DNA of 64,000 nucleotides from Antedon mediterranea (Eukaryota > Echinodermata > Crinoidea > Comatulida > Antedonidae): assembly GCF_964355755.1 (NCBI RefSeq), contig NC_092680.1:15849001-15913000 (forward strand), given 5' to 3'. Positions 1-64,000 of the stretch are shown one piece after another (position 1 is the first letter of the stretch; each line of letters starts with the position of its first letter). The notes beneath the pieces are model-generated. The model saw only the letters and a program-made list of their open reading frames with translations. It was not told the origin of the DNA and ran no database searches. The position numbers and the translations under genes are program-made.

Positions 1-1695
1 GAGCCATCATCTGGAGAAACTATAAAGGCAATATATGGATCTGTGGCTCATGTTCCATGCGTTGTTACCAGTAATGAGATACCAGTTTACGTAAAATGGT
101 TTCATAACGATTCCGAAGTATTTGCGTTTGAGGGAAATGGTATCATAGGTGTTAGAAAAGACAGGTATAGTTTCTCGTCCGGGTTAAAAAAGGGAGATTT
201 TACACTACAGATAGATAGAGTTACACGTGATGACAATGGAACGTTTTATTGCATTGTATCTTTTGGAATAGGTAAGAGTTCGGGCAGAGGTAAACTTCAG
301 GTGTACATACCACCTGACGATAACTATCCAAAATGCATGACTCTGTATAATGGCAACCCAAAGCCAGGAGATTCGATAAGATTGTCATGTATAACACTAG
401 GAGAAGATCCGTTATTGCACTTAAGTTGGTCGGATGCTGACGCTACAGTGGTCCACAACGAGATTACAAATAACCTAATAAAAGATATCACGCTCCGTGA
501 AGAAGATAACGGAATGCCTTACACTTGTTCGGCTTTTGGACTTGCTGTGAATCCTCCAAAAACGTGTACGATTATTCCGTTAAAAGTTTACCCCACAGTG
601 GAATTTAAACGCACCGATATCGACGTGTATGAAGGTAACAGCGTAGAACTAGAATGCCATGGAGTAGGCGTGCCTAAAATAACAGAATACGAATGGTATT
701 ATGATGGCCAATTCATTGGCCAATCCTTCGAACGATATGAACTGTCAGAGGATAAAACTCGGCTTATTGTTTCTGACGTTACCGTTAATGATAAAGGTAA
801 AATTGTTGTTTGTCGAGTATATATTACGTCAGGCCTAGCGAGTAATGTAAGTGAGGTGATTCAAGTACGGGAAATAGTAACTATCCAACCTCAGGTACCT
901 GTGCCACCCATACAAGAAGACTATAGTATAATTGCAATCATTGGCGTTTCTCTCGGATCCGTCATAATTATACTAATTATTGTAATTGTTCACATGTGTT
1001 ACAGAAAAAAGCGCATCATGAGACAATTAAACATGAACTATCAAGAGAGTATATACGAAGAGATGGATGGCTCACGGTGTGATGCGATATCATTCGATAA
1101 ATTAAGCGTTGGTAGTTTAGGCCTAGTAAACCCAACAATTCGATATATCGATCCATTATCTTCTCGACCTGCATCGTATATAGATACTCGACGTGATTCC
1201 TTTCATTCAATCACACATCCACTGAGAAATTCATACACACCATCAAGAACATCTTCACGAGCAGGCTCACCACATTTTGACAGACGGTGGTCCCTCAGAT
1301 CTAGTCGGTCAAACACACCACCAGAGACACCCAATAGGACAGGATCACCTGCCTACCTATCTCCAAAACAGGCTAGTGAATCACCGTTTTTTCCACGGAG
1401 AGGATCATTTAATAGATCGCCATCTCCACTTCCTGTTGTTTCACAAGCTGGGATCGAGCCTCCGTTTCTGAGATCACTTCAGGATTACATAGTTCCTGAC
1501 CCAGCTGTACCTAGCAAACGAGTTATGGAAATCAAAGCTTCTGAGGGAATACCATTAAATCAACTAGCAGCTTCGACTAGTAGCGATAACACAGGTTCAA
1601 TGCCATGTATCATGATGGAAAAAGCTGTAGAACAAACATATGAAGAAATGCCATTGACGAGGAAAGTACAGCAGTGGAGAACACCGTCTGTTTAA
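1..1695 (+). CDS. Three-Ig type I membrane receptor, paralogue 1 (5' partial)
   Basis: Open from the first base of the window to TAA at 1693-1695, 564 visible residues; signal peptide and true start lie outside. Visible domains: Ig1 (V-like, C20, W33, C84 within DNGTFYC), Ig2 (C112, C130, W143, C176, C189), Ig3 (C219, W232, C271), then a transmembrane helix at about nt 925-999 followed by a basic RKKR stop-transfer. Ig2 has an extra outer cysteine pair (C112/C189), as in the two other receptors here. The tail is Ser/Arg/Pro-rich with repeated basophilic-kinase or 14-3-3-like words (RRDSF, RRWSL, RRGSF) and SP/TP sites. Expected at the plasma membrane as an adhesion or recognition receptor; the ligand cannot be inferred. 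No intron is visible across three Ig domains, which is unusual. Nephrin/Kirrel-like proteins have similar Ig folds, but I do not claim orthology. Confidence 0.88.
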   Translation, partial: EPSSGETIKAIYGSVAHVPCVVTSNEIPVYVKWFHNDSEVFAFEGNGIIGVRKDRYSFSSGLKKGDFTLQIDRVTRDDNGTFYCIVSFGIGKSSGRGKLQVYIPPDDNYPKCMTLYNGNPKPGDSIRLSCITLGEDPLLHLSWSDADATVVHNEITNNLIKDITLREEDNGMPYTCSAFGLAVNPPKTCTIIPLKVYPTVEFKRTDIDVYEGNSVELECHGVGVPKITEYEWYYDGQFIGQSFERYELSEDKTRLIVSDVTVNDKGKIVVCRVYITSGLASNVSEVIQVREIVTIQPQVPVPPIQEDYSIIAIIGVSLGSVIIILIIVIVHMCYRKKRIMRQLNMNYQESIYEEMDGSRCDAISFDKLSVGSLGLVNPTIRYIDPLSSRPASYIDTRRDSFHSITHPLRNSYTPSRTSSRAGSPHFDRRWSLRSSRSNTPPETPNRTGSPAYLSPKQASESPFFPRRGSFNRSPSPLPVVSQAGIEPPFLRSLQDYIVPDPAVPSKRVMEIKASEGIPLNQLAASTSSDNTGSMPCIMMEKAVEQTYEEMPLTRKVQQWRTPSV

Positions 1696-1797
1696 TGTTA
1701 TAATGCACAGTAATTGCTAAAGCTTAACTCACATAATTTGATCCTTCTTAGAAGTGAGTTGGACATTTTCCAATATTGTTCACATATTTTTATAAAT

Positions 1798-1848
1798 AAT
1801 AAATAACCATTTTATATAAGTTAGTATGAAACAACATAAAACAATAAA
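1798..1848 (+). terminator. Polyadenylation signals of receptor 1
   Basis: AATAAA at 1798-1803 and again at 1843-1848, about 100-150 nt after the stop codon of receptor 1. The spacing suits a short 3' UTR. Such words are common in AT-rich DNA, so this rests on position. Confidence 0.45.
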
Positions 1849-2416
1849 AATCAGCAAATTTATTGATCCTATAATATTCCTAATTATAATCTGAATATTG
1901 TATGAAAAAAATCCAGAAAAGGTTAAAACAGTTTTTAAAAAAATGTACTATAATTTATATTTTCCGTAGTCCTATATGCGTTAAATACTTTCAAGTGAGA
2001 TTTAAATTGTATAAATTTATAAATTATTAGGTCTTATTTAAATTAAACTTATAGAGAGTTCAAATGTATTTAACATTTTTTTCCCAACGGAGTCATCTTT
2101 AATGCAATACACAAGAATAATGTAATTAATTTTAAAAGTTATCATCGGAAGTTATTGATTTTAAACTATGGAAAAGGAGACAGCGCCCTCTATTATAAAT
2201 GTAATTTGACAATTGATGAAAAAAAATATACCGTTTTCATTCTTCCATTTTTATTTCATTCCAATAATGTATCAGTACAAATTCGTAAATACTATTGAAT
2301 ATGATTTTTTTTACCAAAGGTTAAGGATTCTGATTAAATATTAAAAAGAAATAAACGAAATCACTTTATGAATATTTCATTTTTCATTATTAATATTAAC
2401 TTTTATTTTTAAAAAA

Positions 2417-2527
2417 ACAAGGCCAAATATATGGTTGCATTCGCGTGCTCAAATTTGAGCACGCGACCGACCGACCAACCAACCGACCATCCGACAAACC
2501 GAACGACATTAGTGAGCTGTAGAGTCA
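2417..2527 (-). mobile_element. CGGT/hairpin dispersed repeat, copy A
   Basis: On the minus strand it reads: a GACTCTACAGCTCACT-type left block, a run of CGGT/TCGG tetramers, a 22-bp perfect palindrome around CTCAAATTTGAG, then GGCCTTGTTT. The same order of blocks recurs at 15709-15796, 38338-38463, 46171-46988 and 57503-57615. It has no coding capacity. The layout (short hairpin, tandem-repeat core, conserved end) recalls non-autonomous Helitron-like elements, but the class is not proved. Confidence 0.65.
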
Positions 2528-4502
2528 AAATGTGGGAGAAAAATACACGGAAATTACATTTGGCTTTATAGTATATAGGCCTACTAAACAAATATGATGT
2601 CCATATAAACTAGCTCTTGGGCGATGGAGGATAAGGTATTATTCCAGAAAGTATAAACTATAACAAGTGAGCGAACAAACATGTTTATAAGATTGAAATC
2701 TAGAAATTAAAACAAATAAATAAATAAATATATATATAAATTAGGAATATCTGCGAATGCTTTTATAAACTCTGCCGGCTGTCATAACAAAAATATGCTC
2801 CAAAAAAAAAGTAACCTTGATTATACGTGCCATGGGTAGTTTGGCAGGGTACGGTACCGTGTATTCAAATGCTAAAAAAGAGTGGGACTAATATCCTCTC
2901 GGATATTATTATATTTATAATTAACAATTGATCTAGACATCACTTAGTATTGACGCTACAAAATTGTAACATAGTTTCCCACTTCGAAGCCAAGATAAAA
3001 ATAAATTAAACGTACTGTATGTTTCTAATTAGAAAACTTGATGATTATTGGTAAGTATCATTGATTGAGTTTCTTATCACTTGAACGCATCCATAAATTG
3101 GACAATCAGTAGACCTTGACACGATATTGCATGATGCCTTGATTAAACATCTTCCTCTTTCCACAAAATATAGGCCACCGAGCCGCGAAAGATTGATCCG
3201 ATCATCCCCCTAAAAATGACAGATTTGGCAAAAATCGTTGTAGAATTACTATAAATATTTTTTCCCATTGCCTGCCTTATACAAGCTTTGCTTATGGGCT
3301 GCCTTATACAAGCTTTGCTTTTTAGGAATGTTGCCCCTCTTATTTTAATAATTTTTACTGTTAATTTATTTTCTATGAAAGACAAGAGAAATAAATGTTA
3401 CTTTGATTGATTGATTGATTGTTTCAAAAGTGTTTGGCGTATGCTTTGGAAACTTTTTAAAAGTAATCCATAGATGTGCCTAAAAGTGAAGTAAATGTGA
3501 TAAGTATTTTCATTTAGTATTAATTACAAAATTATTCGAAAGTATGGTAAAAAAAAACAAGAAAAAAAACCGTGTTTGCTGTATTCTTTCAAGGGTTTTG
3601 TTTGATTGTTTTTATACAAGGTTTCCTACCATTGTTCTATAAGATTAGTAATAATGTGGTACACCATATTCATATTTTTATTGTGGACTTCCCTTGAACT
3701 TACATGCAGATACCAATGTAGGTTAATTGTTATAATTGTTATATAGAATGTTTCTACCTAACAATGTAAGACTCACATGAGACTTGTAAATACAATGCAG
3801 TTTATCCATATTGTAACTTTCAAGTTATAAAACAACGACAAAGCTGAAAAGGAACATTCCCGAGCTGTTGCTTCAGTATTTTCCTATTCTATTTCTTTAA
3901 GTTAATTTTAACTTTTTTTTCTCAGTATAGCTCTTTTCTACTCTGTACTACAATACTGTATTTACTATTATACTTTTTTTTTCAAACATGTTTGTTCGAT
4001 ATATTTCATTAGTAGGTCTAATTGAGTGGTATTATTATTATTATTATTATTCTGATTTGAAATAATTTAATTATTGAACAATAACTTCATATTTTGGGTT
4101 CATTTACAATTAACGACCCATTCAAGGTCTTAACGTATATTAATCTATTTCTAAGAAATATGAGAAATAATAATAAGCTAAAAATTTTCTGTTTGAAAGG
4201 TTCAAAATGTTAAGCAATGCTTAAAGTTGGTGTAATTCCAGGTGCTACTTCATCCCGCTGGTGAATTTTTTATACGTTTATATAGTTTTAAATTTATTTT
4301 AATAATTTCCTTAGGTTGGATGAAAAAGTAATATTCCTTATTTCTCAGTTTATACTTGTATACGGTTACACACGTTACTCGAACCAATAAATATGTTTTC
4401 GAGTCTCCTAAAAAACATATAAGAAGTTTGATGAGTAATTTCCATAGGGGCTGTTAATGGAAGGTACCAGCAATATAGAGTCGTATGTATGAACTAAAAT
4501 GA

Positions 4503-4564
4503 CAGATTCTGGTCGTCGTTTTACATGTGCTTTTAAGCACATGTAAAACGACGACCAGAATCTG
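4503..4564. repeat. Perfect 30-bp inverted repeat, 2-bp spacer
   Basis: Two 30-bp arms, each complementary to the other without mismatch, separated by TT. The arm begins CAGATTCTGGTCGTCG. It could extrude as a cruciform or fold into a long RNA hairpin. No gene is adjacent. Confidence 0.9.
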
Positions 4565-7500
4565 AAAAACATTCTAAACAACATTTGTCAAGTGTATTTA
4601 GTTGAATGACGAGATATAAGTCATACCCTTATTTTCGTCTTTGGGTATCTGGACTTAAAAATGCTGTCACATTAATCCAGGTCTAGTTAGCTTATTATTT
4701 GAAGGGAATAAATTGAATGGGAAAAATCATAGGGCCAATATATGATTCAATGACTATTTTAGCCTTTGAAACTCTTTCATCATGTAGTTTATGACCGAAA
4801 AGGGGTTTGTTATTAGAGTATAATATAGGCTCACGGCTAAACACGCGGTTCTTAGTGAGAAATAGTGAATAAAAATGATGTTCTACAACCAAAATGCCAA
4901 CATATCCTCCAAGTTTTATTTTATTTTATTCCGTGCATGCAATGACCGAAAATACATTATACTAGTATTCATTTTATCTAAGAGTCATTATTAAAGATTA
5001 TTTACTGAATGGAATGCTTTTCTTGAAATGTTCATTCTTTTAAGAGGAACAAAATCATAGATTTATGAAAATTGACATTAAAACCACAAATATTATTTAT
5101 GAAAATTATAATTTATAAAGTCAAGGTGACAGAATAACATCGTTAATGTTGTGTCATTCTAATAGGCCTAATCATTACTTCCAACTGCCATGTATTTTAT
5201 AGGTCAATAGACCGTCAAGTAAATATCAGTAATGGTAGGAGAAGTAAACTACAGATAACTATTTGATATATAAGACAAATTGTCAGAAAGGATTAATTCA
5301 TCGTCAGGAAAACAAAACAAAACAAACGTAAACGATACTGTAAACAAGAAAATCTTAAGGAAAATCTACGAAGAACTAAATTAGTATATATAGGAAAAAT
5401 TCATAATTCCCCTGGGAGGATACATCATACAATCTTCCTGATGTTAGAAAACAGGATTTTTAATTTTGCAAGGCCCTTATTTATAGCTTCTGGAGGTCAC
5501 ATAATACTGATAACAAAAAAAAAAAGTTATTATGATATTTTGTTCGATCCTGAGAACGAATCTTGATGAAACTAATGGTGCTGCGATAATGTTTTGAAAT
5601 GATTTACATAATACACTTTTTTTTTGTACTGTATTGGAATATAATTACATTATTTATACAACAGCCACTTTACGCATATACGTTTCTACCCGATTACGTT
5701 ATTACAGAGATAGGCTATATTTGTGTTTTTTTTTCCTGTTGCGTTTGAACGCAGAAAAAAAAAATAAACTGCAATTTTGACTCATTTAACTCCGATATAG
5801 AGAAGAGCGTGTAATATCTTATAACCGGTAAGAACACAACCAAAACATGGGTACTGATTAATTGAAGGACAATGACCAACAGTTTCGTACTTTAAAATAG
5901 GATCTAAAAATAATCTATTATCATATCCTGTCTAAATGATTTGATCTTAAGAGATATAAATCTGTATCCCATGGTTCGCAGTTGCGCTTCCAATATGCCT
6001 AAACATCATGATGAATCACTTATTCGTGTATTCCATCTGAAACAAGATGTTTAATGTTACCTCTGTTGAGGTGAATGTTTTTGAAAAATCAAACAAATGG
6101 CCAAAAAATGTAGCACATATCTCTCCCGAGCCTATTATTTATTCCATGCAATGACTGGACTTTTTAAATAATAAGTTATGGCTTTGGGGAGATATAGATA
6201 ACTTTCCTCCTAAGAAAGAGTCAGTATTTACTGGTTGGAATGCTTTTGTTTTTTATGATATTATACAGTCAGTATTTTTCGTTTTTAATTTATTTCGGTT
6301 TTTTTTCAGTTAGACGGCATTGCCAATAAGCGAACCGAATCACTATTGAGTTGGAATTATAATATAAAAAAACATTGTATTTGTTGCCCCTTTTAAATGG
6401 TGTTTCATATTCTAACAAATGACAAGCAATATAATGTCACATTTATAAGTTCGATGTGAAAGAGACAGTAATGCGCTATTCTTACTTTTAATTGAATAAT
6501 TTTGAAGAAAATCCAACAACGAACAAAATTAGATAATGTCTCGATTCAATTTAAGTTTGTAGAGCGTAATCAACCTGACAGCGAACTTAGAACAAAATAG
6601 TTCTTCTCAATATAAGTCCAGCTATGATGAATAAATATGAATAAATGATAACAAAAAAGAGGATATTTGCTAATAATTAGATTTAATTGACCGATATAAC
6701 GTATCAGCATAGCTTTAATCCATGAGCTATCAATTCAATCTTGCAGAAAGACAACTGTGTTGTTGCCGACATGCAAACCATAACGCGCTCTGATGTATTA
6801 CATCATGATGTGGTACAGTACACGCATTATCTGATTTTGACGATAATTTGACCACTGATGCAAAAGTCCGATGCAATTTCATATTTCGTTAGTTTATAAG
6901 GATGTATTCGTTAATAATCTATTATTTTGCTAAATGTAGTTTATCAGAGATAAAAAGTACATGTGCAGGGCCTACTGTAAACAAATCATTGAACAATACA
7001 TTTTAGGTTTAAACTATTTTCTCTTTTCTTTATTACCATGGTGATCATTCATCTTGTTTACCTCATCAAAAATATGATCATGATTTAAGCCTATTTACAT
7101 ATCCATGCACAAATACTAATAATCATCACAGTGACACAGTTACAGCTATTTTTGTTCGTAAGCTGTAAAAAATAATTCGGGGAATAGTAAGTTTAACACC
7201 AATAATATAGCATTTTGGCGAATGTGAACACTTTAAATTCATGATGATGATTAATTAATTAATTTATTGATTGACATGTCATATAACTCAAACTGACAGA
7301 AAAGAAGCTTCGGTACTTTTAATCACGCACAAAATACAAACATCCTTGAAAATGACCTATTGAGAAGAAAAAAACTTACTACTAAGAATTACTTATTAAG
7401 TAGGCCTACCTTGGAATTATGTGCTTATACCGAACATATCAAAATGATTAACATTAGAATTATAACTGTAAGAACTATCGAAAGATGGGTCAATCGTTAT

Positions 7501-8961
7501 TATGTTGAATAATAATGCGTCATGAACGACTGATGTTTTAGAGCACAAATTATATTGTAATACATGGGTCGAATGATACTGAAATCATACACTTCCCACT
7601 ACTGCTGAATTAAATAAATCCGATTTATTTTGCGATTCTCCACATAACATGAAGAGGGGAGTCATGCTTTTAAAACAAGGAAGCAAAGTGGTCATTACGA
7701 AATAAACAATGTGAATCTTTTTGCTCATACTGTACATTTTTTTACAGACACTTGAATGGTATCATTATAAAAGTAGGACTAGTAACCTTTGTACATAAGC
7801 CTATAGCGGTAAATGGCAATATTTATTTAATGAAAATCGTCATTGATATAGAAAAGTCCGCCTGTGTATATATAAGAAACAGTCATATCCTAATATATGA
7901 ACAGGTACGTGTGGCTTTACCTGTTACTGCTATTTAAAAAAGAACTTTCACACGGTTCCAATAATATTGTTTTTTTAGTATATCGTACATTGCTTCAAGA
8001 CATCTAAAGTAACCAGGGCGTGGCTCAAATGCTAAATTATGGATTCATGAATTGATCTGTCTGCTTTCGAATTTGACATGTGACAGCTCAATTAAAAGCG
8101 CCATTACATACAACATTTCACAGTTCATTTTTAGTGCATCCATACATAAATTATAATACGTGATGTTTCATAAACTTTGTCTCATTATATAATTAGTCTA
8201 TAGTGAGTAATTAACATTACAAGTGGATTTATAATTGATAATGTTATTGATTGACACGCTATAATGTAAGCAACAAATCATAAGAAATAATGCGTTAACT
8301 TTAATTTTAAAATAAAATAAATACATTTTGATTTACGTTAATAATTCTGTATTGAAATAGAATCCCTATAAAGACAGCTTTAGACATTAATAAAGATTCT
8401 CCTTAATATGTTTGTTCCCTGAATTAGAAGTTGGTGGCAGGTTGTTTGTTTGTTTCACTGGGAAATGTTACCTTGCCTGTTTTTATTAACTGTTTTAATT
8501 TCTATATTCTGTAAACACATAAGAACGTCAACTCTCATTGCATTTTAGTGGTATACCGAATAAAAACAAATGTAAATAATATTAATGTCGCCCTCAATTT
8601 TACCCAAACAATGTTGTGATTGTTTACCTGTTGCTGAATATTAAGCTATCAGAAGGTTGATGTCTGTCGTCTATGCAGGATGAAATGATCAGTAGACAGG
8701 TTTGATGTCTGAGTCACACTGGTTCTAAAGTTAAGTATTTCCGTCGGAGATTTATCATTTCCCTCGATCCTGATCAAGATGGAGGAACGAGCAGCCAATA
8801 ACCTTTAAGATTTTTACATCAATCTATAGTTAGTCTTCAAATCTTTATCGTTTTGAATCAATCCTCTAGTTAAAATTAGATTTAGAGTATTATTGCCTTT
8901 TAGTAGAATTTTTGTAAATGAGTAAATTACTCATTGTTGATAGTACTAAATTTAATTCAAA

Positions 8962-9225
8962 TTAAAAAAAAAACAGACAAAAAAGAAAAGAAAAGAGAAG
9001 AGAAAAAGGACCCACAAAAAGAACAAAATAAATATATAAAAAAAAGAAAACAATAATCTAAAAAAAAAGAAAAAATGAAAACAAGAAAAAAAAGACAAAA
9101 AAGAAAAAAAGAAAAAGGGGAAAAAGGGAAAAAAGTATAAAAACAATTTAAAAAAAAGAAGATAAAGAAAATAAAAAAGGGAGAAAAGGAAAAAAAAAAA
9201 GAAGAGAAAAAAAGAAAACGTAGAG
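8962..9225. repeat. Purine-rich (A/G) low-complexity tract
   Basis: About 265 nt with almost only A and G on the + strand and very few pyrimidines. The open frames across it are lysine-rich or, on the other strand, Phe/Ser-rich and are composition artefacts. Confidence 0.85.
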
Positions 9226-9531
9226 TGGAAAAGGCAATAAACAGCGATACAGGTAAGCTCCAGTAGCCGACAACAACGAATCCCCTTAAAATTAAAATAT
9301 TATATCCTCATATTCACTCTACAATTGAATGTTTGTCAGAATCAATATAGATTAGTTATTTGAGACCTAGAAAAATAGAGTTAAGAAATATGTAATTTCG
9401 GTCAATAGTTGGACATAGATTCGAAAGTAGTTGACAGAGGAACGTGAGTAAATTATATCTAAAGATATGGTTAAAAGGGTGAATACATTCTTTGAGAGAG
9501 TAGAACAGAAAAAGCCGTGAGTTTTTTAACC

Positions 9532-9614
9532 CTGGACACTTAAGTCAGGATTGAACCCTGGATATTGGGATTAAAAGGCACATACGTTAACCACAAAGCC
9601 ACAGATCCACTAAG
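9532..9614 (-). mobile_element. tRNA-like SINE head fragment
   Basis: The minus strand shows an A-box-like GTGGCTTTGTGGTTAACG followed about 30 nt later by a B-box-like GGGTTCAATCCTG. The two boxes are spaced as in tRNA-derived RNA polymerase III promoters. It does not fold into a convincing tRNA, so I read it as a SINE head remnant. Confidence 0.45.
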
Positions 9615-9745
9615 CTAGAATTTTAAATTGTACATGGATTAAAGTGAATATTGGAAAAGAATATTTAATTCTACTTTCTAGATTTACAAAATATCTTAGC
9701 TAGTTTTATTTCAACTGCAAAATTCGCATGTATGTCATAATGAAA

Positions 9746-10016
9746 GAAAGAATGCTCATCAAAGAATGCTCATCAAAGAATGCTCATCAAAGAATGCTCA
9801 TCAAAGAATGCTCATCAAAGAATGCTCATCAAAGAATGCTCATCAAGGAATGCTCATCAAAGAATGCTCATCAAAGAATGCTCATCAAAGAATGCTCATC
9901 AAAGAATGCTCATCAAAGAATGTTCATCAAAGAATGCTCATCAAAGAATGCTCATCAAAGAATGCTCATCAAAGAATGCTCATCAAAGAATGCTCATCAA
10001 AGAATGCTCATCAAAA
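9746..10016. repeat. 14-bp minisatellite, about 19 units
   Basis: Head-to-tail copies of AAGAATGCTCATCA with only two single-base variants (a GGAATG unit near 9846 and a TGTTC unit near 9922). Because 14 is not a multiple of 3 and the unit lacks stops, all three + frames are open with the same 14-residue repeat. The near identity points to recent expansion. Confidence 0.95.
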
Positions 10017-10848
10017 GCATGGAAGGCTTTGAATTCAAACCACGTGCGCATACACATACTATTTAAAACAGTTATTCTTGGAAATTGTTCATAAGCAGTT
10101 ACTTATTATCAAGAATAAAGATTGAATGCTGATGATAACTGGTATAAGTTACAAATAATGATCAAAAAAGAAAGACAAATATGGTATAAACAAATTTAAC
10201 TACATAATAACTTCAGTGTGTCTTTAATGAAATTGCAACTGTAACATCTGGTCTTATAGAATGCCTAGATTGTGTCCGGATGGCAGCATGTACTTTCACT
10301 TTTGATCTAAAACGTGGCATGTATGTCACTATTGCAAAAGTGATTTTTTTTTGACAAGGCATACCTGTAATTGAAAATAAGATAATTACACTGCCTAATA
10401 GTAATATGTCTTTGTTATTTTTGAACAATAACATTGAAATTAACCAGAGGGGTTTACGTTTCAATTTATTTTATGGTATATTGTGTATTATGATGTATTT
10501 TGAATGTTTTTTGTCTATCTTGAGTATTGGTTTTAGGCCTAATATTTATTGCATTTGTTTGCATCTTGTTATTGAAATTGATTATGATGAAATAAGATTA
10601 TAAATGAAAACGCCATAAAATATCAAGTTATTATTAATAGTAGTTTTAACCGCCACAACAATCAGACAAAAAATGTTCTTTAGAAACATTGTATTCATTA
10701 GGCCTATATTACCGTATTTTCAGTTTCAGATTTATTTTTAAAAAATAGATAAATACATGACATTTAAGCTAATACAAAAAATAATATATTACCGGTATAA
10801 CAAAACCCACATCGTTATTACTACAATATATTTTCATTATTACCTTAC

Positions 10849-11055
10849 CAATGTGGCCAAAAAAGTTTCGTTTTCGAACACAATAGCGAAACGGGAGTTC
10901 AGATGGTAAAGGTACAGGAAATTTTGTTGACGCAAAATACCTGACAGGTGTACTGGGAGATAAATACGACAGGATACGTCCCTGGTACCTATCTAGTGTT
11001 GCAGGCTTTTCATTACTTATACACCGGGGATAGGGTGAACATTCGACACCATAAC
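10849..11055 (-). CDS. Orphan candidate internal exon, unknown product
   Basis: On the minus strand an acceptor (AATTCCATAG) precedes, and a donor (G|GTAAGG) follows, 207 nt of open frame that is more GC-rich than its surroundings. The exon is symmetric: it begins after phase 1 and ends in phase 1. The 69 codons give a peptide with three Cys, PVPLPSELPF and a basic end (VRKRNFFGHIG). I recognise no domain. No partner exon was found nearby, so it may be a lone exon of a gene with long introns, a decayed exon, or chance. Confidence 0.35.
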
Positions 11056-13493
11056 CTATGGAATTTATTAATAATAATTGCTCTGATTCAACATAAATGA
11101 TTTTATCTATTGATGAAATTCTTGTAATTTTGGTTTTAAGCACGATTTTAATTTTTTTTTAAAGTTAACCGACTTTTGAAGTTGTGGAAAAACTTAACGA
11201 AAATTGTTAAATCTGTTATCTTTCAAATTTGTCACGTGGGTACTTGGCCTAATTAGAACATACAGTATTTCGAAATGAGTAATCTTGATATCCATCCTAT
11301 GTTTTCTATCTAGTGTTTTGTAGTGTATATGAAAATAGGTTTTTATGTAATTTAGTTTAAGCGTTCTTTTCATATCAATGTTAAACTGGTAACAAAGTGG
11401 TAGTGTGGCTTAACAGTACAATGCAAATACATTAATACATGAATCCCTCTACATGTTTATCATTGTTGTAAGTACACACAACTATTTCAATAAACATGCA
11501 ATTAAATAATTGAGACCATACAATGATAATTAATATGTAGAATTATTAGCTTAGTCGTTGCTTTTTTTGTGTGTAGATATTGGGTATGTATATATATATA
11601 TAGGTGCAGTATCCATAGCCATACAACAGTAAGCGTGGTGTAAATGAATCGTTAACGGAGCTACAAAAATATACCCATCCTACCACAGCTCAGTTACTAT
11701 TCAATATCATTACATTGACAAAACAGGTCTTTATGATGTATTTTTTTATAGGCATTTTTTTTTCTTTTGTCAATACTTTTTCAAAGGTGTATACTGTATT
11801 TATATTTACTACATGGATAGTGATGCAAATATATGAATATTATATTTAGTTTGTTATTCAGTAGTCCAGGGTATAGAATATAACATTAAACGGTGACGAC
11901 AGAACTGCATTTGACACAGACATGATGAGTCATCCATTATGTTGCCGTCGTTCCCACAGACATGCATACACTTATCTCTAACTACCATGAACTGATCTGT
12001 TTTATAACAAGTTAAAATTCAATTGTAGAAATTTAGGTTTAAAACTAATCTAACGAATCATTGTGTTCGTTACGTTTGTGATCTGTAAACATTATTAACT
12101 TTCAACAGAACAAAGAATTAATTTGACATCACATGGAAAAATAAACATACTGACATGACTGATAGACTATACATGCTATTATAGAAGGAAAATAGTATGA
12201 TAATTTCAATATTACATTTTAAACAACTACATTTTAAACTTATTCTAAAATAAAAGCATAGACTCTGACTATGAGAACGGTGGTGAGATTTTATATGTTG
12301 AAAGATGTCTTATGTAATGTATAGTAACGCTTTTTGTAAAAAATAATTAGTATTTAATAGCTTCAAAAAGTGTACATTATATCGAAACAAGCTCACGTAA
12401 TTGGATTAACCTATACAGAAAACTTAATAGCCAATTTAACCGAATTAGACTAAATACTGCAGGAAAATTGGCCAACTGATAATCTAGTAGAATTTTGCCA
12501 AAAATTGAATTTAGGGATAGGTTATAAAGTCAAGTTTTTAAAGAAAAATTGCAGAAAAAACAGGATATAATACATTATAAAAATAAAAAATTCCCAATGA
12601 AAAGTGAGAAAATTGACACTTATAGAGTGTGGTTATCAATATCAAAGAAAAAGTGCACTTGAGTGACATAGCGAAAATTGAATAATTAGTTGACAATGTA
12701 ATTGATACAGCTACAGTAAATCTCTATAGGTATATCTTGTTATTTTAGCACAGGATAGGCGTAGATAAACTGTTGATTTTTATTATAGGAATTTCCTTTT
12801 TCCGAAATTCACCTGTACAACGCCCTCAAATTGATTCTTGCAAGATCACTGGACATCCTATAATTAATTACCTATTATTTCACGTTATTAAATCCAATAC
12901 TATTGCTTCCGTATGTTGTTCTTTGTCGTCTTTGATAAGAACATTGTTAACTTAATTATTTAATATTGGTAATTATGTTTGCAACGGCACAATTTGTTAA
13001 ATCAGGGAAGTGCGATAGAGATACACTCTCTTTAAATGAACTTTAGCTGCTTCTGAAAGCATGTATCAGCATTTTAAAAGAAGACTCGCTTATGATTTTA
13101 GTTGGATAAAACGTGAATTCCGCTGGGTTATTTAAGCATGATTATTAGAATAAATCGCATTAGGTTGTGAAATTCACAAAGGAATAATAGTCATATTTTG
13201 TTTTCTTTGTCTGATTTATCAGAACTTTTCATGTGCTATTCAATACTAAATAGTATCTTAGCTTTTAGATACTTTATATAATATTATGTGAATTGTTAAA
13301 ACATTTACATTATTTTAATATATCAACATTATTCTGAACAATGCCATAAAAATGTTCTCTTCTATTTTTTTACTCTGTATAATTAATAATAAAAAACTGA
13401 ATTTTATTTACTTTAAATTTATCTTTAGGCAATGTGACCAATAGTAAACTAATCACTGTCCTATCATGTAATCTTCCTGATACAGGGCTATTT
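11056..13493. other. AT-rich intergenic spacer
   Basis: Nothing supportable as a gene. Short TA runs near 11588-11602 and scattered AT-rich low-complexity sequence only. Confidence 0.6.
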
Positions 13494-13672
13494 TGTGAAT
13501 CAGTTCACTGAGGTAACCCCCTAATCTTTTCAAATAATGAACTGGGTTCTTTAAAGTGCACACAGGTTATAACTGTGTACACTGGACGACATATGCTTTA
13601 TAGTCCTTATCTGAGAGGACTCTATCCACCAACCAGAACTAGGAGCGAGTCCGCCTCGAACCCTTGCATCTT
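13494..13672 (-). mobile_element. SINE family 1, 5'-truncated copy
   Basis: The minus strand begins at a B-box-like GGGTTCGAGGC and continues through a body shared with the fuller copy at 19579-19803: TCCTCTCAGATAAGGACTAT, CAGTGTACAC, TGCACTTTAAAGAACC and GGGGGTTAC in the same order. The A-box half is replaced by unrelated sequence. Confidence 0.7.
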
Positions 13673-15708
13673 TATGTACGGTAAACGGGGCCCTGCGCAA
13701 AGCTTCACAACAGTTTCATCTTGCCATATTGTTAGTATCATCATGTTATGGAATACCTGATACGACGAGCATGTCATCGTATCAGTGCCCATTCGGAGGT
13801 TTTACATACTATAGTTTCAACCGCATTGTGAACTGTTAACGAAGAATAATCTGCCAATTTGTAACGTGTTTTAAGGCCCATGGTACTGTTAAGCTGTATT
13901 TCGGACATCATAATTACCGGTTAAGGCCAAAATGTCACAATTTTCTGATTCTTGAATACGTTTTAACTTTCCGGACATTGAAAGTGACCCTTATCTATTT
14001 CTGGTACCATATCAGAGAATCCTTGACTTCACCCATCTTCATTATCTATTTTCGGCCATTTTCCGCAGGTCGTCCAAGAATATTTTTTAAGAAACAATTT
14101 GTATATGACTTTTTTGAAAAAAATCTTGATTACTGAGGTGACTGATATTTCCACGGTCAGTGACATGTGTCATTGAGACATCTTAAATCGTCTGTCACAT
14201 GTAACTTCAGGTCTTAACAGGTGCGTATCTATTTCGATAGGTTTTAGACGTTGTTCTACTGTTTTTGGCATACCAAGGGTAGACAAGAATTACCTACGAA
14301 GGTCTACATACTCATCTTCATTACAATAATAAATAAATCCCCTATCAATCAATATTAATTTACAAACGTAGGCCCTACTACTCACTGAGTAGTACTCACA
14401 ATGTTTGATGTGCGCCAGTTTTGGGAGTTCGTGGGATTCATGGGGGTACGTACCCTGTACAACGCTTACGTGTTTTAATTCTTTGAAAAAATACAAGTAC
14501 TGTTATCGGAGCAGAAATATTTATTCAATACAATTTAGATTGTTTATTTCAGAAAAAACATACAAAAGACACAAAATATGAAATTAACTGAACTTGCCAG
14601 AAATAGGTCTGTAATGTGTGGATATTTGGAACTATATTCAAGTCAAGTAATATGAGTCATTATGGAAATGGGATTTGTAACTCTAATTTTGGTTGAATTT
14701 CTGTTTCATGGTTGTATATACATTCCCATAAGATCCAGTTAAACGCCTAAATCATTTCGGCATTTAACGTGAACTTGGTTGTACAAAGAACGAGGATGGC
14801 ACACTATTGATCGTTTTATGGCGCTTTTTTTATGAGACATTTTAGTTCCTATGTTTAATGCAAATTATAAAATGTTCATTAAAATATAAATAAAGAAAAT
14901 GTGTCAGATTAGAAACAAGGAATAGTTAATGAAAACATCGACATAGTCAATTGAGATTTGGGATAAATGGAGATTAACATGATCTGGGTAGAAATAAGAA
15001 GATTAATTTCCGATTTATTCCACACGATTAGTATAATTAAAACGGATTCACAAAAATTGAAAACAGGTGATACTCTTCCCAAACGTCCATCCCAAACGAT
15101 AATTATGATAGGAATAACTTAACTTGTTAATTTAAGTTGTAATGGGTTAGAAACTCATTAAAAATAATTTCAGTAATGTATAACTAATAATGTGCAATTA
15201 TTAATTAATTGACATCACCTATGTTTTTACTCTATACACAGACAGAGTCGTTTTCTAAACATTAAAGTTTTATAATCGTAATCGTTTATTTTGTTCACAT
15301 AAAATAGATCCAATGATTAACATAGAAGACATCTAAAGAGGGTGGAGGATATACACTTCTTGAGCACGATAGTGGGCTTGTAGGCCTATCACTTTGTCTC
15401 CTAACGCCCTTCTTTTCATTCTTTAATTCTTGTTTATCACGCTGAAAGGAATTTCGATCGGTAGTAGAATATGTATATATTAGAAAATTCCATTAAATGT
15501 AGCATATAATATAGAAACTATGTTAAACTTAAAATGAATCGTGAAGGTAAATAGGTTTATAATATGTGTGTGTATAGTATATATATTTGTAATGGATGTA
15601 ATATAAGGTCAAAACATACAAACTGTGAAAGAAAAAATTGCTCAAACTGTGAAAGGAAACAAACCAAAATGTATTAATAGAGAGTAAATTTAAGTAGTAA
15701 ATTTAAGC
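13673..15708. other. AT-rich intergenic spacer
   Basis: No gene seen. Open frames are short and biased to Ile, Lys and Asn. Confidence 0.55.
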
Positions 15709-15796
15709 GTCGGTTGGTCGGTCGATTTGTCGGTCGGTCGGTTGGTCGGTAAACACTAACTTGAGCAAGCGACTGCAGCCATGTATATGTCCTTGG
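15709..15796 (+). mobile_element. CGGT/hairpin dispersed repeat, copy B (5' part missing)
   Basis: Starts within the CGGT core, then shows GTAAACACTAAC, the GCGACTGCAGCC block and a TATATGTCCTTG end, matching the 3' half of the copy at 57503-57615. Confidence 0.65.
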
Positions 15797-18700
15797 TAAA
15801 GCATACTTTTACTGCATTGATTGTATGTGCATGTATAGATATACAGTATAAAAGTACCTTTTTAACTACTTTATTTAATTGTACTGTTTTATATTTTTAC
15901 ATAAATGTATAGTATGTATTTGTATAATGTACCGTTGTATAGTAATAGAATAAATAAATGTGGGTGACCCCCACCCCCCCCCCCCCGAAAAAGAAAAAAA
16001 AACGCCAGTCATTATTGTAATAAATCATATGTTTCAATTACTATCATAATTTGTTATCCCGACAAGAATCTAAATGCTTATCAGTTGAGGCCTAGCATTT
16101 ACGTGGATGTAGGTTATTCCTTCGTTACATTCGTTATTTCCATTTTATCAATAATACTGTCATCAGAATGTCAAAAAGATAAATCCGTAAGGAATTTAAC
16201 TTAAATAATCAAGCTAATCGTAAGCTGTCATTTAAATATCATAACTATCAAGAGAAAGGGAAAGTAAGAGTACTCATCATCTTGATATAGTAATTGATGA
16301 CGTCACAACAACTTCTCTAGATTTTAAATAAAAGTTACTCTTTTTTGCTGATTGTAAATGGAGCTTCATTGTACTGTATCATCACTATCTTATATTGTTA
16401 TACTGATGATTTTTATGAAAATATACTTATCTCAGACTGACAACAAGGCTACAATTAGTGGAGTTCAAAGTTCAAAAACATTTCAATAACAGTTATATTA
16501 GCAAGTAAAAAAATTATATATAAACAAATAGATCAGAACAAACTTATATAAAACAAGACCATTATCAGAATCACTGTTAATGTCAGGCCACAACACACAG
16601 GTGGTTTACAATCGACATCATAATATTTAAATTAAATTACTGATGACAACCAATGAATATTAAATAACCTTTAATATTGAATTGAACTATAAGAAACACT
16701 TCATTTCGAAAAGTCAATACAGTTTTAAATACTGGAGAAAATGCAAGTATGACAAGGCCTCCACTGTGAGAAAGAATTGAAATTGATAAATTCAAATGGA
16801 AATTACCAAATTCGTCATGCTGGAATAAATTGGCATTACATGTTATAGGTTAGAGCTGTGTTAAGCTCTTTGTTGCATGGTGCACGCGATGCAACAGGTA
16901 GATTTGTCAATGATTGTGCTGTTTATATTATTAGCACTGTATTATGATGTTCCAAAAAAAAAATCAGGAAAAAGGTGCTATCATTACAGTACAATAGAAC
17001 TCCTCTTCTGACACAACACTATTTTAGGAGACATTTTGGAACTTTGATTTTCCATTAAAATTTGTTGCAGTACTGTATTTCTTTCTAGTGAAAATAAAAA
17101 GATAAATATTTGTTTGAATTATACAACATTTTTAGGAATGCATAATTTCATCGATGGTCAGAAATCTTTATAAAGCTTTGCTGTTATTAGTTATGAAAAA
17201 TGTTGTTGTGGGCACCGATTTGGAGCAAGAGCAGTTAATGTTGTTCAGGCCTACGCATATTGATTGCTCCTGACAAGTTTGTTCTTGATATAACATGCCG
17301 AATAAATGTCATTATTATTATATGAGAGACGTAGGCCTAAACTATGATATTTTTTTGGATCTGCATATAGTATAGTATAACTTTAAGAACAGGGAACCGT
17401 GCAACTAAACTCTCTGCTACTATAAAAATAAACATTCCTCAAAATCTATGAATATATTACTGTACTATAAATTCCTATAGCTCAGTGACTAAGGAATCTA
17501 AGCATAAAGAGAATTTCAGTCATATATTACAAACGAATAAAACGACATGATATAACGTGTTAGTGGTTACGATTATCTTATATAATTTGTATTTATCGAA
17601 AGATAACAATGAAGATTTGGTTAACACTAAATGCTGTAGCTGGATCTACCAGATTAATTAAAATCAAAAATACTAATTCTGTAAATGCATAAGCTTTGTA
17701 TCTAAACAGCTGGTCTAATGTGTAACATGAACTCTTTAACTTTATACAAGACTTAACTCGACGAATAATAATAGAAAACACACAAACACATTTGTTATTA
17801 GGCACTTTGTATAAGTATCTTTATATTGATGATTTAGAACGAAAAGGCGAGCATTTCAGAAATTAAATCTATTGGTCAGGTAATTGTCAGAACTTTAATC
17901 AAAGTTAATAATATTTAATGTTAATCTTTTAACTGAAATTCTACATTTTTCCTTCTGAAACTTTTGCTTATTGTTTTACAATATTATATTTTACCCATTG
18001 TCCGGAAAATAAAAATAATGCATAATATCTATCGTGTTGAACTAAATTATTGAATTATTCGAAATATTGTGCAAAATCAATGAATAAATAACCCTGTAGT
18101 GACCTAAGCCCAGGTACCGATACCTAAGACCCACTCATCTTTATACTGTGAGTCATTATAGTTTCAACAAGTTTGATGTTGTTTGGAAAAAAACGAACAT
18201 GACATTTCTTTGCAAACAAGAAACGATGCGTCCATCAAAGCCCATATGTTGTCATTCCGAACTTTTGCAAACCTGTTCAATAAGACTACAAATTATACTA
18301 TTTATCTAGTCAATGTGACTCACCAATTCCAACAGATACAATTGCTGTAACATTGTTTGATCAGGAATGCATACGTATTCTTATAATAAGAAACACAAGT
18401 CTCCTATTTAACAATAATTAATCGCAAAGTTACTTCAAGAGTGTCATGCCAAAAAGTCTAAATAAAAAATCGATAACAATACATGAATAAAGACAATAAT
18501 AGCTCAAAAAATGGTTTTGTCCAAACTTAGATTTAGATTTAGCATAATGTTGAAAAAAAAGTGAAATAAAATAATTATGATGGAATTCATTATCTAAATT
18601 AGTAGCAAGAGAGAAGAGAGTAAAATATTCACTATACATTAAATCTATTACGAAATAACTGTGTAACATGTAATTTAACTTTTCCACATATTTAACCATG

Positions 18701-19578
18701 TTAATATCTCATAATTCATACATCAATATTCAAAACAATTAGAGGAAGGATCTGGGGTTCATTATCGGGGAAGGTGCAAATGAATTTAGTAATTAAAAAA
18801 AAAATTATTTAACTGATATTAGGCCTATCTACATGAGTAAAAAGAGTAGTACAATATTCAATATACAATACATATATTACAAAATAAGTGTGTAACGTTT
18901 AATTTAACTCTTCCACATATTTAACCCTTTTAAGGCTCATCTTTTTTAGTCTAATTCATGCACCAATTTTCTCAATAAAGTAAGTACAACCGTTTGGCGT
19001 AATTGGTAATTGCAGTAACTGACCCTTGTTTCCTAAATTTTAACGTTTAAATGCATGTTCAGACGATGTACCTCTATCGTCAAAACAATTAGAGGAAGGA
19101 TCTGGTGCTCATTATCGGGGAAGGTGCAAATGATGTTAGTAATTTAAAACTTGCAATCTCTACACATCTTTATCAGAATTTCCTTCCTACCGGGGTTACC
19201 ACGGAAGGGAAATTTGTGATAACACAATTTTAAACGAGATTTATTTCAACCAGGTAAATCTTCTTATCAAGCGTGTAAACCATATTCGAAAACAAATTGA
19301 TTTCAGTGACAATACACCGTTAACACTATAATATAAAGGTATAATATTCACATTAATTTAGTCCTATCTTGTTCATATTTGTCTTCAACATGATGATGAC
19401 CTAAACAGACAAACCTTTTCTCTATTTTTTCTCGCTTAAGTTAAAAACATCTTCTTCTTCCAATTTAGTGCAATTTTCAGACTTGAAGATTATAGCAATT
19501 TTGGTGGGATGTGAATTGAGTTAGTTTTTGTAAAGACCAATTTGCACAGTGGCTGTGTGTGACAGTGGCTGTGTTTGT
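15797..19578. other. AT-rich spacer with a local duplication
   Basis: No gene seen. A C-run followed by an A-rich run lies at about 15969-16004. Two related segments (about 18600-18790 and 18835-19140) share a TTCCACATATTTAACC stretch and then a ~55-bp block beginning CAAAACAATTAGAGGAAGGA at 18731 and 19081, so a local duplication occurred with extra sequence in the second copy. Confidence 0.55.
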
Positions 19579-19803
19579 GTGGACTAGTACACCGGAGTAA
19601 CCCCCTACTCGTCTCGAAAGATGTACTAGGTTCTTTAAAGTGCACATGAGCTATGTGTACACTGGACCTACGGTTTATAGTCCTTATCCGAGAAGACTCG
19701 TTCTACCACCAGAACCATGGAGCGAGTGAGCCTCGAACCCTTGCCGATGTTATGGCTACGTAATTACGGTTCCACTGTCTTAACCGCTCGGCCACTCACT
19801 CGC
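19579..19803 (-). mobile_element. SINE family 1, fuller copy with tRNA-Ser/Leu-like head
   Basis: The minus strand begins GCGAGTGAGTGGCCGAGCGG (A box) and has the B box GGGTTCGAGGCTC about 55 nt on, followed by CACTCGC, which pairs perfectly with the first seven bases as an acceptor stem. The A/B spacing fits a long-variable-arm tRNA such as Ser or Leu. The anticodon stem does not pair well and a body of about 140 nt follows, so it is a SINE, not a working tRNA gene. The body ends in AGGGGGTTACTCCGG. Confidence 0.75.
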
Positions 19804-22240
19804 ATTCGTAATGGTTACTCTTTTATAGTTCATTAATCTAACCTTTTGTCAGCCTATCTCTCTCTCAAAAAGTATATGTGTATCCTTAACCAAACAAAGG
19901 ATATTAACACTGAACTAAACTGACTTATCTTTCAGGATGATGTTATCGAGTGATTTTGGTCCTTAGCGGTTTCAATCTTATTTCACTTCTTTCATTAGGC
20001 AGGATCTTCTTAGATAATAAAATATCATTTCTAATTTACAGAAAATGAATTGGTAAAGCTCATTGCAACTTTCTTATATATTTTTGAAAGGATATAGAGT
20101 AACAACATCAAGAACAACTTAGCATTAAATAACGAATACTCAATTGATGAGGATACCGTCAAAAGAAAAGCTTACAAGATAAATTAAAGGAAATCGAAGT
20201 ATCAATATTATTACACTGCAACCAATCACCAATAATTACCATGTCACCGAAAGACTTAACTTATAACATGTAATTATTCATTATCTTTGCAAATATCACT
20301 TTACGTGTTCAGTGTTTATTATAATTAAAAGGCAAATTATCATTGTGGACTTCTACCATAAATCGGTGCTCGTAGTCTATTTTTAACTATTTAAAATGAA
20401 AGTAGAATAAAAAAGACCAAATATGATAATTATGATTTCCATAATTGTGTTTCCTGGGCGAGGTTTATCATTTTTAAATCAACATCTACTTAAACGATCT
20501 GTCATAGCAGTGACGTAATAAGCTTGAGCCAGGATCAGATTAAAACATGACTCCAACACATGGAATAGAGCCAATACTGAGTTTGAGAACTAAACAAAAT
20601 AACTAAATTATATATTATTGAAATTTCCGCTTTAGCCATATATAATGTTAGTCATTGTTGCATGCAGAAAACTGGTAAATGTTTATAATAGTATAAAATA
20701 ATAATTGTATATTGTTACCATTTGTGAAATGTGTATTTGATCACTGAAATATTATAATGCCTTCATTGAATTAACCTATTTAACACTTCTCTCTGTATTG
20801 TTCTGACATTGGAGTAAAGTAAACTTGATAATTATGAATGAATTGGGCCAAGGAAACTGCAATACAAAATACATGTTTAATTATAAGAGCTACATCCAAT
20901 GAAGGCAATATAACAACTGCCTTGTATAATGTAGAAATAGAAATAATGTTTTACAAAATTGCATGCTTCTTCTTTCTTATCCTCTGTTTGATCAAGACAA
21001 TATAACAACTGCCTTGATCAAACAGAGGATAAGAGAGAAGCATGTACTTTCGTAAAACATTATTTCTATTTTTATTTTACATTATACATTTTCATACATA
21101 CTCGAATATAATTACCTATTTTTTATCGATGTTTATAATATAATATAATATAAAATTATACATTTTATAAGATGAGTTATTATTTTTTCGCAAACCTTCT
21201 AAATTCATTATTGTATATTTTAGGACAAATACATTAAGGTGGTGATTAACCGTCCCTCCCCATTTCTAATATTGTGTGATTCACTCGACCATTTCCGAAC
21301 CTGACAATTGTTGGAATCGATGAGAAAGGGGAAAGACCACCTGGAGGTGTAAGTCACATCTAGTGATACGTCGATCATTGTGTCGTGATTTTTGACCTAC
21401 CAATAAAGCCTTTTAATTTATGACAATTAAATCTCTCTCGTATAGTGACATGATAACCCTTGATATTTTTGCGAAACACACACTTGCTCATATTTTTTTT
21501 TTAATTTGTAGGCTAACAGCGAATTATTGCATTAGGAGACTTACCAATATGTTCACACAGTACAATTCCACTACTTTTCACTACTAACAGCAAGTATACA
21601 TCATCTATATTATAAGATGGATATACCACGTCCTAGCACTTAATTAACCTTACCCTCTATTAAACGAGTACGGTATACATTCAATTGATAATTTTGCTAA
21701 TTTGTTTAATGCAGTGTATTCAGTAATGATTGTAACATGACGATTATAGATAATAATAATAATAGGGTTATTGATAGAAAATCTAATAATGTGAAATAAT
21801 ATTAGATAGTAATTAAACAGCAGCAATATTAGTTTAAGGGTACCGTAGTTTACGTTCTAACTAATCAACCTCTGATTCATTATTATTATTATTATATTTC
21901 TTAATTTAGTTATCGCACTACTAGTATCCTTAAATGTTTGACAGTAAATAATAACAAAAACCTTCGATGAGGTCTCCAATTATTACAATTTATTAAAGTT
22001 TCCTGTATTCCTAATTACGGGTGAAAGATTTTACTTCCTCGATAGAGTTATTAGAAGAGGGCAGGCTCTGTTACTTAGGTCTAGTAATTTCTTATTTATT
22101 ACTTTAGCACAACGGTATTCAATGTATTATAATTGCTAAATATAATCCATGTTGAAATTCGTTTAAGTGAGTTGATTGCATTAAAAGATTTGTAAGTTAA
22201 CATTTTTAATAATAATAAGATGAAATAGCTTGCTTAGTGT
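19804..22240. other. AT-rich spacer upstream of receptor 2
   Basis: Apart from the foldback at 20926-21088 and ATT/AAT microsatellite runs (near 21753 and 21880), I see nothing supportable. The promoter of receptor 2 must lie near its right end, but no clear TATA box stands out. Confidence 0.5.
20926..21088. repeat. Foldback structure with ~70-bp imperfect inverted arms
   Basis: The left arm, from GTAGAAATAG through TCCTCTGTTTGATCAAG, is matched in reverse complement by the right arm from CTTGATCAAACAGAGGATAA to ACATTATTTC, with a few mismatches and small indels. A second word, CAATATAACAACTGCCTT, occurs at about 20905 and again in the loop near 20998. It is probably a small foldback transposon or its remnant. 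Confidence 0.75.
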
Positions 22241-22309
22241 CACCGATCAAACTTGATTGAGGGAACGTGACCTCGGAAGGGGCTGTTGTTGAACTTTATG
22301 ACGTATTGC

Positions 22310-22354
22310 AGAGTTGTCTAACGGACAGCAACTCTACATAATTCACTTAGCAGG
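22310..22354 (+). promoter_or_regulatory. 5' leader of receptor 2
   Basis: The leader carries a small hairpin, AGAGTTG at 22310-22316 paired with CAACTCT at 22329-22335, and a possible splice acceptor (ATTCACTTAG, ending 22350) four bases before the ATG. The acceptor would imply an upstream non-coding exon. A TGACGTA word (CRE-like) sits at about 22299. All are position-based readings. Confidence 0.3.
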
Positions 22355-24079
22355 ATGACTCGAACGTATACGGTTGTTGTGGCGGTTTTAGCTTTTTGTT
22401 CTTTGTCTACCGCCACGTTTTGGAGAATTGAGCCAAAAAACGAGACAGTACTGATAGGGACAACGGTCAGATTTCAGTGTGCTATAAATTCGACTCATCA
22501 TGGGAAAGTTTACTGGATTGTACTTCTTAATGGACAGTATCTGAGCATCGGAGATTCCATTAGAGAAAAGATAGACCCTAACATTAGGTCTAGATACTCT
22601 ATAGTTGGAAATAGTTCCAAAGGGGAATTTCACTTGCAAATAAAAAACGTATCGAAGTCAGACGAGAAAACCTTTCTATGTGCTTATATTGGAACTACAC
22701 CATTACCTCCAAAGCAGGCCAAGCTCACAGTACTAGTACCACCAAGCAAAGATTATCCAAAATGTGTAACAGATCCACCCGGAGAGCTAGCAGTGGGACA
22801 GAAGATAACAATAGCCTGTATATCCCTTGGAGGAGACCCGCCGACTCGTTTGGAATGGCAACGACCTGATGGAAAACCAAGTATACTATCAAAGGTTGGT
22901 CGCTATGCCCACACATTTACCTTAAAACCACAGGATAACGGTGTGGTTTTTACTTGTATAGGACGATCTAAAGCTCTTGACAAACCACGATCATGTCAAC
23001 TTATGCCTCTCCATATACCCCCGAAAGCAGAAGTTCACCAGCAATTTCAACCAGCCAGTATCGGCATGGCGGCAAGTTTTTCTTGCAAAGGTGAAGCATT
23101 ACCACATGTACAACATTATTATTGGACATTAGGAGATCAGCTAATAACGAAGACTCCAAGCGTGTTTGATCTAAGGGATAACAATCGTACTCTTGTTATT
23201 TTGAAATCACGTGGAACATATAATGGAACTGAAGTGTCTTGTTTTGTGGACACTCCTTCTGGTTTAAGCGCAAAGGCCAGTACCAAATTTATACTTGCAG
23301 ATTCAGTTGCTGTTGAGGAGTATTTGTTTAAACAAGACTTTTTCTTTTACCTTGTATGTGCGTGTACATGCGCATTGTTTATAATATTAATTATTGCAAT
23401 TACAGTAGGCTGTTTATTGAACAGATCTTTACGATTGAAACAGGCGGAACAGAACTTAAACGCTCAGAAAATATTTAAGGATGTTGATTACGAGCTTACT
23501 CCGTTACAGAAAGAGCTTGCACAGTCTGACCATATGCGCTCCACTAAGAATCTGTACACATTTGACCCAGACCCGCTCGAAGAAAGGGAATACGCATGCA
23601 TTGGAGATTTTACACCTAATGATGAAGAATGTGGTTACCTTGTTCCAACCACAAGGCATCAACCTCCGCCACCTCCTCCTCCACCACTAAACAAGAATTT
23701 ATCATCTTCCATGGTATCTATGTCTACATTTCGGCCGCAGAGTGAGGTTGTGAAAATAGCACAACTCGTTAGTTCTCCACAGCTTGTGACACATAACGGT
23801 CATAGACTGCCAACAATTACTGAGAATTATACAAACTATAAGAAAAGAAGCAATCGATTAAAAAATATCGAGGCACCTGTTTTATGTAATTTGAATACCG
23901 TATCGGAATTATGCAATGCAGTACCCGAGCAAAGAGAAATGCAGTTATATAGCCATGTAGCAAGTGATCCGAAACCACCGATAAAAGACAAAATCTATTC
24001 GAAATATGAAGCTGCTCGTGAATCATCTGTAGTTGGAAAGTCTATATCACGACAAGTATCACAACCACCACGCCGATGA
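22355..24079 (+). CDS. Three-Ig type I membrane receptor, paralogue 2
   Basis: 574 residues in one exon. The ATG has A at -3 and opens a clear signal peptide (about residues 1-20, cut before TFWR). Ig1: C42, W54, C109. Ig2: C137, C155, W168, C201, C214, where the outer pair C137/C214 is extra to the normal Ig disulphide. Ig3: C244, W257, C296. The transmembrane helix spans about 329-355. Several N-glycosylation sequons lie in the ectodomain (e.g. NSTH, NVSK, NRTL). The tail has eight consecutive prolines (437-444), suited to SH3, EVH1 or profilin binding, and tyrosines in YACI (413), YLVP (428, Crk-type YxxP) and YSHV (532). No perfect ITIM or ITAM is present. A cell-surface recognition or adhesion role is inferred; the ligand is unknown. 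Confidence 0.93.
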   Translation: MTRTYTVVVAVLAFCSLSTATFWRIEPKNETVLIGTTVRFQCAINSTHHGKVYWIVLLNGQYLSIGDSIREKIDPNIRSRYSIVGNSSKGEFHLQIKNVSKSDEKTFLCAYIGTTPLPPKQAKLTVLVPPSKDYPKCVTDPPGELAVGQKITIACISLGGDPPTRLEWQRPDGKPSILSKVGRYAHTFTLKPQDNGVVFTCIGRSKALDKPRSCQLMPLHIPPKAEVHQQFQPASIGMAASFSCKGEALPHVQHYYWTLGDQLITKTPSVFDLRDNNRTLVILKSRGTYNGTEVSCFVDTPSGLSAKASTKFILADSVAVEEYLFKQDFFFYLVCACTCALFIILIIAITVGCLLNRSLRLKQAEQNLNAQKIFKDVDYELTPLQKELAQSDHMRSTKNLYTFDPDPLEEREYACIGDFTPNDEECGYLVPTTRHQPPPPPPPPLNKNLSSSMVSMSTFRPQSEVVKIAQLVSSPQLVTHNGHRLPTITENYTNYKKRSNRLKNIEAPVLCNLNTVSELCNAVPEQREMQLYSHVASDPKPPIKDKIYSKYEAARESSVVGKSISRQVSQPPRR

Positions 24080-26049
24080 ATTAAAGTATTTTAAATACTC
24101 CAATGTAATTGAAATTAAGTTGGAGTATTGACTTATACCTTACTCGTGCATTAAGACGAATGTCTACAAAATGGCGAATGGTTAAACGTGTTATCTACGT
24201 TCGATTCTGGCATTATCATCGAGACAAATCCGGAGATTTTATCATGAACATGCTGAAAAATCGGCAAAACTTTAGTGCTAATAATAATTTAACTGGTGAT
24301 TCTAGGAAATATTTATTATTTAGCAGCCATTTTGGATATGCTGATCTAAATGACATTTTCAAGGCCTGGTTTAAGGGTGTGGTCATCACTATACGTGAAT
24401 ATACGTGAAGTCAAACTGAAACAATATGACGGGTGACGTGTATTGAAATCAACAATAACCAAATGAAACAATATTTACAAAGAACGTAATTCAAAATTAA
24501 TTGATTTTGACTAACATATGTAGCCTGTTAAACTGTAAGCAAATAGGCACAATGTTTACACGCAACCCCTGCTGTAGATAAAGAGACAGTGTCGATAATG
24601 TGGGTGGTGGATGTGACCCTACTTTGAAATGATGAGCATAACATGTCTCATCTAACTTATTTAAAAAATACTAATAAGGAAACATCATAATTATACTGCG
24701 CTATGTTAATGTATATTCTTGACTGACGATAAGGCCTCGTTTCCATTAAGCGAATCTATTCGTGCGAATACATTTCTGAGCTCTAATTGGTTGATAAAAA
24801 AAATGTTACTCGCAAAAGCGTATGGAAAAATACATAAGGTTTACATAATGGAAACAGGCTCCGGTCTAAAATCATGAATTCGTGACAAGCAATCGTCAAA
24901 GATGTATGAATGTTATTAGGACATGACGAAATTGACAACTTAGGTCTACATTTTAACCCAGAACCGCATAATTTGCTGGACAAACAAGCGGAAGACTGTG
25001 ATCTATTAATTCTGTCATACCATTTCCCACACATGTCTATGTACAAAATATGTAAACACTGAAATGTCAGTGCAATGTTTTTAATGATATCGTCCTATTG
25101 ATTGCTACACATGTGACACGCATGCGTGGTCTACAGGATGGATTTAATTATTTTTTTTAATAAGAATATTCATTGAATTAATCTGCGATATTCGTTTTCT
25201 ATTATTAGAAATATGCATTGCATTAAAATTTTTTAACCAAATGATTTAATTTTGAACGATTTTTTGATGATAATCATTATTCGGCATGTAGTATTTTATT
25301 TGTAATTAATTGCAATTTATTCGCTTTATATAAATCACTGACACGCCTCTATATTATGTGTCCATTATGAAACTAGTTCATTCCACTAATTAATGTATCT
25401 TTCTACACATAGCTTAATGCAAAATATTAAAATAAATCAGACCTATTGTGGATCATTTCAAAATAACTCTAAAACAAATTCACCATTTTTAACGATTGTT
25501 TTCGGATCCATGCAATACTAAAATGCGCTTAATGGTATTTGAACAACATTTGTATGCATACTATTTTAACACATCCTTGAATTCAGTCATACATTTCGCA
25601 TGTAAATCTTAACGACATAAACATATGTTGAAAATTATCTTGATTATACATCGTTTATAAAATGGTGATTTAATAAATTTTTATTTACACATATTTAGTT
25701 TAGTATATCAGATAACACTTTGATTTGGATTAGTCTTTGTTACATTTAGGATGAGGGTATAACGAATCTTATGAGTCCTGCTGTTTAGCATTGTTAATAA
25801 AGCAATGTAATTAATAGTAGGCCTTACGACAAATGATAAAATTGACAGATATGACGAATGAATAAATATGAACGTCATTAGTAAATTGATGTTCGAAAAC
25901 ATGTAATTACTGTAAATAGTATGTCTACGTGTATATATATATGTAAAAAGAGAGAGATATTTCAATTTTCTATATTAAAGATTATTGTCAATGATTTAAC
26001 TTTATATTGTTGGTTGTATTCTTGAACTCATACTCATTAGCATATTTTC
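24080..26049. other. 3' flank of receptor 2 and spacer
   Basis: An open frame at 24109-24408 follows the stop but has no ATG near its start and no convincing acceptor, so I treat it as 3' UTR. No clear AATAAA close to the stop was found. The rest is AT-rich with no gene seen. Confidence 0.45.
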
Positions 26050-26353
26050 ATAATAATAATAATAATGGAAATTTGTAAAGCGCAGGTATCCGTCTGACTC
26101 ACTGCGCTACTGACATTATTACCCCAGTAATTTTGGATCAAACACGTATGGAAACATACTCCCATAATGCAGCTAGTAATCAGCGCAAAGTTGTGTCTTG
26201 ATCTAACCGGGTACCCATTTATACACCTGGGTGGAGAGAGGCAAACGTAAGTAAAGTATCTTGCCTACGGATACAAGCAATGCGGCGAGAGTTCGATTCG
26301 AACTTCGGTCTCACGATCAATATAGTCCAACACACTGCGCCACACACCCTCAC
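26050..26353 (-). mobile_element. SINE family 2, tRNA-like head and ATT-repeat tail
   Basis: The minus strand has A box TGGCGCAGTGTGTTGGA (26326-26342), B box GTTCGAATCGAAC (26291-26303), then a body with TAGGCAAGATACTTTAC, CCTCTCTCCACCCAGGTGTA and GCGCTTTACAAATT, ending in an (ATT)n run at 26050-26067. Head, body and simple-repeat tail are all present, so it appears near full length. I believe body blocks of this type are widespread in marine invertebrates, but could not check. Confidence 0.78.
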
Positions 26354-29300
26354 ACGTGGCAAATAAAACATTTTTTTATTCCAAAAACAAAACAACAAAG
26401 GGAAGAGGTGGTTAATATATTATCTTTCACATTTGTTATGTAAATACTAATAATTTGATTGCGCTGTTTTTGAAATAAGGATAATGTTTATTGTGAAATC
26501 GAACCGGACAAAACCGGAATACTGTTACTACAAAACAACGTCTATGTGTCTGATGCGCAGTCAAGCAAGACAAATACTCACTTTAAACCAATGAACAGTT
26601 GTGAAACAACCGTGGTTGTTTTTGGACTTTATTTTACACTTCCCAATTTCACGGACTTTCAAGAACATTACAGACAAATTACTTTATATTTAATTTTTCT
26701 GAATTGTAATTATAAAATGATACTCGTCCTTCGGATGGACGTAAATCCGTTGGTTCCGTGTGAATTTGTGGTTAATACAAAGTTGGATAAACATTAAAGC
26801 GATATGAATGATTAAACAAATGATTAGGCCTACCAAGAAAGTGATTCTTAACCTTCTAACAAACTATAGGTTAGCCACTGAACATCCAGTCTATATTCAA
26901 GTTTCCTGCGTGGGAACTGAACCAAGAACTATGAGCAATACGGTACCCAGTATCTAAACATAGAACTGCTATTGCAAAGAGACAAACTGTGTGAAAATCA
27001 GAAAGAAGGAACGACTTATTTTTATATTTACAACAATTCGTTATCATTATCAAACAGACCACCACACTCGTTTTGATTGGGAAAGACTGACACATCGTCT
27101 TCGTCAAAGCAAACTCTGATCAGAGCGTGACTTCTCTACCAGTATTCTGAAACCATATCCAGTCTTCTGTCATCCTACTTGATTGCTTCATAGAGCCAAA
27201 CACATATGTTATAGTCTTTTAATATTTGCATATCGGTCTCCTCTTCTTCTCTTCCATTGAATATAAGCCTCCAACATTCTCTTCTCCAGACTTACACATA
27301 TTGAATATCAGAGGAAAGTCAAATTAATCCCCAACTTTTTGTTCTCAGTCATGATTTGGCATGTTAGCCTTGTCTTGTCTTATAATTATAAACTAAATTA
27401 TGTTTTTTCTTTTAAAGTAACACAATGCATATGACATTTCAAATGTGACTTATCAGTAGTTGGCAAGGGTTTGGAATCCATTTAGGATCGGTTCTAGTTT
27501 AAACGATGATATCATAGCGTTTTGTCGTTGCTTATGCTGCATGGCTGACGTCATTTGCAGCAGCAGCAGTAGGAGCACTTATTACATGTGTCTCGAAGTT
27601 TGAAAGAGTTTTGTTCAAAAAAATACAATGCACAACAAAACAACAATACACTATACATCAACGTTACATAATGAAGATTATAAAAAAAAAACTTGTTGAT
27701 TAATATGCTAATATAAAACTGTTTTTAGGCTGTTTTCAAATGGAGTTATTCCTAAAGAAGAACAAACCACGTTGCATTCAAATATCATCTAGTAATAAAC
27801 TATGTAGTTCAAAACGAACTATAGTCAATTGCCAATTGAAAAAAATGAATTTAATCAGTATATTTATTCCTAATGTGTCAGCAGTCGGAAAAATGTTTGT
27901 TTAATTTTGATGAAAAATTCCGGATTTCAATCTGTATTGGATACAGGAAGTTTTTGAGCCACAGTAAATTAATACCAGTTTAAATACAATGATTTCATAT
28001 CCATTAGTTTAATTACATTGCATTAAAGAAAATTATGAGTATAACAAAATATGCACTTACACTCGGACGATCAAATCATTTGATGAAAATGAACAAGCTT
28101 ACGCAGCACTAAAGTAATAATGAATGTGTGCTATTAAGCTAAATCTTTTTAAAAAGAAGACACATTATGCAATAGGTCTATTGATAAACATAAAGTATAG
28201 AGTAATAGACTCAATATAGTATCAATTTTGGATGATCGTCGTCAACTGTTTATTGTCGTTCGTTAGTTTTTCTTCATGCTTGGGTACCAATATTGATAAT
28301 GGAAACAATTTTTGTTACAAAGGCAGTGTTACATTATTATTATCAGAGCCTGCATTTGTTGTCCTTATCAACAAAAGTAGAATCTAGGTTATATCAAAGG
28401 TTACAGTACTATTGGGCATATGTTAAATTAGGAACGTTTCATTTTTAAAGTTTCGAAATAAGGTTAGCCGATGGAAATTAACTATTAAATGTCGATGACT
28501 TACGTTGATAATTGAAATAAGATCAAGTTCAAACGCAATGTCGATGAATTATGAATTGAATAGGTACAGTCGAAAATTGAAAATAAATTGAATTGACACA
28601 TTCCTTTCTCCAGATTTAATTTAATGTGTCCACTGGTAGAACTGTTCAAAGTTTTAATAAATTGAAAAAAAATCCACTTCAATATTTTGAATTGTGTAAG
28701 TTTTACAGAATTACTCTTTCTATCACTGAAATACCATCAATACAAATTGTATTTTTAAAATTTCTGATTTTTTGTGGCCTATCAGTCCAAAGTATGTAGT
28801 CGATCATCACTTTGTTTGCTATCTATTCTCTGCACACGTGGGAATTCTATAATTAATCCACTACTTATTAGAGTTAAGTAGATCCTCTTGTATTAAAGAA
28901 ATACTTAGAAATTTGTACGTCAAAACTGTGTTGTGAACCATAGTACATTAGCGCAATAATTAAACTTCCGACAGAAATCATCAGCCTAGTCAATTCTGTG
29001 TCATGTAAATCAAGCACCTGTCTATCTTTTTAGTGTATCTTTCTGTAATCTAAATTTAAAAAGATAGGTAATAAAATGTGTACTATTTTTATTTTGTGCG
29101 AACAGAAAAAAAAAATGCTAAAAAACAAGTATGAAAGCACTACAACTTCGTGCTGTTATGGACATAATAGCAACAATGAATCAGTAATAAATTACTTAAA
29201 CAAACAAAAACAATTAAAAAAAATGACATTTACAGGACATTATCATTGTAGTAAACAGAAATTATAAGATGTTCTGCTGTGGCAGCCAAAACATGGACTT

Positions 29301-30901
29301 GCAAAACAAGGAAGACAAGCACTCACATACAGTGATGTTCTAGAGACGGATACTGTTATGCAGCGAGAAGAAATTATGGAGGAATCTAGACATATAAGTT
29401 CGGGTAAGTAAGTAAGTATAAACTTATTATATTACGTTATGATTTGATTTGCATTTAAGTAAGTTAATATAAAAACTACTAACAGCATCAGAGACTCGCA
29501 ATGTCCTTTAGTGTAATTTTAGGTATATTTGCGTTTCTTTTCTTTTTCGTTTTTTTGGTACAATATATCATAAATCATTGATTAAATTATCAAAGTTGAG
29601 AAGCGTTCATTACATTCATAGCCAAACGTTGAAAATGCCTTAATTAATTATTGAAAAGGAACCAACCTGTTTTGAAAACTAAAATTCAAAGTATCGAGAG
29701 GCTATACGATATTACGGAAGTTCAGTTATTTTCGATACTAGGCCAAATTCAAGTGATGATTGAACATGTCAAAAAACAGGTGAACTAGGATTTCCTTTTT
29801 CATCAGACTGACCTGTATGGGTAATCCGGATATGCGGTAAATTATAGATGAAAGGTTCATTATAATCTGAAACGAAAATGTTAAAATATCAGCGGTTTCT
29901 TTGAGTGATGTTTAAACTTTTATTTTTGTTTTCTTAATTTTCTACTTACATACATTGTCGGAGTCATTTAATTTTTTTTTTTCGTTTCATCATTCACCTC
30001 ATGCCATACTGTACCGTACTATACTACGTATATTATCCTATACTATGCCTATACTATTATACCTATTTTGTAACTTTAGGCCTAATTTTACTGATTTATC
30101 AAATATTATTAACACAATATACTTTTTTTTGGAAAAGTGATGCGATTTATTGTTAAGGTCGTGGAAGATTATGTTTAATACGTAGAAATAATAATACTTT
30201 TATTAATAAATAAAACATATAGGAAACAGGGTCACGTTACTATCTGATATATTAAAACGAGAAGATCATTAAAAAACGTCTCGGTAATTAGTAAGTTAAT
30301 CTGAGAGAAGGACGACAATAATGAGTAATATTAGATTGTGCAGTTTTAAGACGCATGGCCAAGGCTGTATCACAGACTACCTAGACATGTAAGATGTGAC
30401 GCTTCTAATTGTGGTTTGAGTTTAGAACCCCCGTGGTTTAGTATCTGTTAACCGGATAGCCTAGAAGATGAACACGTCAACATTAAGAAGTAACCAACTA
30501 GCTTATCATGACACATACATGTCTGTCTACTTCCACCGGTAAATATTATGAACTTGTAAACTCAAAATTATATAATATTATTTTAATTTTTTAAATAATT
30601 CAAGCTTAATCGATAGTTTTTATTATGTATAATTATGGTAATTATTACAAATTTAAAAGATATCGAAACAAGAAATTTAGTCTTTATGTGGTTGTTTAAT
30701 GACAATAGTATTGTGGACAGAATTGAGTTAATGAATATATAACCAAACTTATTGACTGATGCTATTATCTTTTAATTTAGATAAAATAATAAAAATAAAA
30801 TATAGGCCTACTTAAACATATTAAATATTGGTATACGTAATAACCAACTGTGAATGACTTATAGGTTAACCATCATATCAATGACATAATCATAAAGATA
30901 A
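26354..30901. other. AT-rich spacer with a LINE remnant
   Basis: The only recognisable piece is the reverse-transcriptase C-terminal remnant at 29266-29403. A short GCA run sits near 27558. No gene seen. Confidence 0.5.
29266..29403 (+). pseudogene. Remnant of a LINE ORF C-terminus
   Basis: After a stop, 46 codons read DVLLWQPKHG, then QGRQALTYSDVLETDT. This resembles the C-terminal WxPxHGxxxRGRPxxTYxDxLxxDT signature of some RTE/CR1-type retrotransposon polyproteins. Nothing of the polymerase remains upstream. The frame runs into GGGTAAGTAAG, a donor-like word that is probably incidental. Confidence 0.4.
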
Positions 30902-31055
30902 AAGCTCTGTCTACGCTATCAAACTTTATGTGACAAAAAAAATGTGATACAGTAATGTTATGCCCAAATATGGTAGTGATATGACATCATCATGTCATAT
31001 AATAGATGGCAACGTCACATTTTTTGTTTGAAGTTTGAAAGTGTAGACAGAGCTT
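30902..31055. mobile_element. Foldback MITE, complete copy (154 bp)
   Basis: Ends AAGCTCTGTCTAC and GTAGACAGAGCTT are inverted repeats; the arms extend about 45 bp with some mismatches through ATCAAACTT and an AAAAAATGTGA block. There is no coding capacity. Partial relatives sit at 49385-49475 and 52258-52358. Confidence 0.75.
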
Positions 31056-31550
31056 AAGACGAGTTTCTTGAGATTAAATTAGATCGAGAGAAAACAATGG
31101 ATAAAAAAGAGAAATGGGAAACGAAATTGACAAATTGATATTTAGAAAAAGAAGTTTTTTTGAAGAAATGTAAAATGGTAGTGAAACACTTTCTTGGTTT
31201 ATCTTATTTAATTTCATTTTACTTTTATTTTGAAACGGACGTCCATAGTAAAAGAAATAAATGTAAATAAAAAAGGCGGACACAGAAAAAAACAACAACA
31301 ACGGTATTATATCATCTCAGGATCTCCATCATTTTGTTATGGAGTCTAGATGATTCAAATGATGATACCATAATACATTCTATCATTTCATATTTGCTAG
31401 CTGACATGCTCTGTAACAATGAACAGACAGATTTTCTTACTCATGAAAGACATTGAATTACCAACACATAAAGCCAAAAGAATAGCTGTAAAAGTCCTAA
31501 TAGCTTTTGAACAATGGGACCAAGTTTTAAAAACTATGGAAAACAACAGA

Positions 31551-31590
31551 TTTTAGTCGCGTCCAACGCGACTCGACAGCTCACAATGTC
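31551..31590 (+). mobile_element. CGGT/hairpin repeat, 5' end fragment
   Basis: Only the left end is present: TTTTAGTCGCG, the short hairpin partner ACGCGACT, then ACAGCTCACAATGTC. It stops before the CGGT core. Confidence 0.55.
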
Positions 31591-34500
31591 CAATTTGTAT
31601 TTTGTTTTTTTTTCTTCTGAAGATGTTTTTACAAAATTTAGTGACCTTATCATTAGTTGCAGAGGCACACTTCCTATCCGGTCTTCCTATCTTCCAAAAG
31701 ATGTAGACATGAATTGATACAATCTGCCTAATTGTTCCACTTAAGGCACAGCCGAATATTTAAAATTGAAAATAACTAAATAAAAGTCCATATAAATATA
31801 TTACTCTTTAATTAATTACATCAGATTATTTTTAATTCAAAAACCGAAGTTACTAAATAACTATCTCAACTTTAAGCTAATATTTAGTATTACTCATATC
31901 GTCATCAATGATATTGTATATACCAACAATAAAATATTACGCAATGAAATGTACACATACAACTTTAAGCATAACACATATACAACAATAATTTTACGGA
32001 TAAATAAGTTTGATGTAACTTTCTCGTTAAAAAGTTGTTGATATAACTGTATAGAATAGAAATAGCACAGCCTTGTTCAAATAAGTGGATATGTCACCAT
32101 TAGGCTATATGTTTAATTAGCAGTAAACATAATGCCTAATCTGAAATATTGAATTTAATATAAAGATACATCTAAACGATAAAAACATTCGGCGAGGAAA
32201 TGACAACTAACACAGCAAATTAAGGAAACGATAATTCAGATAGCATAACAGGCAGTGGAAAACAAAATGTGTTTCATTGACCTTAGCAAACATTAGGATT
32301 AATCCTGGTCACATGATTAAATAACATGATATAACATATAATTCCTCATCACGTTGTAAATTGAGAACATCCAGACGCTTCTGTATCCTCCATCCTAACT
32401 TAATTGCATCCTCAACTTCCCGCCAAAAGCACAACATCTTCAAAAATAGAAAAACCATGAACTGTACTTTATCTGACAATAAAAAAGCAAAGTACTGAAC
32501 ACTGTAAATGGACAATTTGCTTTTATAGCAAGTAAGGAAATGTTTGAAGATTTTAAAGTGCACACATTGAAAAAGGGTGCTCATGGTATGCTGTTGCATA
32601 AAAGGATTCACCATGTGTTTTCATTGTTTAATAATAGTTGCATTATCAAATAGTTTTGTATCCATTTTCACCAAAGTCTTCTGACAAACACTCATTCCCG
32701 TAGGAGTAAGAGTCAACACACGTTTCCTATTTTATTGATAGGCTTACATCCTGCCATTTGTCACATATTGGTGATACTCTACATTCAGTAGTTACAATTT
32801 GGAGTTTCCATTTTACATTAGTAAATAAGATAGATAGATATCACATTATTGACATGCCTATTTGCATTTCAAAGTTAAGTTATAAAGTTAACAAGAAATG
32901 ACCATTATAGAATACTATGATTATGGCTGTAATAAATTATCATTCCTAACAATACAGTAAAATAGTATCTACATGAATATTCTAGAATAACAGTATGTTT
33001 AGATTTAAGAAAACATGTATACTTAATATAAGAACAATCAGGAACATTCCAGAAGTGATATTAATAGAAACTGTAATACAATAGAATAAGAAGTATAAGG
33101 AATGATCTAGAAGGTTATGAACATATTGTATATAAGGGGAAGTATGACAATTGTAAGGAGGGAGAAGGATTTTGGATTGAAGCATTTATTTTGAAGAAGG
33201 TTGGAGAGGTTGGATATTCGAATTTAAAAGTTATTGTGAAGCTGTTATTTAAAGTGCTTACTGGATTGTTGAAAGTTGAAGTTGATTGAAATTTTGAGTT
33301 ATTTTACAACTTTGTGGATTTTTGGTGTATACTTTTATGTCACAAGGGAGTTCCTAAAGTATTTTCAACCGCTCGGAAACATACGTAAAGGGAGTTCGTG
33401 ACAATGGCTATCGACGTGTTGGTGCATAGCCGTGGTGTTAATAATGCTGCTAAACATACTTTCTTAAAGCTATGTTCTATCAGATGGAGGGGAAAGATTG
33501 TAGCATTTGCTGACATCTGGATAAGAGATAACCGGACAGAGAAGGATGGGTTCGGCTTGATGATGCCTTCGCACTACATTTAGCACACAGTGGCTGAAAT
33601 GATAATGACGGTGTTTGAAAATCTTAATTATTGTAATAACATTCGTTATATCACGCCATTTTTCATTCTGTTGCTGCCAATTTCAACTTAAATATACAAA
33701 ATAATAAAAAGATAGATTGCAATCAATATTGATTGAAATCATGTAATCCAACAAAGTATATCAACTTGAAACACAGAGACTGGAAAAAGCTCAGTTCATT
33801 GTATCATTGAACCTAACAAACTCTCTCCTTGAGGGACTCTTTTCAATTTATAAAATAAAACATGGAAAATCAACATCATATTTTTAAAAATGAAAACATA
33901 TCGTTATCATAAGTGTCACCATCTGAACCGAAAACTTTCACATTAGTTGTAAGACAACTTTTGCCTAATTCATTACGTTGATATCCGGCGAAAATCAAAA
34001 CAGTTATTTCGACAATTTTGACATTTGGATCTTCTCAATTAATAATAATGCAGTCTTATACTAATAACACATATTTTATATTAAATCTTAAAAACCTACA
34101 GTGTTTCGATATACAATATTACATTATTACCAAAGCATTCGTTATATTATTCGTTATGTGATTTTGTACTGAAGGATCCGACGTCCTTCATCAGTGGTGC
34201 GAGTTCTTCCTCCCCACCCATCAGTCATTATTATCAAATAGGTCATTGGACGACAGTATGAACCTTTTATAATTGTCCAATATCAAAACAAATCTGTTAG
34301 TAAATGCAACCAGTGTGCTATCATTGGCGCAGTCTCTCATATACTTGCATAGAAAGCATGTGGATCTTATTAGCGCCTATGTATTTATTTGCACGTACAC
34401 GTTTAACAGCATGCTTTGACACCTCCAGTGATGTCATTGTTATGGCACATGGACTGTTGCCTCAACTGTACTTGCCTAGGATTACTACCGAAGACGGTTT

Positions 34501-37500
34501 TAGAAAAAAAAAAACAGTTGTAAAGTAAAGAGATTCTTTATTTTTGAAAACATTGTATAATTATAGTGTACGCAACATTTAGATTTGCCTGTATTGAGTC
34601 TACGGTGGTATATAGCTTTATTTGTTCATATTTATTTTTTGAGCCATTGCTTATTTTAAGTTTATTCTGACAGTGCATTATAACATCTTCCTTCTAACTA
34701 GCTTTTGTAAAACCGTTTATGGAATTTCGTTAAATAAACTAATTGTTCAAGATGTGCAACAGTTTTTGGAAAAATTAACAATTCAACCAAAGGCATTTCT
34801 ATCCACTCAGACGTTTTTTTCAAATGTCAATTATGTCGGTAACTACTATAATCAGGCCTTCTATAAAGTTCATGTAGTGTAACTGCTCAATATGATTATA
34901 CTCAATTTACTATCACGTGTTGTCATTCCTAAACCTAAAATTGGTCAGAAAGAGTCATTGTCTGCTACACTACTAGCTACAGACGGAGAGAGTCAGTATG
35001 ATTTAACCAATGATATGATGACTTATCAGAGCCATAATCCGATGGGCTAATGACATTGCAATGCTAATAAAATATAATATTTCACATATATAACAAGTAG
35101 TTATAGGTGGTAACCACACGTACGTCATTTAACCTCCGTAAGTACGTGATATCCTAGATACATTATGATATAATTTAAAGCTATCGTGAGAAAAAGAAGT
35201 TTTTACGAAAATCACAAATTTCCATTTTAAGGAATTAATTAATACAACCAGTTTCAGTGATAGGTATATGATCACATGTAAATAGAGGAAATGACATAAA
35301 GATGAAAAGGTATGACATACGAAATGTTAAGTAAATCTCCCTCTTTCCTTATACTGTAATACACCATTATACCATTCTAACCTTGTAAATCAAATTAATA
35401 AATTAATGTTCAGCTTATATTGGCACCATAGAAGGAAGAGTTTTCCCTGATAGCACTCTTCCTGATGTTTGCTCTGGTATAACACAATCTAGCTATGTCA
35501 GTTACAATGTCAATGATTTACAAGATTGGGTTGAAGTAATTGGACCACAAGGTTTTTTTTTTTGTTTTTTTACCATATTTAATGAGGGTGATCCATCCAG
35601 CAATTGCTGACCATTAGGGACCCTCAGAGGTTCACAAGACAAACATATACACAAGTCTTAGGGAGTGGAGTTGTAATTTTGTCCTTAGAAAAAAATAAAT
35701 ATATATAAAATATAACATTATTTATATGTATTACTAAGACCGGAAAGTTACTCAACCGCGTATATTGAACTACTGGACTGTCACGTACGAGAAACAAATT
35801 GCTCAGATATAGGACAGTACATAGGAAGTGCAACAGAACAATTGAAAGCTATGAACATGCGAATGTCTCAATAATTAGAATACATATTGCCTAAGACAAA
35901 ATAATAAACTAAAAGACAGACTGTAAGGACTTCATATATTGTTAATTGTAATCCGAAATAAATATTGCAAAGATCACCTTATTCATTTTGTATTATATAT
36001 TATTAATTCTATAATTACAGTAGTAATTAACACCTTTGCTAAATCATAGCGGTCGATACATACCTCTTAAAATGGACATCGACAAACATTATAACAGTTG
36101 TTAATGGTTAGCAGATGAAAAAGATAGACAGCACACTAAATACCAATTGATAATTAACATTTGTCTGAGTATAACTGATACTACCACAATAATACCACGT
36201 GATTTTTGTGACGTCATTAGGAAAAAACTTTTACCCAATAGAAAACATTCAGAGTGTCGGCTATTCATTTAAATTTAAAGTAATAATAAATATATTATAA
36301 CAAGTATAAAAGCTACACAATATTAACCCTTACACGACGATCTCACACACACACACAAATAATAATGTTGACAAATACTGGAATGATTAGTGATTAACAC
36401 AACAATGAATACAGACTGCATTGTTAAAATTAGATACAGAACTGTTGTTATCGTGTTTTTTAAACACTTTTTCACACAACCTCAATTAAAAACATTCCAT
36501 AAGGTTCAGTGAATCGTTTGTCTTTAATCGAATTATATACATGGAATGATTAATTATATACCAAGTCGTACATCCTGACTAATAATGTTGGCGTGGTCAT
36601 TTAAATCTAACCATGCCTTATATAGAATCACAGTATTAATGGTCAGCTACTGCATCAAGCTATGAGTAATCGTCAATATCCACATATGAATTGGCATCAG
36701 ATGTCAGACAAATATCATATAGAAAGATTAGGGTGGAGATTGTAGATTGACGTGTTTCCGTCAAAATACGCGAATGGCGCTACAAGTGAAAAAAAAACCA
36801 ACTAAAGTGATTGAAAACATTTAACGAATCGCTAGATCATCAATAACAGGTATTCCAGTAGTCATAGTATTATAATAATAATAATAAAACTAATAATTAC
36901 CTCTCTGTCTTCAGATGATAGAGGTGTGTTGACGGAATTCATGATAAAGTTGTGAAACGTACAACATCTAACAAAATAAACATAATAATATTATTATTTA
37001 ACGTTAATTCTAAAATGGTCAAGAATCGTGTTTTTAAATAATGGCCAGACACAGCCTTCACTATAACAAGAAACAAGGCTCTACAAATGATTGAAAATAA
37101 CTATAAAAGATATAACAAGTATATCATAATTATCTCAATGTTGTCCCTTGCTATTATCATCTTCATATAGTAGCCGTGCTTACACATTTTGTTTTTACAT
37201 TCAAGTTCAAACTAAAAAAAACTCTTCATTGAGAACCCCAGAAAACAAACGTTTAATTAATTATTTGTATTATATTTATGTTTATTTCAACTGATTTTTA
37301 AATCGTACACTTGTTTCTATTATTAATTGTTATGTGTCATGAGGAGGGGCAACAGTGACGGACTTATTTGTGTCTCTGTTCGTCCCTCGACAAAACAACA
37401 TTATACACTGTTGTTTTTTGTTTTGTTTTTATACGTTGAAGTTTGATAATTTTAGTCACAATAAACGTTGAATTTAATTGATTTTAATATTTATATAGGA

Positions 37501-38050
37501 TGGCCGTCATTGTACCTTATGGGTGATGTATGGAAATCACGAAGACACAAACGTGTTTCCGAAGTATAATTGAAAGGGGAAAGAGTACACAGGCACTAAA
37601 ATACTCTAAATTATGCGTATGTGTGTATAGCTGTTATTTTAATCCTTCACGTATGTCGGAATACATTAAGTAGACATACTGTTTTTAGAACCAATAATTT
37701 AGTTTGACAATACTTCCTTATTACTAACGCTACAAACTCTAATACATCTTTCAAATGTTGTGTATGTAAAAAAGGAACGTGATACATAATCAACCAATCA
37801 AATGGCGATGATACATTTCGAGACACTTTCCGTGCATTTTTGGACGTTAGTAAAATAATGCATACACATTACTTTAAAAACATTAAAACAGATCATTCCT
37901 GGTCTTAAATGTACGTTTTATGGTTATTATGGTAACAAGAGAAAAACAATACACTACTATTTAAGTAGCTCGTGTCGAATGTTCTATCGTGAACTAGTAT
38001 GCTCTTATGGTTTTGTTAGGCCTAACTGGTAAACAGCGGTAACGTCAACG
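31591..38050. other. AT-rich intergenic spacer
   Basis: No supportable gene other than the doubtful ORF at 32309-32614. A 61-codon ORF at 33398-33583 in slightly less AT-rich DNA has no recognisable product. Short runs of AC (near 36345) and T are present. Confidence 0.5.
32309..32614 (-). CDS. Small ORF of 101 codons, doubtful
   Basis: ATG-initiated frame on the minus strand. The last 45 residues (from about FWREVEDAIKLGWRIQKR) look more protein-like than the AT-rich N-terminal part, and an acceptor-like TTTTTCTATTTTTGAAG precedes that segment. It may be a decayed exon or a transposon scrap. I recognise no family. Confidence 0.15.
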   Translation of the reverse strand: MVNPFMQQHTMSTLFQCVHFKIFKHFLTCYKSKLSIYSVQYFAFLLSDKVQFMVFLFLKMLCFWREVEDAIKLGWRIQKRLDVLNLQRDEELYVISCYLIM

Positions 38051-38054
38051 TTGT

Positions 38055-38086
38055 ACCATGGAGGTATAAAATTATACCTCCATGGT
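38055..38086. repeat. CCATGGAGGTATAA palindrome, 15-bp arms
   Basis: Perfect arms ACCATGGAGGTATAA and its complement with a 2-bp spacer. A shorter relative occurs at 62561-62583. The shared CATGGAGGT ends suggest termini of one foldback family. Confidence 0.85.
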
Positions 38087-38337
38087 TGTACTATAGCTAT
38101 AATATGCCAAGCACGGCGTTGCTGTTACTTTTATTTTTTGTGACAAAAGAAGCAGTATTTTCGCTGACATGTTACGGTTCTTTCATTTGATTTGCGATCG
38201 ATCGAAATTGGGTGCATCACAGAAAAAAAACCCGAAAATATCAATCCGCGCGCAATACATGTTGATATTTATAGCGAGCCGCTTACATTATTTGAATCAC
38301 CTTTGTTATCCGCAACAGGCCCATATAGTATATAAAA

Positions 38338-38463
38338 ACAAGGCCATACACATGGCTGGCCCAGTCGCGTGCGCACACTTGAGTAGTGTTTACCGATCAA
38401 CAGACCAACCAAACGACCGACATAGTGAGCTATATAATCGCGTTACACGCGCAAGCGACTACA
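38338..38463 (-). mobile_element. CGGT/hairpin dispersed repeat, copy C
   Basis: In reverse complement: a TAGTCGCTTGCGCGTG hairpin block, a TAGCTCACTATGTCGG block, a short CGGT/TTGG core, GTAAACACTA, CACGCGACTGG and a GGCCTTGTTTT end. All blocks of the family are present though diverged. Confidence 0.65.
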
Positions 38464-39219
38464 AAATAATGCAGTGAAAGATTTTTGTTTTGGTTAAACG
38501 TTAATAACCATATGCTTACCCGTCACAACGTCATCACTAATATTTATACAATGATATCGTAATGGTTTGTAAAATGAATGCCCTAGTTTTATGAAATACC
38601 CAAATGTGTAAATCACAAAATCGAAGTTAGGCCTGATATTTTCTTGCTTGGTCATGTTAAAACTTGCTAACATATAACAAAAGAGTCGTTTCATCCCCGT
38701 TGACTGATATCTTAATCAGCCTAAAGCAGCCATGACCTTCTGATAATGTTCTTTACACCTTACATGATTTGCATTTTATTCGTGCAATCATGATGTATTA
38801 GTTTTAAAATAAAAAATGAAATAAGAGAGTTGTGTATTATTATTTCTGGTATCGAACTCTTTACATATCTTCAAAGCTAATTATTAAATTACATTAACTT
38901 TATTTTGAAATTAGGAACAATAAATTGTTAGTGCACTAAAATATAATAAATTAAAAAGCCTATCAAATATTCCATTCGTCCGGTTTATTGTCTGAATAGT
39001 TCTCTTGAGTCAAAATAATTCAGGCAGTCTGATTTATTGTTTAGATAGGGAGTCTTGTTGAGTCATACACAATTCCACCGTATATCTATTATTGATATCT
39101 AAACTAGTATATGTCTGTGCAAATAAAACTTATACCATTCTTAAATGTATTCATGGGATACTTTAGTTCCGACGGTAGCCATATTAAAGGTTCTACTGTA
39201 GATTAAATTCAATCTTTTA

Positions 39220-39735
39220 AAATAAAACATTTCAACCGTCTATTTTTATTTTAAAGTGCTTGCCATACACAAGGTACATATTGAATGAGAGATACGTCTT
39301 ATGCCATGTTTTATTTAGGTGTAATGCATTAGGATGATAATTAAAACACTTTATATTAAAACATTTCAACCGCCTATTTTTATTTTAAAGTGCTTGTCAT
39401 AATAAGGTACATCTTGAATGAGAGAAATGCCTTATGCCATGTTTTATTTAGGTGTTATGCATTAGGATGATAATTTAAAAACTTTATATTAACACTTTTC
39501 AACCGCCTATTTTTATTTTAAAGTGCTTGTCATAATAAGGTACATCTTGAATGAGAGAAATGCCTTATGCCATGTTTTATTTGTGTCATGCAATAGGATG
39601 ATAATTAAACTTTATATTAAAACTTTTCAACCGCCTATTTTTATTTTAAAGTGCTTGTCATAAGGGACATCTTGAATGAGACAAATGCCTTATGCCATGT
39701 TTTATTTAGGTGTCATGCATTTAATGATGGTAATT
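39220..39735. repeat. Tandem repeat, four units of ~128-134 bp
   Basis: TTTCAACCG(C/T)CTATTTTTATTTTAAAG recurs at about 39231, 39365, 39498 and 39626, each followed by the GCTTGTCAT and TTATGCCATGTTTTATTT blocks. The first unit is the most diverged; the later ones share small deletions. No coding capacity. Confidence 0.9.
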
Positions 39736-42700
39736 AAAGAAGAGGTGCATTCTCAGTATCATCAATATTTAACTGTAATACTATTTGTCAAACCAATTTC
39801 ATCAATTTAAACGAAAGTGTAATTATTAGTATGTCTATATTGTTAATAACAATGTCAAAGATTACAATAATATTATTTTGACACTGAAAGTAGATATTAA
39901 CTCAATTGATGTGGTGTCATCTGCAATTTGACAAAATTAATATTGATAATGATGTCTGTTTGAACACAATAATAGCAATTTAATAAACAAAATAAAGTGA
40001 TTTAATAATTGTTGTTATAGCAAGGACGGTGAGCTATTAACAGTCCTTGTGTATGGTGTGAAGTCAAAGTTATTTTGTGGGTGAAATCGACCTGAATTAT
40101 GAATTATGTGTTAACGTAAAATGTCATAATATGCAATGTTGAACTTGACATTGAAGGTTATTTAAGTTGGTTTAACGTGTTTTAGAGTTGTGTAGTAGTC
40201 GCTAGGCGCGTGGCCCATTACATCATAATTTGTACAAGGTTTTGAAATTCTTCAAAACGATCCATACATAAATATTTATAAATAGTATACAGTTCACAGT
40301 TTTATTGAAAATAATATCGAGTAGTACTTTTGAGTTCATATGGTGTCCGGTAGAAAATAACTTAGTTAAATGGCATCCGGCCGTCCGTAGAGGGCCTAAT
40401 TCGAATTTCCTCTGTTTCCAGTTAAGCTTGAGGACCAGTATAAATACATTTACCTTTCAATTATCTGTAATAGAGTTTACCGAATAAAATAGGCCTTCAA
40501 ATGAGGAAATCGAAGACAATGGTTAAATAATATTTTGCAATAAAAGAAATCCCCATTATGGTTAGAAAATACTGCGCAATATGATATAAAAAAAAAAAAA
40601 ACACAAAAAACGTTTTCTTTTTGTTTGTATTTTTTAATAAATAAATTTCAATTCTGTGTGTACTAGCTGTTTGCTAAGCTGATATAATTATACTCTTCCT
40701 TAATTAGGTAAGTTATCAGCATAGCATTGCCTATACACATGTATATCAACCACGGTTCGCTCTATCTTTTTTAACATACAGGTACACTGTAACAAAAACC
40801 TGAAAAGGGTATCCTACTTAATAAATACACCTGTTAGATACTTCTTGTTGGATTAAGTATTTACAAAAAAAAAAAAAGATTTTACAGTGTTGTAAACATA
40901 TGGTACGTATAACAGTGCTTGGTTTTTATTTTTATATATTTCAAAAAAGAAACGAAGATTAATATTGTGTTGTGAATCAGTAGAAAAATGTAAAATCACA
41001 CGTTCGCTATGATAAATAGGAAACAATATACTTAATACATAAAATGCAATATCATCGTCCGATGTACTTAGCATACTATTCATTTGAAATAATTCCGACA
41101 AGAGGTAATTCGAAGAATGCCGATTAGAATGATGACTTTATCAATATTTGTGTAATCTGATAATTAATTGATGATAAAAATTAGTATTTATAGTGTAAAT
41201 ATTGTGCTAACTATATTGTGTAGTCATATCAATCTATTAACGATCAGCCAAAAATAAAAGACAGCAATTGATCATCAATTATCAATCTCATTACAAAGAA
41301 ATGATTAAAGACTACAGTATTAATATATTTTTCAATCAAATTTTTCTTTTTACTTTTGTTGTATTGAAAGGAAACAAGTCATACCATGTCTATACCAGTC
41401 TATAGATAATCTTTCTCTCGCTATTATTTTAGATTCATTGAATGGAGAGAATGTTCCATTCGTTGAAAGTTTGAATGTTGTTTGACTCTGTCTAGTTCAA
41501 TAGAACATTAGATCTTTCAACTCATAAACTATTCTCAACATCCAACTTATAAACATTAATTATTATATAATTAATACATAGATGATCAACATCTTGAAAT
41601 TTTATAATAAAATGTTATACAATAATCAATTATCGATGTTATTGTGTCTATAGTAGAAACTAGCAAAGAAAACTATTGTGCGTATAGTATATTTACTGCG
41701 GACAGCACATTAAACAAAATGTGAATATACAATATTAGGATTAATAGAAGAAAAAAAAAAGAATTTAGTATTATAATGAAATTGTTACAAGGACTGTTAC
41801 TGATATTCATAAACACCTGATAAAAATGATGATGATCTGGTAGCATTGGCACATCACTTTTTTTCCAAAACTAATGACATTATTTATTTCTATCTGTCTT
41901 TTATTATTAAATTGCACTCGTTCTGCTGTTTGGAAAGATGGCCACCTCATACATACAACCAACACCGGTAGTAACTAATAGACCTATAAAATCTTTCTCA
42001 CACTTTTGTCAAACACCCTTGACTTGTTTAATTTGATATAGATATTTTAAACTTGTTCAATTTATTTAAATGCATTCGGATTTATATAACAATTGTCTCA
42101 GTATTTTTATGGCAACCATGAGATTGTTTAACAAAATGTGAATCTAATCGTTCTCTTCTTTTTACTCGAAATTAGGGATTATTCCCCACTATTAAGAGCC
42201 AACCACATATCAGCATACTAAAAAACGACTACAACATTGTTTTCTTTATACACTGCCTGAAACTTTTTATGAAAACACGAGCGAATTCTAGTTTGTAAAA
42301 TATATATACATGTTTGGAGTTTGCATTACAAAATGTAATAACGTTTGCTAGTGTAAAATATAGGCTTAATGATAAAATCAGTATAATGATGAAAGACAGA
42401 GGCAGAGGGAATCAGATGATCACATAAAGGATACACTCTTTCTTCCTCCGGCAAATCGTACCCACGGGGATCAGTCCTTCTCCTTGTGGCTGGTCCCCGT
42501 ACGAGGAACATACTGTACTTCTACAGCATATTCATTAGGCATCAAATTAATTAATTAATAAAAACTCCTAAAATCACACTGTTTTAATAACATTGCTTAA
42601 CATTAACATTTGTTTTAGTTATTTGTAGTACAATGCTCCTTGAAAATTGTTTGATAAGGAAGGCGCAATATAAAATGGTTTATGTGTGTAAAAGAATAGT

Positions 42701-44583
42701 GTATCGCATTAGGTCCCCCGCTTACATCAAGTGTAATGATAAGAATACAAAAAAATAACTTAAAGAATGTAATGTTTACTTATCATATTGAATAGTTATT
42801 TTCTTGTTACGTTGTTTGAATGTGATTGAATATACAAATGTAAAAGGGAAATATAATTGAATAATACGACCCAATATTATATACTTTCTTTAAAGCAGGA
42901 TGATAAAAATAATTTTAAAAGTGGAAATTAAAGTAATTCAGAACTTCAGATTAGTACGAAAAAACGTATAGTTGATATTTTATTAGAGATATCTTGTTTC
43001 CTTTACTTGCATAAGCCAACTAAAAATAAAAAGCAATATATTTGTAGGATTATTATTTAATTACTCTGGGAAACGTTTAATTCAAGTAAATAGTTAATAA
43101 CGATATCCTCTACGGTAAATTAGTATAGATGCATTAAATCGAATGAGACAGTGCCTTTAGGTAAACTTTCAATGTGTGTGTGTTTTTTTTCCCAATACTA
43201 TTAATTTACAGAATAATGCAATTGACAAAACTACATTTTTAACGTGTAACTTATGATTACGCCTCTTCAAAGTAAAACTTATATTTCTTGGCAAAATAAT
43301 TAATTGCATTCAGGTTTATTTTTAGGTATATTATTGGATTATTCAAACTTAAGCGAAATATTGTCCTTAAACAATACTTATCTTACTTTGCTAAGCCATA
43401 TAGTATTTTACTTAAAAAATTCCTTTCAGGTACATTAATTTAGTTATTAAGAGAATTTAAGTGTAAAAGTTCACCAAACATGTCATTAAATTTTTTCTTA
43501 AACCGTCTGATTTTATACTATTATTAACATTGGTTTTAGTTTCCTTTTTAATTTCTATATTAAAACAGGAACGAGACATGACGTCATAGAGTTTCAATCG
43601 ACATGAGGATAGAAAAGTACCTATATTAATAATATAATATAAGTAATATATTTCGAATTTATTATAATTGATATAGTTAAATAGAACTAATCTTAATTTG
43701 TAGACCTTAACACTATCGTATTTATTTAGATGAGAATACACACAATGAAAAAACAGTAGCAGCCACGTAAGCATCAAAATGACGTTTAACATTATCAAAC
43801 ATGACAGGGGCAAGAACAACATATTGTCACATGTCATAAACAAAATTTGTCTAATTTTATGACCATAATACTACAGGAAGTTATACATCAAAACATTAAT
43901 GAAATTGGAAACACATTTTAATTATCTACCGTCAACATTTTCTCCAAAGTCATTCTCTTCTCACACCTAACTTGTGAATTTTAATTTCCGATGAAAAGCA
44001 GATTCTCTATTTAGTTCTTAGGCAATACTAGGTCACTATTATTATTAGGTTTAAAATCGTTATTTTCAATGAAGCATAATAAGTTCGGGTAAAATAATAG
44101 AAAACATACTAGTATATCCATCCTTGGTAAACAGCTGTTATTTAAGGAAAGAAGCAAACATGATGAATCATTCTACTACTAGAAAGTATATAAATAGGTT
44201 CAGAGTATAAACGATCATTTTTGACACATTTAAAAGAAACGAAATGAATGTATGAATACAAATTCAATGTTCATATAGTTTATATTAAAATGGACAACAA
44301 AAATGAACTCAAAATGTGAAAGTAAATAGTCAAAGAGCAAACTGCCGAACTTTAAGAAAACACTTTTTTTTTGTCCAAAATTATTGGTAAAGTAGACGCA
44401 AAGTAAATTTTCAAATATAAATGTTAGTATAAATCGAGTGACGACAAAAAAGTGTGAGTTGATCTCATAATTTTCAAATACAAAATTAGGCAAAATTTTG
44501 CTATAAAAACAAGTAATACTGTTTTCAGTTATTTAATTCAAGCTGCTGTTACCGTTATAGCGTGAATCGACAGAAAATGAAAA
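39736..44583. other. AT-rich intergenic spacer
   Basis: No gene seen. A less AT-rich patch at about 42400-42510 (minus frame RGPATRRRTDPRGYDLPEEE) may be an old repeat fragment. Homopolymer A and T runs are frequent. Confidence 0.5.
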
Positions 44584-46170
44584 CATAGACTCGTCTGTGT
44601 AGTAGGCATATGATGTTTGTGTAGTAAACTAAGGCATGTATGTGTATGAGGTTTAAACATAATGTCTGTGTAGTAGGCCTAAGCATGTCTGTATAGTAAG
44701 TTTAAGCCTGTTTGTTTAGTAGGCCCTTTGGCGATAGTAGTCTTTGACAGCAATAGCTTGTAATAACAATTACCCACCCAATTGTGGTTATAATTGTTGA
44801 TATAGTGCTAAAATAAATTGAAATAAATTTTGAGTTTGACAAGATTACGTTAGTGATGGACATTAGTATGTTCGGGCGTATCATTATCATCATAATTTTA
44901 CAGCAACAAGCAAAACTGTTACAACTAACGACAGAGTGTAGGCCCTGTTATTGAAATATTTGGGATATATTGTTAATTTAAAAACTTACACAAATAAACT
45001 TATTGTGTTCCAATGATATACTTATTAAATGAATTATATAACTTGTATACTTTAAGGTAGTAAACTAATGTAAAATATATTTTAAACGAAATTCATTTTT
45101 CTATAATGTATTAATATCATCGAGAAATAAAATATGTATCAATTCGAGGAAGTTAAAAGTACGCCCTCTAATTGAAAACAAATTAGATGTATTGTTCGGC
45201 ATAATAGAGGGCGAACTAACGACATTGAATGGCAGATTTGTTTATGGGTTATTTATAAAATTGTCAATCGTTAATTTCATAAAAAATGTTCAATACACAT
45301 TATTTAAAAAGATAAAGATTGATTTATTTTAGCGTCCAATTTCAATAAAAACATTCTTATTTTTATTCCTTAAAGACAATACAAACATAACATAAAACGT
45401 GAAAGTGGAGCACTAAGGAGAAACAAAAGCTGTCAAAGACTACTATCGCCAAAGGGCCTACTAAACAAACAGGCTTAAACTTACTATACAGACATTTTTT
45501 TTTAAATTTATTTATTTATTTTTTTATTTCATTTCATCACATACATAATACAAAATTAATATATAAAGGCAACGTAATTATTAAAACGATATAATACTCT
45601 CTCAAAAATAAAAGAGTAATGAAATTAAAGAAAAAAAAATAATAATGTATCGCAAAAATACACTTAATAATAATCATTTTGCTAATAATATGGTTGCCTT
45701 GTATTTTTGGTAAATGTGAAATAAATGATTATAATTAAGTAATTGTTTTTTGATTTTGCAACTAAATATGTACCACTTTGTAATTAAAATTAAAATGTTT
45801 GCATCACTGTGTGTTTTTCCAAAACCAAAACATATACTTTCTTTGGTGATAATTAAGTTATTGTTGATATTTCGATACATATATTGTTTTACATTTTCCC
45901 AAATTTTCTCTACCAGATCACATTCAAAGAACATATGTAGCAGTGTTTCCTGCTTTTCCTTGCAAAAACTACACATTGGTGAATCGACCTTTGACATCTT
46001 AAAGAGCATTGTATTTGTATAAATTATACGATGAATAAATTTAAATTGAACATTTTTTAGCTTAGTGTCATTTGTACAGGCGTGTAAATTTGAGAAAAGG
46101 TTTTTCCAATTAAGTTTGTTGTCAAACTCCTTTTCCCATTTGGATTCAATTCCAATTGGCTCTTCAATAT

Positions 46171-46988
46171 TTTTAGTCGCGTGGAAGCGACTCTATAGTT
46201 CACTATGTCGGTCGGTCGGTCTGTCTGTCGGTCTGTCTGTCAGTCTGTCTGTCTGTCGGTCCGGTATCACTATGCGTTTTATCGCTTTCTGACCTTATCT
46301 TGATATCAGTTTAATCTAGCTAGGTCAATTTTTCACAGTATATTCCTTATGGCCAGGAATCAATGTGGTTAAGTTTTCACGGTGCGCAATAAAAAATTAC
46401 GCGGTCTACGCACGATTTAACGAAATCACGTTTGTAATCATATCTTCACAACCATGAATCACAATTAAATAAAATTTGGTACTCATAAATTTCAGGGCAT
46501 AAATCATCATATGGCAATACAATTACGTGCGTAGCGCATGTAACGCATGCGTACGCGCGCTTAACATTTTCAAAATTTATTTTCGATGAAATAAGAGTAC
46601 ATTTCAGGCAATTTTAAGCGTTTACAAAATTGCCATGAGTGCGCATATTTTTGCGCGCGCACTGCGCGTTAAATGTTAGTGCGCACTCTTTTTGCCCGAT
46701 TTCTGTTTTCTTGACTTACTTTTCAACTCGAAATTACGTTATACGAGCACGTCGAAAGTGACAGGCTACGCACGTGTAAATTTAAAAAAAATAAATGTTT
46801 TTAAACATTTCAACATTTTTAAACATGTTCAGTAATTTCGGTCAGTATAGTTCACTATGTCGGTCGGTCGATCTCTCTGTCTGTCTGTCTGTCTGTCTGT
46901 CGGTCTGTCGGTCTGTCTGTCGGTCTGTCTGTCGGTCCGGTATCACTATGCATTGTAGCACGCGACTTAATGGCTGTTGGCCTTGTTT
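46171..46988 (+). mobile_element. CGGT/hairpin repeat, long copy D nested in the LINE
   Basis: Begins TTTTAGTCGCGTGGAAGCGA and ends TGGCTGTTGGCCTTGTTT. The block from TAGTTCACTATGTCGG through (CGGT/CTGT)n to CCGGTATCACTATGC occurs twice, at about 46194-46274 and 46847-46952, with ~570 nt of less AT-rich, GCGC-containing sequence between. It interrupts the LINE, and AATAT is found at both edges as a possible short target duplication. Confidence 0.75.
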
Positions 46989-47471
46989 AATATAATGTGT
47001 TTATAGATATAATGACAATTTCTCGTTTTCACAGAAATGAATGTCTGTAATTTGGATTCAACTTCATTAGTTGTGTTTATACCTTGTTCAATTAATTTCT
47101 GTTTCCAGAGCTTTGGAATTGAATTTACAATCTGGTGATATAATAAGAAGTCTGGTTTAAAATTATATTTTTGGTTAAATTCGTCTAGTTCTAATATTTT
47201 CCCTTCTTTGTTCACGATATCTTTTACATAGTTTACATTTTTAACCAACCAATTGTTTTCAACTTTAAATTCTCTTTTATCAAAACATGAGTTGTTCCAT
47301 AAAGATTGATTTAAGATGTCCTCTATCGTATACGGTTCTACAAAATTGTATTCACTCCACGCAGAGAGTATATCTTTATAGAACCTTTCAAATTGTTTTA
47401 ATATTTTTGAAGATTTAGAAAAGTTGGTTTCGAAAACAATATTTCCTCCAACCTCTTTAATCGTACTTTTT

Positions 47472-48137
47472 GAAAACACTTTCCACTTGGATTGATTTCC
47501 ATCAAGATATCTTTTCACCCAACATGATTTGAGAGATGTAGTAACTCTTAATATGGGGAATTTTTAACCCTCCTTCGTCAAAATTGTTAAGCATGACTTT
47601 TCTTTTGACTTTATCGGGTTTTCCGTTCCATATAAATTTAAAAATTTTACTTTGAATATCTTGAAGGAAACAATCGGGTGGGTCTGGTAAATTTGAGAAA
47701 ACATACGTGAATATCGGGAGAAACAGTGACTTAATAATAGTTGCTTTTCCAAACAAAGTAAGTGAGCGTTGTTTCCACATATTTAATACTTGTTCAGCAT
47801 TTTGAAAAACACTTTCCACTTGGATTGATTTCCATCAAGATATCTTTTCACCCAACATGATTTGAGAGATGTAGTAACTCTTAATATGGGGAATTTTTAA
47901 CCCTCCTTCGTCAAAATTGTTAAGCATGACTTTTCTTTTGACTTTATCGGGTTTTCCGTTCCATATAAATTTAAAAATTTTACTTTGAATATCTTGAAGG
48001 AAACAATCGGGTGGGTCTGGTAAATTTGAGAAAACATACGTGAACATCGGGAGAAACAGTGACTTAATAATAGTTGCTTTTCCAAACAAAGTAAGTGAGC
48101 GTTGTTTCCACATATTTAATACTTGTTCAGCATTTTT
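47472..48137. repeat. 333-bp tandem direct duplication within the LINE
   Basis: Two adjacent copies (about 47472-47804 and 47805-48137) with exactly 333 bp between matching bases; the TTCCACTTGG word starts at 47481 and 47814. I saw one substitution (GTGAATATCGG versus GTGAACATCGG) and a small A-run difference. 333 is a multiple of 3. Confidence 0.93.
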
Positions 48138-49384
48138 TGCCTTATCTGGAAAATTGAGTCTGAAAATATCATTAAAATTACAAGATATATCAACACCCAA
48201 GTATTTTACTGGGCCTTTGGTCCATGAAATACTTTTCTCAGATGGCGTTTTATAGTCGCAGTTTCTTAACGATCCTATTCTCATAATGTTACTTTTTTCA
48301 GAATTAATTCTGAGTCCAGAATATATAGAAAATTCATCCAGTATATCTATAATCGGTTTAATTGAGTTTTGGTCTTTGAGAAAAAACACAGTGTCATCTG
48401 CAAATTGGCTAATTCTTATGTCTACATTATTGTACTCTATACCTTTAAATGTGTCTGATTGACGTACCATGTTACCTAGTGTTTCTGCACAAATTATAAA
48501 AAGATATAGGGATAAGGGACATCCTTGACGCAGGCCTCGTTTTAAATTGAAGAATTTTGATGTTACCCCGTTATTTATAACGCAACTAACAATGTCTTTA
48601 TATAATATTTTTATCCAATTTATCATATTTTTACCAAAGCCAAATCTCTATCATATCAAGGAAGTCCCATTTCACCTTATCGAAAGCCTTTTCGAAATCT
48701 ACAAAAAAATAGTAAGTTTGGCTTGTTGTGCATTTCTGCATATTCTATTACATCATAGACTAATCTTATGTTTTCTCCAATATATCTGCCTTTAAGAAAG
48801 CCCGTTTGATCAGGATTAATTACTGATGGCAGCACACATTTTAAACGAGTCGCAATGGCTTTTGCTAAAATTTTATAATCCACATTTAAAAGCGAGATGG
48901 GACGCCAGTTTTTAAATAATAGCGGAGATTTATCTTTTTTCGGTATAAGTGATATCACCCCTCGTTTCTGGGAGATACTTAAAAACCCGGATTGGAAAGA
49001 ATAATGGTAAGCGTTAATTAGCGTATCTTTTATATCATTTTAAAATAGTTTATAAAACTCGGCAGGAAAACCATCTGTCCCAGGGGTTTTATTGTTATCC
49101 ATCGCCTTTAATGCTTCTAAACTACTATACAGACATGCTTAGGCCTACTACACAGACATTATATTTAAACCTTATACACATACATGCCTTAGTTTACTAC
49201 ACAAACATCATATGCCTACTACACAGACGAGCCTATGCCCACTTATACATAAAAGGCAATATGTCTAGAAAAAATCACAAAGCACACATGGAATATGGTA
49301 CTCCTCAAATGGCCTAAATTGTCAATTACAAGTAATCTGGTTCTGAATATATCGCAGTCATCCAATAAAAGTGATAAGCTTATT

Positions 49385-49475
49385 GAGCATAGTCTACACT
49401 ATCACACTTTATGTGACAAAAGATATATGATGTGCCCATCCGTATGGACATGATGATGCTAGTGTAGACAAGTCC
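49385..49475. mobile_element. Foldback MITE, partial copy
   Basis: AGTCTACACTATCACACTTT, ATGTGACAAAA and GATGTGCCCAT occur in the order of the 30902 element, ending GTGTAGACA. The interior of the right arm is lost. Confidence 0.6.
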
Positions 49476-52257
49476 TATTTCTAAAGCCTATTCGAACACT
49501 TCAATCATTGATCATTGGCCAGGCATTCTTATTTAAATCATATGCATTAAAGCAGAATTGACCACACACATTTTTTGCATGTGGTTAAACGAGAATAAAA
49601 AAAGTTTAACAACGAGATTGAACACCTTTGTGTTAAATACATTTTGTGAAAAAAAAATATACAAATGAGTAAGAAATTAATAAAGAAGGACATCGTTTTG
49701 TACTCCAGCGCCCTCTTTTGTTTTGATATGTTTCAAGCGTCCAATTGCATTTTTTAAAATTACAGTATGCTGCCCTCAATAGAATAAAATAAAAAATAAA
49801 CACACACAAACATAAACAAACCCTAGACTAAATAGACTGAGATACTACACTATGATAACAATATTTTGAGAACTAATAAGCAAGAATTTTGAAAAATGCA
49901 AACACCATTTAATTGTGAGAACACGTCTCCGATAATCATTAAAACATTTTTTAAATGTTCATTTTTCCAATTTGCGTGGTTCCTATCAAAAACTGAATTC
50001 GTTTAGGATGGGTAACCTGTATACAAATTTTTGAACCAAAATATCTCTAACAGATGCTACTAATTGTATGGGTGAAACATTTGTTATGTTAAAAATGTTT
50101 CCAGTAGTTGGCACGAGATTACAAAAACGACTACACTGTACCATAGTGCACTGGACACACTAATGGATTGAATATTAGGATGCATACAAATCCACGTATG
50201 CTCAGTCAAATGCTAACACTGGCCTATTTTGAAACCATTAAAAATCACGTGATTCTAATTTACTATATGTTATTTCCTTAAAACAGAAAAACAGAAATGT
50301 TATTCAACACTTAAACATGTTATGTAATGTTGTTTAATTTCCAAGCGCCGAAAGAGTTATTTAACGAAACCATCACGATATCATTATGACTAAGTAACGA
50401 TAGTATTTGCATACATATTGTTGAGAAATTCAACATTATTCCATTGAATATCGAATAACATTTGAGTTTTCTGCAATTACGTCTTAACTGGGGTACAAAA
50501 CAACTGCATTTAATACTGTTATATATAACTGTAATATATTTTATAGAGGTGTAAATACTAAGAAAAAAACGAATCATTAATTCATTGAAAACTATTTAAA
50601 TCATTAGCTTTAAACCAAACATAGTTGATTGTGGGTTGGGGGGTTGGGGGTTTAAAATATAATGTTATTTTATTCATTCTTAAATTTAATAAATCTATAC
50701 TATAATACATCAGTTATTCTGCCCATGCAATACATGTAATTGAGTCATCTTACGACATATGTAACAATTGAATCTAATAAACCATTAGTTGACCACGAGG
50801 AAGGATGGGCACTGATACAATAATTATAATTTCCAAATGTGATGTGCGACAGTGCCAATCACAATGGGATCAACAACCCTAGACCTATGCATATCATGTG
50901 AAGTACCCATGCAGCAGTGAAGAGTCACTGAGGTTATATTATTCCATAGTAACTTTCGAAAAGTAAGGTCAATGTCAGTCAGTTCCTGCCTGACACAAAT
51001 AGTCTATTTTATCTATTATAAAAATATATCTATAACCTAATAACTTTTACTCGATATAGACCGATTATAGCACTATTAGTCGCATTGAAAGAGTAAAGAT
51101 AATGAAAACAAAATACGTATACAACAGTACAAGTGTATCCTAAAAAACATGGACATGTTTATGAAATCAGATTTTGAATAAGCCATTTTGTAAGTTAATC
51201 ATCAGTAGGAAAAAAACAACAACACTTATAAATACAAAACAAACGGTTAAATCCAACCAAAAACCCATTTAACTATTGTTTGCTTTGAATTAAGTGAATA
51301 ACTATTATGGGACATCAAAATCGCATATTCAACAAACAAATTTGAAAAAAAATGTCAGGAAGAAAATATATTTTTACGGTAACATTTTAGTAAATGAGTA
51401 CTTTATAACGGACAATTTAATTTTGAAAGATTATAGAAGTAAAATATCTAAAGACACCAAAGCTAGTTCAAATTAGATGAGTTTCCCATGAAATAAAAAA
51501 TGAATAAATGTCCCTAATAAACAATAATACACGTATTTATTCATTCATGTTTTTATTTCATGAGATAAATGCATCGGTTATTAAATTTGGTACGCATTAC
51601 CGAATTTCCAAATAAGGAAAATACAAGATAGATCTAACATCCTGTCTGCCGTCAGAAGTGACCCTTAGCTGTATTAGTGTGTAAGGTTTGTCTGACTGCC
51701 ACAAGAAGCCATTAATTTCCTATCTTGTAATGAACAGGATAAAGATTCTGTGGCTTGGGTTAATGAAATAATACATTAGTAGGAAAGTCGCATTTAGAAT
51801 TAATTCTCAGAAGATCAAAACAGAGCAAAAAACAGTAAAGAAAATGAAACACATTCTACTTGAAAACCTGCAGATTAATAATGAGACCTAGATTATGTTA
51901 ACGTCATCGTCAATCTTGTTTTATGATTTATAATAGGTGTTCTTAAAGTGTTCGAACATTTGGTTTGTTAATTAAATCATTTTAACAGAGTAATCACGGT
52001 TTTCTGACATTTATCAATAGAGACGGATAATTATTAATTTCATTAACAGTTTTGAAACTAAAAACACAGTATCTTCACGTTAATTAAGAACTTCCCTTGA
52101 AACCGATACAACGTGAATGGAAAGAATGAGTGATGGTCTATTATTATGGCTAACATGCTTCGTTGACATCTGATGTTCACCAGTTCAATAGTTAAATATT
52201 ACAAGATAAAGAGCTATAACAATTATAAAACAAATATCGCTATGTTTTGTATGCTTT

Positions 52258-52358
52258 GAGCTACATCTACACTATCAAACTAGTTTGATAAAAAAAATGT
52301 GATGTGCCAAATATGGTAGTGATCATCATCGTGTCCATACATAGTCAAATCACATAAA
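52258..52358. mobile_element. Foldback MITE, left-end copy
   Basis: GAGCTACATCTACACTATCA, an AAAAAAATGTGATGTGCC block and AATATGGTAGTGAT follow the 30902 element closely, but the right terminal arm is missing. Confidence 0.6.
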
Positions 52359-54160
52359 CCAATAATCAAATTAACATGAGTTAATTAATTAAAATATGTA
52401 AAGAAGGTAAAAAGATAATAAACAAAATTGCAATGTTCACATACATTTATTATATTAGAATTTCTTGTATTAACAATTCATGTAAATAGGTAAATCTAAC
52501 CACACGGTATACTGAAATGTTGTGCAAAGGTACAAAAATCACTATATTTTCGTTGTTTACTTCTATAGAAATTAAGTGTAGGCTAAAACATTTTGAAATG
52601 AATAACAAAATTAAAAACTAATATTTAATGTTCGTTAACAATTATAATAAACCAATAAGTATTGTTAACTTTATAATATAAACATTGAGAATACTATAAA
52701 TATATTTAAACAACAAAAGTAGCGCCCAAACCGTTTATTTTTGTTTCAAAACCAATGCAATATAAAGAGTCTTTTCATCATTATTTCCCTCTATTAAAAC
52801 TCAAAAGAAAACGTTAAACAGAAACATTTCGAAGCCTGCCAACACAGTCACTGCAAAGTAAATAATAATACTTATCAGAGACAAGCAACAATTAACTCAA
52901 TTAGGATTTAATCTTTATAAAATCTAAACTTTTTACAATACCATCAAATAAAATAAATACTACATACGTCCCATGAATCACCAGTAACATTATCATGATT
53001 CTATAGTACAATCATAAAACCTTGGTTTTTTAGATTATATATGCATGTGTTAGATTTCAATATTAATTCGATGTTGTGTTCTTGTACAGGCTCATAGTAC
53101 AAGTAAAATAATAATGAACACTGAGCCTACTTTTACGACACTTTTCGAGCTGAAACTTCAGAAAGTTTTTTATAATTAATTAAAACCAATTGTAAACAGT
53201 TTTACAGATTGTTTAGTAACTTTTGTTTATTATGTTCTGTTTATTCTATGATAATAATATGAAGTACGACATAAAGAAATATGAAAATGAAATATTATTA
53301 TTTTATAATATTGTTCTGTGTCATAGATAACAATTGGAACTATACTTCTTCTTTCTTTCTTTATTTCCATTCGTCATACACAATCATGAACATACATAAA
53401 TAATCAGTACAAAGACAAAAAAAAGTTTTGAATTCTTTCCTAATTTTTAGGAAGAAGCAATAAAAATGTGTATGTTACAGAAAATAGGAAGAGTGATACA
53501 TATAGAGCAATCTGTTGACGTTAGGGAGGAGGAAAAAACATTTGGTAACAGCTAACGTAACAATATATAACATATTTACGGCATTTGTGTATAATTTATT
53601 TTGTGTTTCCTAATAAATAATAAATAATATCAGATGCAAAATTCTTTAAATAATCTCGATTAAAAAGTTACTACACTAAGGACAATGAATCATGATCCAA
53701 AAATAATATGATAAACTCGGTGGAAGATAGTAATGATATGGCGCAGGGTTTAGTTGTCGGAAAAAAGTGTATTTACTTCACACTTTAAAAACTAAAACTG
53801 TTTTTTTCGATAGTTTTTACGTATTTATAAATAGTAAACAAATGATTAAATTAAACACAAATAATACTGTAGCAAACAAAAAATATATGATAGTCTGAAG
53901 TTTGGAAGTGAAAGTCATGTGACTTAGTAATAGGATTGTAATTGAATTAGCAATGATGAAATGCGAGTGCATACGTAGAGGAAGCGTACATTATGCGAAC
54001 TTGTGTGTGCCAATGAAGAACGTATGAGTAATACGCAAAACTAGTCAATTTGTGAGTATTAGAACACAGGCTAATTTGTGAGTTCTAAACGCAGAAGTGC
54101 TTTTGTTTGTGAATCAAAAAATAACAGTTTTAGCTTGGAATCATACTTATCTACGTTAAA

Positions 54161-54182
54161 GTTTTCCGTTTCCTATTCCTAG
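54161..54182 (+). promoter_or_regulatory. Probable splice acceptor in the receptor 3 leader
   Basis: A pyrimidine-rich TTTTCCGTTTCCTATTCCTAG ends at 54182, 96 nt before the ATG. It predicts a 5' non-coding exon further upstream. No branch site was tested. Confidence 0.5.
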
Positions 54183-54278
54183 GATTTCGAACACACTTGT
54201 TTTCACGTCGAGAGAAATAAATCATTGGAATTGTTAAGTCTGTTTACAGCTACCTGCAGTGGCGGAGAGGACAGCGCC

Positions 54279-56168
54279 ATGGGCTTGTCAACAAAGTTGT
54301 TATTTCTGGCTGTGTTGCCAATTGTTATCGAAGCGCAGTTTATTCAGTCGCCTCAATCACAAGTTGTTATACTCGGAGAATCCGTAACTCTACGATGCAC
54401 ATTTAATGTTAGTCCAGGAGCGGTACTTATGACTTATTGGTTAAAGGGATCTTCTCATATTAGCATTAGGCGACAAATATTAGAAGTCACTGGAGAGGAT
54501 ATTAAACGACGATATTCAATAGTAGGTGACACAAAAAACATGGAGTACTCTCTAAAAATAGTCGATGTTAAAGTTGAAGACGCTGGTGAATATATTTGTG
54601 CATACATGAGCGCGTCAAAAGTATCAACTACTGTGCCCGCTATCATAACCGTTATTGTTCCACCAAAAGCCGATTTTCCAGTATGTTTGTCGACACCTGA
54701 GCCTGGTGCACACAAACCTGGTTCTACTGTCCAGTTAAACTGTATTTCGCTTGGAGGTGTACCCCGAGCAGATTTAACTTGGACTCGTAATGCTATACAG
54801 CTTGGAAACATGACTTTTGACAATAACAAAATCACGCATGTGCTTACACCAGACGACAATGGTGTTTATTTTAAATGCTCTGCTACAAGTCCAGCTTTAA
54901 GGAAACCTCGAATGTGTGTCATCATGCCGATGAAAATACCACCATCACCAATGATTAAAGGGAGCTCAAATAGTTCACTTGTGGGAGAGGATTTCACTGC
55001 CAGCTGTCGTAGTGATGGAATACCAGCCATTGGGTCGTATTCATGGTTTATAGATGGTCGTCCAGTTGACTTTACCAATCCACGCTTTTCTGAAATTAAC
55101 CACCATATTAAAATCCGCAACCTTCAAAAGAAAGAGGATAATTCTATCTTAACGTGTATGGCAACAACAACTCTAGGTTTGACCGGAAATTATAGCATAC
55201 TGTTAACAGTTAATCAACCAACAACGACAGCGCCTCCCACTACTCTATTTTCAACAACAACACAGGCAACATACACTGTTACAAATTCAAACATAATAAT
55301 TAATCCTTGGGAAGAAGTTGAAAGTGAAGTGAAAAATAAAGATTATACCGATACAAGTGTCACACGCTATAACATGAAACTAATCTTAGCATTGATATTT
55401 GGAATGCTAATCTTCATCTTTATCATTGTCCTAATGACTCTAACTTACTTCTTTGCATCACATACCACCCGAGCACAACAGAAGGAATCTCGCTATGAAG
55501 AAACAACACTAGGCCCAGTAAGTCATCGAAATTCATTTATTTATATGCCTGCTTTACACCAAGGTGAAAATGGGCAGATTTTCCACACGTCCGCCAATGA
55601 CGAGAACTCGAGCGGATATATTTCTCAGTTGTACGCTAGTCTCGAAAAACCAAAACATCACATGAACAAAAGCCAAAGCGTTTCTGCTTTACACAATAAA
55701 AACATTAAATCAGCTCTTAGTCCAAGTCCAAGTGTTGTGACCCTACCTGTCAACACTCCATGTGGAGGGCGTAAGGATTACAGAAGCTATAATAGAGTCC
55801 AGTATACTAAGCAACCTTTACGCTACACCACACATGTTGACGCTCCATTTGCCCTACCAAATGACGGCATGGTCACGTTCCACCCAATGCGTCGCAACAC
55901 TATGGATAATATTGCTTCAACGTCTGCCATGGCAAACCGTGCTGCATTTTCAATGAGACGTGGTACCAGCATAGGCTATGACAATGTTTGTCTTTCCGAA
56001 AACTATGGCCCCGGTTCTGAAATGGATTACGTACCAAACGAGGACATCTACGTGAATAGACCTATTGATGGATATCGAAATAATGAAATAAGTGATAATG
56101 ACCTTCCACCACCGCCACCATACGTAGCCGAAGAACAACCGCAACCTAATCCATTCCTTCCAGACTAA
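54279..56168 (+). CDS. Three-Ig type I membrane receptor, paralogue 3
   Basis: 629 residues. I start at the ATG in GCCATGGGC (an ideal Kozak context), which opens a clean signal peptide ending VIEA|QF; the frame is open further upstream but without another ATG. Ig1: C40, W54, C107. Ig2: C136, C155, W168, C200, C213. Ig3: C243, W256, C293. These nearly equal the residue numbers in the receptor at 22355. A Thr-rich, probably O-glycosylated stalk (about 313-342) precedes the membrane helix (about 368-392). The tail has YVNR and YDNV (Grb2-type YxN), YASL, a PPPPPY end (WW ligand) and NPF near the C-terminus (EH-domain ligand). A cell-surface signalling or adhesion receptor is inferred. A donor-like site within the tail suggests a second isoform. 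Confidence 0.93.
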   Translation: MGLSTKLLFLAVLPIVIEAQFIQSPQSQVVILGESVTLRCTFNVSPGAVLMTYWLKGSSHISIRRQILEVTGEDIKRRYSIVGDTKNMEYSLKIVDVKVEDAGEYICAYMSASKVSTTVPAIITVIVPPKADFPVCLSTPEPGAHKPGSTVQLNCISLGGVPRADLTWTRNAIQLGNMTFDNNKITHVLTPDDNGVYFKCSATSPALRKPRMCVIMPMKIPPSPMIKGSSNSSLVGEDFTASCRSDGIPAIGSYSWFIDGRPVDFTNPRFSEINHHIKIRNLQKKEDNSILTCMATTTLGLTGNYSILLTVNQPTTTAPPTTLFSTTTQATYTVTNSNIIINPWEEVESEVKNKDYTDTSVTRYNMKLILALIFGMLIFIFIIVLMTLTYFFASHTTRAQQKESRYEETTLGPVSHRNSFIYMPALHQGENGQIFHTSANDENSSGYISQLYASLEKPKHHMNKSQSVSALHNKNIKSALSPSPSVVTLPVNTPCGGRKDYRSYNRVQYTKQPLRYTTHVDAPFALPNDGMVTFHPMRRNTMDNIASTSAMANRAAFSMRRGTSIGYDNVCLSENYGPGSEMDYVPNEDIYVNRPIDGYRNNEISDNDLPPPPPYVAEEQPQPNPFLPD

Positions 56169-56361
56169 TACAATGTTCATATGATATCAATGTTAATATT
56201 GATATACACTGCATGTTCTGCTATTTATAAACTTAAAAGGCATGTAAACAATACAATGTGAAAACTATTAAGGGAGGTTGTACCCTTTGGAATTGTCACA
56301 GCTGGTCTATACAACCAACAATGAACGTATTGTAACGCAGGATCTTTTCTCTCAATTTCAG
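55518..56361 (+). other. Candidate retained or optional intron in receptor 3
   Basis: The donor CCA|GTAAGT begins at 55518, exactly between codons, 20 residues past the membrane helix. The acceptor TTCTCTCAATTTCAG ends at 56361, also between codons of the downstream frame. The interval is 844 nt. If retained, the tail coded inside it is used up to the stop at 56168; if removed, translation passes in frame into 56362. A second phase-0 acceptor (TTGTCACAG) ends at 56301. Confidence 0.55.
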
Positions 56362-57012
56362 AACTATAATAATGAAGATCCTATAGGTGACAGAGTGTCA
56401 AAGACCAGGGACTTTCCACATTACCCTCAAACGTATGTGTCTCAAGATCCTCTAACGGTAGGCTTGGCTGGGTTAGCTATCAATGACCATTCGTATGACC
56501 AAACAACTTCAAGTGAATTTGAAATGACAGTTTCCCAGGAAAAGTTAACTGATGAAGAAAAAATCGAAAGTTTGCAAGCCGCGGTTGATCCAATTAGTGA
56601 TGCTAAATTGGAAAGCGATGAACCCGTATGTGTAGTCATCGAAAATGACGCCACGGCTAAACAGCAAAACACATTGATTGAAAGAGAAGATGTTTCTTGT
56701 GAAATGCTTTCCGAACCGATTCAAGCCCCAACACCTAAGACCAGTGACGTGAATACGCACTCTACAGCGGATAGCGACTTGGATGAGCGTAACCCTCAAG
56801 CAATGACTCCAAATTCAGATTGTGTAAAGCTAGTAATAACGGACGAACATCAACCGTGTGCAGATCCCAAAGAAGACATCAGTCGGGAGCAAAATGTAGT
56901 AAATGTCTCTGTTGAAACTCCAAGTAACAGTGCTCCGCTAGAGGTAGATGTAGACACTGGTAGTGATACCAATGCAATCCGGGCTTCACAACTTTCTGAT
57001 GAGGTAGATTAG
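56362..57012 (+). CDS. Alternative cytoplasmic tail exon of receptor 3
   Basis: 216 codons then TAG at 57010-57012. The frame is open back to 56272 but has no ATG near its start, so it is an exon, not a free gene. Composition is protein-like: acidic, rich in Ser, Thr, Asp and Glu, with no transmembrane segment. It has NYNNE (YxN), HYPQTYV and SYDQ tyrosines. Joined to the phase-0 donor at 55518 it replaces the PPPPPY/NPF tail by an unrelated one. The two exchangeable tails are both 648 nt, which I take as coincidence since no similarity is visible. An alternative reading is a decayed neighbouring gene's last exon. Confidence 0.6.
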   Translation, partial: NYNNEDPIGDRVSKTRDFPHYPQTYVSQDPLTVGLAGLAINDHSYDQTTSSEFEMTVSQEKLTDEEKIESLQAAVDPISDAKLESDEPVCVVIENDATAKQQNTLIEREDVSCEMLSEPIQAPTPKTSDVNTHSTADSDLDERNPQAMTPNSDCVKLVITDEHQPCADPKEDISREQNVVNVSVETPSNSAPLEVDVDTGSDTNAIRASQLSDEVD

Positions 57013-57102
57013 GTTGTGATTCTGTAGTGAACAATTTCGAGTAAAATTAAATTGAATAGTTAAGAATTTTCACACCTTGGCATTTCTATGTAAATGTACA
57101 TG

Positions 57103-57108
57103 AATAAA
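57103..57108 (+). terminator. Polyadenylation signal after the alternative tail exon
   Basis: AATAAA 91 nt after the stop at 57012, followed by a GTTG-containing stretch. I find no AATAAA between 56168 and 56272, so both tail isoforms would probably share this 3' end. Confidence 0.55.
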
Positions 57109-58290
57109 ACACAGTTGTTGACAATTTTCTTTAATACTAATTGCAATAATTGTGTTCTCTCCATGGCGTACCGTACTATTTAAAAGTAATACCTATTTAG
57201 ACAATAATAAAATTATTATATATTAAAAAAACTGTTAATAATGATATTACGTAACGATGCAATAATTTGGATATATTGATGTAAATATCATTAATTAAAT
57301 TTTCCAAAAGACGAATTATTAAATTATGTATATAAAAAATACTGTATATTTTATAATTCTGTATGATGTATAGTATGTGTGAATTGGTGCAGATTGTTTC
57401 CCACTCGGACGCAACGCAATGACGTAAGCACAACGCAAGTAAGTTGACCAATCACAACCGACGGTTTAGAATATCCATCGCATCTTGATTGATCAAGTCA
57501 TTTTTAGTCGTGTGCAAACGCGACTCTACAGCTCACTATGTCGGTTGTTCGGTCGGTCGGTAAACACTAACTCAAATGTGAGCACGCGACTGCAGCCATT
57601 TATATGGTCTTGTTGGTGCACTTACAACATTGTGTTGCATCTAATTATGAGGAAGCAATCTTTAGACATAAACAGGCCTTTGTATGCGTTTGAACATTTT
57701 GCAAATTTTATGCTGTTTATCAATTTGAGAAAACTCATATTATTTGTTTATTCTAAAATAAAATTATTACTTAAGAAATGATATTCATTATATTATCTTT
57801 TTAAAAATATGTGACACTACTGTAATTGGTTCTTCATGCAGCAACTCATAAGTAATTTCAAACGGAAACAACCTGATAATTAATCTAATAAACACAATGC
57901 TTTCATAATTGCATTTAAATAATTGCACTTTTAGATGAAGGAAGTACGGAATCCAATTCTTGAAAGAAATGTGAAGATCTTACAAAGCTGGACTGTGCCA
58001 TGAGGCGATTCTTGTACAGGTTAATGTCTAGAGACGTCAAAGCTATGGTGTTGTGTCGTGTAAAGCGACGATAACATGACTTTCCATAAGACACGAATGT
58101 CAGTACAAGACCAACACCTAAATATTAATTGGATATGACCCTTTGAATATTCTCTCTCATTAGATTTTTGAAAAAAAATCTTTTGTGTTCAAGATTAAAA
58201 AGCTAAAGCAATGTCAGTCAAAAAGCTGGCTTGCCGAAAAGTGTTGACATACGGTATTTAAAAAAGAGGCAAAATTCAGACAAAGTCCTG
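57109..58290. other. Spacer right of receptor 3
   Basis: AT-rich apart from the CGGT repeat at 57503-57615. No gene seen. Confidence 0.55.
57503..57615 (+). mobile_element. CGGT/hairpin dispersed repeat, copy E (best short copy)
   Basis: All blocks are in order: TTTTAGTCGTGTGCAAACG with partner CGCGACT, CTACAGCTCACTATGTCGG, the CGGT core, GTAAACACTAACTCAAATG, the GAGCACGCGACTGCAGCC block and a TATATGGTCTTGTT end. This copy gives the family's minimal length of about 113 bp. Confidence 0.75.
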
Positions 58291-58309
58291 GCAACAAGAA
58301 CATATACAC

Positions 58310-60055
58310 AGCAAAATTCTGATTCTTGTTTTAAGAAAAAAAAAACTTGTTTCAAGCAAAATATTTCTTGAAACAAGTAAATTTTGACTTGTCCGTATTT
58401 CAATACTTTTTGGCTTACCAAGAATCGTAAAATTCTTAACAAGAATCACACAAATTCTTATCAAGAAAATTATTCTTACCAAGAAATAATACTTTAAGAA
58501 CAATATTCTTACCAAGAATTTAATTGCTTTTTTCATTCTTGTTTTAAGCAGTATCTGTCTTAAAATAAGTAACAATTTATCGATTTTTTAAAATAGAATT
58601 CTTGTTTCAAGCAATATTTTTCTTAAAATAAGTAAGAATATTCCGATTTGTATTTTTTTGAATTCTTGTTTCAAGCAATATATTTCTTAAAATAAGTAAG
58701 AATATTCCGATTTGTATTTTATAGAATTCTTGTTTCAAGCAATATATTTCTTAAAATAAGTAAGAATATTCCGATTTGTATTTTTTTGAATTCTTGTTTC
58801 AAGCAAGATATTTCTTAAAATAAGTAAGAATATTCCGATTTGTATTTTATAGAATTCTTGTTTCAAGCAATATATTTCTTAAAATAAGTAAGAATATTCC
58901 GATTTGTATTTTTTTGAATTCTTGTTTCAAGCAAGATATTTCTTAAAATAAGTAAGAATATTCCGATTTTTATTTTTTGAATTCTTGTTTCAAGCAATAT
59001 TTTTCTTAAAACAAGTAAGAATATTCCGATTTTTATTTTTTGAATTCTTGTTTCAAGCAATATTTTTCTTAAAATAAGTAAGAATATTCCGATTTTTATT
59101 TTTTGAATTCTTGTTTCAAGCAATTTTTTTCTTAAAATAAGTAAGAATATTCCGATTTGTATTTTTTGAATTCTTGTTTCAAGCAAAATATTTCTTAAAA
59201 TAAGTAAGAATATTCCGATTTTTATTTGTAGAATTCTTGTTTCAAGCAATATATTTCTTAAAATAAGTAAGAATATTCCGATTTGTATTTTTTAGAATTC
59301 TTGTTTTAAGCAATATTTTTCTTAAAATAAGTAAGAATATTCCGATTTTTAATTTTAATATTCTTGTTTCAAGCAATATATTTCTTAAAATAAGTAAGAA
59401 TATTCCGATTTGTATTTTTTGAATTCTTGTTTCAAGCAATATTTTTCTTAAAATAAGTAAGAATATTCCGATTTGTATTTTTTGAATTCTTGTTTCAAGC
59501 AATATTTTTCTTAAAATAAGTAAGAATATTCCGATTTGTATTTTTTGAATTCTTGTTTCAAGCAATATATTTCTTAAAATAAGTAAGAATATTCCGATTT
59601 TTATTTGTAGAATTCTTGTTTCAAGCAATATTTTTCTTAAAATAAGTAAGAATATTCCGGTTTGTATTTTTTCGAATTCTTGTTTTAAGCAATATTTTTC
59701 TTAAAATAAGTAAGAATATTCCGATTTATATTTTTAGTTTTCTTGTTTCAAGCAATATATTTCTTAAAATAAGTAAGAATATTCCGATTTTTATTTGTAG
59801 AATTCTTGTTTCAAGCAAAACTTTTTTTAAAATAAGTAAACAAGAAGTCTATCAAATAAAAACCAGTAAATGTTTACTTATTTTAAGAAAAGTATTGCTT
59901 GAAACAAGAATTCTATCAAATTAAAATTCGTAAATTCTTACTTATATTGGGAAAAAAATTGCTTGAAACAAGAATTCTATAAAATATAAATCATTAAAAA
60001 TTTATTTTAAGAACGATAAATGAATACTCATTTTAAGTAATATTTTACTTAAACA
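58310..60055. repeat. Large ~64-bp tandem array with a terminal inversion
   Basis: About 20 units of 62-66 bp between 58590 and 59840. Each unit has GAATTCTTGTTTCAAGCAAT, TTTCTTAAAATAAGTAAGAA and TATTCCGATTTGTATTTT; start points at 58596, 58660, 58724 and 58788 give a period of 64. Left of it, 58310-58590 holds diverged relatives (CTTGTTTCAAG, ACCAAGAAT). From about 59870 to 60050 related units run in the opposite orientation, so the right end could fold back on the array. The long minus-strand open frames here are a by-product of near-63-bp units. Confidence 0.92.
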
Positions 60056-60394
60056 AATAAATTCAAGAATGTTATAAAACATAATATTAACAATACTGTT
60101 ATTTTCATTAAGAACTACAATTTACATGACATTAGGTACAATAATATATACAACTTCTTTAAAACAAACTTGTTTTTATTAATAATAAAATGCCATCAAA
60201 AGAAAACTTAAAAACATTAAAATGGTAAAATACAAATTTCGTAAATTCTTCTCCCGCACCTGGGCTTTAAACTATTAGGTGTCTTTAAATTTATTAATGT
60301 ATACTAATGATGATTCAACAGCCTTTGTCAAGTGTACAGGTGTGTTTTCATCACAAATCACTAACTGTTATAGGATAGTGAGGCCTACTTCTTT
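60056..60394. other. Spacer between the array and the split gene
   Basis: AT-rich; nothing supportable beyond possible 3' UTR of the minus-strand exons. Confidence 0.45.
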
Positions 60395-62319
60395 TCATTT
60401 TGGATAATCGAAATCCAGAAGGTAAAAAGTGGAGAGGAGAGTAACTAGAGCCTCATCTAATTTTGCTTTCTTTGTAGTTAGAATTGTTTGCTAAACTTTA
60501 ATGTAGGCCATTTCTGTGTCCAAAAGCAATACCGGCATATTACCTGATCGGCGTGAAGACCAGGATTCTGGATCTTTATTCATGTTCCTAAACATGAAAA
60601 GAGATTAATATAGTTTTAGTTATTACTGTATTTAAAATATGTGTAACATCATCAACTAATTGGGTACGGTGTGGTTTTAGAGTCCTATATCTGGGGCGGT
60701 AAACACAAAAACATGACGCAATATTAGAACGGTGGTAAGAATAATTTTACATTATAAGACATAAGGGTGGGTGGAATATGCATTTGAACTTTTTAATCAC
60801 AAACTTTGCCCTGTTTATACCGATCCCAAAGACAGGCCTGGCTGTATCTATTATTTTTAGTTAAATTATTAGGGTCTAAATTTATTTTTAATATTACTAT
60901 TTAGGAAGACAATACGCAAAACGGTGCTCAATCCTGATTGATGTTTTTATTCCGTATCAATGTTTATAATAACAATTGTTTGATTTTAATAAATTATTGT
61001 AAACATACTGTAGTATATACCTTGAATTTTAAGCTAAGATAAATTTGATTTTAAAAAAACACTTTAAGATATTTTTTTTTAATGTACATAATGTTACTTG
61101 TATTTTAAATTTTAAAAAACACTAAATACCTTCAAGGTCGGCAGACTTTTTTTGATGAGTTTTTCCCAACAAATATGTTTGACAGATTTGACAACATATG
61201 GGTTATCTTTGAACCTAACCAAAAATAACAAATTGAAAACATTATATTATATAAATTTATTTAAATGAGTGGAATAATGTATGGACATAAACTTGATATA
61301 CTGTAGCTCAAATTTTTAATAATGTAGCCTACAGTTTTGTAGGTGGTCAATGTAAAAGGAAGGGGAAAGGGTGGGCTGGCCAGGAGAGCATTAATATGTC
61401 AAAAATTAATATTCATGAGTCGAACCAAGCTGTTAAAAATACGTACACAATATGTACACGTATTTTCCTCACTACCATTGGTCCATTATAAAACTATTTA
61501 TGAATAGATAAAAGTACAAAAACATACACTGTACTTACCAGATGGAGGACTGGTGTTTCTCTTTAAAATACCAAAATAAACTATATTATTCTCTTCTTTG
61601 GAAAAATTTGCTAAGCACTTTTTTAAAAAGCTTTCTTTTGTATTTCATTCCTCTTTGCCTAGTAATAATTAGTATCCTTCGAACTTCTTCAATTACCTAA
61701 CAAATAATTTAAGATATTGTAAATAACACAGTTTTTTTAAAAGAAATTTAATATAACAATTTTAGTTATGCAGTACGTATGTTTTTTGTTTGTTTTTTTA
61801 GTATGTTTTTTTTAAATTTAGAGTTAAAAACATTAAGTTTCAATATCGATGTGATCACTTCGGGGATTACTTAGTGTGTACAATTAATTAAATATAAAGA
61901 AGTGTTTTTAAATGTCATTATATTTCTCATTGGAATATGTGTATATAATAATATAATCCTTCGTAGATATTTCATGGCTACATTACAAAATAACTGTTAC
62001 ATTATAATTGTATTATCTATTATTAGGCCTTCCTTATACCTAGCTGAAATAGGTCCGACAATATTTGTCCTCTCTGTCAATGTCTGAACTAAAATGCTAA
62101 GCTAAACCTATACACCTGTCCGTCAGTACAGGCATAGTAGGCTAGCCTAGACCTACTAGTTCCAGGCCTACAGTATTACTAACTAGGAAGGAGCCTAGGC
62201 TAGGCCTAGACTGCTGGCAGATTAAAATATAATTATTATTAGGCCTACGAACCTGTTAAAATGTTGGCCACTTCTTCATCTATTTCTCGGATCTTCAACA
62301 AAGCGTCTTCCTTCGACAT
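60395..62319 (-). CDS. Split gene of short exons, unknown product (candidate)
   Basis: Four exon-like pieces read right to left. A: 62253-62319, ATG then about 22 codons (MSKEDALLKIREIDEE start), ending ACAG|GT. B: 61539-61696, after TTATTTGTTAG, ending CTG|GTAAGT. C: 60544-60587, after TCTTTTCATGTTTAG, ending CAG|GTAATA. D: 60395-60490, open to TGA, with a hydrophobic LVTLLSTFYLLDFDYP segment. B and C join in phase. A does not join B without a stop, B has one internal TAA, and D's best acceptor is out of phase with C. So it is decayed, non-coding, or mis-modelled. I recognise no family with confidence. Confidence 0.35.
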
Positions 62320-62553
62320 TATATTAGACTAATCTTACTAGGCCTATTGAAGCATTTAATATATAAATTGCGATGAAAGGTGTCTTTTACTTACAAACTC
62401 TAGATTTTGAATGATTACTTTAAAAAACCGTTGGCCATGAATCCCGCCGGGAGCTAGGTCATCGACCACACACAGTGTTGTTTTTCAACTATAACCAAAA
62501 ATTTATCGCTGGCCTTTTACCCAGAATGTATAAGGTCATTATACTGCTCAACG

Positions 62554-62853
62554 TTAAAGCATGGAGGTATAAACCTCCATGGTGGTTAAAGCAAATCTAT
62601 AAAACGTCTGGACCAACAGTAATACGACAGACAATAATAATGACACATGTTTGTTGCAGTCCGAAAAAAAAGCGATAAGTTGGTGCCAGTAAACTGAAGT
62701 AGGTACAGTATTTGCTACCCTATTTGCTAAGGCATTATAATTCAATTCATGGAAATACTCCGAATTTTCGAGTAACATGTGGAATTGGTGGTTCGCTGCC
62801 CGGCAAGCTTTGGAATTTACAATTCGTTTTACAAGCATGTCATAAGACGCCAT
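62554..62853 (-). CDS. Small ORF or first exon, unknown product
   Basis: ATG at 62853 in AAAATGGCG, 99 codons. The first 45 residues (MASYDMLVKRIVNSKACRAA start) look like real protein; the later part turns hydrophobic and ends in the CATGGAGGT palindrome. A donor-like TAGG|GTAGCA follows codon 47 or so, so the true coding part may be only the first exon. It faces away from the + strand exons that begin within ~90 bp to the right, suggesting a shared promoter region. Confidence 0.35.
   Translation of the reverse strand: MASYDMLVKRIVNSKACRAANHQFHMLLENSEYFHELNYNALANRVANTVPTSVYWHQLIAFFSDCNKHVSLLLSVVLLLVQTFYRFALTTMEVYTSML
62561..62583. repeat. CATGGAGGT palindrome, short copy
   Basis: CATGGAGGT, four bases (ATAA), ACCTCCATG. 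Same terminal word as the 38055-38086 palindrome; the longer TATAA arms are lost. Confidence 0.75.
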
Positions 62854-62937
62854 TTTAAGGACGAGTATAACAATCGGCAACCTCCTGCAGTTGACGATGG
62901 AAACATCAGTATATAAGTATGCCTGGAGAAAACGAGG

Positions 62938-63662
62938 ATGCCAATTGAGGATGAAGTAGAACTAGGCCTAGACTAGGAGACTGACGAAGTTAATGAAGAA
63001 AAAAACTATTATAACGGGGATGATTTATCAACTGACGATAGTAGTAGTGATAATTCTAGTATTGTTATACTGTTAATGATTGTTTAATATTAATTATCTT
63101 GTTGATGCTCAGCAAGAAGGCCTACTAACTAGAGGATGAACAAGCAGATAATAGTATAAAAAATGCTGATTTCCTTCTACTAAAATTAGAGGAGAGAAAC
63201 AAGATTCCACAGGTAAGCCATTTTGCTTTAAAATTACAACAATTATGCATTTTAAACTATTTTTTATTAGAGAAATACGTCTATTTCCTAGGCCTTGCTG
63301 GTACTGTTATTATACAGGACTATTAGCTATAGTAACTATAGGACTTGGGTACTAGGCCTAGGCCTAGGCATTATACACTCTAAGTTTATGTTGCATTTTT
63401 TTTGTGACCAATTTCATTGTTGCAAATAACATTTTTTTTGTTAGGCTGCATAGCTCCCCAACTAAAGCACAACTTAGTTTTTAAACATATTAAAACTTGA
63501 ATATAAAAAATATTAAATCAATATTATTTTCTTTAGGTTGCAGTGCAATCGATTATTCAAAGCACAAACAGTTTGATTACCCAGATTCTTTCATCAGTTG
63601 AAACTGAAGTGCTAACTGCTCTACCGTTGTGTGAATATAAGGATATTGACAATCTATTTTAA
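62938..63662 (+). CDS. Split gene facing the right-hand array, unknown product (candidate)
   Basis: Three exon-like pieces. An acidic one from the ATG at 62938 (MPIEDEVELGLD, an in-frame TAG, then ETDEVNEE and STDDSSSDNSS) to about 63058. One ending 63212 at CCACAG|GTAAGC, reading DEQADNSIKNADFLLLKLEE then RNKIPQ. A last one 63537-63662 after ATTTTCTTTAG, reading VAVQSIIQSTNSLITQILSS and ending NLF then TAA. The second and third join in phase 0. The stop at 63660-63662 lies inside the first TTTTAAGT word of the right repeat array, so the repeat may have cut the reading frame short. The in-frame TAG suggests decay or an unrecognised intron. Confidence 0.4.
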
Positions 63663-64000
63663 GTAAAACATTTCTCAAAATAAGTATTTTTAAGAATATT
63701 AAAATAGAATTGACTTCAATTCAAGCAAAAATAGTCTTGATAGGATATAGTATGATATTGACTTCTTATCTTAAGTAAAACATTTCTCAAAATAAGTATT
63801 TTTTAAAATATTGCGAATCTCAATTTAAGCAAAAATAGTCTTGATAAGATAGTATGATATTGACTTCTTATTTTAAGTAAAACATTTCTCAAAATAAGTA
63901 TTTTAAAGAATATTGCGAATCTTGATTCAAGTAAAAATAGTCTTGATAAGATAGTATGATATTGACTTCTTATTTTAAGTAAAACATTTCTCAAAATCAG
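63655..64000. repeat. Right-hand array, ~102-112-bp units, running off the window
   Basis: AAGTAAAACATTTCTCAAAA starts at 63661, 63773, 63875 and 63977, so the period is 112, then 102, 102. Each unit also has AAGTATTTT and a TAGTCTTGATA block. Compared with the reverse complement of the left 64-bp unit, the CTTATTTTAAG... core matches at about 29 of 36 positions, so the two arrays look related and inverted. Confidence 0.88.

Follow-up and report, generated by a model that had tools for sequence, protein, structure and literature searches.

Does receptor 3, a membrane receptor with Ig domains, carry one fixed tail, or could an optional terminal intron offer it a choice of two? The gene lies on the plus strand of the window (the whole 64,000-nt stretch of DNA that was analysed, G000:C11:15849001-15913000), within an assembly of 354 Mb and 18 contigs that was searched as well. 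Its open frame (54279-56168) encodes 629 aa, in the order of a signal-peptide-like start (recognised by eye), three Ig stretches with a V-set domain first, a membrane helix and a juxtamembrane RYEET. In the Pfam comparison, only Ig-type models passed the cut-offs, namely Ig_3 (E 7.3e-22, three stretches) and V-set (E 1.6e-14), and the membrane helix is strong, with its hydrophobic maximum at ILALIFGMLIFIFIIVLMTL. The nearest solved structures by sequence were SYG-2 (E 2.2e-17), MDGA1 (2.4e-14) and CD276 (1.5e-12). A structure prediction for the shared part, based on an alignment of three rows, was set aside (mean pLDDT 61.6, pTM 0.37). Close to the membrane, a YE site is present in receptor 1 (ESIYEEM), receptor 2 (DVDYELT) and receptor 3 (ESRYEET) of the window and is missing from most other family members. 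In receptor 3 this site lies upstream of the candidate donor discussed below, and it would therefore be kept in both forms.

The best 70 of 386 candidates from a genome search with receptor 3 were scored, and 68 of these 70 had no internal stop, which points to a large receptor family in which most members are single-ORF; among the 70 scored, the matches were mostly on contigs C11, C3 and C7. In this genome, myosin genes are split into exons. Two loci of the family look broken, L018, whose Ig region is interrupted by one in-frame stop, and L048, which may go on in another frame. ITIM-like YA[DEKH]x motifs were noticed in the tails of L022, L035, L036 and L042 (examples are LVYADL, LVYAEL with TEYAKI, and LTYADL with TIYADV), and the loose pattern [SILVT]xYxx[ILV] matched 14 of 36 family tails, some of these matches directly adjoining the helix and maybe fortuitous.

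The original prediction placed a GTAAGT donor between codons shortly after the membrane helix, and we confirmed that its G at 55518 is in phase 0 relative to the ATG at 54279 and 25 residues past the most hydrophobic 20-mer (Table 1). This donor has the top score among the 117 GTs in 54279-56400, the runner-up (6.85) being in another phase and the next phase-0 GT scoring 4.90, and its exon side (CCA) is weak. Taken by itself, it is unremarkable and not improbable by chance. A phase-0 donor of at least the same score was obtained in 25.5% of 5000 synonymous shuffles anywhere in the ORF and in 6.1% within 60 codons past the helix, and the 37 copies of GTAAGT seen in the window match the chance expectation of 38.33. 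Out of 35 other receptors, three (L019, L024 and L034) likewise have a phase-0 GTAAGT in the tail, and their top downstream protein-like stretches score just 6.4-7.6.

Table 1 Features of the receptor 3 locus (positions within the window).
Feature	Position	Strand	Basis
Shared part of receptor 3	54279..55517	+	Open frame
Candidate 5' splice donor, CCA/GTAAGT, phase 0	55518..55523	+	Generic donor matrix, 7.88
Tail 1, 216 codons and stop	55518..56168	+	Open; composition score 0.205 per codon
Proposed optional intron, 844 nt	55518..56361	+	Phase-matched donor and acceptor
Noncoding-like spacer, tail 1 stop to acceptor	56169..56361	+	Stops and negative composition score
Candidate 3' splice acceptor, TCTCTCAATTTCAG	56348..56361	+	Generic matrix, 7.29
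Tail 2, 216 codons and stop, acidic	56362..57012	+	Open; 0.344 per codon; single copy
AATAAA, candidate shared poly(A) signal	57103..57108	+	Pattern; ATTAAA also at 57046

The proposed acceptor (CAATTTCAG/AAC) opens an exon at 56362 in phase 0 for the downstream frame, and donor and acceptor, both candidate sites by score and phase, are in matching phase. It had been described as a strong acceptor between codons; its position between codons was borne out, and its strength proved ordinary, as it ranks third among the 88 AGs in 55600-57200 and is outscored by those at 56164 (11.21) and 56539 (7.99). Lower-scoring in-phase acceptors are found at 56341 (4.85) and 56302 (3.40). Both the donor and the acceptor matrix hold generic values that were not derived from this genome. 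The scores were read against nine introns from two myosin genes, placed by reading frame and conserved myosin sequence, with junctions that had only one placeable end left out; these introns were picked by eye and therefore serve as a yardstick, not as a sample. Their donors scored 3.75-8.84 and their acceptors 1.85-11.64, and among the ten introns including the proposed one of receptor 3, the receptor 3 donor is third and its acceptor fifth. One myosin acceptor, CTTTTCAATTTCAG, has the same last nine bases as the receptor 3 acceptor. The top-scoring acceptor in 55600-57200, at 56164, is located at the extreme 3' end of tail 1 in a phase that matches donor 55518, and use of these two sites together could give a third, nearly tail-less receptor (GP-TNTMFI-stop).

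If the segment is kept, the receptor would end in tail 1, which closes with TAA at 56166-56168. A pattern search recovered everything that had been claimed for this retained tail, namely YxN motifs (YDNV, YVNR and YRNN), PPPPPY and a terminal NPF, together with IGYDNV, which is ITIM-like; by their type, these motifs would serve SH2, WW and EH binding. The composition of tail 1 is family-like (0.205 vs a C-terminal mean of 0.188 in 32 members, whose last 216 codons range from 0.054 to 0.425 per codon). No relatives of tail 1 were found in the genome at E 10, it matched only itself among the fetched ORFs, and the comparison with solved structures gave one weak match at chance level (E 0.23). Since both splice sites score like those of the myosin introns, removal of the segment could be efficient, and it might even be constitutive, with tail 1 occurring only in the unspliced precursor or persisting as a relic of an older single-exon state. 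However, unused coding sequence within an intron should decay, whereas tail 1 shows no stop across its 216 codons, is family-like in composition and carries compact adaptor-type motifs, and we regard constitutive removal as unlikely.

The downstream frame had been predicted as an orphan frame of 216 codons without ATG. It is indeed open up to the TAG at 57010-57012, but it does contain in-frame ATGs, at 56524, 56704 and 56803. The first 54 codons have no in-frame ATG and are already protein-like (0.219, a score reached by one of 1210 noncoding windows); if translated, they need an upstream exon, and such an exon probably opens the tail 2 frame. The composition scores come from a codon model whose training set was 32 ORFs of the family plus noncoding DNA of the window, and the same noncoding DNA also served as the control. 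In 440 noncoding windows (overlapping, 216 codons, both strands) the maximum was 0.062, and none reached the value of tail 2. Along the frame, the score is -0.034 in the 30 codons before the acceptor, 0.219 in the next 54 and 0.386 in the remaining 162. The onset at the acceptor is not sharp, as the top-scoring segment begins at 56311, 17 codons upstream of it, and 5.8% of 30-codon family coding pieces score as low as the 30 codons in front of the acceptor. The composition score is not fully specific, because a frame antisense to the receptor (54455-54865) reaches 0.16 per codon, and openness alone does not yield the score of tail 2, because long mobile-element-like frames (45674-49039, minus strand) score below zero. 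Synonymous codon use gave -0.016 for tail 2, which 306 of the 440 noncoding windows equalled or bettered; this part of the signal is uninformative in this genome, and the coding signal of tail 2 thus rests on amino-acid composition. When 2 Mb of sequence was simulated to match the dinucleotide make-up of tail 2 and read in three frames of one strand, it contained no stop-to-stop frame of at least 217 codons and eight of at least 150.

Removal of the segment was expected to give an acidic and unrelated tail, and this agrees with what we found. Tail 2 has a pI of 4.06 (vs 6.47 for tail 1) and four tyrosines (vs 13), and the pattern search detected one YxN in it and no IGYDNV/ITIM-like motif, PPPPPY or NPF. 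That the two tails, both of 216 codons, are diverged duplicates was considered and rejected (best BLASTP E 3.5). Tail 2 has no relatives in the genome at E 10 (it is single copy and not a repeat), no Pfam match at E 1 and no match among solved structures at E 10, and among the fetched ORFs it matches only itself.

An alternative explanation for tail 2 is that it is a terminal exon belonging to a different gene or transcript, entered at 56362 from an upstream exon or a trans-spliced leader, and never belongs to receptor 3. The donor in use cannot be read from sequence alone, and the receptor family is otherwise mostly single-ORF, both of which would suit such an origin. Against it, the 193 nt between the tails look noncoding in all forward frames (2 to 5 stops per frame, and a composition score below zero in each), translation after a leader or a noncoding first exon would have to start at an ATG whereas 54 protein-like codons precede the first one, and the top-scoring donor of receptor 3 has the right phase, which together make another gene's exon an improbable source. 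Tail 2 might also be an independent small gene downstream of receptor 3, starting from the in-frame ATG at 56524 (162 codons), and the later part does score higher than the first; but the 54 preceding codons are open and protein-like and start at an ordinary acceptor, and we consider an independent gene very unlikely. Tail 2 could, lastly, be an open frame that arose by chance in the 3' untranslated region; this would fit the lack of a signal in synonymous codon use and of detected relatives, but is hardly credible given the simulated frame lengths and a composition beyond that of all 440 noncoding windows.

The predicted AATAAA after the tail 2 frame is present, 934 nt from the tail 1 stop and 90 nt from the tail 2 stop. 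Among 45 paralogs examined, of which 44 have a signal, the distance from stop to AATAAA was at least 934 nt in eight of the 44 and at most 90 nt in another eight. Paralog distances fit both stops, and the poly(A) spacing thus decides nothing between the two tails.

A second tail of this kind appears peculiar to receptor 3 among the loci compared. When 1.5 kb downstream was scanned at 36 receptor loci, the top protein-like stretch scored 75.9 at receptor 3 and at most 13.8 at 33 of the 35 others, while at L044 (51.1) and L045 (31.8) the downstream stretch is the next tandem receptor; a two-tail layout throughout the family is accordingly unsupported. In eleven further loci, for which tables of frames of at least 80 aa were used, no downstream frame scored above zero beyond receptors or a receptor-like stretch, and the stretch of 189 aa downstream of L051 looks like the next receptor. 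Downstream of receptor 1 of the window, 1696-3700 contains a single frame of at least 60 aa, which scores -0.24.

Overall, the original prediction holds for the sites, phases, frames and motifs, with its statements on the missing ATG and on acceptor strength corrected, and two open protein-like tails, a phase-matched best donor and myosin-like site scores give the anatomy expected of an optional terminal intron. Because both tails are protein-like, the second is in another frame and without an early start codon, and the best donor is in phase, such an intron is the simplest reading. We therefore favour, with reasonable though not high confidence and judging from sequence, an optional 844-nt intron that would swap a tyrosine-rich for an acidic tail in receptor 3. 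Tail 2 is probably reachable only by splicing out tail 1, and receptor 3 may come in two signalling versions; we infer from this layout the splicing itself, its regulation, both mRNAs and the difference in signalling.

In the mechanism that we propose, the receptor 3 transcript would run beyond the AATAAA at 57103. With 55518-56361 left in, translation would end at 56168 after the tyrosine-rich tail; with this segment spliced out, ...GP would join NYNNED... in frame, giving an equally long, acidic and tyrosine-poor tail. Both forms would share the Ig domains, the helix and the YEET site near the membrane, and the likely effect would be to couple one ligand either to tyrosine and adaptor signalling (SH2, WW, EH) or to a form without those sites. 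No other intron was seen in the receptor 3 gene, and the choice would thus hang on the splicing of that one segment. Junction-dependent nonsense-mediated decay needs an exon junction, and an unspliced mRNA, which has none, should escape it, although its long 3' part could trigger decay all the same in some animals. More tentatively, and with somewhat more doubt than conviction, we suggest that one member of the family gained a lone terminal intron together with a regulated choice between a tyrosine-signalling and a tyrosine-poor acidic tail.

The principle of a receptor tail switch is already known, from Robo3 and from Botryllus FcoR. In Robo3, a vertebrate axon-guidance receptor, a retained intron near the 3' end separates two Ig-receptor forms of opposite functions, Robo3.1 and Robo3.2, according to the portions available of PMC5602073 and PMC12308364; in the former, Robo3.2 is described as retaining intron 26 of 27 and as a target of nonsense-mediated decay. 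Similar to Robo3, the retained and removed forms of receptor 3 are both open and differ in their C-termini, with a candidate donor and acceptor that are matched by score and phase. Unlike Robo3 as described in those portions, the segment would be the only intron seen in receptor 3, and the retained mRNA should escape junction-dependent decay. The best-matched invertebrate idea is, by analogy, that of the FcoR of Botryllus, Ig receptors with a sushi domain, in which alternative splicing can exchange an ITIM for a hemITAM and thereby give a single binding part two outputs (PMC12065747, in excerpt). Compared with the FcoR of that excerpt, receptor 3 shows no sushi domain (the sushi model is absent from its Pfam list at E 1) and would exchange whole tails, not single motifs, behind one open frame that carries every Ig domain.

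Intron retention also changes the cytoplasmic tail of endoglin, which is not an Ig receptor and whose retained form has a short tail. The likeness between receptor 3 and S-endoglin/L-endoglin is one of intron retention in a membrane receptor gene (work cited in PMC8003971). The second tail of receptor 3, in contrast, is of full length. Exitrons are coding segments within an exon that may be spliced out like an intron, with the same exon coding on after the segment. The segment in receptor 3 is likewise coding exon sequence that would be removable as an intron; unlike an exitron, it has a stop of its own (TAA 56166-56168), and tail 2 follows in another frame. This class is mentioned in the portion available of PMC5602073.

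In the literature searched, we found no report of a whole-tail exchange in an otherwise single-ORF receptor and none on the receptor 3 gene. If true, the switch would be a compact case of one binding domain with two outputs in an Ig-receptor cluster, with a single intron as the sole moving part, and the gain of the intron and the signalling switch could be dated together by species comparison. It would also be a warning that a second tail can go unnoticed when such receptors are annotated as single ORFs.

The window contains several repeats besides the receptor genes. Downstream of receptor 3, a tandem array with a 63-bp unit occupies 58528-59839 (20.7 copies, 91% matches). On the minus strand, pieces of a reverse-transcriptase-like element were recognised by eye in 45674-49039, and this stretch includes a 333-bp tandem duplication at 47468-48136 (99% matches). 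A further array, at 9747-10015, is made of the 14-bp unit AAAGAATGCTCATC (19.2 copies, 98% matches).
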